The notes below the pieces were generated by a model that searched no databases, was not told the DNA's origin, and saw only the letters and a list, made by a program, of their open reading frames with translations. Shown in pieces: positions 1 to 64,000 of a stretch of 64,000 nucleotides of DNA (position 1 is its first letter; each line of letters starts with the position of its first letter). This DNA comes from an uncultured Opitutia bacterium (GTDB lineage: Bacteria; Verrucomicrobiota; Verrucomicrobiia; Opitutales; Opitutaceae), in contig CAIJFT010000186.1 of NCBI GenBank assembly GCA_903820035.1, positions 1 to 64,000 on the forward strand, in the 5' to 3' direction. The translations under genes were made by a program, and so were the position numbers.

Positions 1-41
1 ACCGCAAACACCAGCAGGCTGGAGAGAGTGGTGGCGAGCAT
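1..41 (-). CDS. N-terminal fragment of a membrane or exported protein (runs off window)
   Basis: An ATG on the minus strand lies 26 nt downstream of the stop of the preceding minus-strand gene and opens a frame of 13 residues to the window edge (begins MLATTLSSLLVFA). The hydrophobic, signal-like start and the same-strand position after two GT-C-type membrane proteins suggest another envelope gene of the polysaccharide locus. Too little is visible to name a family. Confidence 0.4.
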   Translation of the reverse strand, partial: MLATTLSSLLVFA

Positions 42-66
42 CGGGCGGGGCGGAAGGCGGAGGGGT

Positions 67-1872
67 TCAGCGCGGTGCGGCGGGCGTCACGCGGAGCAGC
101 ACCATGTCGGCGTCGAACCAGACCCGTTGCAACGCCCCCGCAGGATCGCGGAAGAAGGCGCTCCGTGCCAGGAAGCGTTCGTTGACGCTGCCGGTGTTGA
201 GCAACACGAAGCCGATGCCCGTGGCGCGCAGCCGGCGCGCGATTTCTGGCGGCGGTAACGCCGGGTCGAAGAGATACCGCACCTCGGGGCTCCACAGCGG
301 TAGCGTGCGCGCGCCGGCGCGAGTGAGGAGGGCGTTGGGCCCGAGCACGAGCATCCGCTCGTGGCCGGCGAAGCGGGCGAGTTCCGCGTACACGGGCCGC
401 TGGTGGTAGTCGTGGAGCGCACGCCCGACGGTCAGCCACTCGTGCGGGGAAACGCGATACACATTCGCGGGTAACGTCAGGGTGCGCAGTGACGCATCGG
501 TGGCGATCAGGCCTAGTCCCAGCGCCACCGCCCCGAGGGTGGCGCGCCCGGGGACGAATCGCGCCAGCGCCGCGCCGCCGAGCACCGCCGCCCCGGCGAG
601 GGCGGGACTGAGCACACGAAGCGAGTACATGAAACCGGCGGCGGTGTAGCCGAGCGACGCGAACCAAAGCCCGCCGAAGAGTGCGCCGGCCGTGGCGAGT
701 GGCCACGCGGATCGAAAATAAAACGCGCAGCCCATGCCGGCTCCGAGCAGGGCCAGGCCGCAGTGGGTGGCGATCAATCGCGGGGCTTCCGCGGGGAGGT
801 GATCCCAGCCGAGTTCCGCGAGGTAGCTCTCGTTGAGCCAGTGGTGGACTTCGTTGACGGGAAACCAGCCGCCGACGCCGACGTTGAACAGCGGGTTACC
901 GGTCAGCACGGCGTTGCGTAGGTACCAGGGCGCGGTGACCAGTAAGGCGACGAGCGCAAAGAGTCCGCAGGCCCGCGCCGAGAGTCGGCGGGTTAGTGCG
1001 AGGGCAAATCCGAAGACCGGCAGCACGAGGGCATACTCGCGGGCGAGCGCGCCGAGCGACGCGGCAAGGGCGGCGAACACGATCGCGCCGGTCGACTCGG
1101 TCTCACGCGCCGCGGGGAGGTAGATGAGCAGGCCGAGCAGAGCCAGCGCGGTCAGGCCTGTTTCCTGGCCCATGGTGGTGCCCCACCACAGGACTGGCGA
1201 ACCGGCGGCCAACGCGACGGCGAACGCGCCAGCCCGCGGCGAGAACAGATGCCTGGCGAGGGTATACGCCCCGGCCGCCACCAGCGCGGCTTGCAGTAGA
1301 ATGACGGGAGCCGTCGCGACGGGACGCGCGGCGCCCGCGACGGCGTAGACCCAGCCGTACAACGTTGAAACGATGGGCGCTATACCGTCGGGCCACGCGT
1401 AAATTTCGTAGTCCGCGGCGGTGACCGGCGGATAAAATGCCAGCGAGCCCCGCGCGAGCAGCTCCTCCGCGAGGTAGTTCCAGCGGAAGACGGTATCGAC
1501 GCCGAAGAGTGGTTGCGTGGTCGTGCGGTAGGCGAGAATCGCGAAGACGGGTAGCAGCGGCAGGAGGAGGAGCCGGTGTTCCTTTGATAAGGATTCACCC
1601 GGGATTTCGGCTGAGTTTGCGGTCGCGGGCCTCCGCCAAGCGATGGCTACGGCGGCCGCGGTGAGCAGGCCCCATCCGATGAAAAAATTCCGCGGCGAGA
1701 GCGCGACGTGCGCGGCGTCGCCCGCGAGTACCAGGCTGAAGAGCGCCACGGCTCCGCCGATGAAACCGGCGAGCAGGGGTTGCGCCAGGCGCAGCCGTCG
1801 GGCGACGAGCCAGCCGGGTAGAACGAGTGCACCCGTGGCCGCGACGCCCGACAGAAGGTCGGCTGCGATCAT
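67..1872 (-). CDS. Polytopic GT-C-like membrane protein (putative glycosyltransferase)
   Basis: The 601-aa product is hydrophobic along most of its length, starting with a membrane segment within the first 25 residues and continuing with roughly ten more helices, then a soluble C-terminal part of about 150 residues. An acidic first-loop motif (TQPLFGVDTVFRW, about residue 118) fits the GT-C fold, in which the first large periplasmic loop carries catalytic Asp residues. Such enzymes use polyprenyl-phosphate sugars on the periplasmic side. The start ATG overlaps the stop of the upstream GT-C-like gene by 4 nt (ATGA), so the pair is coupled. The fold is inferred from topology and context; no family-specific signature was recognised. 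Confidence 0.7.
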   Translation of the reverse strand: MIAADLLSGVAATGALVLPGWLVARRLRLAQPLLAGFIGGAVALFSLVLAGDAAHVALSPRNFFIGWGLLTAAAVAIAWRRPATANSAEIPGESLSKEHRLLLLPLLPVFAILAYRTTTQPLFGVDTVFRWNYLAEELLARGSLAFYPPVTAADYEIYAWPDGIAPIVSTLYGWVYAVAGAARPVATAPVILLQAALVAAGAYTLARHLFSPRAGAFAVALAAGSPVLWWGTTMGQETGLTALALLGLLIYLPAARETESTGAIVFAALAASLGALAREYALVLPVFGFALALTRRLSARACGLFALVALLVTAPWYLRNAVLTGNPLFNVGVGGWFPVNEVHHWLNESYLAELGWDHLPAEAPRLIATHCGLALLGAGMGCAFYFRSAWPLATAGALFGGLWFASLGYTAAGFMYSLRVLSPALAGAAVLGGAALARFVPGRATLGAVALGLGLIATDASLRTLTLPANVYRVSPHEWLTVGRALHDYHQRPVYAELARFAGHERMLVLGPNALLTRAGARTLPLWSPEVRYLFDPALPPPEIARRLRATGIGFVLLNTGSVNERFLARSAFFRDPAGALQRVWFDADMVLLRVTPAAPR

Positions 1873-3509
1873 GGCGGCGGCGGCGACGATGCGGCGCGCC
1901 GGTAGACGAGGAAGACCGCGTCGAAATTCAGGTAGCCCCGCCCGGGCAGCACCGGCTCCGCGTCGATCGCCGCGCGGGTATCGAACGTCCGCACCAGCTC
2001 ATACCGGTTGCGCAGGTCGGGCAGGTCGGCGAAGACGCGGCGCGCTTCAATCGGCCGCAGGATGACCCAGGTCGGTTCCAACGTCCCGATGATTTGGGCC
2101 CAGGCGGTCCGGCCCGCGCGGCGGACGGCGACGACCTCCGGGGCGGCGAGCCCGGGGTGATCGAGCATCTTCAATCCCGAGTAATAGCCGATGTAGCCGA
2201 GGCATTCGAGGAAGACAGTGTCCTTGGCTCCGGCCTCGTGTCGCAGCCACCGGCCGATTTCAGCGCGGTGGTGGTTTTCAATCAGGTCCTGCTGCTTTCG
2301 CATCTGCCAGGCCACGCAGCCGAAGATGGCCGTCTGGGTGAGCATCAGGAGCAGCGCGCCGATGCGCAAGCCCGAGGGCAGCATGCGGGAGGCCCACGGT
2401 GCCGCCGGTTGCGCCCGCCAGATCGCCTGCAGGAGGTAGGCCCAGCTGATCAACGCGAGGGCCTGCCAGCCGGGGAAGTACCAGGCGAAGGGAGGAATGT
2501 AGCTGACGTAGAAGCCCCCGAGGAAAAATGCCGCGGACGCCATGCGCCCGCCGGTCGCCACCCGCGGCCAGAGCCAGGCGAGCGCCGCGCCGGTTACGAT
2601 GACCCGGGAGATGATCCGCAATGCGTCCGGCCAGCCGCCGAAGAAGTGATAGGCCGGCAGGAAAATATCCTGCAGCGCGGTGTGTCCGAAAAGCAGGTTG
2701 AGCGGATAGAGCGCCAGCAATCGGGCGACTTCCCCCGCTCCCAGCAGGCCGCCCTTGGCGAGGATCGTGTGCGGAATCGGCGAGCCGTAGTAGTGCCAGG
2801 CCCAGAGTAGCCACGGCAGGTAAAGGACGATGCCGAGGCCGATCGCGCGCGCGAGAAACGCGACGCGGTCCGGCCAGGAGCGGCCTTCCCGTGTGGCGCC
2901 GAAGACCAGCCACGCGCCGGCGATCACAGCGTAGAACACAAAGCCGTCGGGTCGTGTCCATTGCAGGCCGGTGCAGGCCAGCGCACAGGGCCAGAGGCGG
3001 GCGCCGGCAGAAAACGCCTGCCAGGTCCACGTCACGAAGAACACCACGAGCGCCGTCTCCATGCCGTTGGTGGCAAAATCCACGGTCTTGGCGTCGAAGA
3101 TCCACGCCACCCCGGCCGCGGTCACCGCGAGGGTGGCGAGTCCGTCGCGTTGCCAGGCCCGCACCGCCAGCCACAGTGCGCCGCCGAGGGCGAGCGCGCT
3201 CACGAACCGCAAAATCCAGAGGGCGCGCACGGCGACATCCTCGCCGCCGCCGAGGGCGAAAAGCGCGGGCAGCAGGGTGCCAAGCGGCGAGGTGAAGCTG
3301 TGGACGCGTTCCCCGGGTTGGAAGACGAGGCCCTGGCCGGTGGCGAGGTTGAGGCTCGCGCGGAAGGTGATGAAGTAATCCTCCCACATGTGGCCCGTGA
3401 ACGCGGCGAACAGCAGCGCGACGCCGGCGGCGGCGAGGCCGAACGCGAGGGGCCGCCGGGCGGAGGAAGGGAGGGGGGGCGGGACGGACGGTGAATCAGC
3501 CGGATGCAT
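1869..3509 (-). CDS. GT-C family membrane glycosyltransferase-like protein
   Basis: The 546-aa polytopic protein starts with a short Pro-rich cytoplasmic tail and a membrane helix at about residues 23-40. It then shows the pattern WEDYFITFRASLNLATG (about 42-58) followed by GERVHSFTSPLGTLL, which closely resembles the first periplasmic loop of bacterial GT-C enzymes of the AftB/arabinofuranosyl- and mannosyltransferase type (usually D-D/E-Y-T-Y-R followed by G-x-G-x-V-x-N-P-G-E). About ten further helices and a C-terminal soluble domain follow. It likely transfers a sugar from a polyprenyl-phosphate donor to a periplasmic glycan. Its stop overlaps the next gene by 4 nt. Donor and acceptor are unknown. 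Confidence 0.75.
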   Translation of the reverse strand: MHPADSPSVPPPLPSSARRPLAFGLAAAGVALLFAAFTGHMWEDYFITFRASLNLATGQGLVFQPGERVHSFTSPLGTLLPALFALGGGEDVAVRALWILRFVSALALGGALWLAVRAWQRDGLATLAVTAAGVAWIFDAKTVDFATNGMETALVVFFVTWTWQAFSAGARLWPCALACTGLQWTRPDGFVFYAVIAGAWLVFGATREGRSWPDRVAFLARAIGLGIVLYLPWLLWAWHYYGSPIPHTILAKGGLLGAGEVARLLALYPLNLLFGHTALQDIFLPAYHFFGGWPDALRIISRVIVTGAALAWLWPRVATGGRMASAAFFLGGFYVSYIPPFAWYFPGWQALALISWAYLLQAIWRAQPAAPWASRMLPSGLRIGALLLMLTQTAIFGCVAWQMRKQQDLIENHHRAEIGRWLRHEAGAKDTVFLECLGYIGYYSGLKMLDHPGLAAPEVVAVRRAGRTAWAQIIGTLEPTWVILRPIEARRVFADLPDLRNRYELVRTFDTRAAIDAEPVLPGRGYLNFDAVFLVYRRAASSPPPP

Positions 3510-3511
3510 AC

Positions 3512-3625
3512 AGCTGAGAGTTTATGGCTGAGGGTTGAGCGAAAAAACAAGCCGTGGGTCGTCCCGGCAGGTCCGATTCACGTTGGCTGCCGCCCGGAGA
3601 TTTTCCCTCAACGCTCAACTCCCGT
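3512..3625. repeat. Intercistronic GAGGGTTGAGCG / CGCTCAAC inverted repeat
   Basis: Between two minus-strand glycosyltransferase genes, GAGGGTTGAGCG (3530-3541) is matched downstream by CGCTCAAC (3612-3619) inside CCCTCAACGCTCAAC (3605-3619). The same 15-mer recurs at 30117-30131, also between two same-strand genes. The element is rich in GTTGAG/CTCAAC units and can pair over 8 bp. No protein is encoded in it. The rest of 3510-3672 shows nothing recognisable. Confidence 0.6.
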
Positions 3626-3672
3626 CCGGCAACGGCTTGAGCCCGGATCGCCACCGGCCCGGCGGCGTACGC

Positions 3673-4362
3673 TCAGCGCAGGAAGTTGTATTTGAAAATC
3701 GCCCACAGCGCGCGGAAGCCGTCGCGCCAGCCGATCTTCTTCCCCTCGGCGTAGGTGCGGCCGTAGTAGCTGATGCCGACCTCGTAGATCACCACGTCGA
3801 GTTTCGCGACTTTGGCGGTGATCTCCGGTTCGAAGCCGAACCGGTTTTCCTCGATGGTGATTTTTTTCAGCACGTCGCGGCGGAAGACTTTGTAGCAGGT
3901 CTCCATGTCCGTGAGGTTGATGTTGGTCGCCATGTTCGAGAGGAGCGTGAGCACCTTGTTCCCGATCATGTGCCAGAAATAGACGACGCGGTGGGGCTGG
4001 CCGCCCTGGAAGCGCGAGCCGAACACGACATCGGCGCGGCCGTCGATGATGGGTTTGAGCAGGTGAGGATATTCCTGCGGGTCGTACTCGAGGTCCGCGT
4101 CCTGAACAATGATGGCGTCGCCCGTGGCGGCGTTGAAGCCGGTGCGGAGGGCGGCGCCCTTCCCTTGGTTGACCTCGTGATAAATGATCTTGTCGACGAG
4201 CGGGGCGATCTGGGTGCGGAGCAGGTCGCGGGTGCCGTCGCGCGAGCAGTCGTCGACGATGATGATTTCCTTGTCGGCGACCGGCGCCGCACGCACGCGA
4301 TCCACGATCGTGCGGATCGTCTTGGCCTCGTTGTAACAGGGAATGACGATGGAAAGCTTCAT
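3673..4362 (-). CDS. Glycosyltransferase family 2, dolichol/undecaprenyl-phosphate sugar synthase-like (DPM1/ArnC type)
   Basis: The 229-aa product starts with the GT2 motif [16 protein letters not shown] and has [12 protein letters not shown] (about residues 33-44), [11 protein letters not shown] and [10 protein letters not shown], the DxD-like metal/nucleotide-sugar site. GSRFQGG is typical of the DPM1/ArnC branch. It likely loads a sugar from an NDP-sugar onto polyprenyl phosphate on the cytoplasmic face. That product would be the donor for the GT-C proteins encoded just downstream on the same strand. It lacks the GtrB-type C-terminal membrane helices, so it is probably a soluble or peripheral enzyme. 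The start at 4362 was chosen because the GT2 fold begins there; an upstream extension of 32 residues has no family similarity. The leader (GATTCTTCTTTCCACCGC) is pyrimidine-rich with no Shine-Dalgarno sequence. Confidence 0.9.
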
Positions 4363-4802
4363 GCGGTGGAAAGAAGAATCAACACGGGTCCGGTGCGCAC
4401 GATTAAGTAAGCCGTTTCCGAGTCCACCACGAAAAAGCAGGTTGCCCCGTAGCCGCAACGGACTCCCGGCTCGACGATCGATGCGTCTTGCCGCGTAGAT
4501 GGTTTGTAATGCGCCGGCGGTGCCGGGGCAGGCGGGCAGGTGCAGGCCTCGCGCCGGCTAGGAGCGGTTGCAGAAACGGCGTCCTCGGCAAGCCGTCCTG
4601 CCTTGATTTGATCGGCACCAGGTGACGGGTGCTCCCTTCGATCCGGAGAAGCGGCCTCACGCTTTTGGGTATCACGTGCGGAACGTGGGCGAACGATCAT
4701 GTCGATGGGTCCAGCAGGGGATGCGCGATCGGCTTTCCGCCCGACCCACCGCACCCCAATTTGCTCGTCAGCCTAGACAAGCTTCGGCTCGGATGTGGGG
4801 CT
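4363..4802. other. Divergent intergenic region, no gene seen
   Basis: This stretch of about 440 bases separates a minus-strand GT2 from a plus-strand GT-C/TPR gene, so it should hold divergent promoters. No convincing -35/-10 pair, operator or terminator was found by eye. The short open frames in it have no recognisable family and lack ribosome-binding sites. Confidence 0.5.
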
Positions 4803-6698
4803 ATGCTGAATCGGGCTGCCGGATCCTCAGAACACGGTTCAACTCAGGAGCGGAAACCGGAGCCTGGCCGGAACCGTTGGGTGATCTGGCTGCTGATGGC
4901 GTTCATGATCTCGGTTTACGCGTGGATCGCCAGCGCGAACCTATGGCAAATGGGTGCGAGTCGGGCCGAAGACGCCTATTATAATCGGCTCGTGCGAGGA
5001 TTCCGCGCCGGTCAGCTCGACTTGAAAATTCAGATTCCGGACGGGTTGCGTGAGCTGCGGAATCCCTACGATCCGGTGGCGAATGAGCCATTCCGCGCGA
5101 CACTTCACGACACCAGCTATTACCGCGGCAAAATCTACCTCTATTTCGGCATCACCCCCGCCCTCGTGCTTTTTTGGCCCTTCGCGGTGTTGACGGGGAC
5201 CTATTTATCGCACGCCCAGGCCACCGTATTTTTTTGCGCCGTCGGACTCTTTGGGAGTGTAGCGCTTTTTCTTTCAATCCGGCGTCGATATTTCCCCGGT
5301 CCCCACGTCGGCCTCGACGCGATCGGCACGCTTGCCGTCGGCTTCGTCACGGCTGTGCCCGTGCTACTTGGGAGGGCGGATATCTGGGAGGTGCCGATCA
5401 GCTGTGCCTATGCGTTTTCTGTGCTCAGCCTCGGCGCCGTCTGGCAGGCGCTGCATGACGACAAGCGCCGTGGACGCTGGTTGGCGGCCGCAAGTCTTTG
5501 CTATGGCTTGGCGCTGGGCGCACGCCCATCCCTTTTATTCGGAGGCCTGATCCTGATCGTGCCGGTCATATGGGGTGTTCGTAGTCTGGCCAAACGGGGC
5601 CGGGCGCCCTGGCTTGAGGTATTCCGACTTTTGGCGGCCGCCTTCGGGCCCGTCATGTGTGTCGGCGCGGGACTGCTGCTCTACAATTTTGCCCGCTTTG
5701 ATCAGCTCGGCGAGTTCGGCCAAAAGTATCAGTTGGCAGGCGTCGAAGTCGCTCGGCAGAAACTTTTCAGCGTGGATTATATCGCGGTTAATTTTCGCAT
5801 TTATTTTCTCCAGCCGTTGCGCTGGAGCGGCGATTTTCCCTTTGCGCAGGGGATCAATGAACCGCCTCTTCCGCCCGGCCATTTGGGGGTGGACGGGGCG
5901 TTCGGGGCCTTGACCAATATCCCGTTTCTCTGGCTGGCGGGGGCCGCCTGCCTGGCGTGGCGGGCTCGGCGCCCGGAGGATCGTCGCGACCCCCTGCGGT
6001 GGTTCATCGTGGCGGCGGTACTTTTCTTTACCCTCTCTGCCGCCACGCTCTGTATGTTCGGTGGAGCGTGCGATCGCTACCAGGCGGAGTTTTTACCTGT
6101 GCTCACGTTGGTGGCGGTCGTCGGATTGCTCGAGTTGAACCGTATGCTCGTCGCGCATTTTTCCGTTCTCATGGTGGCCGGCGTATTGCTGGTTTTTTCC
6201 GCGGCCACCAACTGGCTTGCCAGCTACAAGTCGGGTCCGCAGGCCCAGATAACTTCCGGTAATCATTTGGCCTCCCTTGGTCAGTTGCCTTTGGCGATCA
6301 TCCAGTACCGGCGGGCACTCCTAACGGAGCCCGATTCTCCGCACGCCCATCACGGTCTCGGTCTGGCGCTCGCAAATTCCGGCAACGTGGCGGAGGCCAT
6401 CGGGCACTACCGGCTAGCCGTGCGTAATAAACCGGATTTTGCGGAATCATATAACTGCCTTGGAGTGGCTCTCCTTCGCCAAAATCAAGCGGGAGAAGCT
6501 GAGCGCGAATTCGCGGCCGCTTTGCGCGTGGCGCCCGGTATGTTTGAGGCCCATTTCGGACGGGCGGTGGCGTTGATCGCGTTAAATCGGGCCGACGACG
6601 CGATTCCCCACCTGGAGGAATCACTGCGGCTGAAGCCTGATTTCCAGAGAGCGCACGCCCTCCTTGAATCGTTAAGGAACAAAGGCATCCCCCGGTAA
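4803..6698 (+). CDS. Polytopic membrane protein with C-terminal TPR repeats (GT-C-like)
   Basis: The 631-aa product has a short cytoplasmic N-terminus, a first helix at about residues 28-45, an acidic periplasmic loop (GASRAEDAYYNRLVRGF), and about ten membrane helices up to about residue 490. Three to four TPR units follow in the last 130 residues (for example LPLAIIQYRRALLTEPDSP, then NVAEAIGHYRLAVRNKPDF). A GT-C-like membrane core fused to TPRs is the layout of TMTC-type protein O-mannosyltransferases and related bacterial proteins. The next gene has the same layout. The ATG at 4803 was chosen because the frame upstream shows no family features; an extension to 4629 is possible but unlikely. 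Base composition looks more AT-rich than the flanking genes by eye. Confidence 0.7.
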   Translation: MLNRAAGSSEHGSTQERKPEPGRNRWVIWLLMAFMISVYAWIASANLWQMGASRAEDAYYNRLVRGFRAGQLDLKIQIPDGLRELRNPYDPVANEPFRATLHDTSYYRGKIYLYFGITPALVLFWPFAVLTGTYLSHAQATVFFCAVGLFGSVALFLSIRRRYFPGPHVGLDAIGTLAVGFVTAVPVLLGRADIWEVPISCAYAFSVLSLGAVWQALHDDKRRGRWLAAASLCYGLALGARPSLLFGGLILIVPVIWGVRSLAKRGRAPWLEVFRLLAAAFGPVMCVGAGLLLYNFARFDQLGEFGQKYQLAGVEVARQKLFSVDYIAVNFRIYFLQPLRWSGDFPFAQGINEPPLPPGHLGVDGAFGALTNIPFLWLAGAACLAWRARRPEDRRDPLRWFIVAAVLFFTLSAATLCMFGGACDRYQAEFLPVLTLVAVVGLLELNRMLVAHFSVLMVAGVLLVFSAATNWLASYKSGPQAQITSGNHLASLGQLPLAIIQYRRALLTEPDSPHAHHGLGLALANSGNVAEAIGHYRLAVRNKPDFAESYNCLGVALLRQNQAGEAEREFAAALRVAPGMFEAHFGRAVALIALNRADDAIPHLEESLRLKPDFQRAHALLESLRNKGIPR

Positions 6699-6916
6699 AG
6701 CGATCCTTTGCCCGTGCCCCGGCCCCGGGTGGGGCAGCGGAGTGCTTGGGGTTGTTTTTTTGCGCCGATCAATCCTTCATCCCGGTTCATGATGGTTCCT
6801 CTTTGCCCCTCTTGGGCTCCGAATGGGAGGGGCGGTCGAAGCGTTCGGGTGCGGCCGTGCCCCGCCAAATCCCCGCTTGCCATGGATCATCGCGGGGACG
6901 CGACGCGGAGGTGGCA

Positions 6917-8899
6917 ATGACCAGCGCCCGGATCCGGAACCATCGACGGCGTGTTGTGGAAATGACCGCGACCACCGGCACCGGGCCGGCGAATTCGGCG
7001 ATCCGATCCCCGAGGTTGGTCTGGCTTTTCGCCCTGCTGATCGCGGTCGTTGCGCTTTGGAACTGCCGGTCGGTGCTCGCTTTCGAGTTCGTTGCGCGCG
7101 ACGACGATATCAACATCTACTATAATCCGCATCTCGGCCCGCCCTCTGCGCCGGGCCTCACGTGGATGTTCACCGACCCCACCTACATGCGACGGTACGT
7201 GCCGATTGGCTGGCTGACGTTTTCCGTTGTGTATTACTTTTCCGGACTCTCACCGGTGGGCTATCATGCGGCCAACCTCGTCTTGCACGTTTCAAATACG
7301 CTGCTGCTTTATATCCTGTTAGGGATGCTATGCCGGAGGTTCGGTCATAAAACCGAGCCGGGTTGGCGTGCCCTCGCGGCCGCGGCGGGCGCGGCGTTCT
7401 GGGCGTTGCATCCGCTACGGGCTGAAACGATCGGCTGGTCGTCGGGCCTGCTCTATGGTGCGGCTGGATTTTGGGCTTTGGGCAGCCTGCTGGCCTACCT
7501 CCGACTCCAGGGCTCCGGCCCCGCAGGACGCCTTCGGATGCTCTGGCTGGTTCTGGCTTCCCTCTGTTACACCATGTCGATCCTGACGTATCCAATCGGG
7601 ATTATGTTGGTTGCCGCCTTTGTTCTTATCGATGTCGCTCGGCCTCTGCACCGCGAAGCCCCGGAGCGCCCTCCGTGGCGGCGTCTGGTCATCGAAAAGC
7701 TGGCCTTTATCGTGCCCGGCGCCGCGATCCTGATCGTCACCCTGCTGGCGCGTTTTGAGGCTTCCGCTTTTTGGCCCCGGCCGCCGACTGCGGAGGAGTT
7801 TTCGTGGGTACAGCGGGCGGCCCAGGCTTTCGGCGTCTGGGTTCACTATGTTGGGGCGACTGCCTGGCCGGACGCTCTGACACCGGGGCCGACCTGGTTG
7901 TTTAAGGTGAACCCGTTCGATCCGGTCTTCGTTGGCAGCGCACTCTCCGTGGTCGGCGTAACTCTATTGGCGACACAGATAAGGTCCGGGCGGAAGTGCC
8001 TGTGGCTGTGGCTGGCCTATCTCGGTTTGCTGGCGCCTTTTCTCGGCTTCACCGAGCACCCTCATTTCGCCTCTGATCGTTATTCCTATTTGTCGTGTCT
8101 TCCGATCAGTGTGGCGGTTGCGGGCGGTCTGCTGCCAATCCAAGGCTTCGCCCGCGCAGTGGCGATCGTGGTGGTGGTAATTTGGCTGGCGGGATTGGCC
8201 GTCCTGCAGCGGGCGCAATTGCGCACCTGGGAGAGCACCGACACGGTGTTGGCCAGAACGATTGAACGATCGCGCGATCACGATTACAGCCTGCACAATT
8301 ACAGCCTTTGGATGTCGTATCATGCGAATGCGGGGCGTCGTGAAGAGGCCCGCGACGTTCTGCGCAAGGCGGAGCGCTTTGCCCCGGATGATCCGCGGGT
8401 CCTGATGATGGCGCGTGAGCTCACAAGCCGTGGTGGATCGGCGACCGGGCGCGGCGAGGATATTACCCTGCCGCCCGCGGCGAAGCTTCACGCCAAGCTG
8501 GCGCAGGATTTTTCCCGGACGGGTCGCGTCATGGAGGCGCAGGAACATTTTGCAGCGGCCCGAAGGTTGGCGCCGGACTCGGCGACGCTGGCCTATAATT
8601 GGGCGGTATGGTGTGCGGTTACGGGCGAGCCCGTCCGCAGTCTGAACCTGTACCACCATGCGATAGGCGCAACAGCCCCCGACCGGCCGGCACCGACCGC
8701 ACGGGTCAAACTGCTCCTGCTGATCTCGGATGCATTTGCGGCGCGAGGCGAGCCAACGCCGGCCCTCCGGGCCGCTGAAGCCGCCTTGCGACTTGCGCGG
8801 GTAGTTCCGGAATCCGGCCTAGCGGACTCGATTGAGGCACAGGTGGAGCGCATCCGGGGAGACACGCGGCTCCGCACCAGCGCTCGGCGACTGCCGTGA
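6917..8899 (+). CDS. TMTC-like GT-C membrane protein with TPR tail (putative O-glycosyltransferase)
   Basis: The 660-aa product has a helix near residues 32-49, then FVARDDDINIYYNPHL, an acidic loop like that of bacterial TMTC proteins. PIGWLTFSVVYYFSGLSPVGYHAANL and ALHPLRAETIGWSSG match the conserved loops of that group (P-L-x-W-L-T/S-F and H-P-x-R-x-E-x-x-x-W). About ten helices are followed by a helical-repeat region (about 470-650). In eukaryotes TMTCs transfer mannose from a lipid carrier to proteins; here the acceptor is unknown. The ATG at 6917 is preceded by GGAGG (6907-6911, spacing 5 nt), one of the few clear Shine-Dalgarno sequences in the window. That decides the start over an in-frame ATG 57 codons upstream. 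Confidence 0.78.
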   Translation: MTSARIRNHRRRVVEMTATTGTGPANSAIRSPRLVWLFALLIAVVALWNCRSVLAFEFVARDDDINIYYNPHLGPPSAPGLTWMFTDPTYMRRYVPIGWLTFSVVYYFSGLSPVGYHAANLVLHVSNTLLLYILLGMLCRRFGHKTEPGWRALAAAAGAAFWALHPLRAETIGWSSGLLYGAAGFWALGSLLAYLRLQGSGPAGRLRMLWLVLASLCYTMSILTYPIGIMLVAAFVLIDVARPLHREAPERPPWRRLVIEKLAFIVPGAAILIVTLLARFEASAFWPRPPTAEEFSWVQRAAQAFGVWVHYVGATAWPDALTPGPTWLFKVNPFDPVFVGSALSVVGVTLLATQIRSGRKCLWLWLAYLGLLAPFLGFTEHPHFASDRYSYLSCLPISVAVAGGLLPIQGFARAVAIVVVVIWLAGLAVLQRAQLRTWESTDTVLARTIERSRDHDYSLHNYSLWMSYHANAGRREEARDVLRKAERFAPDDPRVLMMARELTSRGGSATGRGEDITLPPAAKLHAKLAQDFSRTGRVMEAQEHFAAARRLAPDSATLAYNWAVWCAVTGEPVRSLNLYHHAIGATAPDRPAPTARVKLLLLISDAFAARGEPTPALRAAEAALRLARVVPESGLADSIEAQVERIRGDTRLRTSARRLP

Positions 8900-9188
8900 T
8901 TGAACTTGCGGAGTTACTAAGCTGCCAACGCAAAGCAGGGATGATGGGAAGGCATGTTTGAGAAATGAGAACGACGAAGCGCTGGGACTTGCCCGAGCGC
9001 CCCTGCACCGCGAAATCATCGCAGAATAAGAACGGATCCTGCCTCTCCTGCCGGAGCGAAGCCTCGCCCGACCTGAGAGTGGGGGCTCTATCCACGCCGC
9101 AACTACAGCGCGCGTGTCAGGGCGATCACCTCGAGCACGATGGTGCGAGCCTTGACCGGCTCGGACGTGAAACTCAGCATGCGCGGAA
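8900..9188. other. Intergenic spacer, nothing recognised
   Basis: The spacer between two plus-strand polysaccharide genes holds TTGACC at 9152-9157 but no convincing -10 at the right distance. No hairpin followed by a T-run is visible. A transcription start for the flippase operon could lie here, but the sequence does not prove it. Confidence 0.35.
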
Positions 9189-10514
9189 ATGGAGCAGATG
9201 GTCGATGTCCTGGCAAAGCCCGGCTTTCGTCAGGCCGCCGTCAATTTCAGTTGGCTGCTGGCGGAGCGGGCGGGGCGTTTTGTGCTCGGGGCGTTCGTGG
9301 GTTTTCTGGTGGCGCGGCACCTTGGCCCGGTCCGGCTGGGTTCGTTGAGCTACTGTTTGGCCCTCGTGACGCTGATGGGATTCATTCCGGCCCTCGGGCT
9401 TGAGGCGTTGCTGAAGCGCGAACTGCTCAAGTCCCCGGTCCGCGCGACCGGCTTGCTCGCCAGCGGCTTCCTGCTCCGGTTCGGTGCGGGCGTGGTCGGC
9501 GGTGTGATCATCTGGCTGGCGGCGTGGGCGGGTTGCGGACTAGCGGGCGATGAGCCGCGGTTGCTGGCCATCCTCGCCCTCATCCTATGGCAGCCGGCGC
9601 TGTTTCTGCCGGAGCTGTGGCTGCAAACCCATCTCCAGGCCAAGTCGGCGGCGGTGGTGCAGCTCGGGGCGCTCGGGATGGCGGCAATCGTCCGCGTCTT
9701 GCTGATCAGGGCGGACGCGCCCCTGCTGGCTTTTGCCGCGGTGCTTGTCGGCGAAATGTTCGTGGGCGCAGTAGGTTATTGGTTCGTCGCGCGTCGCGCG
9801 GGACTGCGCATCCCGTTGGCGGCGGCTGACCGTCCAACGATGCGGTGGCTCGTGGCCGAGTCCTGGCCGCTGATGTTCACGAGTCTGGCGATTGTCGTCT
9901 ACATGAAGATCGACGAGGTCATGTTGCGCCAAATGGCCGGAGCGGAGTCGGTGGGGGTTTACGCGGCTGCCGCCAAGCTCAGCGAGGTTTGGTATTTTCT
10001 GCCCACCGCGCTCGCTTCCAGCGTCCTGCCGGCGCTGCTGCGGGCGAAGCAAAACGACGCGGCCACTTATGCGCGGCGGCAGCAGCAGTATTACGATCTG
10101 AGCGCCGCGGTGGCCTATGCGCTTTCCGTTCCCATCGCCCTGGTCGCCCCCGGCATCGTGCGGCTGGCGTACGGGGCCGGGTTCGAAGCGGCCGGCCCGA
10201 TCCTCGCGGTGCACATTTGGTCGAGTGTTTTTGTTTTTCTCGGGGTGGCGCGCGGCCAGTGGCTGGTAAACGAGGGCCTGCAGAAATTCTATCTCGTGGC
10301 GACCGGGGCCGGGGCAGTGGCGAACATTGTGCTCAACCTCGTGTTCATCCCGCGTTGGGGCGGGCTCGGGGCGGCGTGGGCGACCGTGATTTCCTACGGC
10401 CTCGCGGCGTGGCTCGCGTCGTATTGTCATCCGGCCGTGCGGGCCACCGCCACGCTTCAGACGCGGGCCCTATTGATTCCGTTCCGCGGATGGCGTTATC
10501 TCCGGCGCACATGA
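9189..10514 (+). CDS. Wzx-type polysaccharide flippase (MOP/PST family)
   Basis: The 441-aa protein has about 12-14 predicted membrane helices. It opens with NFSWLLAERAGRFVLGAFVGFLVARHLGP, the N-terminal pattern of polysaccharide biosynthesis (PST) transporters, and has ESWPLMFTSLAIVVYMKIDEVMLRQMAG and VGVYAAAAKLSEVWYFLP, typical of helix 7-8 in this family. It should flip undecaprenyl-linked repeat units across the inner membrane. The length is normal. The start may be 9189 or the second ATG at 9198. Its stop overlaps the next gene (FkbM methyltransferase) by 4 nt (ATGA), so the two are co-translated. Confidence 0.92.
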   Translation: MEQMVDVLAKPGFRQAAVNFSWLLAERAGRFVLGAFVGFLVARHLGPVRLGSLSYCLALVTLMGFIPALGLEALLKRELLKSPVRATGLLASGFLLRFGAGVVGGVIIWLAAWAGCGLAGDEPRLLAILALILWQPALFLPELWLQTHLQAKSAAVVQLGALGMAAIVRVLLIRADAPLLAFAAVLVGEMFVGAVGYWFVARRAGLRIPLAAADRPTMRWLVAESWPLMFTSLAIVVYMKIDEVMLRQMAGAESVGVYAAAAKLSEVWYFLPTALASSVLPALLRAKQNDAATYARRQQQYYDLSAAVAYALSVPIALVAPGIVRLAYGAGFEAAGPILAVHIWSSVFVFLGVARGQWLVNEGLQKFYLVATGAGAVANIVLNLVFIPRWGGLGAAWATVISYGLAAWLASYCHPAVRATATLQTRALLIPFRGWRYLRRT

Positions 10515-11224
10515 AGTTGTCCGCCGGTCTCCGTCGCCCCTTGACGCGCTTGCGCCGCTCGTTGTTCGAGTTGGCGGGCAGCGCACGTTATTCGCGGCTC
10601 GGGCTCAATGATCTCGATCGAAAACTCGGCCGGCATCTCGATTGCGACGGGGGTTTTTTTATTGAAGCCGGGGCGAACGATGGACTGGCGCAGAGTAATA
10701 CCTACTTTCTGGAAAAATTCCGCGGCTGGACGGGTTTGTTGGTTGAGCCGGATCCCGTGCTCGCGGCGGCCTGCCGGCGTAATCGCCGCTCGCCGGTGGT
10801 GCAGGCTGCACTGGTCGCCGAGGCGGTGCCCGGCGCCACCGTGGAGTTGCACCTCGCCGGACTCATGTCGACGATTACCGGCGCACTGGGAGACTCCGCC
10901 GCGACGGCGCGACATGTGCACGCCGGTCTGCAGGTGCAACAGTTGCCGGCCCGCGGTCTGATCCGCGTTCCGGCCCGGACGCTCTCCGCCGTGCTGGATG
11001 AAACAGGCCTGGCGCGGGCGGTGGACCTGCTCAGCCTTGACGTGGAAGGCGCGGAACCGGGCGCCCTGCGAGGGATCGATTTTGCCCGCCATGCCCCCCG
11101 CTTCATTTGCGTCGAGGCGTGGAATGAAGCCGCCATCGTGGACGTGCTCCGGCCGCATTACCGCATGGTTGAAGTGCTGTTCGACGCGGGCACGTATCGG
11201 GATCTGCTGTTTGCCCGACACTGA
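10511..11224 (+). CDS. FkbM family methyltransferase
   Basis: The 237-aa protein has the FkbM SAM-binding motif GGFFIEAGANDGLAQSNT (about residues 46-63), then FRGWTGLLVEPDP with the acidic residue that binds the SAM ribose. LLSLDVEGAEPGAL (about 177-190) is the conserved D-V/T-E-G-x-E segment of this family. FkbM enzymes O-methylate hydroxyls, often on sugars. It is coupled by ATGA to the Wzx flippase, so sugar methylation of the repeat unit is likely. It is one of three FkbM proteins in the locus. Confidence 0.9.
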   Translation: MKLSAGLRRPLTRLRRSLFELAGSARYSRLGLNDLDRKLGRHLDCDGGFFIEAGANDGLAQSNTYFLEKFRGWTGLLVEPDPVLAAACRRNRRSPVVQAALVAEAVPGATVELHLAGLMSTITGALGDSAATARHVHAGLQVQQLPARGLIRVPARTLSAVLDETGLARAVDLLSLDVEGAEPGALRGIDFARHAPRFICVEAWNEAAIVDVLRPHYRMVEVLFDAGTYRDLLFARH

Positions 11225-11230
11225 ACCGGT

Positions 11231-11658
11231 GCGTTCATCGATCCTGGTCGTTCTCTTTGCCTGCGCCTGACCGGCACACGTGGCGTGCTCCTAGGCGGTT
11301 TGCGGGATAATGGCGCACCCTTGATTTTGGCTTTTCCGACGGTGCCATGGGTGACACTGATGCGCCGAGGGTCGCCGAAGTGCGGCGATTGCTGCGGGTG
11401 GTCGATTGGCGTGAGCTGTGACTGATCGAGCGGACCGATAAGCCAGGACTCGGTCGGAACGTGGTGACGGTTGTGCGCGAGGTCGCCGCGACACATGACG
11501 CCTTCATCGTTTGGGAGGATGATCTGATCGGCGTGCCGGGAACTTACGCGTGGGTGTGCGCCGCACTCCGGCAACACGCGGGCGATGCCCGCGTGATGCG
11601 GATCACCGGTTGGACCCACCGGCGGCTTACGCCCGCCGGCCGAGGTGACCGGCCGTAG
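11231..11658 (+). pseudogene. Decayed HlpA-like GT2 glycosyltransferase (paralogue of the gene at 12168)
   Basis: The DNA aligns in pieces with the intact neighbour. RSSILVVLF (from about 11231) matches its N-terminal beta strand. After a frame change, NGAPLILAF (11309-11335) matches the TLLLIADGP region. After a second frame change, DGAMGDTDAPRVAEVRRLL continues in frame from 11338, is cut by TGA at 11419-11421, and resumes as the stretch containing AFIVWEDDLIGVPGTYAWV, parallel to the neighbour's AIILEDDCLPDPTFFPF. TAG at 11656-11658 ends it. So at least two frameshifts and one stop inactivate the gene. Weaker, unaligned remnants may extend to about 11925. Confidence 0.8.
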
Positions 11659-12167
11659 TGCGATGGCCGGGCCGAATGTTTGGTTTGGGGCGCCCGGGCC
11701 CGGGCCGGAACCCATCCGCAAGTCGGATGATCGCGAGTGGCACGAGGGCCGGTCCTTTTTTCGCCTACTCAGGATGCGGGCTGGATACGGCAGGTTTTGG
11801 TGCTCCACCCCGGCCGGCGCGTGGCGTTCACTGTGACTTCGAAGGCCTGGCGCGAGCTCGGGGCGCTTGCCGACCAGCCTATTTTCGTCGCGCCCGGATC
11901 GGCCAACACGGGGGGCGGAGGATGAGCAGTTGGGTCGAGCGGTCGTTCTGCGATCTGATTGTGCGCCCGCCTAGCGCGTTTTCCGCGCTGGCCCGTGGCG
12001 GGTCGGAGCCAGATCATGGGGGGCGACCCGATTTTCACTGGCGGGCAGGTGGCGGCGGGTTATCCGGTCTTTTCGAGCTCCGTGCAATAAACAGCCAGCA
12101 GGAGGTACGAACGGATGGAGGTGACTCGACCCGCACTCCGGAAACGCGTTCAATCCTCCGAACCACG
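11659..12167 (+). other. Probable 3' remnant of the decayed glycosyltransferase and leader of the next gene
   Basis: No intact gene is seen. Open frames here lack family features. Phrases such as QPIFVAPGSANTGG (about 11877-11919) may correspond to the neighbour's LISNIGFGADATHT region, but the match is too weak to be sure. AGGAGG at 12100-12105 is a good ribosome-binding site, yet the ATG it serves (12115) is in a different frame from the downstream glycosyltransferase and gives no recognisable product. Confidence 0.4.
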
Positions 12168-13073
12168 ATGCGCGAAGCCCCCGTTGTTTTCATCATCTTC
12201 AACCGAGTCGAATGTACGCGCCAAGTCTGGGCTCGGATTTGCGAGGCGAGGCCTCGAACGTTGTTGCTCATTGCCGACGGCCCGCGCCGTGATCGGTCGG
12301 CGGACGCGGAGCGATGTGCCGAGGTGCGGCGCCTGGTCGAGACGGTTGATTGGCCCTGCGACGTGCGGCGAAACTATGCCGAGACGAACCTGGGGGCTGC
12401 GAGGCGCATTGCGTCCGGGCTCGATTGGGCGTTCGCACTGGTGGAAGAGGCGATTATCTTGGAGGACGATTGTTTGCCGGATCCGACTTTCTTTCCGTTT
12501 TGCGCTGAGCTCCTCGAGCGGTATCGTGACCACGCTGGCATCGCCCAGATTGCCGGCTGCAGTTTTCAACCCCAGCCAGCTCGGGAGTTTCCCAGTTATT
12601 TTTTCTCCCGCTACACGCATGGGTGGGGCTGGGCCACCTGGCGGCGCGCATGGCGGCTTTATGACCATGAGATGAAAGTTTGGCGCACGGAGCGCGAAGG
12701 TAAATGGTTGTCCGCGATGATCGCGCACCCCGACGAGCGGGCCGTCTGGGCACGGTGTTTCGACGAAACCCTGACCGGCCAGGTTGACGCGTGGGATTAC
12801 CGCTGGACGCTAGCCGTTTGGCGACGTGGAATGCAGAGCATTCTGCCTTACCGGAACCTGATTTCGAATATTGGATTTGGGGCGGACGCGACGCACACGC
12901 GACGCGCCAGCCCGTGGGCGGCTCTGGCTGTGTCGGCCATGCCGTTTCCGCTCGTGCATCCCGACAGCCTCGCTTGCGATGCGGCGGCGGATGAGGTCAC
13001 CAGCCGGCTGGTGTTTCGACCACCATCACTCGCCACGCGGGTCGGTCGCCGGCTGCGTGCGCTCTTTCGATGA
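12168..13073 (+). CDS. Glycosyltransferase, HlpA-like (GT2 superfamily)
   Basis: The 301-aa product begins MREAPVVFIIFNRVECT and has TLLLIADGPR (about residues 33-42), EEAIILEDDCLPDPTFFPF with the E-D-D metal-binding core (about 94-112), SRYTHGWGWATWRRAW and a C-terminal NIGFGADATHT. This set is typical of proteins annotated as hemolytic protein HlpA-like or GT2 sugar transferases in polysaccharide loci. It likely adds one residue to the repeat unit. The start at 12168 is where family similarity begins; no good Shine-Dalgarno sequence precedes it. The stop overlaps the next gene by 4 nt. A decayed relative lies just upstream. Confidence 0.87.
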   Translation: MREAPVVFIIFNRVECTRQVWARICEARPRTLLLIADGPRRDRSADAERCAEVRRLVETVDWPCDVRRNYAETNLGAARRIASGLDWAFALVEEAIILEDDCLPDPTFFPFCAELLERYRDHAGIAQIAGCSFQPQPAREFPSYFFSRYTHGWGWATWRRAWRLYDHEMKVWRTEREGKWLSAMIAHPDERAVWARCFDETLTGQVDAWDYRWTLAVWRRGMQSILPYRNLISNIGFGADATHTRRASPWAALAVSAMPFPLVHPDSLACDAAADEVTSRLVFRPPSLATRVGRRLRALFR

Positions 13074-13906
13074 GCGGAATCTATCATTCACGCGGCTTTT
13101 GGTGGGGGATGATCCGGCAGCCGGCTTGGCATTTGCGGGAGTGGGCGCGCAGTCCCGCCTATCGGGCGCTGCACCGGTTTGCCCGTCAGCTCAGGAACCA
13201 ACCCCGCTTTACGCCGGCGACGGTTGTGTTCGCGAACCGCCGGGTTCACCTCTGTGATCCGGCCAGTTTCCTGAGCGCATGGGACGAGATTTTCGTCAAT
13301 CGCATCTACGAAATTGCCCTCGACGAGGGAAAGGTCCCGTGCCTGGTGGATGCCGGGGCGAACATCGGGCTCGCGGCCTTGTTTTGGAAGTGGAGGTATG
13401 GACGGTTTCGTTATCTGGGGATTGAGCCCGATCCCGCAGTGGCGGCGTGCTGTCGCAGGAACCTGCAGGAATGGGACGTCGACGGTGAACTGATCGAGTC
13501 CGCGGTGGCGGGAACCGAGGGCCGTGCGTGGTTTGCGCCGGATGGCGCTGATGGTGGCCGATTGCTCGCGGCCGCGCCGGCGGGAGTGCGGGCGATTTCT
13601 GTCACTCGGACGTGTCTTTCGCGATTGTTACCCGAACGGGTGGATCTGTTAAAAATCGACGTCGAGGGGGCCGAGGGTGAAGTCCTCATCGAAATAGCGC
13701 CCGCCCTGCCGCGGGTGCGGGCTTTGTTTGTCGAATGGCATGGGGGGGCGCACCGACCCGGGCTCGGCGCCGCGATCACCCGGCTCGAGGCGGCAGGATT
13801 CGACTGCTTCGTGCAAGTTGCCCAAGGTCCAACTCACCCGTTTCTCGCCGTCAGGCCGGCCAATGGTTTCGACCAACAACTCAACCTCTACGCTGTGCGC
13901 CCGTGA
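13070..13906 (+). CDS. FkbM family methyltransferase
   Basis: The 278-aa product has an N-terminal helical region of about 80 residues, then LVDAGANIGLAALFW (about 91-105) and YLGIEPDP, the SAM-binding glycine loop and acidic residue of the FkbM fold. RVDLLKIDVEGAEGEVL (about 187-203) is the family's D-V-E-G-x-E motif. It probably O-methylates a sugar of the surface polysaccharide. It starts within the stop of the HlpA-like gene (ATGA) and ends within the GTG start of the next gene, so it is in the middle of a tightly coupled string. Confidence 0.9.
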   Translation: MSGIYHSRGFWWGMIRQPAWHLREWARSPAYRALHRFARQLRNQPRFTPATVVFANRRVHLCDPASFLSAWDEIFVNRIYEIALDEGKVPCLVDAGANIGLAALFWKWRYGRFRYLGIEPDPAVAACCRRNLQEWDVDGELIESAVAGTEGRAWFAPDGADGGRLLAAAPAGVRAISVTRTCLSRLLPERVDLLKIDVEGAEGEVLIEIAPALPRVRALFVEWHGGAHRPGLGAAITRLEAAGFDCFVQVAQGPTHPFLAVRPANGFDQQLNLYAVRP

Positions 13907-14703
13907 TACTCGTCAATGTTGGCTGTGGAGCAGTTCACCATCCTGCTTGGATCAACCTCGACGTAGCGCCGCTGGCGCCCGAAGTGCGCCGTTATGATGC
14001 GACACGCCCGCTGCCGTTTAAGGCCGGCACCGTCGATGCGGTCTATCATTCGCATTTGTTGGAGCACCTTTCGGCGGGCGATGCGCGGGCTTTCCTCGGC
14101 GAATGCCGGCGGGTACTTCGCGCCGGCGGCGTGATGCGCGTCGTCGTGCCAGACCTCGAAGGCATCGCCCAGGCCTATCTGCGCGGCTTGGCGGAGGCCC
14201 GCAGCGGGCAGGAGCCGACGCTGTGGGAGTGGGCGCGTCTGGAACTGACCGATCAACTCGCCCGCGAGGCGCCGGGCGGAGAGATGGCCGTATTCGCCCG
14301 GCAATTGACGGCCGAGCAAATCGGCCGAGTGCGGGAACGTGCCGGTACCGAAGTTGACAGCATGCGCAGGAATTCCTCTGCGCGGGCCAGGCACGTCACG
14401 AGCGGGAAACTCGTGCGCCGCGCCCAGAGGGAGTTTGCCCGCGCGGTGCTCCTGTTGCTCGGCGGCCGGTCGATGCGCCGGATATTTGACGTAGGCTGGT
14501 TTCGCCAGAGCGGCGAAGTGCATCGCGTGATGTATGATGCGCTGTCTCTGTCCCGCGCGTTGCGCGAAGGTGGATTTGTCGATCCGCAAAGGGTTTCGGC
14601 CACGGAGAGCCGGATACCGGAGTTTGGGACGTATGGACTCGATACCCTCGACCTTCGGGTGAGAAAGCCGGATTCGCTCTTCATGGAGACGCTGCGGCCG
14701 TGA
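13903..14703 (+). CDS. Class I SAM-dependent methyltransferase (type 11-like)
   Basis: The 266-aa product begins MILVNVGCGAVHHPAWINLDV, a SAM-binding G-x-G-C-G type loop followed by the acidic D of strand 2. FKAGTVDAVYHSHLLEHL and ARAFLGECRRVLRAGGVMRVVVPDLE are typical motif III/post-III sequences of type-11 methyltransferases found in sugar loci. The C-terminal 150 residues contain a basic helical stretch and no recognised domain. The start is GTG at 13903, overlapping the previous stop as GTGA. The end overlaps the GTG start of the GT4 gene in the same way. The substrate is unknown; a sugar or lipid-linked glycan is likely from context. Confidence 0.85.
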   Translation: MILVNVGCGAVHHPAWINLDVAPLAPEVRRYDATRPLPFKAGTVDAVYHSHLLEHLSAGDARAFLGECRRVLRAGGVMRVVVPDLEGIAQAYLRGLAEARSGQEPTLWEWARLELTDQLAREAPGGEMAVFARQLTAEQIGRVRERAGTEVDSMRRNSSARARHVTSGKLVRRAQREFARAVLLLLGGRSMRRIFDVGWFRQSGEVHRVMYDALSLSRALREGGFVDPQRVSATESRIPEFGTYGLDTLDLRVRKPDSLFMETLRP

Positions 14704-15947
14704 GAGTCGTTCATCTCAGCGCGTACGATCTGCTTGGCGGAGCGGCGCAGGCGGCATTTAGGCTTCACACGGCATTGCGCCAGAGCGGAGTGGATTCGCA
14801 CATGCTGGTTAGGCGGCGCGATTCGGATCGGAGCGATGTTATCGCGCCGGGAGGCGCGCTCATGAAGCTATGGTTGCGGGTGCAGCGCCGTTGCGACCAG
14901 CTGGCGCTGGTGGGCAATCGTTCCGCCAGGGCCAATTTCTCCGTCGGCTGGGTGCCCGACGCGCTTGCCCGCCACCTCGGCACGCTGAAGCCCGACGTCG
15001 TGCATCTGCACTGGGTGGCACATGGCTTCCTTCGGCTCGAATCGCTCGCAAAAATTTCCGCGCCGGTGGTCTGGACGCTGCACGACATGTGGACGTTTAC
15101 AGGGGGATGTCACTACGCTGGCGCGTGCGAAAAATTTACCGAATCATGTGGTCGGTGCCCGCTCCTCCACGGGCGTCGGGACTGCGACTGGTCGCGCTCC
15201 GGCTGGTTGCGGCGACAGCGGATTTTTTCTGGCACGTCCATCACCTACGTCTCGCCCAGTCGTTGGCTCGCGGGGCGAGCACGTGAGAGTTCGCTGCTGC
15301 GCTCGGCGGACGTGCGTATCATTCCGAATGGAATCGATGCCGTACGGTTTGCGCCGCGGGATCGCCTGATGGAGCGACGGCGGTGGGGCTTGCCGGAAGA
15401 TCGCCTGCTCATCTTGGCTGGCTCGGTCCAACTGAGCGACAATCCCCGGAAGGGGTTTCAGGACCTGTTGCAGTGCCTCGATTGGTTGGGTCGCGCGGGT
15501 GGGGGGCGGGTGGCGGATCTCGTCTTGTTTGGCGCGGCTGCGCCGGCCACCAATGAATTGAACGGCTTCAAGGTTCACCGGCTCGGCGAAATCGTAGGAG
15601 AGGAGGCGATGGCGTCGCTCTATGCGGCGGCGGACGTTTTCGTTGCGCCCTCGTTGGAAGATAATTTGCCCAACACGATCATTGAAGCGATGGCGACCGG
15701 CACGCCGGTGGTTGCTTACGCCGCCGGCGGCATACCGGAAATCATCGATCAGCGCGTCAACGGACTAACGGTGCCCACAGGAGAGCCGGCGCGGCTGGCC
15801 GATGCGTTGCACGCCATATTGAATGACCCGGCGATGCGTGCGGATTTGGGGCGGAGCGCCCGAAAAAAAGTCCTGAGCACCTTCACCAGCAAACTGGCGG
15901 CGGACGCCTATCGCGAACTCTACGGCCGCGTCTTGTGCGCCCCATGA
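14700..15947 (+). CDS. Glycosyltransferase family 4 (WcaC/WcaL-like)
   Basis: The 415-aa GT-B protein opens with RVVHLSAYDLLGGAAQAAFR, the nucleotide-fold start of GT4 enzymes acting in exopolysaccharide synthesis. APVVWTLHDMWTFTGGCHY with Cys residues just after it is characteristic of the WcaC-like branch. The C-terminal domain has the retaining GT4 signature APSLEDNLPNTIIEAMATG, with the E-x7-E pair, followed by GTPVVAYAAGGIPEII. It probably adds a hexose to the lipid-linked repeat unit. The start is GTG at 14700, coupled to the upstream methyltransferase. The stop overlaps the next gene by ATGA. Confidence 0.92.
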   Translation: MRVVHLSAYDLLGGAAQAAFRLHTALRQSGVDSHMLVRRRDSDRSDVIAPGGALMKLWLRVQRRCDQLALVGNRSARANFSVGWVPDALARHLGTLKPDVVHLHWVAHGFLRLESLAKISAPVVWTLHDMWTFTGGCHYAGACEKFTESCGRCPLLHGRRDCDWSRSGWLRRQRIFSGTSITYVSPSRWLAGRARESSLLRSADVRIIPNGIDAVRFAPRDRLMERRRWGLPEDRLLILAGSVQLSDNPRKGFQDLLQCLDWLGRAGGGRVADLVLFGAAAPATNELNGFKVHRLGEIVGEEAMASLYAAADVFVAPSLEDNLPNTIIEAMATGTPVVAYAAGGIPEIIDQRVNGLTVPTGEPARLADALHAILNDPAMRADLGRSARKKVLSTFTSKLAADAYRELYGRVLCAP

Positions 15948-16753
15948 AACTTCTCGTGGTCACGCCGACGCTCGGTGAATCGCCCTGGCTGGAGGAAACG
16001 ATCTCCAGTGTCGCGGCGGTGGCGGGTGCGCCTGAGCATGTGCTGGTCGCGCCGGCGGACAAGGTGGCGGCGCTCGCGCGGCGCTATCCGCGGGTTGCCG
16101 TCGTGGCTGAGCCGGGTGGAGGAATGTACGCGGCGATCAACGCGGGGCTCGCGGTGGGGCGCGCATGGGACGCGTTCACCTACATCAACGACGACGATGT
16201 CTTGCTGCCAGATTTCGCGGCGGTGGTGAACGCGGTGCGTGAAGGTGGCGCGGGTGGACCGCGCATCGCGTACGGCGGGGTGCGGTTGATTGACGCCGAG
16301 GGGCGGCGAATAGGCGCGATTCCGATTTCGCCAACTCCGGAGATCAACCGCGCGCTGTACGCCCAGCGGCTGGAGCCGGTCTTTCAGCACGGCACGGTGG
16401 CGACGCGGGCGGTGGTCGAACTCATGGGCGGCTTCAACGCCTCGCTGCGGTTTTGCGGCGATTCGGAGTTTCTCGCCCGCGCCTGCCTGCGGGGCATTCC
16501 CTTTTTGCGGGTCACCCGCCGGGAGGTCGCGGCGTTTCGCCTGCGCCCCGGCCAGTTGACCAAGAACCGGCCGGCCATGATCGCGGAGCGGGCGCAGGTC
16601 GATTCGTCCCTAGAGTTGGAGCGGACCGGACCGGCGGCGGAATTACGGATGGCCCGCTGGCGTTTCCGGCTGGCGAATGCGCCGATTTATGCGGAGCGGA
16701 TTGTGCGGCATGGGTTCGTATCGTTCGACGAGCTCCTGACCCGGCTGGGCTGA
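15944..16753 (+). CDS. Glycosyltransferase family 2
   Basis: The 269-aa GT-A protein begins MKLLVVTPTLGESPWLEETI and has AEPGGGMYAAINAGLAV (about 63-79) and FTYINDDDVLLPDF (about 86-99), whose Asp cluster is the metal/nucleotide-sugar site of this WcaA-like group. The FNASLRFCGDSEFLARA segment corresponds to the acceptor/ED region. The ATG at 15944 is coupled to the GT4 stop (ATGA); an in-frame GTG three codons earlier is possible but less likely. It is the last gene of the coupled plus-strand string, and the next gene is convergent. Confidence 0.87.
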   Translation: MKLLVVTPTLGESPWLEETISSVAAVAGAPEHVLVAPADKVAALARRYPRVAVVAEPGGGMYAAINAGLAVGRAWDAFTYINDDDVLLPDFAAVVNAVREGGAGGPRIAYGGVRLIDAEGRRIGAIPISPTPEINRALYAQRLEPVFQHGTVATRAVVELMGGFNASLRFCGDSEFLARACLRGIPFLRVTRREVAAFRLRPGQLTKNRPAMIAERAQVDSSLELERTGPAAELRMARWRFRLANAPIYAERIVRHGFVSFDELLTRLG

Positions 16754-16760
16754 AGCCAGC

Positions 16761-17495
16761 TCACTCGTACGTGTTGGCGGCGAAGAGCGGGCTGGTGGCG
16801 GGCGCGAACGCGAGGTCCATCTGCCAAAGGGCACCGTCGCGGGGGCGGCGCATCGGGTCGGCCAGGTCGCAACAGCGAAAACCGCGGCATTCGAGCCACG
16901 CGCAGAGTTCGTGAAAGCGCAGACTGCCGGGGGTCAGCTCGAAATTATAGGCTTCGATGACGAGCAATTCCGCCGCCTTCAATACGTGGCCGGCGCCCTC
17001 CAGCACGGGCAACTCGAAGCCGTGGGTATCCAGCTTTAGGCCATACGATCCGGGCAATCCGCGGGCCGCGACCGTCGCCGCGATCGTGGTCACGGGCACT
17101 TCCCGGGTGCCGGCCGACCCGGCGGCGGCCACGCCGCTGCCGTCGAGGTGCGGATCAACGCTGAACGCCACGCGGCCGGCGGCGGCCCCGGCGGCCGCGG
17201 CGACGATCTCGAATCCAAAATTCTGATGCAGGGCAGCGAGGGCGGCCTGGCGTTCGGTGAGCGGCTCAAAGAGGAGAAACCGTGACGTTGGAAAATGCCG
17301 CCGGGCGGCCATCGACCAGGAGCCGTCCGATGCGCCAACATCGATCCACGTGCCGATCTCGACTCCCCGGGCGGCGGCACGCTCGAGCAACCCGCCCATG
17401 TCGAATGTGCGGCCGGTTCGGGACAAGTGTAGCCCGAGGGGACGCAATGCCCGGTTGGTGGTTCGTCGCAGGCGCTGCTTCCAGGATTCAGCCAT
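16761..17495 (-). CDS. FkbM family methyltransferase
   Basis: The 244-aa product has EIGTWIDVGASDGSWSMAAR (SAM loop, about residues 46-65) and FLLFEPLTER, followed by GSYGLKLDTHGFELPVLEGA, the FkbM D-T/V-x-G-x-E equivalent. It resembles the FkbM proteins encoded by sugar loci of soil bacteria. Its ATG at 17495 overlaps the stop of the upstream GT2 gene by 8 nt; an in-frame TTG 12 nt further upstream is possible. It is convergent with the plus-strand GT2 with only 7 nt between stops, and no terminator is visible there. Confidence 0.87.
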   Translation of the reverse strand: MAESWKQRLRRTTNRALRPLGLHLSRTGRTFDMGGLLERAAARGVEIGTWIDVGASDGSWSMAARRHFPTSRFLLFEPLTERQAALAALHQNFGFEIVAAAAGAAAGRVAFSVDPHLDGSGVAAAGSAGTREVPVTTIAATVAARGLPGSYGLKLDTHGFELPVLEGAGHVLKAAELLVIEAYNFELTPGSLRFHELCAWLECRGFRCCDLADPMRRPRDGALWQMDLAFAPATSPLFAANTYE

Positions 17496-18234
17496 GGGGG
17501 CGGGCAAGACAACGGACGGCTTTTTTGCGACAAAAACGCACCAGTGAAAGCGCGTCCCAGCCGAGGCAGCGCAGCGGGGAATAGTAGCGGTGTCGCACCG
17601 CGATTTCCTCGCGGTAGACCCGCCACGCCCCGCCGTCGCTCAATCCGCCCGCGCCGCAGACCGCGATGCGCAGGGGGATCGGCTTGAAGGCCACCCGGCG
17701 TTTCCAGAGGCGCAGGTTCATTTCGTAATCGGCCATGACAGCGAGCGACGGGTCGAAGGCGCCTTGCTCCGCGAACAGCTGCCGCCGGTAGAACGCTCCC
17801 TGGTGGTGTACGAAATTGCGCGCGAGCGGATTTACGCGGGAACGCATCCGGTAGACGCGGCCGTCGGTGTACGCGATTTCGCCCGCCGCGACGCCGGCGT
17901 CGGTGCGGGCCAACCAGCGTCCGGCTTCCGCCAGTACGCCGTCGGCGGCGAACCGGTCGTCCGCGCCGAGGAAAAGGATCCATTCGCCGCGGGCGAGGGC
18001 GACGCCCTTGTTCATGGCGTCGTAGACGCCGCCGTCAGGTTCGGACAAGTAGGCGCCGAGCCGTGACCGCTGCGTTTCCAGCCAGGCCGGCGTGCCATCC
18101 GTCGAACCGCCGTCGATTACGATCACCTCAAACGTCGCCGCTGTTTGCGCCCAGACACTCGCGAGGGCGGCAGGCAGGACCGGCCCGGGATTCCTGCAGA
18201 CCACGATGATGCTGAGGAGCGGAGCGGCGGACAT
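17488..18234 (-). CDS. Glycosyltransferase family 2 (WcaA-like)
   Basis: The 248-aa GT-A protein begins MSAAPLLSIIVVCRNPGP and has FEVIVIDGGSTDGT (about 35-48), YLSEPDGGVYDAMNKGVALA and WILFLGADDRF with the D-D metal-binding pair, then the HHQGAFYRR acceptor segment. This is the classic layout of the WcaA/GT2 enzymes that add side residues in colanic-acid-type polymers. The start at 18234 gives the normal N-terminus; a 24-residue upstream extension has no support. It diverges from the next GT2 across 40 nt. Confidence 0.9.
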   Translation of the reverse strand: MSAAPLLSIIVVCRNPGPVLPAALASVWAQTAATFEVIVIDGGSTDGTPAWLETQRSRLGAYLSEPDGGVYDAMNKGVALARGEWILFLGADDRFAADGVLAEAGRWLARTDAGVAAGEIAYTDGRVYRMRSRVNPLARNFVHHQGAFYRRQLFAEQGAFDPSLAVMADYEMNLRLWKRRVAFKPIPLRIAVCGAGGLSDGGAWRVYREEIAVRHRYYSPLRCLGWDALSLVRFCRKKAVRCLARPHG

Positions 18235-18274
18235 TGCGTTCGGGAAAACCAACGCCCAGCTTCGCCGGGTGTCC

Positions 18275-19195
18275 ATGCCGGAGTTGCCGCTGCTCTCGAT
18301 CATCATCGTAGCCTACAAATCCCGCGCTGAAATCGGGGCGTGCCTCGGTTCGATCCCGCGTGCCCTGGCGCGCGCGGACGGGGCCGCCGGCGCGGTGGAA
18401 GTGGTGGTCGTGGATAATTCTCCGGGCGACGGCGCGGGCGACCTCGTGCGGCGGGATTTCCCCGGGGTTCTTTATCTGCCGGCGGCGACGAACCTCGGCT
18501 TCGGCCGGGCCAACAACCTCGGCTTCGGTCACACGCGCGGAGAATTCGTTTTGTTCCTGAATCCGGATACGGTGGTCAACGCGTCCGCCCTGAACCATTG
18601 CCTCGCCCGGTTGCGCGAGGAGCCGGCGCTCGGGCTGATTTCCCCGCGGCTTGAGCAGGCGGCCGGCGCGATGGACCTGGCGTGCCGACGTTCGATTCCG
18701 ACGTGGTGGGACGGCTTTTGCCGGGCCAGCGGGCTGGCGGCGGCGTTTCCCGGCACGCGACTTTTTGCCGGCTACAACCTCACGTACCTGCCCGCGGACG
18801 GAACCCACGACGTGGGGGCGATCAACGGCGCCTTCATGCTCGCGCCGCGGCGGGTGCTGGCGGCAGTCGCCCCGACGGGGGAGGTGTTTGACGAGCGGTT
18901 CTTCATGTACGGCGACGACCTCGATCTCTGCATTCGGGTGGCGCGTGCCGGGTATCGGATCGTTTATGACGGCCGGGAAAGGATTACGCATCTCAAAGGC
19001 CTGAGCGTGGCGAAGGACTTCGAACGCATGGCCCCCGCGATTTTCGACGCGAACCGGGAGGTGTACCTGAAGCATTTCAATCCCCGTGGCTCGAGGCTGG
19101 TCCACTGGAAATACACCGCGGCCTTCGGTCTCTGGAAGGCGGTTGCGCTGACCCGGGCGCGCCTGCGCGGGCATCGGCGGGTGCGGCCGTTATGA
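18275..19195 (+). CDS. Glycosyltransferase family 2, rhamnosyltransferase-like
   Basis: The 306-aa product begins MPELPLLSIIIVAYKSRAEI and has VVVVDNSPGDGAGDLV, then TNLGFGRANNLGF and FVLFLNPDTVVN (NPDT metal site). GAINGAFMLAPRRVL and DERFFMYGDDLDLCIR follow. The N-x-G-F-x-x-x-N-N plus FLNPD combination is the signature of the dTDP-rhamnosyltransferase branch of GT2, so rhamnose or a similar deoxysugar is a plausible donor; this is inference. The start at 18275 was chosen because the fold begins there. The stop overlaps the next gene by 4 nt. Confidence 0.9.
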   Translation: MPELPLLSIIIVAYKSRAEIGACLGSIPRALARADGAAGAVEVVVVDNSPGDGAGDLVRRDFPGVLYLPAATNLGFGRANNLGFGHTRGEFVLFLNPDTVVNASALNHCLARLREEPALGLISPRLEQAAGAMDLACRRSIPTWWDGFCRASGLAAAFPGTRLFAGYNLTYLPADGTHDVGAINGAFMLAPRRVLAAVAPTGEVFDERFFMYGDDLDLCIRVARAGYRIVYDGRERITHLKGLSVAKDFERMAPAIFDANREVYLKHFNPRGSRLVHWKYTAAFGLWKAVALTRARLRGHRRVRPL

Positions 19196-20595
19196 GCGGC
19201 GCGACGGCGGGTCCGGTGCGCGCCGGCTGGCTGCCGGGGCTGGTCTTTGCGGCAGTCCTGGGTCCGCAACTGGCGCTCGTGGCCGCGGCGGGCACGGACG
19301 CCCCGTTCCACGACCAGTGGGGTGTCGAAGGGCAGTGGCTGTATCCAGCGTGGCGCGACGGCACGCTCACGGCCGCCGGTCTGTTTCAGCCGGTCAACGA
19401 GCACCGGATCGTTTGGACGCAGTTGTTGAACCTGGGCTTGTTTGCGGCCAACGGGCAGTGGGATCCGTTGGTGCAACTGGGGGCGATGGCGGGCCTGCGC
19501 GCCGCCTGCGCCGCCGGCCTGGCGTGGGCGGTGGCGCGCCGCCTTTCCCTTGCGACGCAAGCGGCCGTTGCCGCTGCGGTGACCTGGGCGTTTCTGCCGC
19601 ACTTGGCGTGGCACGGCGTGCTCTGGGGATTTGAGTCGCAGGTGGATTTTGCCCTCGGCTTCTCCCTGCTCGCGCTGGGGCTGCTGGGCGTTGAGGCCCC
19701 TTCGCGCGGCCGGATGGCGGCGGGTCTTGTCGCGGGCGCGGCGGCCCTGCTGGCGATGGGAGCGGGCGCCATGGTCCCGGTGGCGCTGACCGGGCTCGCC
19801 CTGCTGCGGATCGTGGAGCGGCGCGACGTCACCCGCGCGCAGGTCGTCGCGATTTGGCCGGCTGCGCTGCTCCTGGCCTTCGCTTGGTGGCTGCGGGTCG
19901 AGGTTCCCGAACACGCGGCGCTCAAGCCGGCGGGCTGGCCGGACTTTTTCGCGGCGCTCGGTCGGGTGCTCGCCTGGCCGCACGGCGGCGGACCGGGCGT
20001 GGCGGTCGTCCTCAATCTCCCGCTGCTCGCGGTTGTGCTTACGCGCGGGCTCCGGCGGCGGTCGCCTGCGCCGGCGGAGGACCGGGTCGTGCTGTTCGGC
20101 GGGTGGAGCGTAGCGCTCGCCTTGGCGACGGCGTGGTCGCGCGGTGGCGGGCCGGAACTGCAGGCCGGGGTGCCCTCGCGTTACGTCGATTTCGTCGTGC
20201 TGCTGCCGCTCGCCAATGTGTGGTGTGCCGTGGTGTTGGCGCGTGCGGCGGCCGGTCGCCGTGGCCGGATCGGGCGGTTTGCCGCGGTCGCGTGGGGGGC
20301 ATTCCTGTTGACGGGCTGGTTGGGTCTCTCCGCCGAGGTGATGCGGGGGCTGGTGCTCCCCCGGGCGGCGGACCGGGCGGCGCCGGTGCGTCTGTTGCGG
20401 GCGTATCAGGAATCAGGTGATGCCGCGGTGTTCGCTGGCCAGCCGCGCCTCTTGGTGCCGCATCCCAACCCCGCGGTGGTGCGTGCGGTCCTCGACGACC
20501 CGCGTTTGCGCGGCGCGCTCCCGCCGTCGCTGCAAACCGAGCGCCCGTTGGGGCCGTTGTCGCGCGCGGTGCGGTGGCTCCTCGGACCTCAGTAG
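19192..20595 (+). CDS. Polytopic membrane protein of a polysaccharide locus (GT-C-like, unassigned)
   Basis: The 467-aa protein has about ten hydrophobic helices. The first extracytoplasmic loop reads GTDAPFHDQWGVEGQWLYPAW and then FQPVNEHRIVWTQLL. Conserved acidic and His/Arg residues in a first loop suggest the GT-C fold, but no named family is recognised. It is coupled by ATGA to the rhamnosyltransferase-like gene and its 3' end overlaps the convergent WbaP-like gene by 7 nt. A role in extending or modifying the lipid-linked glycan on the periplasmic side is inferred from context only. Confidence 0.65.
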   Translation: MSGATAGPVRAGWLPGLVFAAVLGPQLALVAAAGTDAPFHDQWGVEGQWLYPAWRDGTLTAAGLFQPVNEHRIVWTQLLNLGLFAANGQWDPLVQLGAMAGLRAACAAGLAWAVARRLSLATQAAVAAAVTWAFLPHLAWHGVLWGFESQVDFALGFSLLALGLLGVEAPSRGRMAAGLVAGAAALLAMGAGAMVPVALTGLALLRIVERRDVTRAQVVAIWPAALLLAFAWWLRVEVPEHAALKPAGWPDFFAALGRVLAWPHGGGPGVAVVLNLPLLAVVLTRGLRRRSPAPAEDRVVLFGGWSVALALATAWSRGGGPELQAGVPSRYVDFVVLLPLANVWCAVVLARAAAGRRGRIGRFAAVAWGAFLLTGWLGLSAEVMRGLVLPRAADRAAPVRLLRAYQESGDAAVFAGQPRLLVPHPNPAVVRAVLDDPRLRGALPPSLQTERPLGPLSRAVRWLLGPQ

Positions 20596-22022
20596 GCGTT
20601 CCGGTCGCGCCAGCGGACCAAGGTCAGAAGGATGATCTGCAGGTCGAGCCAGACGCTCCACTTTTCGATGTAGAAAATGTCGTGCTGCACCCGGGCGCCG
20701 AGGTCGCTGTCGCCCCGCAGGCCGTTGACCTGGGCCCAGCCGGTCATGCCCGGTTTCGCGATGTGCCGCGGCAGGTAGTGGGGAATTTCGCCGGCGATGC
20801 GATCGACGTGAAACGGCCGCTCCGGGCGCGGCCCGACGAGGCTCATTTCGCCGCCGAGGACATTCCAGAACTGGGGCAGCTCGTCGAGGTTCCAGCGCCG
20901 CATGAAGGCTCCGATGCGCAGGAGGCGCGCGTCGGTGCGCGCCGTGCTTTGCCGCGCGTCGTCGCTGGCGTTCGCGTCGGGCGCCATGCTGCGCAACTTC
21001 CACATCGTGATGGGCTGATGGCCGGTGCCGACGCGGACTTGGCGGAAGAAGACCCCGCCGCCGGGCGACTCGCGCTTGATCAGGACGGCGAGCACCGCGA
21101 TGACCGGCGCGGACAGCACCAAGCCGACGAGTGCGCCGGCGAGGTCGATGAGGCGCTTCACCCCGCGGTTGAAGAGCCGGCGGATCGCGAGTTCCTCCAC
21201 GCCGAGCACGGGCACACGGCCGATGGTTTGCAGGTGCAGTCCGCTCAGGAAAATGTCGAACGCACCGGGCACGATCTTCCAATCGACGTAGGCGCGCTCG
21301 CAGGTTTCGACGAGGCGCTGCAGCTCGATGCGCGGCAGGTCGAGCCGGGTGATGAAGACCACGTCGATTGTTTCGCGCGCGAGGATGTTTGCGAGGTCCT
21401 CGAGCCGGCCCAGTTCGCGCGGCGTTTCAGTCGGGCCCGGGTCCAGCGGGTCGAGCGGCAGCCGGACGAAACCGACGAGTTTGAAGGGATGCGCCGGGTC
21501 CTGCCGAAGGTCGGCCGCGAGCGCGCGGGCGTCGGGGTTCCAGCCCAGCAGCACGGCCTGCCGCTGCAACTTGCCCACCGTGCCGGGCCGGGTGATGAGG
21601 CGGTACACGAGCAGCCGCCACGCGTAGAGCAGGCCTACGACGCAGACGAATGCGATCACCACGAACAAACGGGAGATCGGCGGATCGAATTTCAGGACGA
21701 GCGAAACCCCGAGGTAGGTGACCAGCCAGAACGCCGCGCCCTTGAGGATCGCGTTGAGGCTCTGGTAGCGGCGCAGCAGCAGCCGCGGGTCGTAGAGCCC
21801 GAAGTGCACGAAGGCCGCGATCAGCATCGCCGCGCCGAGGCTCAGCAGCGACAGGTAGCCGGCCAACGTTGCATCCGGGACGTCGATACCCCAGCGGGAG
21901 AGCGGCGTGTGGTAACGCAGCCCGTAGCCCGCGCAGAGGCCGGCGAACGTGAGGACCGTGTCGCCGCCCAACAGAATGAGCGGCAGGACGGTTTCGCGGA
22001 GCGGATGGGCGGCGCGGGGCAC
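20589..22022 (-). CDS. Polyprenyl-phosphate sugar-phosphate transferase (WbaP/CpsE-type initiating enzyme)
   Basis: The 477-aa protein has four to five N-terminal helices, a Rossmann-like CoA-binding domain (about residues 135-260) and a C-terminal bacterial sugar transferase domain. The latter starts with a membrane helix after RRLFNRGVKRLIDLAGALVG and contains FFRQVRVG, ITMWKLRSM, RIGAFMRRWNLDELPQFWNVL (D-E catalytic pair), MSLVGPRPERP and KPGMTGWAQVNG. This enzyme starts repeat-unit synthesis by moving sugar-1-phosphate onto undecaprenyl phosphate at the inner membrane. It lies 3 nt downstream of the O-antigen-ligase-like gene on the same strand. Which sugar is used cannot be read from sequence. 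Confidence 0.94.
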   Translation of the reverse strand: MPRAAHPLRETVLPLILLGGDTVLTFAGLCAGYGLRYHTPLSRWGIDVPDATLAGYLSLLSLGAAMLIAAFVHFGLYDPRLLLRRYQSLNAILKGAAFWLVTYLGVSLVLKFDPPISRLFVVIAFVCVVGLLYAWRLLVYRLITRPGTVGKLQRQAVLLGWNPDARALAADLRQDPAHPFKLVGFVRLPLDPLDPGPTETPRELGRLEDLANILARETIDVVFITRLDLPRIELQRLVETCERAYVDWKIVPGAFDIFLSGLHLQTIGRVPVLGVEELAIRRLFNRGVKRLIDLAGALVGLVLSAPVIAVLAVLIKRESPGGGVFFRQVRVGTGHQPITMWKLRSMAPDANASDDARQSTARTDARLLRIGAFMRRWNLDELPQFWNVLGGEMSLVGPRPERPFHVDRIAGEIPHYLPRHIAKPGMTGWAQVNGLRGDSDLGARVQHDIFYIEKWSVWLDLQIILLTLVRWRDRNAY

Positions 22023-22025
22023 GGG

Positions 22026-24020
22026 TCAGGGGGGAGGCAGGTCGGTGCCCTCGAGCAACGCCAGCAACCGCGGGGACGGCAACCATCCTTTGGCCGGCAG
22101 CGCGGGTGCGGTCGTGCCCGGCGCCGGCGTGTATTCACGAATCACGAACACGTCGACCGGCGTCGGCAGGTCGAGATTGCGCATCAGAACGGGGTAGCCG
22201 GTCCGCTCCCGCCGATAGGCGCGCTCCTCGCCTGCGGCGGGAACCGGGGTCGCACCGACCGCGGCGGCGACGAGCGGGAGTTGAGCGGCCGCCCACGAGT
22301 CGACCGGGAGCACGCGTTGCAGTTGTTGAAGCTGCGCCTGGACCCGCGCGATCGTTGCCGGGCGGAGGGTGGCGACTGTCGGATGTCGCCACCACGGTGA
22401 CGCGAGGAACGCGGGGTCGTTCAAGATCTCCACGGCCAGCGCCCGGGTCGCCGGATCGTGGCGCCCCTGATTCAGCCGCGCGAGGCCGAGCCCGAAGTAA
22501 ACGCCACCTTTGTCGGGCACGAGCCGGGCGGCGGCCAAGAAGTGATTCTCCGCGGCGGTGGGATCGGCGGTGACCAGCAGCCAGCCCAGGTTGAAATGCG
22601 CGATCTCCTGGTCCGGATTGAGGGCGAGTGAGTCCTGAAAGAGGCCGACGGCCTGCGCCTCGCCCTCTGGCGTGCGGGCCGCCGCTGCCGTGAGCGCGCG
22701 GGAATTGAGCAGCGGTGCGGGATCGCGTTGCCCCAACCCGACCACCGCCGCGAGGCACGCCATCGCCACGACGCCGACACCGCGTCCGCCGGCCGACCCG
22801 CCGACCGAAACCGGAGCGAGGAGAGCACCGAGGGTAGCGACGCCCAGCGCGAAGACCGGCACGTCGAGCTGCCAGTCAAAGAGAGCGAACGCTCCGTACC
22901 CGGCCAGCGCGACCGCGGCCGCTGGTTCCCGGCGGACGGCGAGCGCGCCGAGTCCGAGCCAAGCGAGCGCAACCGCCACGCCCGCGCCGCCCAGCTCGGC
23001 CCAGAGTTGGGCCGGGGTACTATGGAGCTGGAGTACGTTCTCCGCCCCGCCGGTGAGACCGGCGCGGTACTGGGGGTAAACCAGCGGGGTCGTGCCCGGC
23101 CCCCAGCCGAAAAGCGGCCGGTCGAGTCCCATGCGCCCGCCTGCGGTGAGCATGGCGGAGCGCTGGACGTTGCTGAGATTGGGGGCGGCGTTGGCGGCCG
23201 GGGTTTCGAACATCGTCCGGGTGCGCGGATTTGCGGCGACGAACGCAAGGCCCGCGACGGCGCAGATGCTTCCGAGCAACCACGTGGTGCGCTTGGAAAA
23301 ACGCGCTAGCCCGAGTGCCGCCATGCCCGTCATCGCGAGCCCGATCGCGCCCCCGCGGCTGCCGCTGGAAAAAAGTGCCGCGAGGCCCAGGCCGGTGGCT
23401 AACCAGCTCGTGATCCGGGCAATTCCCAGGTGGATCAGCGCGCCCGCGGCGGCGCACGGAATCAGCAGCAGGGCGAGGCCCGCCGTATAGTTCGAGTGAC
23501 CAAGCGGCCGGTCGTTGCGGGCCGCCAACGCCTCGGTCAATCCGCCGCCGAATCGGCCTAAGAGCCACCCGGCCAAACCGAAGGCGGCCAGGGCGGCGAG
23601 GAATCCGGTCAGGCCGGCCAACACCTGCCGGCGGCGGCGCGGCGGGTTGCTCGCGTCGGTCTGAAGCCAATCGAACACGGCGAAAAACTGGGCGATCGCC
23701 GCGAGCAGCGGGGCGCTCCAGAGCAGACTGGTGGCGCGGTAGGGGCTGGCGAGGGCCGAGACGAGCACCGTGCCGGCGGTGGCCAGCGCGGTCGCGGTCC
23801 ACGCCCTTGCCGGCAGCACGAGCGGACGGTTCCGGTCGAAGGCGCGGACGACGACCAGCAGGCTGGGGCAAAGCAGCGCGGCGGCATACACGCCGATCCA
23901 CGGCCACGCGTACATTCGGGTGGCAGCGGGGTAGACACAGGAAGTCGCGGCGAGTCCGCCGAGGCCGGCGACCCGCAGGGCGCCGACGAGCATCGGAGCA
24001 GGTGAGGCGGCGCGCGTCAT
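22026..24020 (-). CDS. O-antigen ligase/polymerase-like membrane protein (Wzy_C) with TPR region
   Basis: The 664-aa protein has about 11 helices over residues 10-430. The conserved O-antigen ligase features include RNDRPLGHSNYTAGLALLL, LFSSGSRGGAIGL (the S-R-G loop), and MGLDRPLFGWGPGTTPLVYPQYR in the large periplasmic loop. A C-terminal soluble region of about 200 residues contains TPR-like helices (for example AVGLFQDSLALNPDQEIAHFNLG). It could be the Wzy polymerase or the ligase of this locus. Together with Wzx at 9189 and the WbaP-like enzyme next door it completes the core Wzx/Wzy set. Confidence 0.85.
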   Translation of the reverse strand: MTRAASPAPMLVGALRVAGLGGLAATSCVYPAATRMYAWPWIGVYAAALLCPSLLVVVRAFDRNRPLVLPARAWTATALATAGTVLVSALASPYRATSLLWSAPLLAAIAQFFAVFDWLQTDASNPPRRRRQVLAGLTGFLAALAAFGLAGWLLGRFGGGLTEALAARNDRPLGHSNYTAGLALLLIPCAAAGALIHLGIARITSWLATGLGLAALFSSGSRGGAIGLAMTGMAALGLARFSKRTTWLLGSICAVAGLAFVAANPRTRTMFETPAANAAPNLSNVQRSAMLTAGGRMGLDRPLFGWGPGTTPLVYPQYRAGLTGGAENVLQLHSTPAQLWAELGGAGVAVALAWLGLGALAVRREPAAAVALAGYGAFALFDWQLDVPVFALGVATLGALLAPVSVGGSAGGRGVGVVAMACLAAVVGLGQRDPAPLLNSRALTAAAARTPEGEAQAVGLFQDSLALNPDQEIAHFNLGWLLVTADPTAAENHFLAAARLVPDKGGVYFGLGLARLNQGRHDPATRALAVEILNDPAFLASPWWRHPTVATLRPATIARVQAQLQQLQRVLPVDSWAAAQLPLVAAAVGATPVPAAGEERAYRRERTGYPVLMRNLDLPTPVDVFVIREYTPAPGTTAPALPAKGWLPSPRLLALLEGTDLPPP

Positions 24021-24127
24021 CGAGGGCGGATGAGAGCGGTGCGGTATCCGGGCGGCAAGCTCGCAGCCGGTGCGGGCGGCGGGGCGAGGTCTTGACGGTG
24101 CCTTGCGGGCCCGCGCAGGCTGGGGCG

Positions 24128-24811
24128 ATGTCGTCTGTTCCCGTGCCGGCTGCCCGGAAAGTCCCGGTCCTCAAACTCGCGCTCGTTGCCGTCGTGCTGG
24201 CGGCCGGGGCCGGGTTGCTGCTGCGCGGCGTCGGTCTCGCCCAGCTCGTGGCCTGGTTCGACCAGTTCGTCGCGTTCATCCGGGACATGGGCCCTTGGGT
24301 CTTCTTCGCCGCGATGGCCCTGCTGCCCGCGGTCGGGGCCCCGTTGTCGGCCTTCAATCTCGTCGCGGGCGAGGCGTTTGCCCAGCGGCTGACCATGCCG
24401 GGCGTGATCGTCGCGGTCGCCGTCATGATCGCGCTCAACCTCGCGCTGACGTACTGGCTGGCCCGTTACGCCCTGCGGCCGTTGTTGACGCGGCTCGTCG
24501 CGCACTACGGCTACGCGGTGCCCCGGATCGACGCCAAGAACGCGCTCACTGCTTCGTTGCTCGTGCGCCTGACGCCGGGGCCGCCCTTCTTCTTCCAAAG
24601 TTACCTGCTCGGCCTCGCCGAAGTGCCGTTCCGGCTCTACATGATCGTCTCTTGGTTGGCGGTGCTGCCGCTCGCGCTGTCGGTGGTGCTCCTCGGCAAG
24701 GCCGCGCGTGAGGGCAGCCTCGGGAAAATCTTCGCGGTGCTCGGTTTGATGGTGGTTGCGGTCGTGGCGGTGCAAATCCTCCGCCGCCGGGTGGCGAAAC
24801 GTGAAGCCTGA
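24128..24811 (+). CDS. TVP38/TMEM64-like (DedA superfamily) membrane protein
   Basis: The 227-aa product has a first helix at about residues 13-35, a re-entrant-like region FFAAMALLPAVGAPLSAFNLVAGEAFA, and ASLLVRLTPGPPFFFQSYLLGLAEVPFRLYMI. The R-L-T/x-P-x-P motif and the G-x-P-x-S loop are characteristic of SNARE-associated/VTT (DedA-like) proteins, which are proposed lipid scramblases or transporters. Two more helices end in a basic tail. Its stop overlaps the GTG start of xseA by 11 nt. Function beyond the membrane role is unknown. Confidence 0.82.
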   Translation: MSSVPVPAARKVPVLKLALVAVVLAAGAGLLLRGVGLAQLVAWFDQFVAFIRDMGPWVFFAAMALLPAVGAPLSAFNLVAGEAFAQRLTMPGVIVAVAVMIALNLALTYWLARYALRPLLTRLVAHYGYAVPRIDAKNALTASLLVRLTPGPPFFFQSYLLGLAEVPFRLYMIVSWLAVLPLALSVVLLGKAAREGSLGKIFAVLGLMVVAVVAVQILRRRVAKREA

Positions 24812-26081
24812 TCCGGAGGATTCCCGCGCGGCGGCCCGCCCGGAAAGCGTGAGCGAATTCACGCGGCGGGTGAAGACGCTGCTGGAGTCCGGCATCCGCC
24901 CGGGCTGGGTCCGCGGCGAGGTGTCGAACCTGCGCGCGCAGGCGAGCGGTCACGTGTATTTCTCGCTCAAGGACGCCGGGGCGCAGCTGGGCGCCGTGCT
25001 TTTCCGCGGCGACGCCACGCGGCAGACGGTGAAGCTGCGCGACGGCCTGCAGGTCGTCGTCTACGGCGAGGTCAGCGTTTACGAGGCACGCGGGCAGTAC
25101 CAGCTGATCGTCCGCGTGGTGATCGACGACGGCGTGGGTCGGCTGCAGCGCGAGTTTGAGGCGTTGAAGGCCAAGCTCGCCGCCGAGGGGCTTTTCGCCG
25201 CGGAGCGGAAGAAGCCGCTCCCGACGCTCCCGCTCACGGTCGGCTTCATCACGTCGCCGACCGGGGCGGCGGTGCAGGATTTTATGCGGATCCTGATCCG
25301 CCGGCAGTGGCGCGGGCGGGTGGTGGTCTTGCCCGCGAAAGTCCAGGGCGAGGGCGCCGCGGCGGAGATGGTCGCGATGCTGCGGACTGCGGAGGAGCTC
25401 GGGATCTTCGACCTGATCGTGATCGGCCGCGGCGGCGGCAGCATCGAGGACTTGTGGGCCTTCAACGAGGAACCGCTCGTGCGCGCGGTGGCCGCGTGCA
25501 ACACCCCGGTGATTTCGGCGGTCGGGCACGAGATTGATTTCACGCTGTGTGACTTTGCCGCCGATGTGCGCGCCGAGACGCCCAGCGCCGCGGCGGAATT
25601 GATCACCAGTCATTTCGTCGCCGCCCTCGAGCGGGCCCGCCAGGCGGACGCCGGCATGACCGCGCGGATCGACGCCGCGCTGGAACGGGCCGCGGCCGAT
25701 CTCGACCACGCGCGGTCGCGGCTGCGCCTGCTGACGCCGGCCGCCCGCCTCGAACAGTGCCACCTGCGCCTCGACGATTTTTCGAACCGCCTCTCCGGGG
25801 CTTTGCGGCATTCGGTGCAGTTGCGGCGGCAGGAGCTCGCCGACCTCCGCGCCGGCTTGGCGCAGCACTCGCCGGAGACGCGCGTGCAACTCGAGTCGCA
25901 CCGACTCCTCTCCCTCTGGAAACGGCTGCAGGCGGCGAGTCCGGCCTCGGTGCTCAACCGGGGCTTTGTGATTCTACGCGACGCTGCGGGCCAGGCCGTG
26001 ACCCGCCGCGCGGCGCTCCGCCCCGGTCAGGCCCTCACCGGTGAATTTGCCGACGGCAAACAGGCGCTGCGGAGCGAATAG
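24801..26081 (+). CDS. xseA: Exodeoxyribonuclease VII large subunit
   Basis: The 426-aa product has the N-terminal OB-fold domain (about residues 12-110) with WVRGEVSNLRAQASGHVYFSLKD. The catalytic domain follows with LPLTVGFITSPTGAAVQDF, DLIVIGRGGGSIEDLWAFNEE and PVISAVGHEIDFTLCDFAADVRAETPSAAAE. A coiled-coil C-terminal segment ends with ASPASVLNRGFVIL. This is the DNA-binding and catalytic subunit of ExoVII, which degrades single-stranded DNA. The start is GTG at 24801, inside the TVP38-like gene; an ATG further upstream would add residues without family similarity. The small subunit gene (xseB) is not seen next to it. Confidence 0.96.
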   Translation: MKPDPEDSRAAARPESVSEFTRRVKTLLESGIRPGWVRGEVSNLRAQASGHVYFSLKDAGAQLGAVLFRGDATRQTVKLRDGLQVVVYGEVSVYEARGQYQLIVRVVIDDGVGRLQREFEALKAKLAAEGLFAAERKKPLPTLPLTVGFITSPTGAAVQDFMRILIRRQWRGRVVVLPAKVQGEGAAAEMVAMLRTAEELGIFDLIVIGRGGGSIEDLWAFNEEPLVRAVAACNTPVISAVGHEIDFTLCDFAADVRAETPSAAAELITSHFVAALERARQADAGMTARIDAALERAAADLDHARSRLRLLTPAARLEQCHLRLDDFSNRLSGALRHSVQLRRQELADLRAGLAQHSPETRVQLESHRLLSLWKRLQAASPASVLNRGFVILRDAAGQAVTRRAALRPGQALTGEFADGKQALRSE

Positions 26082-26399
26082 CGGGAACGCTACGGGTGAT
26101 TTGGAGCGTTTGATCAGGCGCAAACCATCAGGCCTTGGGCCGTAAAAAGGCACAAAACCAGGAGTGCGATTCCAGCGCTCGGGGCGCCCATAGGCGCGCG
26201 GGAGTCTGCCGCCGGCCGGCCGGAATCTTTGGGCTTTTTTGCGGCTGCCGGCCTGAGCCCGAGCGAAAGGGGTTTTGGATCGAACGCTTTGGGGTCCTGC
26301 GGCCCGGCCAGATTGCGCTTGGCAGGCGAGTCGGCCTAATAATTATCACGCGGCCCACCCCTTGGGTGTCCGGCGCCCTGCCGGACTTTTCACGCTCCC
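26082..26399. other. Intergenic region with TonB-receptor promoter and leader
   Basis: No gene is seen. Near the receptor start there is an AT-rich box TAATAATTAT (26337-26346), the only such tract in this GC-rich spacer, and a possible -35 TTGGCA (26319-26324) placed 16 nt before AATTAT. Downstream is a 7-bp GC stem followed by TTTT (26368-26390). Nothing else is recognised in the first 200 bases. Confidence 0.4.
26368..26390 (+). promoter_or_regulatory. 5'-leader hairpin followed by T-run, upstream of the TonB receptor
   Basis: GTCCGGC (26368-26374) pairs perfectly with GCCGGAC (26380-26386) over a 5-nt loop and is followed directly by TTTT, only 9 nt before the ATG. It resembles a short intrinsic terminator or attenuator, or a structure hiding the start region, which has no Shine-Dalgarno sequence. 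A regulatory role is inference. Confidence 0.4.
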
Positions 26400-28760
26400 A
26401 TGACCTACCAGACCAAATCCCTCCGGCGCATCCTCTTTGCGCTCTTCGCCACCGCGGCCGTCACCGTCCGCGCACAAACTCCGTCCGCGGCCGACGACGT
26501 CGTCCGGCTCTCCGAGTTCCAAGTCACGAGCTCGGCCGACAAAGGCTATCGCGCCGGCAACTCCGTGTCCGCGACCCGCATCGACACACCGATCAAGGAC
26601 CTGCCGTTCGCGGTCAGCGCCTTCACGCCGCAGTTCATCGCGGACATCGGCGCCCGCGACCTTTTTGATGTCGTGCAATACGCCCCGGGTGTCACGAGCT
26701 CGGGCCGGGAATTCAACGCCGGCAACGCGGTCTTCACCATCCGCGGCTTTGACCAGACGCCCCAGCACAACGGCTTTGTGGGCGAAGGTTATGTCGACAC
26801 GGTGAGCATCGAGCGGGTCGAAGTGGTCAAGGGCCCGTCGTCGGTTCTGTACGGGCAGGTCGCGCCGGGCGGTACGGTCAATTACATCACCAAGCGTCCC
26901 GGCACCAAGGCCTCGACCGCGGTCAACGCCCAGATCGGCACCGATAATTTCTGGCGCGGGTCGCTCGACCTGAACCAGCCGTTGGTCGGCAAGAGCCTGC
27001 TCTTCCGCTTCAATGGTGCGTTTGAAAACGGCCTCGCGTACCTCAACCCCGGCAAGCAACGCACCACGGTGCTCGCCCCGGTCGTCACCTGGCGCCTCAA
27101 CGAACGCGTCGCGCTGACCGTCGACTACCAGTGGTTCTCGCGCCGCGAGACGCCCCCGTACGCGCACATCAAGCCGAACATCGAGATCGTCGCGCTTCCG
27201 CCCGCCAGCGGCCTCCTCAGCGCCACCGGCGTACTCATCAACCCGCTCGATAACAGCGATCCGGGCTTCCTGAGCTACTATCCGTTCGCCCGTGACTTCA
27301 ATTACGTCTCGAACAACGACCATCGCTTCTCCGACTTCGAGTCGATCAACGCCGAGTTGACGGCGAAGTTGTCCGACCACTGGAGCGCCCGCGCCAACTT
27401 CAACTGGAACAAGCGTCGCGTCGCCCAGAAACTCACCGGCCTTGGCGCCGTGAGTGTGACGGTTCCGCCGAGTTACTACCCGGCCGGGGCCGCGCTCCCG
27501 ATCTCCGCCGCGAACTATCTGGTCGCCGCCCGCGCCTTTGCCAACGACCTCCTCGACAATCCCAACCTCGCATTGCTCGCGCCCCAGGCCCAGCTCGGCC
27601 GGCGCAAGCGCCTGCAGGAGGACTTTGGGCAGGGCAAGGCCTCGCAGGTTGAACTCGCCGGCAACTACACCGTCGGCGGCTTCAAGGTGAAGCCCCTCGT
27701 CGGCGCCTTCTACAATGAGTCCCGCGGCTTCGGCCGCCTGCGGCAGAGTGCGACGGCGAATTTCTTCCCGGTCTGGGATATCAAGAATGCGGCGACCTGG
27801 GATTACAGCACCGACTTCGATCCGGCGACGCAGCCGTTTTCGACGAACAACCTCTCCGTCACGCGTAACAGCGCCGGCTATGCCGTGCTCAACACCAGCC
27901 TGTTCGACGACCGCCTGACCGCGGTCGTGGGGGCGCGTTACAACAAGTCCTCCGGTTCGACCGACAACTACCTCGCTCCGGCCTCGAGCCTCGCGAAGGT
28001 CTCGAACACGCAGACTACGCCGCAGGTCGGGCTCGGCTGGAAGGCCACCCGCGACATCATGTTCTACGGTTCTTACAGCGAATCCTACGTCCTCAATGCG
28101 GCGGCTTTGACCCGCGAGAATGTGCCGATTGGTCCGGCGGCGCCGACGACGTCGAAGGGTTATGAGCTGGGCGTGAAGACCGACTTCATGAACGGCCGCG
28201 TTTCCACGACGATCGCCGCCTTCCAGATCGACCAGAAGGACCGTATCCTCCGTTTCAATTCATTCAACGCCACGGGCGTCACCGTCACGAACAGCCTCCA
28301 GGGGACCCTCGACCGCAGCAACGGTCTCGAGGCCGAGATCACCTGGTCGCCGCGCGACAACTGGCAGATCTACGCCAGCGGGGCGCTCAACGACATCCGC
28401 GTCAAGCAGGTGCCGAAGGGCGAGGAAGTGTTCCTCGGCGCGCATCCCGAGGCGACCGTGAAGGCGCTGGCCAATTTGTGGTCGCGCTACACCTTCGCCA
28501 CGGGCGATCTCAAGGGCCTGTGGATCGGCGGCGGTTTCAACCGCACCGGCCGGAAGGCGCAGCGCACCAACAATCCCAAGCTCTTCCTTCCGGCGGAAAC
28601 GCTGTGGAATTCCGCGGTCGGCTACGACTGGAAGTGGGAGGGGCGCCCGGTCACCGCGGCGATCAACTGGATGAACATGGGTAACGTGGAATACTTCCCC
28701 GCCAACCAGCAGCGCGGTCTGCCCGGTCGCGCGGTGTTGTCGGTTACGACCAAGTTCTGA
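26400..28760 (+). CDS. TonB-dependent siderophore-type receptor
   Basis: The 786-aa outer-membrane receptor has a signal peptide (about residues 1-25, ending VTVRAQ), a short N-terminal segment VVRLSEFQVTSSADKGYRAGN and a plug domain. The plug shows LPFAVSAFTPQFI, DLFDVVQYAPGV, FTIRGFDQ, and IERVEVVKGPSSVLYGQVAPGGTVNYITKRP, all typical of the FhuA/FhuE/FpvA siderophore group. A 22-strand beta-barrel follows, ending in the C-terminal aromatic signature SVTTKF. It likely imports a ferric siderophore or other large ligand with TonB/ExbBD. The monocistronic layout is supported by a strong terminator right after it. Confidence 0.93.
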   Translation: MTYQTKSLRRILFALFATAAVTVRAQTPSAADDVVRLSEFQVTSSADKGYRAGNSVSATRIDTPIKDLPFAVSAFTPQFIADIGARDLFDVVQYAPGVTSSGREFNAGNAVFTIRGFDQTPQHNGFVGEGYVDTVSIERVEVVKGPSSVLYGQVAPGGTVNYITKRPGTKASTAVNAQIGTDNFWRGSLDLNQPLVGKSLLFRFNGAFENGLAYLNPGKQRTTVLAPVVTWRLNERVALTVDYQWFSRRETPPYAHIKPNIEIVALPPASGLLSATGVLINPLDNSDPGFLSYYPFARDFNYVSNNDHRFSDFESINAELTAKLSDHWSARANFNWNKRRVAQKLTGLGAVSVTVPPSYYPAGAALPISAANYLVAARAFANDLLDNPNLALLAPQAQLGRRKRLQEDFGQGKASQVELAGNYTVGGFKVKPLVGAFYNESRGFGRLRQSATANFFPVWDIKNAATWDYSTDFDPATQPFSTNNLSVTRNSAGYAVLNTSLFDDRLTAVVGARYNKSSGSTDNYLAPASSLAKVSNTQTTPQVGLGWKATRDIMFYGSYSESYVLNAAALTRENVPIGPAAPTTSKGYELGVKTDFMNGRVSTTIAAFQIDQKDRILRFNSFNATGVTVTNSLQGTLDRSNGLEAEITWSPRDNWQIYASGALNDIRVKQVPKGEEVFLGAHPEATVKALANLWSRYTFATGDLKGLWIGGGFNRTGRKAQRTNNPKLFLPAETLWNSAVGYDWKWEGRPVTAAINWMNMGNVEYFPANQQRGLPGRAVLSVTTKF

Positions 28761-28785
28761 GTTAGGTTCGCGCGCTCATTTGACG

Positions 28786-28815
28786 AAGCCCGCGGCGCGT
28801 GCCGCGGGCTTTTTT
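28786..28815 (+). terminator. Rho-independent terminator of the TonB receptor gene
   Basis: A 10-bp GC-rich stem (AGCCCGCGGC / GCCGCGGGCT, 28787-28796 and 28801-28810) with a GCGT loop is followed by a T-run from 28810. It lies 26 nt after the receptor stop. It is also just past the 3' end of the convergent minus-strand oxidoreductase. Confidence 0.92.
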
Positions 28816-28860
28816 GTGGTCCGAGCGGCTCGGTCCCGGCGCGCACGTGCCGGGGTACCT

Positions 28861-30030
28861 TCAGACCTTCGGGAACTTCACCCACTTCGCGCCGGCCTTG
28901 CCGCTCTTCACGGCGGCCTCGATGAAGGCCATGCCGGCGATGCCGTCCTCGACCGTCGGGAAGTCATAGCCTTCCTTGGGGGCTTTGCGGCCGGCGATCT
29001 GGTCAGCCATCGCCACCGCGGCCCCGCGGTAGATGTTGGCAAACGCCTCGATGAACCCTTCGGGGTGCGCGAACGGCGTGCGCATCGCGCCCTTCGCGGC
29101 GTCGCAATGGTAGCTGTTGCCGCGGCGGTGAACCTGCTGGGGCGCGTCGGCTTTCTTGAAGATGAGCTCGTTCGGATTTTCCTGGAACCACTGCAGGGAA
29201 CCCTTGGTGCCGAAGACGCGGATGTTGAGGTTGTTTTCCTCGCCGCTTGAGATCTGCGACGCGTACAGGATGCCCTTCACGCCCTGCGTGAAATGCACGA
29301 GGCAGTTCCCGTCGTCGTCGAGCAGACGGCCGGGGATAAAGGTGCCGAGGTCCGCGCAGATCTCGGTGACTTCGAGGCCCGTGACGTAGCGGGCGAGGTT
29401 GTGCGCGTGGGTGCCGATGTCGCCCATGCAGTTCGACACGCCGGAGATGCTCGGGTCCATGCGCCAGTTGGCGATCTTGCTGATCGTCGCGGCCTCGAGC
29501 GCCGTGATCGCGTAACCCTGCGGGTACTCGACCACGACCTTGAGCAACTTGCCGAGCTTGCCGGTGCGGACCCAGTCGCGGGCCTCCTTCACCATCGGGT
29601 AGCCGGTGTAATTGTGCGTGAGCGCGAAGACCTTGCCGGTCTTGCGCACGACTTCGCGGAGCTTCAGGCCCTCCTTGAGCGTGAAGCAGAGCGGCTTGTC
29701 GCACACGACGTGGAAGCCGGCCTCGAGGAAGGCCTTCGAGACGGCGAAGTGTGTGTTGTTGCGCGTGACGACCGAGACGAAGTCGATGCGCTGGTCGGCG
29801 GGCAGCGCCGCCTCTTTTTTGGCCATCTCCTCGTAGCTCGCGTAGACGCGCGCGGGATTGAGGAAGAGGTCCTCACCGGAGAGGCGGGACTTTTCGGCGT
29901 CGGACGAGAAGCAGCCGGCGACGAGATCGATCTCGCCGTCGAGCCGGGCGGCCATGCGGTGGACGGCGCCGATGAAGGCACCCCGGCCGCCGCCGATCAT
30001 GCCCATGCGGAGTTTGCGGTTCAATTTCAT
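28861..30030 (-). CDS. Gfo/Idh/MocA family oxidoreductase
   Basis: The 389-aa product starts MKLNRKLRMGMIGGGRGAFIGAVHR, a Rossmann NAD(P)-binding loop. It continues with FVSVVTRNNTHFAVSKAFLEAGFHVVCDKPLCFT, where CDKP replaces the usual C/SEKP at the nicotinamide site, and THNYTGYPMVKEARDWV. MGDIGTHAHNLARYVTG supplies the conserved D-x-G-x-H active-site histidine. These enzymes oxidise or epimerise sugars and inositols in the cytoplasm. The start at 30030 begins the Rossmann strand; a longer frame would run into repeat DNA. It is downstream of a second family member and a TIM-barrel gene on the same strand, consistent with a sugar-interconversion operon. Confidence 0.93.
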   Translation of the reverse strand: MKLNRKLRMGMIGGGRGAFIGAVHRMAARLDGEIDLVAGCFSSDAEKSRLSGEDLFLNPARVYASYEEMAKKEAALPADQRIDFVSVVTRNNTHFAVSKAFLEAGFHVVCDKPLCFTLKEGLKLREVVRKTGKVFALTHNYTGYPMVKEARDWVRTGKLGKLLKVVVEYPQGYAITALEAATISKIANWRMDPSISGVSNCMGDIGTHAHNLARYVTGLEVTEICADLGTFIPGRLLDDDGNCLVHFTQGVKGILYASQISSGEENNLNIRVFGTKGSLQWFQENPNELIFKKADAPQQVHRRGNSYHCDAAKGAMRTPFAHPEGFIEAFANIYRGAAVAMADQIAGRKAPKEGYDFPTVEDGIAGMAFIEAAVKSGKAGAKWVKFPKV

Positions 30031-30039
30031 GGAGGGAAC

Positions 30040-30150
30040 TGGGAGTTGAGAGCGGAGCGTTGAGGGCTGAGAGCGGTGAAGGCTGAGCGTTTGGGACGGA
30101 GTTGAATTTCTCCGTTCCCTCAACGCTCAACCCTCGACGCTCAACTTCTC
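30040..30150. repeat. Intercistronic GTTGAG-type inverted repeat
   Basis: GAGCGTTGAGGG (30055-30066) and CCCTCAACGCTC (30117-30128) form a perfect 12-bp inverted repeat between two Gfo/Idh/MocA genes. Inner segments (GGGACGGAG / CTCCGTTCCC) extend the pairing with a bulge. The right arm plus three bases is a 15-mer identical to 3605-3619. The element is noncoding and fills the space between the two genes. Confidence 0.65.
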
Positions 30151-30152
30151 CG

Positions 30153-31235
30153 TCAGAGCGCCACCGGCTTGCCGGTTGCGGCCGACTTGTAGGCGCCGTC
30201 GATGATTTTCATCAGCGCGAGCGCTTGGTCGGGCGTGTTGAGCGGCTTCTCGCTGCCTTCGATCGTGCGCACGAAGTTCACGGCGGAGCGCACGCGCCCC
30301 ATCGTTTCGTCGGCCGGTACGATGATGTCGCGGTTCACATGGCGACCGTTCTCGAGCGAGTAGAGTTGGCACGCGTCGATCGCGGTGTTGTCCAAACCGT
30401 CGATCCCGAAGAGGCGGCGGACAAGCCCGCCGGCCTTCGTGCCCTGGAAGGTCACGGAGACTTCCTCGCGCTGGTTGAGCTCAGCCCACGAGACGGCGAA
30501 CGACATCGCCTGGCCGGTCTTGAAGGTGACGAAGCCGTGCGCGGCCGCCTCGACGTCGGTCGTGCCCTTGGCGACATCGGGGATGCCCCACGGGCCCTTG
30601 AACGCTTTGTTGTCGATGTGGTCTTTGAAGGTGCGGGCGAGGATGTGCGCCGGCTCGGGGTAGCCCATGAAGTGGAGCCCCAGGTCGATCATGTGCAGCA
30701 GGTCGATGAGCGGACCGCCGCCGGAGAGGGCCTTGGTCGTGAACCAGCCGCCGAACCCGGGAATGCCCGCGCGGCGGATCCATTTTGCCTGGCAGGTGTT
30801 GATTGTGCCGACCTGACCGGCGGCGATGTACTCCATCATCGCGTAGCTCTCGGGGCGGGCGCGGTTGTTGAAGTTGAACATCAGCGTGCGCTTCGCCTTC
30901 TGGGCGGCGGCCTGCATGCCGGTCATTTCCTTGGCGCTCAGCGCCGGCGGCTTCTCGCAGAACACGTGCTTGCCGGCGGCGAGAGCCTGCAGGGCGAGCG
31001 GCGCGTGGAACTTGTTCGGTACGATCACCGAGACGGCGTCGAGCTCGGGCAAGGTCTTCAACATGGTGCCGACGTCCGAGAAGACGCGGTCGATGCCATG
31101 CTTGGCGGCCGCGGCTTTCGCCGCGGCCTCGTTGACGTCGGCGAGGGCGATGATCTCGGCGCCCGCGGCGCGAAAGCCCTTGGCGTGGTAGGCGGCCATA
31201 CCGCCGGCTCCGATGATGGCAATTTTCGTGGACAT
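30153..31235 (-). CDS. Gfo/Idh/MocA family oxidoreductase
   Basis: The 360-aa product has IAIIGAGGMAAYHAKGFRAAG (Rossmann loop), DAVSVIVPNKFHAPLALQALAAGKHVFCEKPPAL with the conserved E-K-P, and GGGPLIDLLHMIDLGLHFMG carrying the D-x-x-H-x-x-D active-site residues. It is a probable cytoplasmic NAD(P)-dependent sugar dehydrogenase. The start at 31235 matches the Rossmann start; the preceding leader is a striking pyrimidine tract (CTCTCCCTCTCCTTTTCAC) with no Shine-Dalgarno. It is followed on the same strand by a second family member and preceded by a TIM-barrel isomerase, so a two- or three-step sugar conversion is likely. Confidence 0.93.
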   Translation of the reverse strand: MSTKIAIIGAGGMAAYHAKGFRAAGAEIIALADVNEAAAKAAAAKHGIDRVFSDVGTMLKTLPELDAVSVIVPNKFHAPLALQALAAGKHVFCEKPPALSAKEMTGMQAAAQKAKRTLMFNFNNRARPESYAMMEYIAAGQVGTINTCQAKWIRRAGIPGFGGWFTTKALSGGGPLIDLLHMIDLGLHFMGYPEPAHILARTFKDHIDNKAFKGPWGIPDVAKGTTDVEAAAHGFVTFKTGQAMSFAVSWAELNQREEVSVTFQGTKAGGLVRRLFGIDGLDNTAIDACQLYSLENGRHVNRDIIVPADETMGRVRSAVNFVRTIEGSEKPLNTPDQALALMKIIDGAYKSAATGKPVAL

Positions 31236-31269
31236 GAGAGTGAAAAGGAGAGGGAGAGTGAAAGGGGCT

Positions 31270-31404
31270 GGACGGGGGAGTAAGGGAATGAGGGAGTGGG
31301 GGATTGGGGGAAGTCGGACCGCTGGACGGATGGCCTTGGCCGCCCGGCGGCGGGAGTGACGGGTTTTTCCCACTCACTCCCCTATTCCCTTACTCCCTCC
31401 GTCC
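31270..31404. repeat. Low-complexity G-rich/C-rich inverted repeat between sugar-enzyme genes
   Basis: A purine-rich tract with GGAGTAAGGGAAT (about 31277-31289) is mirrored by ATTCCCTTACTCC (about 31384-31396). The pairing continues imperfectly on both sides for about 30 nt across a loop of about 70 nt. It lies between the TIM-barrel gene stop and the oxidoreductase start. No coding potential or T-run is seen. Confidence 0.6.
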
Positions 31405-31411
31405 CTCGAGC

Positions 31412-32446
31412 TCAGCGATCAAACTGCGCGTCGAACACGATGTTGCTCGACGGGAAATCGACCTTGCGGACAAACGCGGCCGCCTCGGCGGCGCCGTGCA
31501 GGCGGTCCATGCGGCTGTCTTCCCACTCGACGGAGAGCGGGCCGCGGTAGCCGACGTCATTGAGGGCGACGATGATTTCCTCGAAATTGATGTCGCCGTG
31601 GCCGAGCGAGCGGAAGTCCCAGTAGCGGCTCGGCTGACCGAAGCTGACGTGGCCGCCGAAGACGCCGACGGTGCCGTCGCCGTGGCCCCACCACACGTCC
31701 TTCATGTGACAGTGGTAGATGCGATCGCCGAAGGCGCGGATGAACTTCACGTAGTCCACGCCCTGGTAGCCGAGGTGCGAGGGGTCGTAGTTGAAACCGA
31801 AACGCTTGTGGCCCTTGACCGCGTCGATCGCGCGCCGGGCGCTGGCGATGTCGAACGCGATCTCGGTCGGATGCACCTCGAGGGCGAAGTTGACGTTCGC
31901 CTTGTCGAAGGCCTCGAGGATCGGGCCGAACCGTTTGGCGAAATCGGCGTAACCGGCATCCCAGTACGCCTGTGACGTCGGCGGGAAGGCGTAGATCGAG
32001 TGCCAGATGCTCGAGCCGGTGAAGCCGTTGACGACGGCCGGAAAATCATCCTTGGGCCCGCGGCCCGGCTTCGCGTCGAAAAATGCGCGCGCGGCCTTGG
32101 CGGCGAGGGCCAGCTTGCGGGCGGCCCGCTTGCGCACGCCCTCGGGGTCGCCGTCGCCCCAGACATCGGGCGGGAGGATCGACTTGTGCCGCTCGTCGAT
32201 GTGATCGCATACCGCCTGGCCGACGAGGTGGCTTGAGATCGCGTAGCAGGTCAGGCCGTGGTCCTTCAACTGCGCCCATTTGTCATGGACGTACTTCTTG
32301 CTGGTCGCCGCGGCGTCGACGTCGAAATGGTCGCCCCAACAGGCGAGCTCGACGCCGTCGTAGCCCATCTTTTTGGCGAGCGGCGCGAGCTGATCGAGTG
32401 GAAGGTCGGCCCATTGGCCGGTGAACAGGGTGACGGGTCTTGGCAT
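31412..32446 (-). CDS. Xylose-isomerase-like TIM-barrel protein (sugar phosphate isomerase/epimerase)
   Basis: The 344-aa soluble protein begins [34 protein letters not shown], the first barrel strand of the AP_endonuc_2 family. Metal-ligand segments are visible: [13 protein letters not shown] (Glu), [13 protein letters not shown] (Asp/His), [10 protein letters not shown] (His) and [13 protein letters not shown] (Glu). Families of this type isomerise or epimerise keto-sugars or inositols. There is no signal peptide, so it is cytoplasmic, and it is upstream of two oxidoreductases on the same strand. The start at 32446 is the first Met of the barrel. The frame stays open for nearly 500 codons upstream, but that part overlaps noncoding repeats and another gene and is not real. 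Confidence 0.92.
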
Positions 32447-32761
32447 GATCGACAGGGCGTTTCGGGGGGAGATTTTCGACCGGCGGGAGCGCCGGCCGCG
32501 GATGATTGGTTTCTCCCGCCCGCGCCCTAGCGGCAAGGAGAATGTCGACTCCGGGGCGTAGGTCAGCGCGCCGGCGCGCGCCGGAATGAGACCAGCCCGA
32601 TTCGGTCGTGTGGATGTAGGCTCAGCCGGTGACTGGGCGCGGGGAACGGCAAGCCGTGCGAGCCGCCCGCCCGGCGGACGGGCCTGCCTTCGGCGCGCGC
32701 GCGCGCGGCCTACGGCATTCTGCGCTTCGCACGGGCCGCCGTGTGCGCCAACGTCGGCACC
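32447..32761. other. Divergent intergenic region holding GTAG palindromes
   Basis: The space between diverging TIM-barrel genes is mostly occupied by palindromic DNA (32558-32713). No promoter could be picked by eye on either side. No other gene is seen. Confidence 0.5.
32558..32713. repeat. GTAG-headed palindromic repeat pair (REP/BIME-like)
   Basis: GTAGGTCAGCGCGCCGGCGC begins at 32558 and folds on itself (GCGCGCCGGCGCGC core). A second GTAG (GTAGGCTCAGCCGG) starts at 32616. The element closes with GGCGCGCGC...GGCCTAC ending at 32713, so it has GTAG on both strands. The GTAG head followed by a palindrome is the layout of REP elements mobilised by RAYT transposases in other bacteria. No transposase is in the window. 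Confidence 0.6.
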
Positions 32762-33562
32762 ATGACGTGGACGCGTTGTTTCTCCAGCCTGGGCTGCCCT
32801 GATCTGCCGCTCGACGACATCTTCGCGCTGGCGGCCCGGCACGGGGTGTCGGCGGTCGAGTTGCGCTCCGTCGGCGGTACCGAAGATGTGCCGGCGCACT
32901 TTACCGCCGAGTATGAAACCCCCGCGGTCCTTGCGGGTCGGCTCAAGAACACCCCCGTGCGGATCGCGGCCCTGAACGCCTCGCTGCGGCTCATCGGCGG
33001 CACCGCGGCCGAACGCGAGCAGCTCACCGCGCTCGCCGCGTGGGCGGACGCGCTCGGAATCCCCCGCCTCCGCGTTTTTGATGGCGGCAAGCTCGCGAAC
33101 GCCGCTGAGCTCGCGGAGGCGGTCGCCACGCTGCGGTGGTGGCAGGGTTTGCGGCTCGAACGCGGCTGGCAGACCGACCTGATGGTGGAGACGCACGACT
33201 CGCTGATCACGGCGGAGGCGATCGGCCGCTTCGTGGCCGCGGCGCCGGGCACCGCGGTCCTGTGGGACGCGCATCACACGTGGCGCAAGGGAGGGGAGGA
33301 TCCGGTCGTAACCTGGCGCGCCATTCACGCCGCGGTGGTGCACATCCACGTGAAGGACAGCCTCGGGCTCCCGAGCGCGCGGCATCCGTTCACGTATGTC
33401 CTGCCGGGCGACGGCGGCTTCCCGATCGCGCCGCTCTTGGCCGCATTGACGGCGGACAATTTTGCCGGACGCGTGAGCCTCGAATGGGAAAAGCGCTGGC
33501 ACCCGTACCTCCCTTCGCTCGACGAGGCGCTGCGCAGCGCGGCGCAGCGGCGGTGGTGGTGA
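32762..33562 (+). CDS. Xylose-isomerase-like TIM-barrel protein (sugar phosphate isomerase/epimerase)
   Basis: The 266-aa product starts [34 protein letters not shown] and shows AP_endonuc_2 metal ligands: LMVETHDSL (Glu), LWDAHHTW (Asp/His), [11 protein letters not shown] (His) and [10 protein letters not shown] (Glu). The length suits a compact cytosolic epimerase/isomerase. It diverges from another TIM-barrel gene, and the intergenic DNA is full of palindromes. The ATG at 32762 was preferred to a GTG 21 nt upstream because the barrel begins right after it. The substrate is unknown. Confidence 0.9.
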
Positions 33563-33629
33563 GGATGACTTTCGGGGCGCTTTACTCGCGACGGGAGCAA
33601 TTGAGGGGGCATTAGGCGCACTTCCCCCC

Positions 33630-33705
33630 GGAGCTGCGAGTGCCAGCGAGTGGCGTTTGGTCCTGAGCGAAGCCGGTCCGGCCACTCGCCGGTGCTCGCA
33701 GCTAC
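33630..33705. repeat. GTAG-type palindromic repeat pair upstream of apt
   Basis: A 25-nt left arm (33630-33654, GGAGCTGCGAGTGCC...) and a right arm (33681-33705, ending GCTCGCAGCTAC) are inverted copies matching at 21 of 25 positions. The right arm carries GTAG on the minus strand; in the left arm GTAG has become GGAG. It lies between a TIM-barrel gene and apt and is probably transcribed. Confidence 0.6.
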
Positions 33706-33773
33706 ACTGTGGGCTGAATAAGAATCGCGTTTTCCTTGCCGGCCCGTCCGCCGCGCCTCTCCCTTTTCCACCG

Positions 33774-34325
33774 ATGAATCCGACCGAGCTCGCCGCGTTT
33801 CTCAAAGTCCGGGTCCGCACCGTGCGCGATTGGCCGCATCCCAAGGTTAACTTCCGCGACGTCACGACCCTCTTCGGCGACCCTGACGCGCTGCGGGCGA
33901 TCATCGGCGCGGTCGCGGCCGAGGCGACCCGCGTGCGGGCGAACCGTATCGCGGCGGTCGACGCGCGCGGTTTCGTGCTCGGCGGCGCCGTGGCCTACGA
34001 GACGCACCTGCCGTTCACCCTCGTGCGCAAGAAGGGGAAACTGCCCTACAAGACCATCGCCGTGGACTATGCCCTGGAGTACGGCTCCGCGACGATCGAG
34101 ATCCACGCGGATGCGGCGGTGCCCGGCGATCGCGTGCTGATCGTCGACGACCTGATCGCCACGGGTGGTACGCTCCTCGCCGCGGCGAAACTCTTCCGCT
34201 CCGTGGGGGCCGAAGTTGCCGGCGTGGCGGCGGTCATCGATTTGCCGCAGCTGGGCGGCTCGGCCGCGTTGCGCGCGGCGAATCTCAACGTGCACACGCT
34301 CTGCGCCTTTTCCGAAGATGAATAA
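33774..34325 (+). CDS. apt: Adenine phosphoribosyltransferase
   Basis: The 183-aa product has the Apt hallmarks: [19 protein letters not shown] near the N-terminus (usually P-x-x-GI-x-F-R-D-I-T-x-L), [14 protein letters not shown] (about residues 61-74), [11 protein letters not shown] (flexible loop, 84-94) and the PRPP-binding motif [13 protein letters not shown] (121-133). It salvages adenine with PRPP to AMP in the cytoplasm. The length is normal. The leader is pyrimidine-rich (CCTCTCCCTTTTCCACCG) without Shine-Dalgarno. Its stop lies inside the next gene, an 8-nt overlap that couples it to a 2-hydroxyacid dehydrogenase. Confidence 0.95.
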
Positions 34326-35304
34326 ATCGCCGCGCCCGCTTACGATCTGGACCAACGCCCAATTCAGCGAGGCCGACACGCGCCTCCTGCTCGAGGGCGT
34401 GGCGCCGCACCGGCTGGTGGTTTCCGCCGCGGTCAACGCCTCCGTGCTCGCCGCGGGCGGTCTCGATCCGTTGCTCGCGGGCGCTGAGGTCGCCTTCGGG
34501 CAGCCCGATGCGGCGCAGTGCCTCGGTCACGCGACGCTACGCTGGGTCGAAGTGACGACCGCCGGCTACACGCGCTACGACACGCCGGAATTCCTTGAGA
34601 CCTTCCGGGCCCGCGGCGCCGCCTTTACCAATTGCTCCGAGGTCTTCGCCGACTCCTGCGCCCAGCACGTGCTCGCGATGATCCTGGCGTTTGCGCGCCG
34701 GTTGCTGCCCTCGCATCGCGACCAGCTTGCCGACCGTTCATGGCACTACACGGAGCGCCGGTACGAGTCGCGTTTGCTCACGGGCCAGACCGTGCTGCTG
34801 CTCGGTTTCGGTGCGATCGGCCGGCGGCTGGCCGAGTTGCTCGCGCCGTTCGGCGTCACGCTCGTCGCCGTGCGCCGCCAGACCCGCAGCGAACGGGGCG
34901 TGCGGATCATTCCCGAGGAGAGGTTGAGCGCGGCCCTCGCCACCGCGGACCACGTGGTGAACATCCTCCCGGACAACGCCGGCACGCGGAATTACGTGAA
35001 CGCCCGCCGCATCGCCTGCTTCAAGCCCGGCGCGCGTTTCTACAACGTGGGGCGCGGCACGACGGTCGACGATCGCGCGCTGATCGAAGCGCTGCGCGCG
35101 GGCCGGATCGCGGAGGCCTACCTTGATGTGTTCGAAAAGGAGCCTTTGCCGACGGACCATGAATTCTGGGACACCCCGAACTGCTACCTCACCCCGCACA
35201 CCGCCGGCGGCCGGCACGACCAGGACACGGCCATCGTGAAACACTTTTTGCACAACCTCGCGGCCTTTGCGAAAGGCGAGACGATGGTCGACCGCGTGGT
35301 GTAA
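34318..35304 (+). CDS. D-isomer-specific 2-hydroxyacid dehydrogenase (NAD-binding)
   Basis: The 328-aa product has a degenerate N-terminal domain and a clear NAD-binding domain: TVLLLGFGAIGRRLAELLAPFGV (Rossmann G-x-G-x-x-G), ADHVVNILPDNAGTRNYVN, FYNVGRGTTVDDRALIEALRAG (catalytic Arg region), YLDVFEKEPLP (catalytic Glu) and YLTPHTAGGRHDQD (catalytic His). It probably reduces a 2-oxoacid or oxidises a D-2-hydroxyacid (glyoxylate/hydroxypyruvate reductase-like). The ATG overlaps the end of apt by 8 nt; a functional link to purine salvage is not obvious. Confidence 0.9.
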   Translation: MNKSPRPLTIWTNAQFSEADTRLLLEGVAPHRLVVSAAVNASVLAAGGLDPLLAGAEVAFGQPDAAQCLGHATLRWVEVTTAGYTRYDTPEFLETFRARGAAFTNCSEVFADSCAQHVLAMILAFARRLLPSHRDQLADRSWHYTERRYESRLLTGQTVLLLGFGAIGRRLAELLAPFGVTLVAVRRQTRSERGVRIIPEERLSAALATADHVVNILPDNAGTRNYVNARRIACFKPGARFYNVGRGTTVDDRALIEALRAGRIAEAYLDVFEKEPLPTDHEFWDTPNCYLTPHTAGGRHDQDTAIVKHFLHNLAAFAKGETMVDRVV

Positions 35305-35321
35305 CGGGGTGAAGCCCGCGT

Positions 35322-35389
35322 GTAGCCCAGCGCGTGAGCGCAGGAACGACGTTCGAAAGCGAAGTCCCTGCGCTGACGCGCAGGGCTAC
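35322..35389. repeat. GTAG...CTAC inverted palindromic pair (BIME-like)
   Basis: Two 23-nt arms (35322-35344, GTAGCCCAGCGCGTGAGCG..., and 35367-35389, ...GCGCAGGGCTAC) are inverted copies matching at 21 of 23 positions with a 22-nt loop. Each arm also folds alone (CTGCGC-TGAC-GCGCAG in the right arm). It starts 17 nt after the dehydrogenase stop and just before the convergent RDD gene's 3' end. It is the clearest member of the GTAG family here and may stabilise or end transcripts. Confidence 0.75.
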
Positions 35390-35409
35390 GGGCCGGAGGC
35401 GAAACGCCC

Positions 35410-36165
35410 TTATGACTTCACGACCTTCGTGCCGGCGAGAGTATCGTGCAGGCAGCGTTGGTCGTCGCGGAAGATCAGGCACCAGTCGGTCACGTGAAAC
35501 GCGGGGCGCAGCAAGACCGGGCCGACAAAGGGAATGAAGCCCGCGACCATGCCGAAGACGGTGATCAGGGCCTCGCGCATGAGCCACGCGCCGATGAGAC
35601 CGGCGGGGGAGCCGTCCAATTTCACGACGCGGATACCGATGATACGCTTGCCGATGGTCTGACCGCGCGAGGCGAGCATCCATACCTGGATGCCAAGCAG
35701 CACGAGCCAGGCGCCAAGCAGCACGGAGGCGCCGAGGATCAGGCGGGGCACGTCGAGTTCACTGAAATCCGGCTCCTTGCCCTGGGTGGCGGCGATCACG
35801 ATCTTTACGACCTCCCGGCCGAGGATGATACCGCCGGGGACCGCGCACAGCATCTCGATGAACCAGTCGATCACGCGGGCCAGCAGGCGCTGGCCGCGGT
35901 CGGCGAGGACGGGTCCGGCCGGCGCCGCGGGCGCGGGGGCGGCAGAGGACGTGGCGGAAGTGAACGCCCCTTCCTCGCTCATCACCGGCGGCGTGTCGCT
36001 CGGTGGGGCGAACTCGGCGAAATCGCCGATGCGGCGCCACTCCTCCGAGCCAAGCGCCTTGGCCTTGGTTTCCAAGTTGGCGCGGCCCGCCTTGATCCAC
36101 GTGCGGATCTGGTCGGGGGTCGCCGGGCCGTACTCTTTGCCGTCGCCGCCTATGATCATGAACAT
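35410..36165 (-). CDS. RDD family membrane protein with N-terminal GYF_2 domain
   Basis: The 251-aa product starts with a GYF_2-type (DUF4339) domain, MIIGGDGKEYGPATPDQIRTWIKAGRANLETKA, with the typical GPxTxxQIRxWI core. An Ala/Pro-rich linker (about residues 58-90) leads to an RDD domain: RGQRLLARVIDWFIE, ASRGQTIGKRIIGIRVVKLDG and a final LHDTLAGTKVV, with about four membrane helices. RDD proteins are poorly understood; some act in ion transport. The GYF_2-RDD fusion suggests a protein-binding module on a membrane protein. Start M at 36165 or two codons later; an upstream frame reads into a palindromic repeat. Confidence 0.85.
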   Translation of the reverse strand: MFMIIGGDGKEYGPATPDQIRTWIKAGRANLETKAKALGSEEWRRIGDFAEFAPPSDTPPVMSEEGAFTSATSSAAPAPAAPAGPVLADRGQRLLARVIDWFIEMLCAVPGGIILGREVVKIVIAATQGKEPDFSELDVPRLILGASVLLGAWLVLLGIQVWMLASRGQTIGKRIIGIRVVKLDGSPAGLIGAWLMREALITVFGMVAGFIPFVGPVLLRPAFHVTDWCLIFRDDQRCLHDTLAGTKVVKS

Positions 36166-36228
36166 GGCGGCAACGAATACGGCGGCGCGGCTCAGGTCAA
36201 TCGCGCGGGCGGGAGGCGATGGGCGGAC

Positions 36229-36303
36229 GTAGGCCAGCGCGCTGGCGCACGCCGGTATCCGGTTCGAAAAGCCCACGCTGCGCTCGCAAGCGAGCTGACC
36301 TAC
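36229..36303. repeat. GTAG...CTAC palindromic pair (BIME-like)
   Basis: GTAGGCCAGCGCGCTGGCGC begins at 36229 and contains the perfect palindrome CCAGCGCGCTGG. The inverted partner reads GCTCGCAAGCGAGCTGACCTAC, ending at 36303, and contains GCTCGC-AA-GCGAGC. The pair lies 64 nt upstream of the RDD start and 12 nt past the sulfatase stop on the minus strand. Confidence 0.7.
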
Positions 36304-36315
36304 GGCGGGCTTCCC

Positions 36316-37893
36316 TCAATCCAGCGGCGCCTTCTCGTAGTCGGTCGCGTTGATCCAAGGCGTGGGCATTTTTTCGCCGCGCATGAAGCGCTCGTAGAAC
36401 CCGCGATTCGCGGCGTTTGAGTGCGGGTAGCGGTCGAAGATTTCCCCCTGGCCGAACATCCGCGGGTCACCCTGCGCCTTTAGCTCGGCATAGAGTTCGT
36501 CCTTCAACGCGCGGCGGCGGGCCTCGCTGGCCGGCGAGGCGGCTAGATTTTTCACCCCGTCGGGATCGGACTTGAGGTCGTAGAACTCCACCGGCGGCCG
36601 GCGGCCGAAGCACAGGGCCCAGGACGGGTCCGCGGCGTTTTGGCGGTGGGCGTCGAGGATGAACGTCTTCGTCGCGCCGCCGTCGGTGTTGAGGTAGCCC
36701 GTTTCCGGATTGCACGCCGGCCAGCGGGAGGGCTCGAAATTCTCGAGGTAGAGTTGGCCCGCGCGCACGATGCCGCGGATCGGATAGCCGACATCGTTGG
36801 GCCGGCCGATATCATGGCGCTCCATGCCGACGAGCACGTGGTCGCGGGCGGGGTTGATCTGGCCGGAGCGGTTGGCGTGGAAAATGTCGGTCAGGCTGCG
36901 GCCGGTCATTTCCGCCATGCCGCTCTGCTCCCGGGTCAGCCCGGCGAGTTCAAGAAACGTCGGTGCGAGGTCGATGAAACTGATGTAGTCGCTCACGACG
37001 CGTTGCCGGCCCGCGATGCCGCCGGCCCACATTGCGGCAAAGGGCACGTGGTTGGAATATTCATACGCGTTGCCCTTGCCGCGCGGGAAGGGCATGCCGT
37101 GGTCCGAGGTGACGATGACGAGCGTGTTGGCGAGCAGGCCGCGTTTTTCGAGTGCCGCGAGCATCCGGCCGAGGTGGCGGTCGAAGTGTTCCACCTCGAA
37201 GGCGTAATCGAGCATATCATTCCGCACCGTCTCGTTGTCGGGCCAGAACGCGGGGACGCGGTCGATCTCGGCGAGCGTGTGTCCGCCCTTCTTCACGCCG
37301 GAGCCGAACTCGTATTCGCGGTGCGGCTCGACCGCGCCGTACCAGAACGCCCATGGTTTGCCCGCGGGCGCCGCGGCCAGGAAGTCGTCGAAGTTCGCCG
37401 CGTAGTCGGACTTTCCGATGCCGGTCGCGGGCGGGACGGCGGTGCGGGCGTTGAAGGGTTGGCCGGTCATTTGCCGCGGCTTGCCGTTGGCATCGCGCGC
37501 GACGCCGGGGCCCCAGCCTTTGGTGGTGTGGCCGACGAACCAGCCGTTTTCGGCGAGCGCCTCGCCCCAGCCCTTGAATTCCGCGGGGAAAAAACAGAGG
37601 TGGTTCGCCGCCTCCTTGAGTTGCCACGAGTTGCGGCCGGTGAGGATGCACGCGCGCGACGGGGCGCACTTGGCGTTCGGCGTGTAGGCGTTTTGAAACA
37701 GGATGCCGTCGCGGGCGACGCGGTCGAAATGCGGTGTGCGTGCCCACTTGGTCCCGTAGGCCCCGGCGTGCAGGCCCCAGTCGTCGGCGATGGCGAAGAG
37801 GATGTTGGGTGGCGCGGCCGGCGTCGCGGCCCGGAGGGCGCCGAGGGTGGCGAGGAGCAGACCGGCGAGGAGGGGCAGGCGGAGACGGGTCAT
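36316..37893 (-). CDS. Formylglycine sulfatase (N-sulfoglucosamine sulfohydrolase-like)
   Basis: The 525-aa product has a signal peptide (residues 1-22), then [12 protein letters not shown] with the calcium-binding Asp pair (37-38) and CAPSR at 76-80, the C-x-P-S-R site converted to formylglycine. The sequence around [24 protein letters not shown] and DSDHG-like [24 protein letters not shown] resembles the heparan-N-sulfatase (SGSH) branch. It would remove sulfate from sugars in the periplasm or outside the cell. The maturation enzyme is not in the window. The leader before the ATG is AACCTCGTCTCCCC, with no Shine-Dalgarno. Confidence 0.93.
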
Positions 37894-38008
37894 GGGGAGA
37901 CGAGGTTGAGCGGGACCGGGCGGCGGTAGCTGACGCCAAGCCGCGAACGGTGTGAATGGGGGGCGGCGCCTGGGCGGGGTGAGAGGGTGGCGCTGGGAGA
38001 CGATGAAT

Positions 38009-39505
38009 TCAGCGGATTTTCTGGTCGGGCAATTCGGACTTCACGCCCTCGTCGAGCGGCATCTTGTCGCGCTCGGGGGTGAGGCCTTCGGCGGCGAGCA
38101 GGGTGTCGAGTTGGGCGGAGAGTTGCCGGCGCAGCGCGACGTGGGCGGGATCGCGGATGAGGTTGTGCCGCTCCTGCGGATCAGTGGCGAGGTGGTACAG
38201 CTCATGGAGATGCCGGTCCGGCGAGCCGTCGCCGTGCGGGTAGCGGATGTATTTCCACTCGTCGGTGCGGAGGCCGCGGATGTTCGGCGTGTACGGAAAC
38301 TGTTTCTCGTAATTGTACTCGTAGAACCAGGCGGTCCGCCACGCCGGGTCGCGGCCATTGGCGAGGGCGCGCCAGGAGCGGCCCTGGATCTTTTCGAGGG
38401 CGGGCGCGGCGCAGAGGTCGAGCACGCTCGGCGCGATATCCATCGCGAGCACCTGGCCCTTTTCCACGCGGCCCGCCGGGAGCCCGGGGCCGCGGGCGAT
38501 GATCGGAATGCGGATGCTGGGCTCGTGCATGGTGCGCTTGTCGACCATGCCGTGTTCCCCCTCGAGGAGGCCGTTGTCGCCCATGAAAATGATCACGGTG
38601 TTTTCGTATTGGCCGCTGGCCTTCAGGAAGGCGACGAGCCGGCCAACGCTGTCGTCGAGACTCAGCACGGTGCCCCAGTAGGCGCGGACCATCGCGGCGA
38701 AGTCCTTGACCGCTTCCGGCCGGTCGTCGGGGAAGTTTTTGCGCCATTCAAACAGCGGACCGTAGATGCCGTGCCACGTGCGCAGCCGCTGGCGGATCCA
38801 ATCGGGCTTGTCGGCGAGCGCGAGCGCCGTCGCCGGGTAATCAACCCGGACCTGGTCAAAGGTGTGCGCGTATTTCTCCTCGGGAAAATAGAACGAGTGC
38901 GGCGCCTTCTGCCCGAGGCACAGCGCCCACGGCCGGTCCTTCGGACGCTGCTTCAGCCAGTCGAGGGCGTAGTCGGTGACGACGTGGGTGTAGTAGCCCT
39001 TCGGGGTTTCGCGGCGCTGGCCGTTGAGGTTCCACTCGGTGTCGAAGTACTTGCCCTGGCCCTTGTGCGTGACGAACCAGTCGAAGCCCGGCCGCGGCGC
39101 GTCGTTGTTTTCACCCATGTGCCACTTGCCGACATAGGCGGTCTGATAGCCGGCCGCGTGGAGTTGTCCGGGCCAATGCGGCAGGTTCGCGGGTAGCTCG
39201 GTGAAGTTGTCGCGGACGCCGTGACGGCTGGCGTACAGCCCGGTCAGAATGCTGGCGCGGCTGGGCGAGCACAGTGACGTGGTGCAAAAGGCGTTGGCGA
39301 ACCGCACGCCTTCCGCGGCGATCGCATCGATGTGGGGGGTCTTGACGTGAGCCGAGCCGTAGCAGCCGAGGGCGTCGGGGCGCAGGTCGTCGCAGAGGAT
39401 GAAGAGGACGTTCGGGCGCGGGGCCGGCGCGGCGAAGGCCGGCCAGAACACGATCAGGGCGGCAAGCCAGCCGACCATGCGGCGGAGGAAGCGGGAGGTC
39501 TTCAT
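38009..39505 (-). CDS. Formylglycine sulfatase
   Basis: The 498-aa exported enzyme has a signal peptide (about 1-26), [20 protein letters not shown] (Asp pair 39-40) and the active-site CSPSR at 79-83. [25 protein letters not shown] and a C-terminal domain with [11 protein letters not shown] and [15 protein letters not shown] are typical of the choline-sulfatase/iduronate-2-sulfatase-like S1 branch used on polysaccharides. It probably desulfates an external glycan. It is upstream of the SGSH-like sulfatase on the same strand with a 115-nt gap. Confidence 0.94.
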
Positions 39506-39599
39506 GGGGCAAGGCGAGCGAGGGCTACGCCGCGCCCCGGGTCAACGCCGTTGGGGGTGATGCGCGCGCCGCGCGTGATGCCCGGATGGTTCGGACAGG

Positions 39600-39629
39600 A
39601 AAAAGGCGGGATGAAATTCATCCCGCCTT
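39600..39629 (-). terminator. Intrinsic terminator of the TIM-barrel gene
   Basis: A perfect 13-bp stem (AAGGCGGGATGAA, 39603-39615, with TTCATCCCGCCTT, 39617-39629) has a minimal loop and is followed on the minus strand by TTTTT (39604-39600). It lies 82 nt past the stop of the exported TIM-barrel gene and before the sulfatase start, so the two genes are probably separate transcripts. Confidence 0.85.
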
Positions 39630-39710
39630 GGCGGTGGAACCCGAGGGCTTATGCTCGGGTGGGGCGCGATGTCCTCATCGGGCCGGATCGTTCGATTATT
39701 GGATTCGGCG

Positions 39711-40583
39711 TCAGAACGCGACGCCCGCGAGGAACTTCAGGCTCTGCGGGATCTGCTCCTCGGAGGTCGGCGACTCGTCCTCGATGAAGTAGTACTTAAT
39801 GCCGACCTTCTTCGCGGCGGGCAGGATCGAGCTCCACTTCATCTGGCCGGTGCCGAGCACGACGTCGTTGCGCACGTCGGTCTTGCCGGCAAGCGAGCCG
39901 GTCTCGACCCCCTTCTTGAGATCTTTCAGGTGGATCAGCTTCCAGCGGTCCGGGTACTTGAGCAGCAGTTGCGCGGGATCCTGGTTGGGGAACACCGTCC
40001 AGAGGATGTCCATCTGGAAGCTCACGAGTTTCGGGTCGGTCTCCTTCATCAGCAGGTCCATCAGGGTGCCGTCGCCGTGTTTCACGAACTCGAAGCCGTG
40101 GTTATGGTAGAAAAACTGGATGCCGTGCTGGGCGAGCGCCGCGCCGGCCTTATTGAACACCGCGGCGATCTCGTGCGTCTGCTTTTCGTCGAGGCTGCCC
40201 TTATGGTCGGCCCAGGCGCAGCCGGCGAACTCGAGCCCCAGCGCCTTGGCTTCGAGGGCGACCGCCTCCGGCTCGTCCTTGAAGCGCTTATACGCAAAAT
40301 GCGCGCTGACCGCCTTGATGCCGCGGGACGCCAGTTGGGCCCGCAATTGATCGGGGGTGAGGTTGTAGGTGCCGGCGAGTTCGGCGTACTGGATGCCGAA
40401 GCCCTTCACGGTATCGAGGGTCTTGGGCACGCCGTTGGCGGTGAACTGGGCGCGCAGGCTGTAGAGCTGGAGCCCGACGGGCCCTTGGAAGGATTTGCCG
40501 ATGCCGGCATCGGCGGCCCGAGCCGAGACGGCGGCGAACGCCAGCGCGGCGGCGACACCGAGGGGAAGGAGGAATTTTTTCAT
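39711..40583 (-). CDS. Exported xylose-isomerase-like TIM-barrel protein
   Basis: The 290-aa product has a clear signal peptide (MKKFLLPLGVAAALAFAAVSARA, residues 1-23), then GPVGLQLYSLRAQF, the first barrel strand of AP_endonuc_2 sugar isomerase/epimerase-like proteins. Likely ligands are in FFYHNHGFEF, VSFQMDILWTVF (Asp) and KLIHLKDLKKG (His), and the C-terminal YYFIEDESP (Glu). Exported relatives of this family are common in Verrucomicrobiota, Planctomycetes and Bacteroidota next to sulfatases and oxidoreductases; their exact reaction is mostly unknown. The start at 40583 gives the signal peptide; the longer frame does not. Confidence 0.9.
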   Translation of the reverse strand: MKKFLLPLGVAAALAFAAVSARAADAGIGKSFQGPVGLQLYSLRAQFTANGVPKTLDTVKGFGIQYAELAGTYNLTPDQLRAQLASRGIKAVSAHFAYKRFKDEPEAVALEAKALGLEFAGCAWADHKGSLDEKQTHEIAAVFNKAGAALAQHGIQFFYHNHGFEFVKHGDGTLMDLLMKETDPKLVSFQMDILWTVFPNQDPAQLLLKYPDRWKLIHLKDLKKGVETGSLAGKTDVRNDVVLGTGQMKWSSILPAAKKVGIKYYFIEDESPTSEEQIPQSLKFLAGVAF

Positions 40584-40682
40584 CGCGCCGAGCGTTACAG
40601 CAAAGCGCCGGCGATGGGAAGCCGGCAGAGGCGCGGGTGTGGGTGGGGCGACGCGGTATTCCGGGATCACGCCGGCCGGGTC

Positions 40683-40701
40683 GGCCAGTGCGCTGCCCTA
40701 C
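40683..40701. repeat. Single GTAG-type element overlapping the 3' end of the propeller gene
   Basis: On the minus strand the sequence GTAGGGCAGCGCACTGGCC starts at 40701. The TAG of its GTAG head is the stop codon of the NHL propeller gene. The half-site resembles the other GTAG units (GTAGG-C-CAGCGC), but no inverted partner is obvious. Confidence 0.5.
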
Positions 40702-41798
40702 GCGCCGAGCCGCTCGAGTTTGATCGGATACGTCTGGCCGGCGTTCCACTGGCAGACGATCAGGTCGCCGTTCTCCAGGACGCACACGTCGTGGCCGTGG
40801 TCGAAGACGGGCTCGCCGCGGTTAAGTGGCTGAAGGTGGCCGTCGACGTAGGTGGGCTCGGTGCCGCCGGGCGCGCTCACGACTTTGCCCGCGGCGTCGA
40901 GCACCACGGTGAAGCCCGACGGGTTGCCCGGTAGCTTGCTCGCGACCGGGTCCTTCGACCAGCACACGCCGGCGTAGAGTTCCTGGCCGGCGATCACGGG
41001 ACGGCAGACCATGCAGCCGGGCACGGGCAGCGTCTCGAGGTATTTGCCGTCGAGCGTGAAGCGGCGGAAGCAGAGGTCGACGCGCGAGGTGACGAGTAGG
41101 GTGGCGCGGTCGGCGCCCGAGCGGAGGTCGACGGCGATGCCGTGCGCGTTGTTGAGCCGCTCCGACTCGGGCACGCCGTCCTTGCCGCCGAAGCGGGCGA
41201 TGAACTTGCCGTTCCGGTCGTAGTGCAGGACGTAATTCGAGCCGTAGCCGTCGACGACGTAGATGTCGCCGTTGGGGGCGATCGCGGTCTCGGTCGGGTT
41301 GAAATTCATCGCCGGCTCGTAGGCGCCCACGCTCATGGGGTGGCTGAGGCTGAAGATTTCCCGTCCGGTCAGGTCGATCTTGGTCACACGCCCGGTCTGA
41401 CGGTAGCCGCCGTTGCCGGATTTCCAGAGGCCGGAGTCGGTGACGAACAGAAACTCCGCGCCGTTTTCCTGGCTCAGCGTGAGGCCGTGGCCGCCGGGCC
41501 AGACGCTGCCCCACGACGACAGGATGGTGCCGTCGGGCTTGTAGACGAGCATCTGGTTCGTGGCGTGGTCGCCGATCATGAACAGCCGCCCGTCCTGCAC
41601 CTGCACCATCTCATGGCAGTTGAGAATCGGGTGGTGACGCCCCTGGCCGGGGGCGACCCAGTCCTTGATCACCTTGTAGCGGAATTTACCGTGGCCGATG
41701 ATGGTGTCCTTCTTCGGATCGGCGCCGCGGAGCGGTTGGGTGAGGGTGGCGGCGGCCGCGGTGGCGATGCCGGCGAGAAAATGGCGGCGGGAGGGCAT
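40698..41798 (-). CDS. Tat-exported NHL-repeat beta-propeller protein
   Basis: The 366-aa product begins MPSRRHFLAGIATAAAATL, with an S-R-R-H-F-L twin-arginine signal. Repeated blades follow: GRLFMIGDHATNQMLVYKPDGTIL, ETAIAPNGDIYVVDGYGSNYVLHYDRNGKFI and HGIAVDLRSGADRATLLVTSR, typical of six-bladed NHL propellers. The C-terminal HGHDVCVLENGDLIVCQWNAGQTYPIKLERL completes the last blade. Export through Tat suggests a cofactor or metal, or early folding. The catalytic role is unknown; relatives occur beside sulfatases and lyases. Its stop codon falls inside a GTAG element. Confidence 0.87.
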   Translation of the reverse strand: MPSRRHFLAGIATAAAATLTQPLRGADPKKDTIIGHGKFRYKVIKDWVAPGQGRHHPILNCHEMVQVQDGRLFMIGDHATNQMLVYKPDGTILSSWGSVWPGGHGLTLSQENGAEFLFVTDSGLWKSGNGGYRQTGRVTKIDLTGREIFSLSHPMSVGAYEPAMNFNPTETAIAPNGDIYVVDGYGSNYVLHYDRNGKFIARFGGKDGVPESERLNNAHGIAVDLRSGADRATLLVTSRVDLCFRRFTLDGKYLETLPVPGCMVCRPVIAGQELYAGVCWSKDPVASKLPGNPSGFTVVLDAAGKVVSAPGGTEPTYVDGHLQPLNRGEPVFDHGHDVCVLENGDLIVCQWNAGQTYPIKLERLGA

Positions 41799-41946
41799 GG
41801 GGTTGGAAAAAACGGGTCGGGTCACTGACCTGATCGGCGCGGCCGGTCGCGTCAATGCAGCGTTCGTTGCGCCGGTGAATCGGGGCTCGTGCCGTCGCCC
41901 GCGCCGGCGTAGGATGACGGCGTCGGCTCCCCGAACCCCCTTTGCC

Positions 41947-42423
41947 ATGAAATGCCCTCCCTTGTTTCGGCCTGTTTCCGCGGGCGTGCGCCTGGCCCTG
42001 CTGATCCTCGGGCTTGGGCTGACGGGTTGTGAATATGACGTACCCTTGACCAAGGAGCCGACCCGCGGGGTCGACGACCGGTTGACCGGCGACTGGATCG
42101 CCAAGGACGGCTGGATGAAGGTGCGGCCGCTTGATGCGAACGGGTATGTGGTGTTTTTCGACGGCAAGCTCTACCGGGCGTGGCACTCCACGGTGGCGGG
42201 GCTCGCGCTGGTGACGGTGCAGGACATCGAGACCGGGAAGCGCAAGTATTCGTATCTCGGGTACGCAGTATCCGATGACGGCCGCCGGCTTACGCTCCGG
42301 GTGGTGAACGACAAGCTGATCCCGGACGAGACCGCCGACTCCGCCCGCGTCCAGAAATTGTTCGAACAGTATGCCCGCGACCCCGCGCTCTTCACGGGCG
42401 ACGTGGTGTATGTGAAGCAGTGA
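41947..42423 (+). CDS. Small lipoprotein, lipocalin-like, unknown function
   Basis: The 158-aa product has a signal ending in the lipobox LTGC (Cys at about residue 28), so it is an outer- or inner-membrane lipoprotein. After a short linker, DDRLTGDWIAKDGWMKVRPLD and repeated beta-strand patterns (KLYRAWHSTVAGLALVTVQD, RLTLRVVNDKLI) suggest a small beta-barrel or lipocalin-like fold. No family was recognised with confidence. It diverges from the NHL propeller gene across about 148 nt and converges on a sulfatase with a strong hairpin between them. Confidence 0.75.
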   Translation: MKCPPLFRPVSAGVRLALLILGLGLTGCEYDVPLTKEPTRGVDDRLTGDWIAKDGWMKVRPLDANGYVVFFDGKLYRAWHSTVAGLALVTVQDIETGKRKYSYLGYAVSDDGRRLTLRVVNDKLIPDETADSARVQKLFEQYARDPALFTGDVVYVKQ

Positions 42424-42559
42424 GCGCGACGGAAAATTAACCGGAAGGCCGGGCCGGGTTGAACCGGCAGCAGCGGGGAGACCGGCAAGAGGGCGAGTCG
42501 CGACTTCCCGCGCTTCCCCGACTTTCGGTTCAAATTCGGGGGGCGTTGTCTGCCCGGTC

Positions 42560-42641
42560 GGTGGGACCCGACGTCCCCGTCGGGTCATCGCGTTGCGATC
42601 CTCCTTTCGTCGCCGGCCCGTAGGGGACATCGGGCCCCACC
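42560..42641. repeat. Convergent-gene inverted repeat, likely bidirectional transcript end
   Basis: GGTGGGACCCGACGTCCCC (42560-42578) and GGGGACATCGGGCCCCACC (42623-42641) are inverted copies matching at 17 of 19 positions. Inside the left half GACCCGAC-GTCCCC-GTCGGGTC is a perfect 8-bp hairpin. A GTAG lies at 42620-42623. It sits between the stops of the lipoprotein and a convergent sulfatase, with no T-run. Confidence 0.6.
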
Positions 42642-42650
42642 GTCGCTGCC

Positions 42651-44072
42651 TCAGCGCGGCAGCGCGGGGTCCTTGAGCTCGGTCATGCGCGCGAGGATGC
42701 GGGCGCCGAGGTCCGCGATGACGCGGCGCACTTCGGGGCGGGGGTCGGCGATGAGGTTATTTTTCTCATCGGGATCGGCGGCGAGGTGGTAAAGCTCGTC
42801 GCGGTCCGGGTTGTTGAAGTCGCGGATTAGTTTCCACTCGGTCGTGCGCAGGCAGCGGAGGTGCGTCTGGGCCCCGTGGCGCATCGAATACTCCGCGTAG
42901 AAGTCGTCGTTCCAGTTTTGGGCTTCGCCGCGGAGCAGCGGACCGAGGTCGCGGCCGCGCAGCACGGTGCCGGCGGGGATCGTCGCGCCACCGAGGGCGG
43001 CGAACGTCGGTAGCCAGTCGAGGTGGGAGAGCGTGTGGGGGTTGACGGTGCCGGGGCGAACGACGCCCGGCCAACGGATGACCATCGGGACCTTGAGCGA
43101 GGTATCGAAGAGGTTGGGGCGCTGGCCGGTCGGGATGTTCCTGGTGCCGGGTGGCATCGCCTCTTTGGTCAGCATCCACTGGGCGTTGCCTTTGAAGAGC
43201 AGGCCGTGGTGACCGAGGTTGTAGCCGTGGTCGGAGGTGTAGATTACAAGCGTGTTCGCGGTGAGTTTGAGCCGGTCGAGCGCATCGAGGATGCGGCCGA
43301 GGTTGCGATCGAGGGCGGCAACGGACGCGAAGTACTCGCGCGTGGTTTTCTTCACGCGGGCCGTGTCGAGGCCGGCGATGTCAGGCTCCGGCACGGCGGG
43401 GTCGGTGTCCTTGAACCATGCCCAGTCCTCGTCGCGCACCGGCAGATACGCGGCGTGCGGCTCGCGGAAATGCACGCTCAAGGCAAAGGGCCGGCCGGCG
43501 TTCTGCCGTTGCAGCCAGGCGATCGCCTCGTCGGCGATGAGTTCGACGATGAAGCCCTCGCGCTTGGCGCTGACGCCGTCCTTTTCCAGCACCGGATCTT
43601 TCGGGGGCGTGCCGCCGCCGCGGAAGCCGTAGAACGTGTCGTAGCCGCGCTTGGTCGGGTGCTGCTCGTCGAGGTCGCCGACGTGCCACTTGCCGACGAG
43701 ACCGGTGGTGTAGCCGGCTTTTTGGAGCAGCCGCGGCCAAGTCGGCACCTCGGCGGAGAGACCGAGCCCCTGGTCCACGGCCGGGTTGATCCAATCCACG
43801 ATGCCGAGTTCCGAACCGTAGCGGCTGGTGAGGAGACTCGCGCGGGCGGGGCTGCACACGGGCGTCGGGCTGAAGGCGCTCGGGAAACGCGCGCCCTCGC
43901 GGGCGAGGCGGTCCATGTTCGGTGTGTGGGCGCGCTGGTCGCCGCCGGCGTGAAAGGCCCACGGTCCCTGGTCGTCGGCCATGATGAACACAAGGTTCGG
44001 CCGCGCGGGGGCGGCGCCGAGTGTGGAGAGCGCCGCGAGCAGGGTGAACACCGGGAGAAGTAGACGGTTCAT
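42651..44072 (-). CDS. Formylglycine sulfatase
   Basis: The 473-aa exported enzyme has a signal peptide (residues 1-21), RPNLVFIMADDQGPWAF (Asp pair 33-34) and CSPAR at 73-77, a valid C-x-P-x-R formylglycine site with Ala instead of Ser. TGLVGKWHVGDL, VIYTSDHGYNLGHHG and WKLIRDFNNPDRDELYHLAADPDEKNNL follow the S1 sulfatase pattern. It probably removes sulfate from a polysaccharide fragment. The start at 44072 gives a clean signal peptide; a 32-residue extension does not. Confidence 0.94.
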   Translation of the reverse strand: MNRLLLPVFTLLAALSTLGAAPARPNLVFIMADDQGPWAFHAGGDQRAHTPNMDRLAREGARFPSAFSPTPVCSPARASLLTSRYGSELGIVDWINPAVDQGLGLSAEVPTWPRLLQKAGYTTGLVGKWHVGDLDEQHPTKRGYDTFYGFRGGGTPPKDPVLEKDGVSAKREGFIVELIADEAIAWLQRQNAGRPFALSVHFREPHAAYLPVRDEDWAWFKDTDPAVPEPDIAGLDTARVKKTTREYFASVAALDRNLGRILDALDRLKLTANTLVIYTSDHGYNLGHHGLLFKGNAQWMLTKEAMPPGTRNIPTGQRPNLFDTSLKVPMVIRWPGVVRPGTVNPHTLSHLDWLPTFAALGGATIPAGTVLRGRDLGPLLRGEAQNWNDDFYAEYSMRHGAQTHLRCLRTTEWKLIRDFNNPDRDELYHLAADPDEKNNLIADPRPEVRRVIADLGARILARMTELKDPALPR

Positions 44073-44174
44073 GCGGGGGAGTAGGGAGCGGGGTCGGAGG
44101 AGACGCCTGCGCCGGGCAACGGAGCAATAATCGGGTGCGGACTCAATGCCGCGCTGCGGACCCGGCACGCGGAA

Positions 44175-44228
44175 GCGGCGGGCTCCGCGCTGAGCGCAGG
44201 GTCCGCCGCCGGTAGGCTCCGCGGAGCC
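44175..44228. repeat. Compound hairpins with a GTAG palindrome
   Basis: GTAGGCTCCGCGGAGCC (44212-44228) is a GTAG head with the perfect 14-nt palindrome GGCTCCGCGGAGCC. Next to it GCGGCGG (44175-44181) pairs with CCGCCGC (44203-44209) around an inner GCGCTGAGCGC. It begins 10 nt past the stop of the minus-strand exported protein gene and ends about 100 nt upstream of the sulfatase start. Confidence 0.55.
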
Positions 44229-44237
44229 GGGAAGAAC

Positions 44238-45821
44238 TTACTTTTTGGGGGGCAGCTGAAAGTACGTCTCGGTTTCCATTACTGTGGCGGTCGGCGTCGC
44301 GTCGGGTTGCGGGTATGGAACGGAGGTTGAGCCGGCGATATTGGTCATCAGATTTTTCGGGGTGATGGTCTTGGTCGTGCCGTCCATTTCAAACACCGTC
44401 CAGAGGTTGCCGGTCTGGCCCGACGGGACGTTGAACGTGGCGATTTGCGTGCTGCCCTGGAAGACCCTCACCTGGGCGTTGGACTGGTTGCTCATGACCG
44501 TGCTGTTGGAGCTGCTCCGGTTGCTGTAGTCGTGTACCGAATACCGATAGGTCCCCGTCAGCAGTTGGCTGACGGTGATGGTTTCGGGGCCGTACGAACT
44601 GGTGTCGTCGACGTCCAGGTTCACGCCGGTTGCCGAGCGGGAAGAGTAATAGATATGGAAGCGCGAGGTGCTGTTGGCGACCGGGCCGGTCAAGTGGGAA
44701 TCAAGGTCGTTCGGGCTTGCCCCCCAGGTGAGTACGATGCGCAGGTCGTTGCCGGTGAGGATGGGTGAGATGGACGCATTCTGATTGGCGATAGTGCGGC
44801 CGCCGACCGCGACGCCGACGAAGTCGGTCGTAACAAACCCGGTAAGGGAAATCTCGCAGGTGTAGGTGCCGCTGGCGGCGACGGCGGTGTAGTCGCCGGT
44901 GCTGCCGGTGGTCGCTGAGGCGATGATGGCTCCGGTGAGGACGTTGGCGCCGGCCCGCCATTTCAACGTGGCGCCCGCCAGGCCCTGGCCGGTGAGGGCG
45001 TTGGTGATACGGCCGGTCAGCGTACCGGTGCCGGCGATGTTTTGGGCGAACAGTACGTTGTCGGCCTGCACGGTGGTCGACGCCACGACGGTGGCGGCGA
45101 GCGTGGTCGGGACGTAGCCGGTGATACTCACGGCCGCCGTGACGGCTCCGGCGGGCAGGGGAATGGAGTATTCCCCGGTGGAGTCGGTTTGCACGGTGCC
45201 GAGCCCGGCGCCGGTGGCGCTCGTGAAGGTAAGGGCCACGCCGCTGACGCCCGCGTTGGTCACACCGTCCCGGACCACTCCGCGCAAAGTGCCGTTGGTT
45301 GTCGAGGAAGGAGGGGGAGTAGGGGGCGGCGCCGGGGTGGAGGAGACAACTTCGTAGGCTTCAAAGAGGGCGATGCCCGTGCCGCCGTCGGCGCCGCTGA
45401 TTTGGACGGTGTACGGACCGGGGGACAGGGTGGCGATCATGGCGGCATCCTTGGAGCCGCTGGTCAGGGCGAACGCGCCGGCGGCGGCCGCCGCTTGCCC
45501 GATGGCCGCGGCCGAGGTTCCGGAGCTCCAGTCGTTGTTCGACTGCACGACCGTGCCAGCTCCCGAGTAAAGCGTCATGGTCGGGTCGGTCAGGGTACCG
45601 GTGACCCCGAAGGGGGCCAGTCCGGGCCCGACGGCGCGAAAGAGCAGCGTCTTGGGGATCGGTCCGATCACGAAGCCGGTGATGAGAATGTCGGAGCCGG
45701 TCCCCACGCGGACGCGGACCGAGGTGTTGACCAACTGGGCGTGAACCTTCGGGCAGGGTATGAGCAGCGTACTCGCGAAAAGGGCAACGAGTAGGCCACG
45801 GAGCAGGGCATTTGGTTTCAT
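44238..45821 (-). CDS. Exported multidomain beta protein with CarboxypepD_reg repeats and a YfaP/DUF2135-like domain
   Basis: The 527-aa product has a signal peptide (about 1-28, ending PKVHAQ). Then comes an N-terminal domain common in Verrucomicrobiota secreted proteins (VRVGTGSDILITGFVIG, LLFRAVGPGLAPFGVTG). A Pro/Ser/Thr linker (about 163-175) leads to two carboxypeptidase-regulatory-like domains (GTLRGVVRDGVTNAGVSGVAL; GTLTGRITNALTGQGLAGATL). Last is a domain with LRIVLTWGASPNDLDSHLTGP and YGPETITVSQLLTGTYRYSVHDYSN, which resembles YfaP/DUF2135. It is probably a surface or secreted binding/structural protein. A likely promoter lies about 40 nt upstream of the start. Confidence 0.8.
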   Translation of the reverse strand: MKPNALLRGLLVALFASTLLIPCPKVHAQLVNTSVRVRVGTGSDILITGFVIGPIPKTLLFRAVGPGLAPFGVTGTLTDPTMTLYSGAGTVVQSNNDWSSGTSAAAIGQAAAAAGAFALTSGSKDAAMIATLSPGPYTVQISGADGGTGIALFEAYEVVSSTPAPPPTPPPSSTTNGTLRGVVRDGVTNAGVSGVALTFTSATGAGLGTVQTDSTGEYSIPLPAGAVTAAVSITGYVPTTLAATVVASTTVQADNVLFAQNIAGTGTLTGRITNALTGQGLAGATLKWRAGANVLTGAIIASATTGSTGDYTAVAASGTYTCEISLTGFVTTDFVGVAVGGRTIANQNASISPILTGNDLRIVLTWGASPNDLDSHLTGPVANSTSRFHIYYSSRSATGVNLDVDDTSSYGPETITVSQLLTGTYRYSVHDYSNRSSSNSTVMSNQSNAQVRVFQGSTQIATFNVPSGQTGNLWTVFEMDGTTKTITPKNLMTNIAGSTSVPYPQPDATPTATVMETETYFQLPPKK

Positions 45822-45861
45822 GGGCAAATTGGGGTTAATTTTGTCCCGAGACTGCTGAACC

Positions 45862-45889
45862 AATAACGTCCTCGCGGCTGAAAGGTCAA
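45862..45889 (-). promoter_or_regulatory. Candidate sigma-70 promoter of the exported beta protein
   Basis: Read on the minus strand, TTGACC (45889-45884) is followed after 16 nt by GTTATT (45867-45862), 40 nt before the ATG at 45821. GGGTCGACCC (45900-45909), a perfect 10-bp palindrome, lies just upstream and could bind a regulator. The -10 is a weak match, so this is tentative. Confidence 0.4.
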
Positions 45890-46159
45890 AGCGCAGAGCG
45901 GGTCGACCCCGGGCAATTTACGGATGAATGCGGTGGGGATTAGGCCTCAATCCTGCATCATGGGTTTTAGGATACGTTGGCCTCTGTGCCGTCTGCCGAT
46001 CCTTAATTCGTTTTGGAGCCAGTCCTCGGTCTTCCGGGCTTGAGCGCTTTTCGCCGTTGCGCCGGACCAGGCGGATGCCCAGACCCCGCCCCATTCTTCG
46101 CTTCGCTCTGCCGGCTAATTCGGTTTGGGTACCGGTGCCGCCTTTCCGCGGAACCCCTC
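45890..46159. other. Divergent intergenic DNA with two small palindromes
   Basis: Besides GGGTCGACCC (45900-45909), an imperfect 17-nt palindrome GGATTAGGCCTCAATCC lies at 45937-45953. No gene is seen. The plus-strand promoter for the Tat-exported protein should be here but could not be picked. Confidence 0.4.
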
Positions 46160-47896
46160 ATGAACCGCCGCCGCTTCCTTACCGCTTCCGCCACCACGTC
46201 GCTCGGCGTCCTCGCCCTGCGCGCACCCGCGGCGGAAAACTCCGCGCCGGCCGCTTTGACGTCGAGCGGCGACCTGCTCACCGATCTGATCCGAGCCAAC
46301 GATGCGCAGATTCCCGCTTTGCTCGAACGGCAGGAGCGGCGCCCCGGCCACCGGTGGCTCGGCGGCCTGGCCAACGCCTACGGCCTCCACGCCGCGAGCG
46401 ACACCGGCGGCTTCGTCGCGGCGTTGACCTGTGCGGTGAGCGCGCCGGCCTCGAAATATTACCGCGCCAAGGAACTCGCCGAACCGCTGCAACGCGCCGT
46501 GGCCTACCTGCTCGCCGCGCAGTACGACGACGGCACGGTGGATTATTACGCGACGAACTTCCGCTCGCCGCCCGACACGGCGTTCATTTTGGAAAACGTC
46601 TGCCCGGCCTGTGCGCTGCTCCGCGCCAACCCCGAGCCGGCGCTGGCCGCGGTCGCCGCGGAATTGGGCCGTTTCATCGTGCGCGGGGCCGACGGCCTCG
46701 TGACCGGCGGCGTGCACACGCCGAATCACCGCTGGGTCGTCTGCGCCGCGCTCGCGTCGGCCCACACGTTGTTTCCCAACCCGAAATACCTCGGGCGCAT
46801 CGAGCAGTGGCTGGCCGAGGGCGTCGACCTGGATCCGGACGGTCAATACACCGAGAAGAGCACGACGGTTTACTCGCCGGTCGTCGACCGCGCGCTACTC
46901 ACCGTGGCGCGCCACTTGAAACGCCCGGAGCTGCTCGAGCCCGTGCGGAAGAACCTCGAGATGACACTCTACTACGTGCACCCCGACGGCGAGGTGGTGA
47001 CTGAGGCGTCGCGGCGTCAGGACCGTTACCAGCGCGGCAGCATGGCGCGTTATTATTACTCCTACCGCCACCTGGCGCGGATCGACCGCAACGGCCGTTT
47101 TGCCGCGATCACCCGCCAGATCGAACGCACCGCGCGCGGTCAGATCGGCGAACTCATGACCTTCCTTGTCGATCCGGAGTTTGGCGCCGCGTTGCCGCCG
47201 GATGCGCCGCTGCCGACGGACTACGCCAGGTTGTTTGCCCACTCAGGTCTGGCGCGGATCCGCCGCGGTGCGGCCAGCGGTACAATCCTCGCGAACAACA
47301 CCACGCTCTTCTCTTTCCGCAAGGGCGCGGCCGCGCTCGAGGCGCTGCGGTTCGCCACGGCGTTTTTCGGCAAGGGTCAGTTCACCGCCGATACGCTCGA
47401 CGGGCAGAACGGCCGGTACGTGCTGCGGCAGGAACTCGACGGCCCGTACTTCCAACCGCTGTCGAAGGAGCAGATCGCCGGCGGCGAGCATACCAAGATG
47501 GCGCCCAATGGCACGCTCGCGGCCAATAGCAAGGCGCTGCGCCTGCGCTCCAATATCCAGACGCTGCAGGCCGTGGTCACCCTCACCGAGCAGGCGGGCG
47601 CCTTTCAGCTCGGGTTTGAAATCACCGGCACGACCGGGGTGCCCGTGGCCATTGAGCTCGCGTTCCGGGCCGGCGGGAAACTACAGGGCGTCGAGCCCGT
47701 GGCCGGCGTGAACGACGCGTACCTCCTCCGCTCCGGCACGGGCCGTTACACGTTAGGTGACGACGTGATCGAGTTCGGCCCCGGCTGCGTCGAGCATACC
47801 TACACCCAGATTCGCGGCGCATTGCCGAAGTGGGAGGGGCAGAGTGTGTATCTCACCGGCCTCACGCCGTTCCGGGGTACTTTGAAAATCAGCTGA
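46160..47896 (+). CDS. Tat-exported putative (alpha/alpha)-toroid protein, possible polysaccharide lyase
   Basis: The 578-aa product begins MNRRRFLTASATTSLGVLALRAPAAE, a twin-arginine signal. The first 380 residues are helix-rich with repeats such as LGGLANAYGLHA, NHRWVVCAALASAHTL, DGQYTEKSTTVYSPVVDRALLTVARHL and HPDGEVVTEASRRQDRYQRGS. The rest is beta-rich. This order (helical toroid, then beta-sandwich, with conserved Asn/His/Tyr/Arg patches) recalls heparinase II/III and related lyases, but no family could be assigned. It lies 24 nt upstream of an arylsulfatase on the same strand, which fits degradation of a sulfated glycan. It could be non-catalytic. Confidence 0.7.
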   Translation: MNRRRFLTASATTSLGVLALRAPAAENSAPAALTSSGDLLTDLIRANDAQIPALLERQERRPGHRWLGGLANAYGLHAASDTGGFVAALTCAVSAPASKYYRAKELAEPLQRAVAYLLAAQYDDGTVDYYATNFRSPPDTAFILENVCPACALLRANPEPALAAVAAELGRFIVRGADGLVTGGVHTPNHRWVVCAALASAHTLFPNPKYLGRIEQWLAEGVDLDPDGQYTEKSTTVYSPVVDRALLTVARHLKRPELLEPVRKNLEMTLYYVHPDGEVVTEASRRQDRYQRGSMARYYYSYRHLARIDRNGRFAAITRQIERTARGQIGELMTFLVDPEFGAALPPDAPLPTDYARLFAHSGLARIRRGAASGTILANNTTLFSFRKGAAALEALRFATAFFGKGQFTADTLDGQNGRYVLRQELDGPYFQPLSKEQIAGGEHTKMAPNGTLAANSKALRLRSNIQTLQAVVTLTEQAGAFQLGFEITGTTGVPVAIELAFRAGGKLQGVEPVAGVNDAYLLRSGTGRYTLGDDVIEFGPGCVEHTYTQIRGALPKWEGQSVYLTGLTPFRGTLKIS

Positions 47897-47920
47897 GCCT
47901 TCGTTCCGAACCTTTCCGCC

Positions 47921-49459
47921 ATGATCCGCCGCCTGCTCGCCCTCGCCCTGTTAACTGCCACCGCTTTCGCCGCGCCGGCGCCCAAACCGAACCTCCTCTT
48001 CATCCTCGCCGACGACCTCGGTCTCGGCGACGTCTCGGGCTTCAATCCCAAGAGCGCGTGGCGCACGCCGCACCTCGATCAACTCGCGCGCGAGGGCATG
48101 ATGTTCACCGACGCCCATTCGTCTTCCGGCGTATGCACGCCGACGCGTTACACGCTGCTGACCGGCCGCAATTCGTGGCGCAGCAAACTCAAGAAGGGCG
48201 TGCTGCAGGGCTACAGCCCGAGCCTCATCGAGCCGGGCCGGCTGACGCTGCCGGGCTTTTTGAAAACGCAGGGCTACACGACGGCGATGTTCGGCAAGTG
48301 GCACCTCGGGCTGGATTGGACGCGCAAGGGAACCAAGCCGGAGGACGTCGATTTCAAGGGGCCGATCCGGGGCGGACCGACGGCGCACGGATTTGACCGC
48401 TTCTACGGGATCAGCGCGTCGCTCGACATGCCGCCGTACGTCTGGATCGAGAATGACCGCGTCACCGCCGTGCCCGATCGCAACGTGAGCGACAGCCCCG
48501 CCCCGCAGCTCTGGCGGGCGGGCCCGATCGGAGCCGATTTCCGCATGGAGGATGTGCAGCCGCGGTTCACCGCGAAGACCATCGCCTACCTCGCGGAGCG
48601 GGCGGCGGCGCGCGACGGCCAACCGTTCTTTCTCTACCTGGCTCTGGCCGCGCCGCACACGCCGACGCTCCCGACCAAGGCGTTCGCCGGGAAGACGCCT
48701 TCGCCTTACGGCGACTTCGTCCTCCAGATCGACGCCGATGTCGGCGCGATTCTCGCGGCACTGGACCAGCATGGGCTGGCGAAGAACACCCTCGTCATTT
48801 TTACGTCGGACAACGGCTTCGCGCCGGCGGCGGATTTTCCCAAGCACCGCACCTTCGGCCACGATCCGAGCGCGGGCCTGCGCGGGGTGAAGTCCGATGC
48901 GTTTGAGGGCGGACATCACATCCCTTTCATCGCGCGTTGGCCCGGTGTCACGCCCGCGGGCTCGCGCTGCGCCGACGTTATCGGCCAGCTCGATCTCTAC
49001 GCCACCTGTGCGGAGTTGCTTGGGGTGAAACTCCCCGACAACGCGGCGGAGGACAGCCGTAGTGTGCTGGCGCTGTTGCGCGGGCAAGCGGTGCCAAGCG
49101 GCCGCGGTGGTGCGCTCGTGCATCATTCGTCCGAGGGCGAGTTCGCGATTCGCGACGGGAAGTGGAAGCTCATCCTCGCCCCCGGTTCCGGCGGGTGGAG
49201 CAAGCCGACGCGTTCGCCGTCGCTCTGGACGCAACCGACGCCCGACAATTTCGACGGGCTGCCGCCGTTTCAGTTGTACGACCTTACGACGGATCCGGCG
49301 GAGCAGACGAATCTCGCGGCCCAGCATCCCGAGGTCGTGCAACGCCTGGGTCGCGTGATGCGCGACTATATCGATCGCGGGCGCAGTACCCCCGGCGCGG
49401 ATCAACCCAACGCCGAGGGGCTCTGGCCGCAGCTCGCGTGGCGGGAGCAGTTTCGCTGA
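47921..49459 (+). CDS. Formylglycine arylsulfatase
   Basis: The 512-aa product has a signal peptide (residues 1-18), KPNLLFILADDLGLGDVSGFNP (Asp pair 31-32) and CTPTR at 72-76 (C-x-P-x-R formylglycine site). TAMFGKWHLGLDW, LVIFTSDNGFAP and RGVKSDAFEGGHHIPFIARWPG are classic arylsulfatase A/B features, and a C-terminal WKLILAPGSGGW closes the fold. It probably acts on a sulfated sugar released outside the cell. It is co-oriented with the Tat-exported toroid-like gene and probably co-transcribed. The leader is pyrimidine-rich (GAACCTTTCCGCC). Confidence 0.95.
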   Translation: MIRRLLALALLTATAFAAPAPKPNLLFILADDLGLGDVSGFNPKSAWRTPHLDQLAREGMMFTDAHSSSGVCTPTRYTLLTGRNSWRSKLKKGVLQGYSPSLIEPGRLTLPGFLKTQGYTTAMFGKWHLGLDWTRKGTKPEDVDFKGPIRGGPTAHGFDRFYGISASLDMPPYVWIENDRVTAVPDRNVSDSPAPQLWRAGPIGADFRMEDVQPRFTAKTIAYLAERAAARDGQPFFLYLALAAPHTPTLPTKAFAGKTPSPYGDFVLQIDADVGAILAALDQHGLAKNTLVIFTSDNGFAPAADFPKHRTFGHDPSAGLRGVKSDAFEGGHHIPFIARWPGVTPAGSRCADVIGQLDLYATCAELLGVKLPDNAAEDSRSVLALLRGQAVPSGRGGALVHHSSEGEFAIRDGKWKLILAPGSGGWSKPTRSPSLWTQPTPDNFDGLPPFQLYDLTTDPAEQTNLAAQHPEVVQRLGRVMRDYIDRGRSTPGADQPNAEGLWPQLAWREQFR

Positions 49460-49475
49460 GCCGAGGCGGGACCTT

Positions 49476-50696
49476 TTAGAGCGAGTTTAGGAACTCGCGG
49501 AGTTGCCGCCGTTCTTCGGCCCCGAGGCTAGCGTACTTGTCCCGCGAACCCTGGCCCTCGCCCGCGTGAGCGAGGATGGCCTGTTCAATCGTGGTCGCAC
49601 GGCCGTCGTGCAACCAGACGGGGCGGGCGGAGAGGCCCCAGAGCGGAGCGGTACGCATTTCGCGGGCTCCGGCCGCGGCTTGGGGGATGCCGTCACCGAG
49701 TGGCCCCATGTCATGCAGCAGGAGGTCCGAATAGAGTGCTACGGGCTTTTCACTCAGGACGGCGAGGTGGTTTTTTCCGGTCATCAGCACTGGGGTGTGG
49801 CAGGCGGCGCAGTCGCTGGCGTGGAAGAGGCGTTCGCCGGCATTCACGCCGGGTGTTATGGCCCCGCGGGGTGGAGGAGCGAGAAAGCGCATAAACGCAG
49901 TCGTGCGGTCGATGTCGCTGGTGCCGTCGGCCGGATCTACCTTGTCCTCGAGGTCGGGGGCGAGGTCGAAGCGCGCGAGCAGGGCGGCATCACCGTTGGA
50001 GGCGTTTTCCGTGGGGAAGAGCCGGTTCGTGATACCCATCTCGTTCAAGTAAGCGTCGCCTGAAAATGCGAGCAGGGTGGCTTGTTGGGCTTTCCAGCCG
50101 AAGCGTCCGATGCGCTGGCTGCCGCTGGCGGGATCCAGTACGACCGCGGCGCGTCCCCGGATGCCCGGCGGCTTGCGTATCAGTGTACCGAGCACGATCG
50201 CGCTGTCGGGTATCGCCTCGATCAGGCCGGCGCCGAAGAGCGGGGTGGTTAAGCGCCGGGCGATGGTGTTCGCTTCCGGGGGAATCACTTCCTGGACGGC
50301 GGGATCGATGGCGCGTTCCTGCAGCAGCGGGCCGCCGAGGGAGATCAACGGGTCGAAGACGCCGTTCACGGTGCGGCCGAAGCGTGTGACGGTGATGTCG
50401 CCCGCCCCGCCGGTGGCGCCGGCGGAGTGGCAGGCGGCGCAGGAGTCGCGGTTGAAGACCGGGCCGAGTCCGCCGGCCGGCGTTTCCGCCGTCTGAAAAT
50501 CGAGCCGGCCGTCGAGGAAGTCGGCGAGGTGCGCGTCGCTCAGCCCGGGCAGGGCCGCACCGAAGGTGGAGCGGGGTGGCGCCTCTGCGGCCGGAGCCGG
50601 GCGCGGATCGGCGGGATGCGCAGCGTGGGCCAGGGCGAGGCTGGCGTACGCCAGCACGATGGCAAAACGGACGGAGCAACGGGAACGGGAGGTCAT
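49476..50696 (-). CDS. Di-heme oxidoreductase-like c-type cytochrome (DUF1111)
   Basis: The 406-aa product has a signal peptide (about 1-26) and two CXXCH heme-binding sites, CAACH at 86-90 and CAACH at 296-300. Segments GPVFNRDSCAACHSAGATGG, RIGRFGWKAQQATLLAF and TAPLWGLSARPVWLHDGRATTIEQAI are conserved in the DUF1111 (DHOR) family of periplasmic di-heme proteins, which are related to MauG/peroxidase-type enzymes. Substrate and partners are unknown. The gene converges on the arylsulfatase with 16 nt between stops and diverges from the GntR regulator. Confidence 0.93.
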   Translation of the reverse strand: MTSRSRCSVRFAIVLAYASLALAHAAHPADPRPAPAAEAPPRSTFGAALPGLSDAHLADFLDGRLDFQTAETPAGGLGPVFNRDSCAACHSAGATGGAGDITVTRFGRTVNGVFDPLISLGGPLLQERAIDPAVQEVIPPEANTIARRLTTPLFGAGLIEAIPDSAIVLGTLIRKPPGIRGRAAVVLDPASGSQRIGRFGWKAQQATLLAFSGDAYLNEMGITNRLFPTENASNGDAALLARFDLAPDLEDKVDPADGTSDIDRTTAFMRFLAPPPRGAITPGVNAGERLFHASDCAACHTPVLMTGKNHLAVLSEKPVALYSDLLLHDMGPLGDGIPQAAAGAREMRTAPLWGLSARPVWLHDGRATTIEQAILAHAGEGQGSRDKYASLGAEERRQLREFLNSL

Positions 50697-50847
50697 GGTG
50701 GGTGGTTCTGGGTGGGGCCGGGATTTAATTGCGGCGACGGACCGAGCTTCGGAAATGCGTGTTAACGTCGTGTGTTGCGGCGGGGGCTAAATTGTTAAGC
50801 GGGTGTAAGTCCGGTCGGGTTATCCCTTGACCCTGCCTCCCTCATGC

Positions 50848-50863
50848 AAACATATAGATGTTT
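50848..50863 (+). promoter_or_regulatory. Inverted repeat overlapping the GntR start region (probable operator)
   Basis: AAACAT (50848-50853) and ATGTTT (50858-50863) form a perfect 6-bp inverted repeat with a 4-nt ATAG spacer, ending 2 nt before the GntR ATG. TTGACC (50827-50832) lies upstream, and TATAGA (50853-50858), inside the palindrome, could be a -10 although the spacing is 20 nt. If so, the transcript is leaderless and the protein could repress itself here. Confidence 0.5.
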
Positions 50864-50865
50864 AA

Positions 50866-51615
50866 ATGACGCCCCCTTCGCCATTTTCCCCGGCCCCGTC
50901 CGACGACCGCCTACCCCGTTACCACCGGATCCGCGACGCCCTGCAGTCGGAGATCGCCGCGCACACGTGGCGGCCGGGCCAGCCGTTGCCGACCGAGACC
51001 GAGTTGGCGAAGAACCACGGCGTCTCCATCGGGACCGTGCGCAAGGCGGTCGACTCCCTCGTGGCCGACGGCGTGCTTGAGCGGTTTCAGGGCAAGGGCA
51101 CCTTCATCCGCCGGCCGGATTTTCAGTCGTCGCTCTTTCGTTTCTTCCGCCACCTGAGCGTCGACGGGACGGTGCGCATTCCCGAGAGCCGCATCCTGAA
51201 ACGCGAGGAAACCACGATGCCGGCCGCGGTGGCGACCGCCATGAACTGCTCGCCGGGGGCGGCGGCGATCCGCCTGCTGCGCGTGCGCTCGCTCGACGGC
51301 AAACCGCTCCTGGCGGAGGATATTTTTCTCCCGCGCGCCCGCTTTGCGCCACTGCTGGACATCGATCCGCGCGAATTCGGCGACCTGCTCTATCCGCTCT
51401 ACGAGCAGTACTGCGGCGTGATCGTGACTTCCGCGCGGGAGACGCTCAGCGCGGAGGCGGCGACGGTGCGGCACGCCAAGCTGTTGGAGCTCGAGCCCGG
51501 TGCCCCGGTTATCGTCATCGAGCGCGTGGCGCTTGGGCTCGACCGGCACCCGCTTGAGTGGCGCCAATCGCGCGGCTCGGCCGACCAGTTTCGTTATCAC
51601 GTCGAGATCCGCTGA
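50866..51615 (+). CDS. GntR family transcriptional regulator with UTRA ligand domain (HutC type)
   Basis: The 249-aa product has a winged-helix domain (about 17-85): RYHRIRDALQSEIAAHTWRPGQPLPTETELAKNHGVSIGTVRKAVDSLVADGVLERFQGKG, with the recognition helix near GVSIGTVRKAV. A UTRA effector-binding domain follows, AAIRLLRVRSLDGKPLLAEDIFLP... to FRYHVEIR at the C-terminus. HutC-type regulators bind small molecules such as sugars or amino-acid derivatives and leave the operator. It heads a plus-strand set: MFS transporter, LigI-like hydrolase and TonB receptor. A palindrome lies right at its own start, suggesting self-repression. Confidence 0.93.
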   Translation: MTPPSPFSPAPSDDRLPRYHRIRDALQSEIAAHTWRPGQPLPTETELAKNHGVSIGTVRKAVDSLVADGVLERFQGKGTFIRRPDFQSSLFRFFRHLSVDGTVRIPESRILKREETTMPAAVATAMNCSPGAAAIRLLRVRSLDGKPLLAEDIFLPRARFAPLLDIDPREFGDLLYPLYEQYCGVIVTSARETLSAEAATVRHAKLLELEPGAPVIVIERVALGLDRHPLEWRQSRGSADQFRYHVEIR

Positions 51616-51647
51616 ACGGATCGCGCATCCCCTCAACCCCTTTTTTC

Positions 51648-52898
51648 ATGTTCCGCTGGTACCGGGAAGTAAACCCGACGGAGCGCCGGACTTTTTGGTC
51701 CTGCTTCGGCGGCTGGGCGCTGGACGCCCTCGACGTGCAGATGTTCAGCATCGCGATCCCGGCGCTGATCGCGGCGTTCCACCTCGACAAGGCGCAGGCC
51801 GGTTCGATCAGCAGCGTGACGCTGGTGACGTCCGCGCTCGGCGGTTGGGTGGCGGGGGCCTTGTCGGACCGTTACGGCCGCGTGCGCGTGCTGCAGTTGA
51901 CGATTGTCTGGTTTTCGCTGTTCACGTTTCTCGGCGCCTTTGCGCAGTCGTTTCCCCAACTGCTCGTCCTCAAGGCGCTGCAGGGTTTCGGCTTTGGCGG
52001 CGAGTGGGCGGCGGGCGCGGTGCTGATGGCGGAGACGATCCGGCCCGAGCACCGCGGCAAGGTGATGGGGACGGTGCAGAGCGCATGGGCGGTGGGCTGG
52101 GGTGGTTCGGTGCTGCTCTACACCGCGGTGTTCACCTGGTTCCCCGGTGACGTGGCCTGGCGCGTACTCTTTGGCGTCGGTTTGCTGCCGGCGCTTTTCA
52201 TCGTTTATGTGCGCCGGGCGGTGCCCGAGCCGGTGCGGGTAGCGCCGGTCGTCGGGGTGGGGCAGCGGCGGCCGAACGAACTCTTTGCCATTTTTTCGCC
52301 CGAGGTTTTGCGGGTTACGATCGCCGGCTCGATCCTCGGGGTGGGCGCGCACGGTGGTTACTCGGCGTTGATGACTTGGCTGCCGACGTATCTGAAAACG
52401 GAGCGCAAGCTCTCCGTCCTTGGTACGGGCGGGTACCTCGCGGTCGTTATTATCGCGTTCTGGTGCGGCTGCATGGCGAGCGCGCATCTGATCGACCGCA
52501 TCGGGCGGCGGCGAAATATCATGCTTTTTGCCGTGTGCTGCGTGGGCACGGTGCTCTGTTACCTTTTCCTGCCGCTCACGGACCGGCAGATGTTGGTGCT
52601 CGGCTTTCCGCTTGGTTTTTTTGCCGCCGGCATTCCGGCGAGCCTCGGGGCGCTGTTCAATGAGCTCTATCCCGCCGCCGTCCGCGGCACGGGCGTGGGC
52701 TTCTGTTATAATTTCGGCCGCATCATCTCGGCCGCCTTTCCCTGGTTGGTCGGGGCCATGGCCGAGCGCGCGTCACTGGGTCACGCGATCGGGATTTGTG
52801 CCGCGATCGCTTACTCGATTGTGGTCGTCGCCGTGCTGGCGCTACCAGAGACGAACGGCCGGCGCCTCGACGGGGTCGTTACGGGAGGCCGCGCTTGA
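51648..52898 (+). CDS. MFS transporter (metabolite:H+ symporter type)
   Basis: The 416-aa product has 12 predicted helices. The start MFRWYREVNPTERRTFWSCFGGWALDALDVQMF and the A-loop GALSDRYGRVRVL (G-x-x-x-D-R-x-G-R), plus DRIGRRRNIMLF in the mirrored loop, identify the MFS, nearest to the sialate/aromatic-acid symporter groups. FGFGGEWAAGAVLMAE is the typical helix-5 motif. It probably imports an organic acid or sugar acid at the inner membrane. The pyrimidine leader CCTCAACCCCTTTTTTC precedes the ATG. The stop overlaps the TTG start of the hydrolase gene. Confidence 0.9.
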   Translation: MFRWYREVNPTERRTFWSCFGGWALDALDVQMFSIAIPALIAAFHLDKAQAGSISSVTLVTSALGGWVAGALSDRYGRVRVLQLTIVWFSLFTFLGAFAQSFPQLLVLKALQGFGFGGEWAAGAVLMAETIRPEHRGKVMGTVQSAWAVGWGGSVLLYTAVFTWFPGDVAWRVLFGVGLLPALFIVYVRRAVPEPVRVAPVVGVGQRRPNELFAIFSPEVLRVTIAGSILGVGAHGGYSALMTWLPTYLKTERKLSVLGTGGYLAVVIIAFWCGCMASAHLIDRIGRRRNIMLFAVCCVGTVLCYLFLPLTDRQMLVLGFPLGFFAAGIPASLGALFNELYPAAVRGTGVGFCYNFGRIISAAFPWLVGAMAERASLGHAIGICAAIAYSIVVVAVLALPETNGRRLDGVVTGGRA

Positions 52899-53818
52899 AA
52901 CGCTTTACCCCGATGACCCGCCGCACCTTCACCGGCACCCTGGCCGCCCTCGCGGGCGTCACCGTGCTCCCGCCTCTCCTTCGCGCCGCCAGCCGGCCCA
53001 CTCCCTCGCCCTCCCTCTCCGCCGTGGACACACACGCCCATATTTTTCATCGCGGCCTGCCCGCCATTGGCACGGCCCGCTACGTACCTGATTATGACGC
53101 GCCCGTCGCCGACTACCTGAAGCAGCTCGACGCGCACGGGATTTCGCACGGCGTGCTCGTGCAGCCGAGTTTCCTCGGTACTGACAACAGCTACCTCGTT
53201 GCCGCGCTCCGCCAGCATCCGGCGCGGCTTCGCGGGGTGGTCGTGGTCGAGCCGACGATCGCCGCATCCGCGCTGCGGGAATTTGCCGCCGCCGGTGTGG
53301 CCGGCGTGCGCCTGAATCTTATCGGCCAGGAGATCCCGGCCTTCGCCGCCGGCCCGTGGCCGGATTTTTTGCAGCGCCTGAAGTCCGTCGACTTTTTCGT
53401 CGAAGTGCAGCGGGAAGCCCGCGATCTGCCCCGGATCGTCGGCCCGCTCCTCGCCGCCGGGCTCCAGGTCGTCGTTGATCACTTCGGCCGGCCGGACCCC
53501 GCGCGGGGCATCGACGATCCGGGTTTCCGCTACCTTCTGCAACAGGCCGCCTCGCGCCGGCTGTGGCTCAAGCTCTCCGCCTCCTACCGTAACGGTACTG
53601 GCGATACCGGAGCCAAGATTGCCGCCGCCGCCGCCCCGCTGGCCCGCGCGGCCTTCGGGCCCGAACGTTTGCTCTGGGGCAGCGATTGGCCGCACACCCA
53701 ATTTGAGAAGGTCGCCACCTACGCCGCCGCCCGGGCCCAGCTCGATCACTGGATCCCGGATCCCGGTGAGCGTACCGCGATTCTGCAAGCGTCTCCGGCC
53801 GCGCTTTTCCGGATCTAA
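52895..53818 (+). CDS. Exported amidohydrolase-family protein, LigI (2-pyrone-4,6-dicarboxylate lactonase)-like
   Basis: The 307-aa product has a TIM-barrel metal-dependent hydrolase core (Amidohydro_2): SAVDTHAHIFHRGLP (H-x-H motif), GVLVQPSFLGTDNSYL, GLQVVVDHFGRPDP (D-H on strand) and ERLLWGSDWPHTQFE (Asp of strand 8). These match LigI and related lactonases. A signal with twin-arginine-like TRRTFTG precedes the core. TTG at 52895 is proposed as the start: GGGAGG (52883-52888) lies 6 nt before it and it overlaps the MFS stop as TTGA. An ATG at 52913 is the alternative. An exported LigI-like enzyme is unusual, since LigI itself is cytosolic. Confidence 0.85.
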   Translation: MKRFTPMTRRTFTGTLAALAGVTVLPPLLRAASRPTPSPSLSAVDTHAHIFHRGLPAIGTARYVPDYDAPVADYLKQLDAHGISHGVLVQPSFLGTDNSYLVAALRQHPARLRGVVVVEPTIAASALREFAAAGVAGVRLNLIGQEIPAFAAGPWPDFLQRLKSVDFFVEVQREARDLPRIVGPLLAAGLQVVVDHFGRPDPARGIDDPGFRYLLQQAASRRLWLKLSASYRNGTGDTGAKIAAAAAPLARAAFGPERLLWGSDWPHTQFEKVATYAAARAQLDHWIPDPGERTAILQASPAALFRI

Positions 53819-53876
53819 CCGGTTCCCTTGGCCACTCCCGTACTTTCACCTAACACCCAGCCTTGTTTCTACCGTC

Positions 53877-56747
53877 ATGAAAATCCCAAACCCTGATCAC
53901 CGCTCCGGCCTTAGCCGCCTCGTGTGGGCCGCGCTTTTGGCCGCGACTCCCTTGCTCGCCCAGGCGCAGTCCGCCGCCAAGCCGGCTTCCGCCGCCGACG
54001 CGGCCGATGCCAAGAGCGAGGTCGTGAAGCTCGAGACCTTTAACGTCTCCGGTTCCCAGATCCGCGGCGCCAGCACCTTCACGGCGCCGACGCCGGTGCT
54101 CGTGGTCAGCTACGAGAATCTCCTCGCGGCCGCCCCGACCAACATGGCCGAAGGCTTGAAACAACTGCCGAGCATCGCGCCCGGCGGCGGCCAGACCGTT
54201 GGCGGCGGCACGGGGAACAACAGCGCCAATTTTCTCAATCTCCGCGGCCTCGGTGTCACGCGCACCCTTACCCTGCTCGACGGCCGGCGCTTCACGCCCA
54301 GCGGTCCGACGGGGCAGATCGACGCCAATCTGATCCCGCAGGGGCTGGTCGACCGCGTTGACATCGTCAACGGCGGCGCGTCCGCCGCTTACGGCTCCGA
54401 TGCCGTCGGGGGCGTCGTGAATTTCGTCCTCAACAAGGAATTCACGGGCTTCAAGTCCGACCTCGTCTACGGCCAGGCGCAGGCGGGTGACAACCAGGAG
54501 TACAAAGTCGCCGTGACCTACGGGACCGACTATCTGAAGGGCCGCGGTCACTTCATCTTCGGCGGCGAATACGCCAACAACAAGGGCGTCAACGGCGACG
54601 CGCGCGACCTCCGCACCAGTGAGCCGAATCAGATCCCCGATCCGACGAACACCTCCAAGGTGATCCGCGCGACGGACATTCGCTCTCCGTTCACCACCGG
54701 CGGCCTGATCATCACCGGTGCCGGCGGCACGGCGGCGAACAACGCCCTCATCCGCGGCATCATGTTCGGTCCCGGCGGTCTGCAGCAGCCGTACAACTAC
54801 GGCACGCTCTCGACCACGATCGGCACGACGAACGGATTCCAGAACGGCGGCGACGGCTTCCGCATCGGCACCTCGCAGGAAATTGTCCGTCCGCTCACCC
54901 GCAAGAATCTGTTCGGCCGGACCGACTTTAAGCTCGTCGACACCCTCACGCTCTTTGTCGAGGGCTCGTACGGCGAGTCGCACATGGACGTGCAGAATAG
55001 CCCCACGACGCACCTGCTCACGATCAAGCGCGATAACGCTTTCCTCGCCCAGGCCGCACCGAGTCTCGTGGCGCAGATGACCTCGCTCGGGGTCACCAGT
55101 TTCACCATGAACCGCCTGACGTTGGAGCGCGGGCTCACCGAGTCGCACATCAACGACAAGAACGTCCGCGGCCTCGCGGGCCTCTCGGCCAAGTTCGGCG
55201 ACTGGAACGCGGAGGTCTCCTATCAGGCCGGTCAGAACGATATCAGCATTCCGGTGACGAATAATCTGCTCACCGCCCGCATGGCCGTTGCGGCCGATGC
55301 GGTCCTCGTCGGTGGCCAGATCGTGCCCGCGGCCGCCGCCGCGAATCCCGGCAGCGTCGCCTTCAATCCGTTCGGCGCCGGCGCCCCGTCCAAGGCCGCG
55401 CTCGACTACGTCATGGGCCGTTCCGAGTACGACAACGTCACGAAGCAGCGCGTGGCCGACGCCAAAATTTCCGGGAATCTCTTTGCGCTCCCCGCCGGCC
55501 CGCTCGCCGTCGCGGCCGGCGCCCAGTGGCGCACCCTTGAGTCCACCACCACCGCCGACGCACTTTCGCTGGCCGGCGCGTACCGGTTGGCCAACAACCA
55601 GCCGTTCACCGGCAAGTACACGATCATGGAGGAGTTCGTTGAAACGCAGGCGCCGCTCCTCAAGGACTTCACGCTCGCCAAGAAGATCAGCGCCAACGTC
55701 GCGGCGCGGCACACCCATTACTCCACCAGCGGCGACGCCAATGCGTGGAAGGCCGGCGTGGTCTGGCAGATTGATTCCGACCTTCGCCTGCGCGCCTCGC
55801 GTTCCCGCGACATCCGTGCCCCCAACCTTAACGAGCTCTTCTCCGCGGGCACCCAGACCAACGGCAACATCAGCGATAATTTTCCCGGCGGCACCGGTCT
55901 TACCTTCCAGGGCGTGCCGAACATCGCCAGCGGCAACCTCAACCTGAAACCCGAGGTCGCGGCATCGTCCGTCATCGGCTTCGTCTATCAACCGGCCTGG
56001 CTGAAGGGCGTGAGCGTCGCGGTCGATTTTTATACGACGAAGATTACCGATGCGATTTTCAACGCCGGCGGCGCCAACGCCGTCCGCGAGTGCGACCTGA
56101 ATCCGGCCTCGCCGCTCTGCTCGTTCGTCACGCGCGGCCCCACGTCGGCGAGTCCGCGCGCGGTCATTCGCACGCAGACCTCGCCGGTGAACCTGAACTC
56201 GGAGTTCTCCCGCGGCATGGATGTTGAGACCAGCTACCGGGTGCCGCTCGCGTCGTGGTTCTCCGCGACCAAGCCGGGCAGCCTGAATCTGCGCGCCATC
56301 GCGGGCTACATCGACGAGTCGTCGGCGGTTTCGCCGCTGGCCAATACGATCAACCAGGCCGGCAACGGAACCTCGAATCCGACTTCCGGGGTGGCGGCGC
56401 TCCCGCGGGTCCGCGGCACCTTCTCGATCAACTATTCGCGCGGCGCGGTTGCCACCTTCCTGCAGACGCGCTACATCGGCCGCATGACCTGGGACAAGAC
56501 GCGTATCCTCGGCGTGACGACGGACTTCAACGCGGTGCCCTCGGCGACCTACTTCGACGGTCAGATCGCCTACAAGACGAAGTTGGCCGGTTTCGACACC
56601 GAGATCTACCTGAACGTGCAGAACCTCCTCGATAAGGGCCTCGTCTATTCGCCCCGCACCGGCGGCGCGACGCCGTTGCCGACGGATCCCGGTCTCTTTG
56701 ACCAGGTCGGCCGCATGTTCCGTCTCGGCGTTAAAACCCGCTTCTAA
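53877..56747 (+). CDS. TonB-dependent receptor
   Basis: The 956-aa outer-membrane protein has a signal peptide (about 1-30), a short linker and a plug with VVKLETFNVSGSQIRG, APTPVLVVSYENLL, LKQLPSIAP, FLNLRGLGVTRTLTLLDGRRFTPSG and VDRVDIVNGGASAAYGSDAVGGVVNFVLNKEF. This pattern is typical of large substrate receptors (for sugars, peptides or aromatic compounds) rather than siderophores. A 22-strand barrel follows, ending FRLGVKTRF. It is 58 nt after the LigI-like gene, so it may be in the GntR-controlled unit and bring the same substrate across the outer membrane. Confidence 0.93.
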   Translation: MKIPNPDHRSGLSRLVWAALLAATPLLAQAQSAAKPASAADAADAKSEVVKLETFNVSGSQIRGASTFTAPTPVLVVSYENLLAAAPTNMAEGLKQLPSIAPGGGQTVGGGTGNNSANFLNLRGLGVTRTLTLLDGRRFTPSGPTGQIDANLIPQGLVDRVDIVNGGASAAYGSDAVGGVVNFVLNKEFTGFKSDLVYGQAQAGDNQEYKVAVTYGTDYLKGRGHFIFGGEYANNKGVNGDARDLRTSEPNQIPDPTNTSKVIRATDIRSPFTTGGLIITGAGGTAANNALIRGIMFGPGGLQQPYNYGTLSTTIGTTNGFQNGGDGFRIGTSQEIVRPLTRKNLFGRTDFKLVDTLTLFVEGSYGESHMDVQNSPTTHLLTIKRDNAFLAQAAPSLVAQMTSLGVTSFTMNRLTLERGLTESHINDKNVRGLAGLSAKFGDWNAEVSYQAGQNDISIPVTNNLLTARMAVAADAVLVGGQIVPAAAAANPGSVAFNPFGAGAPSKAALDYVMGRSEYDNVTKQRVADAKISGNLFALPAGPLAVAAGAQWRTLESTTTADALSLAGAYRLANNQPFTGKYTIMEEFVETQAPLLKDFTLAKKISANVAARHTHYSTSGDANAWKAGVVWQIDSDLRLRASRSRDIRAPNLNELFSAGTQTNGNISDNFPGGTGLTFQGVPNIASGNLNLKPEVAASSVIGFVYQPAWLKGVSVAVDFYTTKITDAIFNAGGANAVRECDLNPASPLCSFVTRGPTSASPRAVIRTQTSPVNLNSEFSRGMDVETSYRVPLASWFSATKPGSLNLRAIAGYIDESSAVSPLANTINQAGNGTSNPTSGVAALPRVRGTFSINYSRGAVATFLQTRYIGRMTWDKTRILGVTTDFNAVPSATYFDGQIAYKTKLAGFDTEIYLNVQNLLDKGLVYSPRTGGATPLPTDPGLFDQVGRMFRLGVKTRF

Positions 56748-56845
56748 TCCGGCGCCGGGTCCGCACGCTGTTCGGCATGTCGTCCCGCGAAACCTTGGGC
56801 GTTGCGCCCGCTTCCCGTCTGCTCCGGGCCCCGGAGCCGACGGGG

Positions 56846-57490
56846 ATGTCTGCGCGGCGCCGGGTTGCGGGCGTGCTCGCGGCCTTCGTTGCGTTGCACG
56901 CGCCGGGCGGTTTTGCCGCGGAGTCGCCGGTCGCCGCCCTGCCGCTCGATCTCCGCGACCGCCCGGCGCTCGGGCGCGAGGATGCGCCGGTGGTGGTGCT
57001 CGAAATCTCGAGCTTCAAGTGCAGCCACTGCCGCACGTTCCATGCGGAGGTTTTTCCGAAACTGCGCGAGCAGTACATCGACGCAGGCAAAGTCCGCTGG
57101 GTGGTGCTCAACGCCTCGGATGAGAACGCCGATCAGTTCGCAAAGATCTTCGCGTTGGCGCGCTGCGCCGGCCGCCAGGACCGGTACTGGGAGCTCTTGG
57201 ACGAACTGTTCCGGGTGGCGCACCGCGCGCCGAGCTTCCTGGAGGATCTGCTGGCGAAAAACACCGTGCTGGATCGCCCCGCGCTCGACCAGTGCCTGCG
57301 CGACCGCGGCTTGCGCAACGTGCTCGCGGACGATTTTGCGCGGTATGCCGCGCTCAAGGTGCGCGGTACGCCGACGTTTCTAATGTGGAAGACCAGCCGC
57401 GACGGGGTGCGCACCGAGACGACGGTCGCCGGCGGGCAGAAACTCGACTATTTCCAGCGGGTGCTCGACGGCCTGCTCAACCTGCCGTGA
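56846..57490 (+). CDS. DsbA-like thioredoxin-fold protein
   Basis: The 214-aa product (237 if the ATG at 56777 is used) has an exported N-terminus MSARRRVAGVLAAFVALHAPGGFAAE and a thioredoxin fold. KCSHCRTFH holds the C-S-H-C redox pair (59/62), the helical insert lies at about 80-160, and KVRGTPTFLMW carries the cis-proline loop. C-x-H-C plus the helical insert is the DsbA layout, so it should oxidise or carry disulfides in the periplasm. The start at 56846 gives a clean signal peptide. Its stop overlaps the GTG of a 60-aa membrane protein, which overlaps a MauE-like gene. Confidence 0.87.
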   Translation: MSARRRVAGVLAAFVALHAPGGFAAESPVAALPLDLRDRPALGREDAPVVVLEISSFKCSHCRTFHAEVFPKLREQYIDAGKVRWVVLNASDENADQFAKIFALARCAGRQDRYWELLDELFRVAHRAPSFLEDLLAKNTVLDRPALDQCLRDRGLRNVLADDFARYAALKVRGTPTFLMWKTSRDGVRTETTVAGGQKLDYFQRVLDGLLNLP

Positions 57491-57669
57491 ACCTGCCGAC
57501 ACTACTCCGGGTTGGGGCGCGGATATTATGCGGGGTGCGCCCGCGGCGGATGGCCCTCCTTCTTGGCGCCGCGGTCGTGGCGGGTTTGGCCTGTGATTGG
57601 TTCCGGGGCGAGGAGCGCCTCTTGTTTTCCCGCCCTCTGCCGGCATTTCGCACCGTCACTCCGCGATGA
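57487..57669 (+). CDS. Small single-span membrane protein or lipoprotein (60 aa), unknown
   Basis: A 60-residue product runs from GTG 57487, overlapping the DsbA-like stop as GTGA, to a TGA shared with the next ATG (ATGA). Arg-rich RVRPRR-like residues (8-21) precede a hydrophobic span MALLLGAAVVAGLAC (22-36) followed by DWFRGEER. The Cys at 36 with G-L-A before it and Asp after it could be a marginal lipobox; otherwise it is a single-span protein with Cys15 and Cys36. The double overlap argues that it is translated. No family is known. Confidence 0.6.
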   Translation: MNLPTLLRVGARILCGVRPRRMALLLGAAVVAGLACDWFRGEERLLFSRPLPAFRTVTPR

Positions 57670-58139
57670 AAGTCCCGTGGCCGAAAATTCTGCGCGGGGC
57701 GGTGCGGATCGCCGTGGGGGCCGTGCTCGTGGCGGCCGGTCTGCTCAAACTGGCGCGACCACTTGAGTTTCACGCCGATCTCCTGGCGTACGGCCTGCCG
57801 TTGCCGGAGGCGGCCTGGCGCTTCGTGGCGGTGATATTCCCTTGGGTGGAGGTGCTCGGGGGGGCGGCGTTCGCGGCCGGCTTCTGGCCCGAGACCGTCG
57901 GTGTACTCGTGGTGACGATGGCGTTGGTCTTTGTCGGCCTCCTCGGGCAAGCTTTGGTCCGTGGCTTGGATCTACATTGCGGTTGCTTTGGCGCCGCGGG
58001 GGCCGAGCTCTTTGGCCATCCGGTCGCGGCACTCGGCCGGGCCGTCCTGATTTTGGTCGCTGCAGGGTGGCTCCTGTGCCCGCCCCCGCCGTATCCGTCC
58101 CGTGATTATCCGCTTGGAGTGGAGACCCCGCGCCGCTAA
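57666..58139 (+). CDS. MauE/DoxX-like membrane protein with CxC motif
   Basis: The 157-aa protein has four predicted helices. KILRGAVRIAVGAVLVAAGLLKLARPLEF and PWVEVLGGAAFAAGFWP match the MauE/DoxX superfamily, and LDLHCGCFGAAG (Cys105 and Cys107) is the conserved C-G-C-F-G motif of MauE proteins, which help make disulfide-rich methylamine dehydrogenase. It is the third gene of a tightly overlapping set with a DsbA-like protein and a 60-aa membrane protein. By analogy it may reoxidise the DsbA-like partner, in place of DsbB or VKOR; that is inference. Confidence 0.85.
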   Translation: MKVPWPKILRGAVRIAVGAVLVAAGLLKLARPLEFHADLLAYGLPLPEAAWRFVAVIFPWVEVLGGAAFAAGFWPETVGVLVVTMALVFVGLLGQALVRGLDLHCGCFGAAGAELFGHPVAALGRAVLILVAAGWLLCPPPPYPSRDYPLGVETPRR

Positions 58140-58228
58140 CCTGTCCGATTCGCATCCGTTCCTGCAGCTATGGTCGCCCCGCCCAGCGCGCCCGACTTTG
58201 TAAGTAAAGCCCAGTCAACCTAACCACC

Positions 58229-61200
58229 ATGAACCAAACCCCCACCCAGCCTCGTCGTAGTCGACGGCATGTCGTGACCGGTCTTGCGCTTTTTGCGCTC
58301 GTTGCCCGTCTGGCCGCCCAGTCGGTCACGCCCGTTAAGTCCACCGCCGGTTCCGCCGGCCCGTCCGCGAAGGACGAGACCATTGTGCTCTCGCCGTTCA
58401 CCGTCGAATCCGGTTCCGATCGCGGCTATCAGGCGCTCAACACGCTCTCCGGCACCCGCCTCAACACCAAGCTCGAGGACCTCGGCAGCTCGATCACCGT
58501 CGTGACGAAGCAGCAGATGGACGACCTGGGCCTGCTCGATATCAACGACGTGTTTCGCTACGAGGCCAGCACCGAGGGCACGGACAACTTCACGACCTTC
58601 AACCGCAACCGCTCCGGCGGCGTGAACGATCAGGTTCAGTCGGACCCGCAGCAGTCCAACCGCGTCCGCGGTATCACGGCGGCCGGTCAGAGTGCCGGCG
58701 GCGCCAACACCGCCTGGGGCAATTTCACCAGTAACAGCAAGATTCCGTTCGATCCGTACAACATTGCGGCGGTCGAAATTTCCCGCGGGCCGAACTCCAA
58801 CCTCTTCGGTCTCGGTGCCGCCGCCGGCACCGTCAGCGTGGTTCCGTCGCAGGCCAATCCTAACCGCCGGTCCTTTAACGCCGACGTGCGCTTTGACAGC
58901 TACGGCGGTCATCGCGAGAGCCTGAACATCAACACGCCGCTGCTGCCCGGCAAACTCGCCCTTCGCGTGGCCACGGTCAACGAGAGCAAGGGTTTCATCC
59001 GCAAGCCGTCGTCCGAGCGTATCAATCGCGAGTTCGCCACGGTGCTTTACCGGCCCTTCAAGAGCACGACGATCCGCGCGTCGGCCGAACGTTACCATGA
59101 CGATTACCGCCGGCCGAACTCCATCACCGCGCGCGATACCGTCACAGAATGGAAAGCGGCCGGCAGTCCCACCTGGGACCCGACCACGCAGATGGTCACC
59201 CTTGCCAACGGCACCAAGTCGGGCCCTTTTGCGGCGGACTCCGGCACGGTGGCGCTCCCCGGTCTCGGCATCTCCACCACCCAGTGGTTGCTCCCGGCTG
59301 GACTCATCGGCGGCTACAACGGCTTTTACGCCCACCCAACGGTCATCATGGATCGTAACTCGATCACCGGCTTCACGGTGACGAAGACCAACAACGCGGT
59401 CACCGGCACGGCGCTGCCGACGAACCCGTTCACCGGCGGCAACAGCGCCTTGCGTCTCCTCACCTCCGGCACCTATGTGATGCGCCAGCGCGACGTCCTG
59501 GGTAAGGATGGTCTGCCGCTCTACATCGTCCCGGGTGCCAGCGACAAGTCGGTCTACGACTGGTCCGAGTACAATGTCGTCGCCCCCAATCACGGCACCG
59601 ACCAGGCGAAGACCTTCAGCGCGGAAATCGAGCAAATCGTCTACAGCTCCTCGAACCAGCTACTCGCCGCCCGCGTCGGCGCGTTCCAGCAGAAGTTCAG
59701 CCGCAAGACTTACGCGTTCCTCGATAATCTCGAGAGCGTGATCTACGTCGACGTGAACGAGAAAAACCTCGATGGCACGGCGAACCCGAACTTCAAGCGG
59801 CCCTTCATCCAGGCGACCTCCCCGAGCGTTAATTTCACGCCGCAGAACGCGTCCATCATGACGGCCGACCTCGCTTACCAGGCCACGCCGGCCAAGCTGC
59901 CGAGCTGGCTCTCCTGGATTGGTCAGCAGCGCCTGGGCCTGCACGGCGAGCGTTCGCTGAACGACAACTGGGCTTTCACGACCGCCCCGCGGGATACCAG
60001 CCTCAACCACGCCTGGATCAACCCCGCCGCCGCGCTCAACCTCGTTGGTGCGCAAAACATCGCCCAGCGTTGGTACCTCGGCGACAACGTCGGTCAGAAC
60101 GTCGACTACGGCGCCGGGGCCACCGATAACATCAACGGCACGTATCCGCTCACTTGGTTCAACAACCGCACCGGTACCTGGGTAAACGAGCCGGTCACGA
60201 TCCAGGAGCTGCTCAACAACGGCCAGGGTCAGCGCCAGCGCACCGAGATCCGGACCTTCAACGCCACCGCCCAAAGCTACCTGCTCAAGGACCGCCTTGT
60301 GCTGACCGCCGGCTTCCGCCGCGACCGCTACCGCCAGCGCACCGGCGCCGGCGGATTTATCGATCCCAAGACCGGCACGGTCGACATCTCGAACAACAAC
60401 ATCTTCGGCCCCGCGCTCAACTTCGTTTCGCCCTCCGGTACCGTGATCAATCTGCCCGGCTGGGCCGACCAGACCGGTGACACCAAGACCTACGGCGGCG
60501 TCGTCAAGATCACGCGTTGGTTGAATGTGCACGTGAACAAGTCCGACAGCTTTGCGCCGCAGGTCGTACGCCAGGCCGTCGATAGCACCGGCAACGTTCC
60601 CAACCCCCACGGTTACTCGACCGAGTGGGGCTTCAGCCTCGCGTCGCCCGACGGTAAATTCAACGTCCGCGTGAACCGGTTCCAAACCAAGGAGCTCTAC
60701 TCCCGTGGCAGCGAAGTCGGCACGCTTGGCAACCGCTACCTCGACATGGAAGGCCGGCCCGACGGCTCGAACAATATTCAGGTTTCCTCCTTCCGCTACT
60801 TCGCAACGCAGATCGCCCGCGGCCGGCTCGCCGCCCAAGGGGTGGCGAATCCGAGTGCCGCCCAGTTGGATCCCGCCGTGGCCAAGCTCATGGGCCTCAC
60901 CGACGAGATGTACACCCGCCTCGTTTACTCCGGCCCCAGCCAGCCGCAGACCGTCGGCACCACCGACGTCAGCTCGAAGGGTTTCGAACTCGAGGCCACC
61001 TACAACCCCACGCGCAACTGGCGCATGAAGTTCACCGGCTCGCAGACGCGGGCGCAGGATGACCGGGTCTCCCCCGAGATCTACAACTGGTGGCAGCAGC
61101 GCATTCCGGTTTGGACCGGCCTCCGGAGCGATATCGTCCCCGGCGACGGCAAGGGCCGCCTCTGGTGGGATACGCTGCCGGGCGACTTCTACCCGGGTGG

Positions 61201-61690
61201 CGAGACCCGCACGCCCCAGACCCGCTGGATCCAAGACCAGTTCGGCGCCTACTGGGCCGCCGCGACCAACGCCGGCCGTCCGCGCACGCAGATGCGTGAG
61301 TACCGTTTCGCCGCGCTCACCAACTATGACTTCACCGAGGGCCGTTTGAAGAACTTCAACGTCGGCGGCGCCGTGCGGTGGGAAAGCAAGGCTTCGATCG
61401 GCTTCCTCGCCGGTCCGGCGGAGAAGAGCGGTCCGTATCAGGGTGCGGTGCTCTTCTTGGACAACGACAAGCCCGTCTGGGACAAGGCCCGCGCGTACTT
61501 CGACCTGAGCGCCGGCTACAAATTCCGGTTCTACGGCGACAAGATCCGCTCGAAGCTGCAGCTGAACGTAAAGAACGCCTTCGAAGGCGGCCGTCTGCAG
61601 GCCATAGGCATCAACCCCGACGGCGCGCCCTACGCCTACCGTATCATCGATCCGCGTCAGTTCATCCTGAGCTGCTCGTTCGAGCTGTAA
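58229..61690 (+). CDS. Large TonB-dependent receptor (Opitutaceae type)
   Basis: The 1153-aa outer-membrane receptor has a signal peptide with a basic start (QPRRSRRHVVTG, cleaved near LAAQS). Then come ETIVLSPFTVESGSDRGYQAL and GTRLNTKLEDLGSSITVVTKQQMDDLGLLDINDVFRYE, a plug region characteristic of the Verrucomicrobiota/Opitutaceae expansion. Plug motifs VEISRGPNSNLFGLGAAAGTVSVVP follow, then a long beta-barrel ending FILSCSFEL with an aromatic C-terminus. It probably takes up a large glycan or another bulky nutrient. It is monocistronic as judged by the terminator right after it. Confidence 0.92.
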   Translation: MNQTPTQPRRSRRHVVTGLALFALVARLAAQSVTPVKSTAGSAGPSAKDETIVLSPFTVESGSDRGYQALNTLSGTRLNTKLEDLGSSITVVTKQQMDDLGLLDINDVFRYEASTEGTDNFTTFNRNRSGGVNDQVQSDPQQSNRVRGITAAGQSAGGANTAWGNFTSNSKIPFDPYNIAAVEISRGPNSNLFGLGAAAGTVSVVPSQANPNRRSFNADVRFDSYGGHRESLNINTPLLPGKLALRVATVNESKGFIRKPSSERINREFATVLYRPFKSTTIRASAERYHDDYRRPNSITARDTVTEWKAAGSPTWDPTTQMVTLANGTKSGPFAADSGTVALPGLGISTTQWLLPAGLIGGYNGFYAHPTVIMDRNSITGFTVTKTNNAVTGTALPTNPFTGGNSALRLLTSGTYVMRQRDVLGKDGLPLYIVPGASDKSVYDWSEYNVVAPNHGTDQAKTFSAEIEQIVYSSSNQLLAARVGAFQQKFSRKTYAFLDNLESVIYVDVNEKNLDGTANPNFKRPFIQATSPSVNFTPQNASIMTADLAYQATPAKLPSWLSWIGQQRLGLHGERSLNDNWAFTTAPRDTSLNHAWINPAAALNLVGAQNIAQRWYLGDNVGQNVDYGAGATDNINGTYPLTWFNNRTGTWVNEPVTIQELLNNGQGQRQRTEIRTFNATAQSYLLKDRLVLTAGFRRDRYRQRTGAGGFIDPKTGTVDISNNNIFGPALNFVSPSGTVINLPGWADQTGDTKTYGGVVKITRWLNVHVNKSDSFAPQVVRQAVDSTGNVPNPHGYSTEWGFSLASPDGKFNVRVNRFQTKELYSRGSEVGTLGNRYLDMEGRPDGSNNIQVSSFRYFATQIARGRLAAQGVANPSAAQLDPAVAKLMGLTDEMYTRLVYSGPSQPQTVGTTDVSSKGFELEATYNPTRNWRMKFTGSQTRAQDDRVSPEIYNWWQQRIPVWTGLRSDIVPGDGKGRLWWDTLPGDFYPGGETRTPQTRWIQDQFGAYWAAATNAGRPRTQMREYRFAALTNYDFTEGRLKNFNVGGAVRWESKASIGFLAGPAEKSGPYQGAVLFLDNDKPVWDKARAYFDLSAGYKFRFYGDKIRSKLQLNVKNAFEGGRLQAIGINPDGAPYAYRIIDPRQFILSCSFEL

Positions 61691-61713
61691 GCTCCAGTCA
61701 GACTGTTTCCCTC

Positions 61714-61747
61714 GGCCTCCGGTCTTACGACCGGAGGCCTTTTTTTT
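61714..61747 (+). terminator. Rho-independent terminator of the large TonB receptor
   Basis: An 11-bp perfect stem (GGCCTCCGGTC / GACCGGAGGCC, 61714-61724 and 61729-61739) with a TTAC loop is followed by eight Ts (61740-61747). It starts 23 nt after the receptor stop. Confidence 0.95.
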
Positions 61748-62105
61748 GGCCAGAGTTCGTCCTGGACCGGGCTCACGCGAACGCCTGAAACCCGCGGAGC
61801 AGCGCAACTCCGGTTCCGGCAACTCGGGTGCTCCCTCGTCGCACCGAACCCGTGTCGGCGTCTGAAACCTCTCCCGAAAGCGAGTGATCGGTCACAAGCG
61901 CGTCCCGTGCGCTACGAGGCTCCCTTCGCGAAATTCTCATCGCTGTCCGGGCTCGGTGCTGCGTGACTCCGCGTCGCCCCCGGTACTGCGTTTCCCGCCG
62001 GTCCCGCTCACCCGAGTGGTCTCCAGCGATGTCTGGCGCGGCTTCTCCTTGACCATTGCCGGATCCTTTCCGCTGCTAAATCCACCTGCCTTCCTTATTC
62101 CCTCT
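61748..62105. other. Intergenic region, possible promoter of the small exported protein
   Basis: No gene is seen. TTGACC occurs at 62049-62054, but a good -10 at 16-18 nt is missing (CTAAAT lies 21 nt away). The final 25 nt before the next start are a pyrimidine-rich leader (CCTGCCTTCCTTATTCCCTC) with no Shine-Dalgarno. Confidence 0.35.
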
Positions 62106-62555
62106 ATGAACCGTCTCGTCTCGTCCCTCCTGATCGCCCTCGCTCTGGTCGTCGTTGCCGGCCCGTCCGCCTTCGCGGCCGAAAAGAAAAAGCAGAAGGC
62201 TGAAACCGCCGCCGCTGCGTCCGCCCAACCAGCCCTTGCTGGAAAATACGCGGGCGAGTGGAAGGGCAAAGAGGAGTCTTCCGGTGCCCTCCGCATCAAC
62301 CTCAAGCAGGACGCCGCCGGTGCATGGACCGCCGAGGCCACGTTTACATTCGAAGGCAACGAAGTTCCGGCGAAGACCAAGTCACTCGTGATCGTAGACG
62401 AGAAGGTCGAATTGGTTTTTGAGTGGTCCGTGCAAGGTACCACTGGTCAGAGCAAGCTCACCGGCGAGCTCAAGGACAACAAGCTCGCAGGCAAGTATGA
62501 CTCCAACGTTGCTGAGGCTGCTTCGAGCGGCACCTGGTCCGTCACGCGGAGCTGA
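62106..62555 (+). CDS. Small exported beta-strand-rich protein, unknown function
   Basis: The 149-aa product has a signal peptide (MNRLVSSLLIALALVVVAGPSAFAA, 1-25), a Lys/Ala-rich linker (EKKKQKAETAAAASAQPALA) and a 105-residue domain with alternating strands: GKYAGEWKGKEESSGALRINLKQD, GAWTAEATFTFEGNEVPAKTKSLVI and GQSKLTGELKDNKLAGKYDSN. G-x-W repeats and the G-K-Y-D ending resemble small lipocalin-like or copy-number-control-like beta barrels, but no family was assigned. The start at 62106 gives the signal peptide. Confidence 0.75.
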   Translation: MNRLVSSLLIALALVVVAGPSAFAAEKKKQKAETAAAASAQPALAGKYAGEWKGKEESSGALRINLKQDAAGAWTAEATFTFEGNEVPAKTKSLVIVDEKVELVFEWSVQGTTGQSKLTGELKDNKLAGKYDSNVAEAASSGTWSVTRS

Positions 62556-62576
62556 TCCGGTTAGGGAAAAAACCCT

Positions 62577-64000
62577 TTGAACAGGAAGCACGGGAAGCAC
62601 GGCAAGGTTCGATCCGGAACCTCTCCGTCCTCCCCGTTCTTCCGGTGCAACGCCTGGAAGGGATTGTGGCCGGCCGCCGCGGCGATCTTCACTTCCAGCC
62701 TACTGTCCGCCGCACCGGCCCCGACGCCCGCGGCCCTCGAATTCTTCGAAACGAAGATCCGCCCGGTCCTCGCGCAGGACTGTTACGAGTGCCACCGCAC
62801 CGGCGGCAAGCGGAAGGGTGGACTCGCGCTCGACCAACGGCAGGGATTGCTCACCGGCGGCGACTCCGGTCCGGCCGTCGTGCCGGGTGATCCTGCCGCC
62901 AGCCTGCTGCTCCAGGCGATCCGCCACGACAGTGAAGACCTCGCCATGCCGAAGGCGGGCGCGAAACTCGAACCGGGTGTAATTGCCGACTTTGAACATT
63001 GGATCCGCCTCGGCGCCCCCGATCCGCGCGACACGCCACCGAGCGATGCGCAGGTCGCGGCCGACACGGATTGGGACGCCGTACTGCGGCGGCGAAAGGC
63101 GTGGTGGAGCTTTCAGCCCATCGCCAAAGCCGACCTCGGTGGTTTGCCCGCCGGCACGCATCCGATCGATCACCTGCTGTCCGGGAAACTGCGCGCCGTC
63201 GGCCTCACGCGTGCCCCGCGCGCCGACCGCGCCACGCTGATTCGCCGACTCAGCTTCGCCGTCCGCGGTCTGCCCCCCGCGCCGGAGGAAGTGGCGGCTT
63301 TCGTCTCCGACCCGCGGCCCGACGCCTACGCGACACTCGTGGACACGTTTCTCGCCGCCCCGCGTTATGGGGAACGTTGGGCGCGCCACTGGATGGATTG
63401 GGTGCGTTACGCGGACTCCCATGGCAGCGAAGGCGACGCAGCGATTCCCAATGCTTGGCGCTACCGGGACTACCTCATCCGGGCGCTCAACGCCGATGTG
63501 CCGTATGATCAGCTCGTGCGCGAACACCTCGCGGGCGACCTGCTGGCAAAGCCGCGGATTAATCACGAACTCGGCCTCAACGAATCCGCCCTCGGCACGG
63601 CGCAACTCCGGATGGTGCTGCACGGGTTCGCGCCGACGGATGCGTTGGAGGAACTGGTCCGCTTCACCGACGACCAGATCAACGTCGTCTCGAAAACTTT
63701 CCTCGGGCTCACCGTCTCCTGCGCCCGCTGCCACCACCACAAGTTCGATCCGATCAGCCAGCAGGACTACACCGGCTGGTATGGCATCTTCACGTCGACG
63801 TCCCCGGCGCAGATCGCCGTCGACACCCCCGATGCCGCCGAGCCCCGGGTGCGCGCCGAACTCGGGGCCACCAAGACGGCCCTCCGCCGCGCCCTCGCCC
63901 AGGTGTGGATGGACGACGCCGCGGCGTTGCCCGGCCGCCTCGCGACGCCGTCCCCGTCCCTTGGGAAATTGCTCACCGCCGCCAAGGACCCCGGCGATCT
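62577..64000 (+). CDS. Planctomycete-type cytochrome c / DUF1549 domain protein (3' end beyond window)
   Basis: At least 474 codons are visible. ALEFFETKIRPVLAQDCYECHRTGG is the PSCyt1 domain with a C-Y-E-C-H heme site. The DUF1549 (PSCyt2) domain follows: RATLIRRLSFAVRGLPPAPEEVAAF, YGERWARHWMDWVRYADSHGSE, FTDDQINVVSKTFLGLTVSCARCHHHKFDPISQQDY. DUF1553 would normally follow downstream. These exported proteins are abundant in Planctomycetes and Verrucomicrobiota next to sulfatases and FeS/DUF1501 proteins. No ATG is in frame after the TAG at 62562-62564; TTG at 62577 or 62664 must be the start, the second giving a weaker signal peptide. Confidence 0.85.
   Translation, partial: MNRKHGKHGKVRSGTSPSSPFFRCNAWKGLWPAAAAIFTSSLLSAAPAPTPAALEFFETKIRPVLAQDCYECHRTGGKRKGGLALDQRQGLLTGGDSGPAVVPGDPAASLLLQAIRHDSEDLAMPKAGAKLEPGVIADFEHWIRLGAPDPRDTPPSDAQVAADTDWDAVLRRRKAWWSFQPIAKADLGGLPAGTHPIDHLLSGKLRAVGLTRAPRADRATLIRRLSFAVRGLPPAPEEVAAFVSDPRPDAYATLVDTFLAAPRYGERWARHWMDWVRYADSHGSEGDAAIPNAWRYRDYLIRALNADVPYDQLVREHLAGDLLAKPRINHELGLNESALGTAQLRMVLHGFAPTDALEELVRFTDDQINVVSKTFLGLTVSCARCHHHKFDPISQQDYTGWYGIFTSTSPAQIAVDTPDAAEPRVRAELGATKTALRRALAQVWMDDAAALPGRLATPSPSLGKLLTAAKDPGD

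Follow-up and report, generated by a model that had tools for sequence, protein, structure and literature searches.

The closest described arrangement to the one reported here is the DsbL-DsbI-AssT operon of uropathogenic E. coli and Salmonella, in which a DsbA-like protein and its membrane partner, a relative of DsbB, are encoded together with a single client, a periplasmic enzyme, in hosts that also have the general DsbA-DsbB pathway; the accessible part of the source mentions no small third protein (PMC3526765). MauE, known with MauD from methylamine utilisation, has been speculated to help disulfide formation (PMC7794033, accessible part). Thioredoxin-fold proteins encoded with an uptake system are also described for the Campylobacter fet cluster, where FetE has reductase activity; FetE and FetF go with an inner-membrane iron system, and the accessible portion of the paper names no MauE partner (PMC10783030). 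Our search of the open-access literature, within the text it makes available, found no paper on a unit of MauE, DsbA and receptor, and the term 'MauE' mostly matched other words (PMC8406197, for instance, was a false match).

Here, we describe a locus from an uncultured Opitutia bacterium (contig CAIJFT010000186.1, positions 1 to 64,000; this whole stretch of 64,000 nucleotides is the window referred to below), in which the gene for a TonB-dependent receptor is followed by a triad of genes for a DsbA-like protein, a 60-aa membrane protein and a MauE-like protein. The triad bears on the question of what re-oxidises DsbA-like proteins when neither DsbB nor VKOR is present. Its features, in window positions, are the following:

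53877..56747, forward strand: TonB-dependent receptor, 956 aa, the proposed client (Pfam plug and beta-barrel matches)
56091..56120, forward strand: codons of receptor C739 to C748 (C-x8-C), a proposed disulfide (cysteine conservation in orthologs)
56846..57490, forward strand: dsbA, a DsbA-like periplasmic thioredoxin-fold protein, 214 aa (Pfam PF13462, Thioredoxin_4, E 1.2e-26; PF01323, DSBA, E 2.5e-6)
57020-57031, forward strand: C-S-H-C active site of the DsbA-like protein, C59/C62
57487..57669, forward strand: small, a 60-aa single-span membrane protein with a GTG start (conservation, alignment, hydropathy, dN/dS)
57666..58139, forward strand: mauE, a MauE-like four-helix membrane protein, 157 aa (Pfam MauE, E 5.4e-19)
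57978-57986, forward strand: C-G-C of the MauE-like protein (C105-G-C107-F-G)

As read from its genes alone, the locus would encode an oxidase, a membrane partner and a client together, in the manner of a client-dedicated Dsb operon, and we consider it fairly likely that the triad is a receptor-dedicated disulfide-forming module. Because its membrane partner is a MauE, the triad would work like the DsbL-DsbI system without being a member of that family; the elements that vary, we infer, are MauE in the place of DsbB and an outer-membrane receptor as client instead of a periplasmic enzyme, with the 60-aa protein as an additional component. With methylamine utilisation the triad shares the MauE family and a disulfide role that is a prediction in both cases, whereas its partner is a Thioredoxin_4 DsbA, its client would be a receptor, and no mau genes were recognised in the frames read around the triads (receptor, transporters and others). 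Compared with FetE and FetF, it likewise places a thioredoxin-fold protein beside an uptake system, and differs in having a MauE and a receptor.

The dsbA-small-mauE triad

The first-pass annotation of this DNA had described three genes joined by GTGA and ATGA overlaps and had proposed a search for the same gene order in other genomes. The genes and their overlaps are present as claimed (GTGA at 57487-57490 between dsbA and small, ATGA at 57666-57669 between small and mauE), and a complete dsbA-small-mauE order was found at 17 of the 20 places that carry a small gene. In all 17 complete triads mauE starts on the stop codon of small, as ATGA or TTGA; the dsbA-small junction is a 4-base overlap in seven of them, a 2-base gap in eight and a wider gap in two. 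Incomplete places were seen at L063, which lies at a contig end and where MauE is not visible, at L075, with an AraC-like frame upstream and a MauE start downstream followed by the contig end, and at L081, where MauE is present and the 225 bases upstream are only non-coding. The outcomes that had been named as speaking against the triad, a small frame without conservation and DsbA-like and MauE-like genes that do not co-occur, did not appear, because the three genes form a conserved unit. When the DsbA alignment was run as a profile against contigs of GTDB genomes, it returned 24 loci. All but one carry Opitutaceae, Opitutae, Opitutia or Opitutus in their titles, the other being titled only Verrucomicrobiota, and at the sensitivity of the scan no locus was found beyond records so titled.

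The description of the first gene product as a C-S-H-C thioredoxin-fold protein is borne out by its Thioredoxin_4 match and by C59-S-H-C62. Its profile matches solved BdbD and DsbA chains, and C59, C62, T175 and P176, the last two forming the Thr-Pro loop, are invariant in 20 aligned rows. The active-site His occurs in 17 of these 20 rows and is Gln in the three rows from the genus g26; C-x-H-C was read in 19 DsbAs outside g26, and C-x-Q-C in seven of seven within it. By its fold match, its C-x-H-C site and its Thr-Pro loop, the protein fits the Thioredoxin_4/BdbD-type family, with a predicted oxidase activity. A further DsbA-like gene, more distantly related, is present in the window's genome (contig C319, L228 3967-4794, E 2.6e-24) and adjoins a 742-aa frame with seven Cys.

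The 60-aa frame is a real conserved gene, more than chance would produce. A search confined to 252 genomes of Opitutaceae gave 20 matches at E < 1e-9 in 19 genomes of seven genera, with the next match at E 0.001; the query was a six-row profile, and six of the 20 matches are query rows and 14 are new. The dN/dS of the gene is 0.10-0.50 (9 pairs). From alignment and hydropathy the protein would start with a positive N-terminus, cross the membrane once and end in a tail of ~20 residues; no Pfam family matched it above the family's cut-off. It had been taken for a membrane protein or a lipoprotein: the single span by hydropathy upholds the former, and the latter is dropped, a Cys at the lipobox position being found in only 5 of 20 rows (window, L064, L065, L075 and L079).

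The MauE-like protein scores 69.2 bits against the MauE profile (PF07291), whose curated cut-off is 27, and C105 and C107 of its C-G-C-F-G stretch, which had already been pointed out in the annotation, belong to a C-G-C that all 22 aligned rows share. Four long helices are seen in a structure model (pLDDT 87.9), and the loop that joins the third of them to the fourth carries the C-G-C. The redox potential of CGC peptides makes them suited to oxidation. The solved fold nearest to the model is NACHO/TMEM35A (Z 12.9), with vitamin K carboxylase (Z 8.0) among unrelated chains and a VKOR-like chain at Z 7.5 and rmsd 10.5, all values of a kind that helical bundles reach without kinship. The protein gave no match to the DsbB and VKOR Pfam profiles, the MauE profile none to solved chains at E up to 1, and the model none in Foldseek at E <= 0.001.

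The annotation had seen no DsbB or VKOR, and at the sensitivity of Pfam the same is true of the entire genome of the window, in which neither the DsbB (PF02600) nor the VKOR (PF07884) profile found a match. None of 11 genomes tested, six of which carry the small gene, gave a DsbB match, and VKOR was found in three of 35 (G003, G145 and G155), i.e. not in the remaining 32; G145 combines a VKOR match and a triad in one genome.

The seven genomes of g26 (loci L146, L148, L150, L152, L153, L163 and L164) keep the receptor Cys pair and the DsbA, and lack small and this MauE: no small-gene match lies below E 0.01, and no MauE exceeds the cut-off in six of the seven, the exception, G153, having one MauE beside a rhodanese-like frame. 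MauE is therefore not needed in every lineage; the seven genomes probably stand for one or two events. In G245 and G077, small and MauE lie together on one contig and a DsbA gene lies on another. Since small and MauE are jointly absent from g26 and jointly present in G245 and G077, the small gene goes with MauE rather than with DsbA, and its product would be an accessory of MauE.

The upstream receptor and its cysteine pair

The client of the triad had been called unclear, the flanking exported proteins being Cys-poor. The receptor encoded directly upstream, however, has exactly two Cys, C739 and C748, only nine residues apart, and this TonB-dependent receptor is probably the client. Of the 17 complete triads, 15 directly follow a TonB-dependent receptor gene on the same strand, and in L071 and L076 one other gene intervenes; from receptor end to DsbA start, measured to the chosen DsbA start, the distance is 8 to about 460 bases in 15 of the 17 places. 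The nearest upstream receptor has a close Cys pair at 16 of the 17 triads, the exception being L076, with no Cys. The receptors beside the triads are of different kinds, some of about 950-1090 aa and others of 709-743 aa that resemble catecholate receptors, each with a close pair at its own site, and those of L074 and L080 resemble a different type and have the pair at other sites. As for the dsbA genes on separate contigs, that of G077 follows a receptor with a Cys pair, and that of G245 converges with a receptor having three close Cys. Intervening genes were seen at L071, where a PGA_cap protein (4259-5752; nearest a lasso peptide epimerase model, below its cut-off) lies between receptor and dsbA, and at L076, where a 620-aa protein with three redoxin stretches (7253-9112, minus strand; ResA/TlpA-like) lies between the Cys-free receptor and the triad.

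The window's own genome (G000, 6.05 Mb) has at least 150 TonB receptor plug matches, and the next-closest match to the window receptor in it is 30% identical. As a control we took 60 other receptors of this genome out of these plug matches, chosen by plug score and frame length and not at random. A crude count gave two or more Cys beyond residue 50 in three of the 60 and at most one in 57; on reading, none of the 60 showed a clear close pair within its mature part, L247 being unsettled. The Cys pair of L247 precedes the plug by 177-184 residues and is probably upstream of the real start; L254 has its pair before the signal peptide, and L248 has two single Cys, 62 apart. The two other receptors in the window have one and zero Cys.

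Orthologs of the window receptor (E <= 1e-120) were found in 26 of the 252 genomes, and 24 of them are readable at the Cys site; those of G126 and G138 break off before it, and a search of both genomes found neither the remainders of these receptors nor a DsbA match. A dsbA lies downstream of 22 of the 24 (14 triads, G140 and the seven g26 genomes), and C-x8-C is kept in all 22, in the case of G234 in the second of two split receptor frames; in G140 and G155 the contig ends inside dsbA. The receptors of G136 and G142, 78% and 75% identical to that of the window, have no module downstream, and their Cys positions are occupied by Ser/Ala and Ser/Ser, respectively. Neither the genome of G136 (91% complete) nor that of G142 (95% complete) gave a DsbA of this type, and G136 has the window's order MFS-amidohydrolase-receptor-second receptor without the triad. 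When 23 receptors were placed in a tree, all 200 bootstrap trees kept G136 and G142 apart, although two Cys-loss events are not required by the well-supported branches alone. The 22 Cys-keeping orthologs are not independent of each other, because they have one receptor lineage in common. The receptor is the likely client, because two triad-free relatives have lost exactly the two Cys that would be joined; this joint loss of receptor Cys and module amounts to a natural experiment that names the client.

The structure model of the receptor is poor (mean pLDDT 42, too low for distances), and only its strand order was used. It has C739 and C748 within a long stretch, 723-776, that is followed by seven strands, which weakly supports a position on the outer side for the pair, in a putative surface loop. 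Before the receptor (50866-53818) lie genes for a GntR/UTRA regulator, an MFS transporter, nearest the aromatic-acid symport family, and an Amidohydro_2 protein, nearest 4-sulfomuconolactone hydrolase, all below NCBIfam cut-offs; the order GntR/UTRA-MFS-Amidohydro_2-receptor recurs in some relatives and is perhaps the receptor's uptake pathway.

A proposed route of oxidation and its alternatives

In the reading that we prefer, the receptor gene (53877-56747) and the triad would probably be read as one unit. The receptor would cross the inner membrane reduced, and the DsbA-like protein, with its C-S-H-C site, would join C739 to C748, in a surface loop, while the receptor inserts into the outer membrane or before that. 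The MauE-like protein is probably the oxidase of this DsbA, which it would re-oxidise through its predicted periplasmic C-G-C pair, and would hand the electrons on to a quinone in the membrane. The conserved outer tail of the 60-aa protein, whose gene is coupled to mauE, may serve as a docking point for DsbA. More tentatively, MauE and the 60-aa subunit could add to DsbB and VKOR a membrane enzyme of a third kind, making disulfides de novo for DsbA and here serving one outer-membrane receptor in bacteria where DsbB was not found and VKOR mostly was not either. This question about MauE is directly testable, because MauE is tied by overlapping genes to a DsbA and to one nameable client with one Cys pair. 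Counting against this reading, structure searches with MauE found no convincing DsbB or VKOR fold. Also counting against it are the readable module-free orthologs, of which there are only two, the common receptor lineage of the 22 others, the Cys-free receptor beside the complete triad of L076, the absence of small and this MauE from g26, the VKOR match in the triad genome G145, and the poor receptor model on which the position of the loop depends.

The retention of receptor pair and DsbA in g26 without small and this MauE would also be expected if DsbA alone served the receptor and were re-oxidised by small oxidants or oxygen, with MauE and small not oxidising thiols but helping the receptor or the DsbA as assembly factors or chaperones; the solved fold nearest to the MauE model, NACHO/TMEM35A, is itself a receptor assembly factor. 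We regard this as unlikely, since the CGC is invariant in every aligned MauE and the g26 DsbAs, which lack this MauE, have lost the active-site His. It could further be that the triad merely travels beside the receptor by shared descent, with a Cys pair that drifts or has another role. Most triads do share one receptor lineage, so that the adjacency of triad and receptor does not amount to 17 independent events, and the readable module-free orthologs are just two; yet different receptor kinds stand beside the module, each with a close pair at its own site, and in the module-free orthologs both Cys were lost jointly, with different replacements and in two places of the tree, which makes shared descent alone improbable.

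Finally, the direction of the chemistry could be the opposite, in a reducing or isomerising system in which DsbA keeps the receptor pair or an imported thiol substrate reduced or reshuffled and MauE carries electrons from inside. Thioredoxin-like proteins encoded with iron uptake can be reductases, as the accessible account of Campylobacter FetE illustrates (PMC10783030), and at L076 a ResA/TlpA-like protein lies between receptor and DsbA. Such a system is very improbable in view of the C-x-H-C site, of nearest solved relatives that are of the DsbA/BdbD kind, and of a MauE in which the CGC pair alone is conserved, with no helix Cys to carry electrons across the membrane.

Rhodanese-linked MauE loci in the same family

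In 41 of 100 genomes, 52 MauE places were listed, of which 30 became loci; these and L002 make 31 loci, six of them belonging to the triad or small-MauE group and 25 to a rhodanese group. MauE is accompanied by a membrane-anchored rhodanese in all 25 of the latter (L002 and L008-L031; the rhodanese profile itself derives from 20 of them), often behind a DUF1573-like frame, and neither this DsbA nor the small gene was found in any of the 25 loci read. The DUF1573-rhodanese-MauE loci resemble the triad in the gene ahead of mauE, which encodes a small single-span or membrane-anchored protein and often overlaps mauE in its codons. They differ from it in that a rhodanese replaces the small protein and no DsbA of this kind is present, and in a tree the DsbA-linked MauEs are split from the rhodanese-linked ones by a branch with support 100/99. 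We considered whether the small protein is a relic of the membrane rhodanese; profile alignment gave a probability of 48% over the N-terminus and of 6% over the whole protein, and such an origin is not claimed. The window's genome itself holds a second MauE, near a rhodanese.
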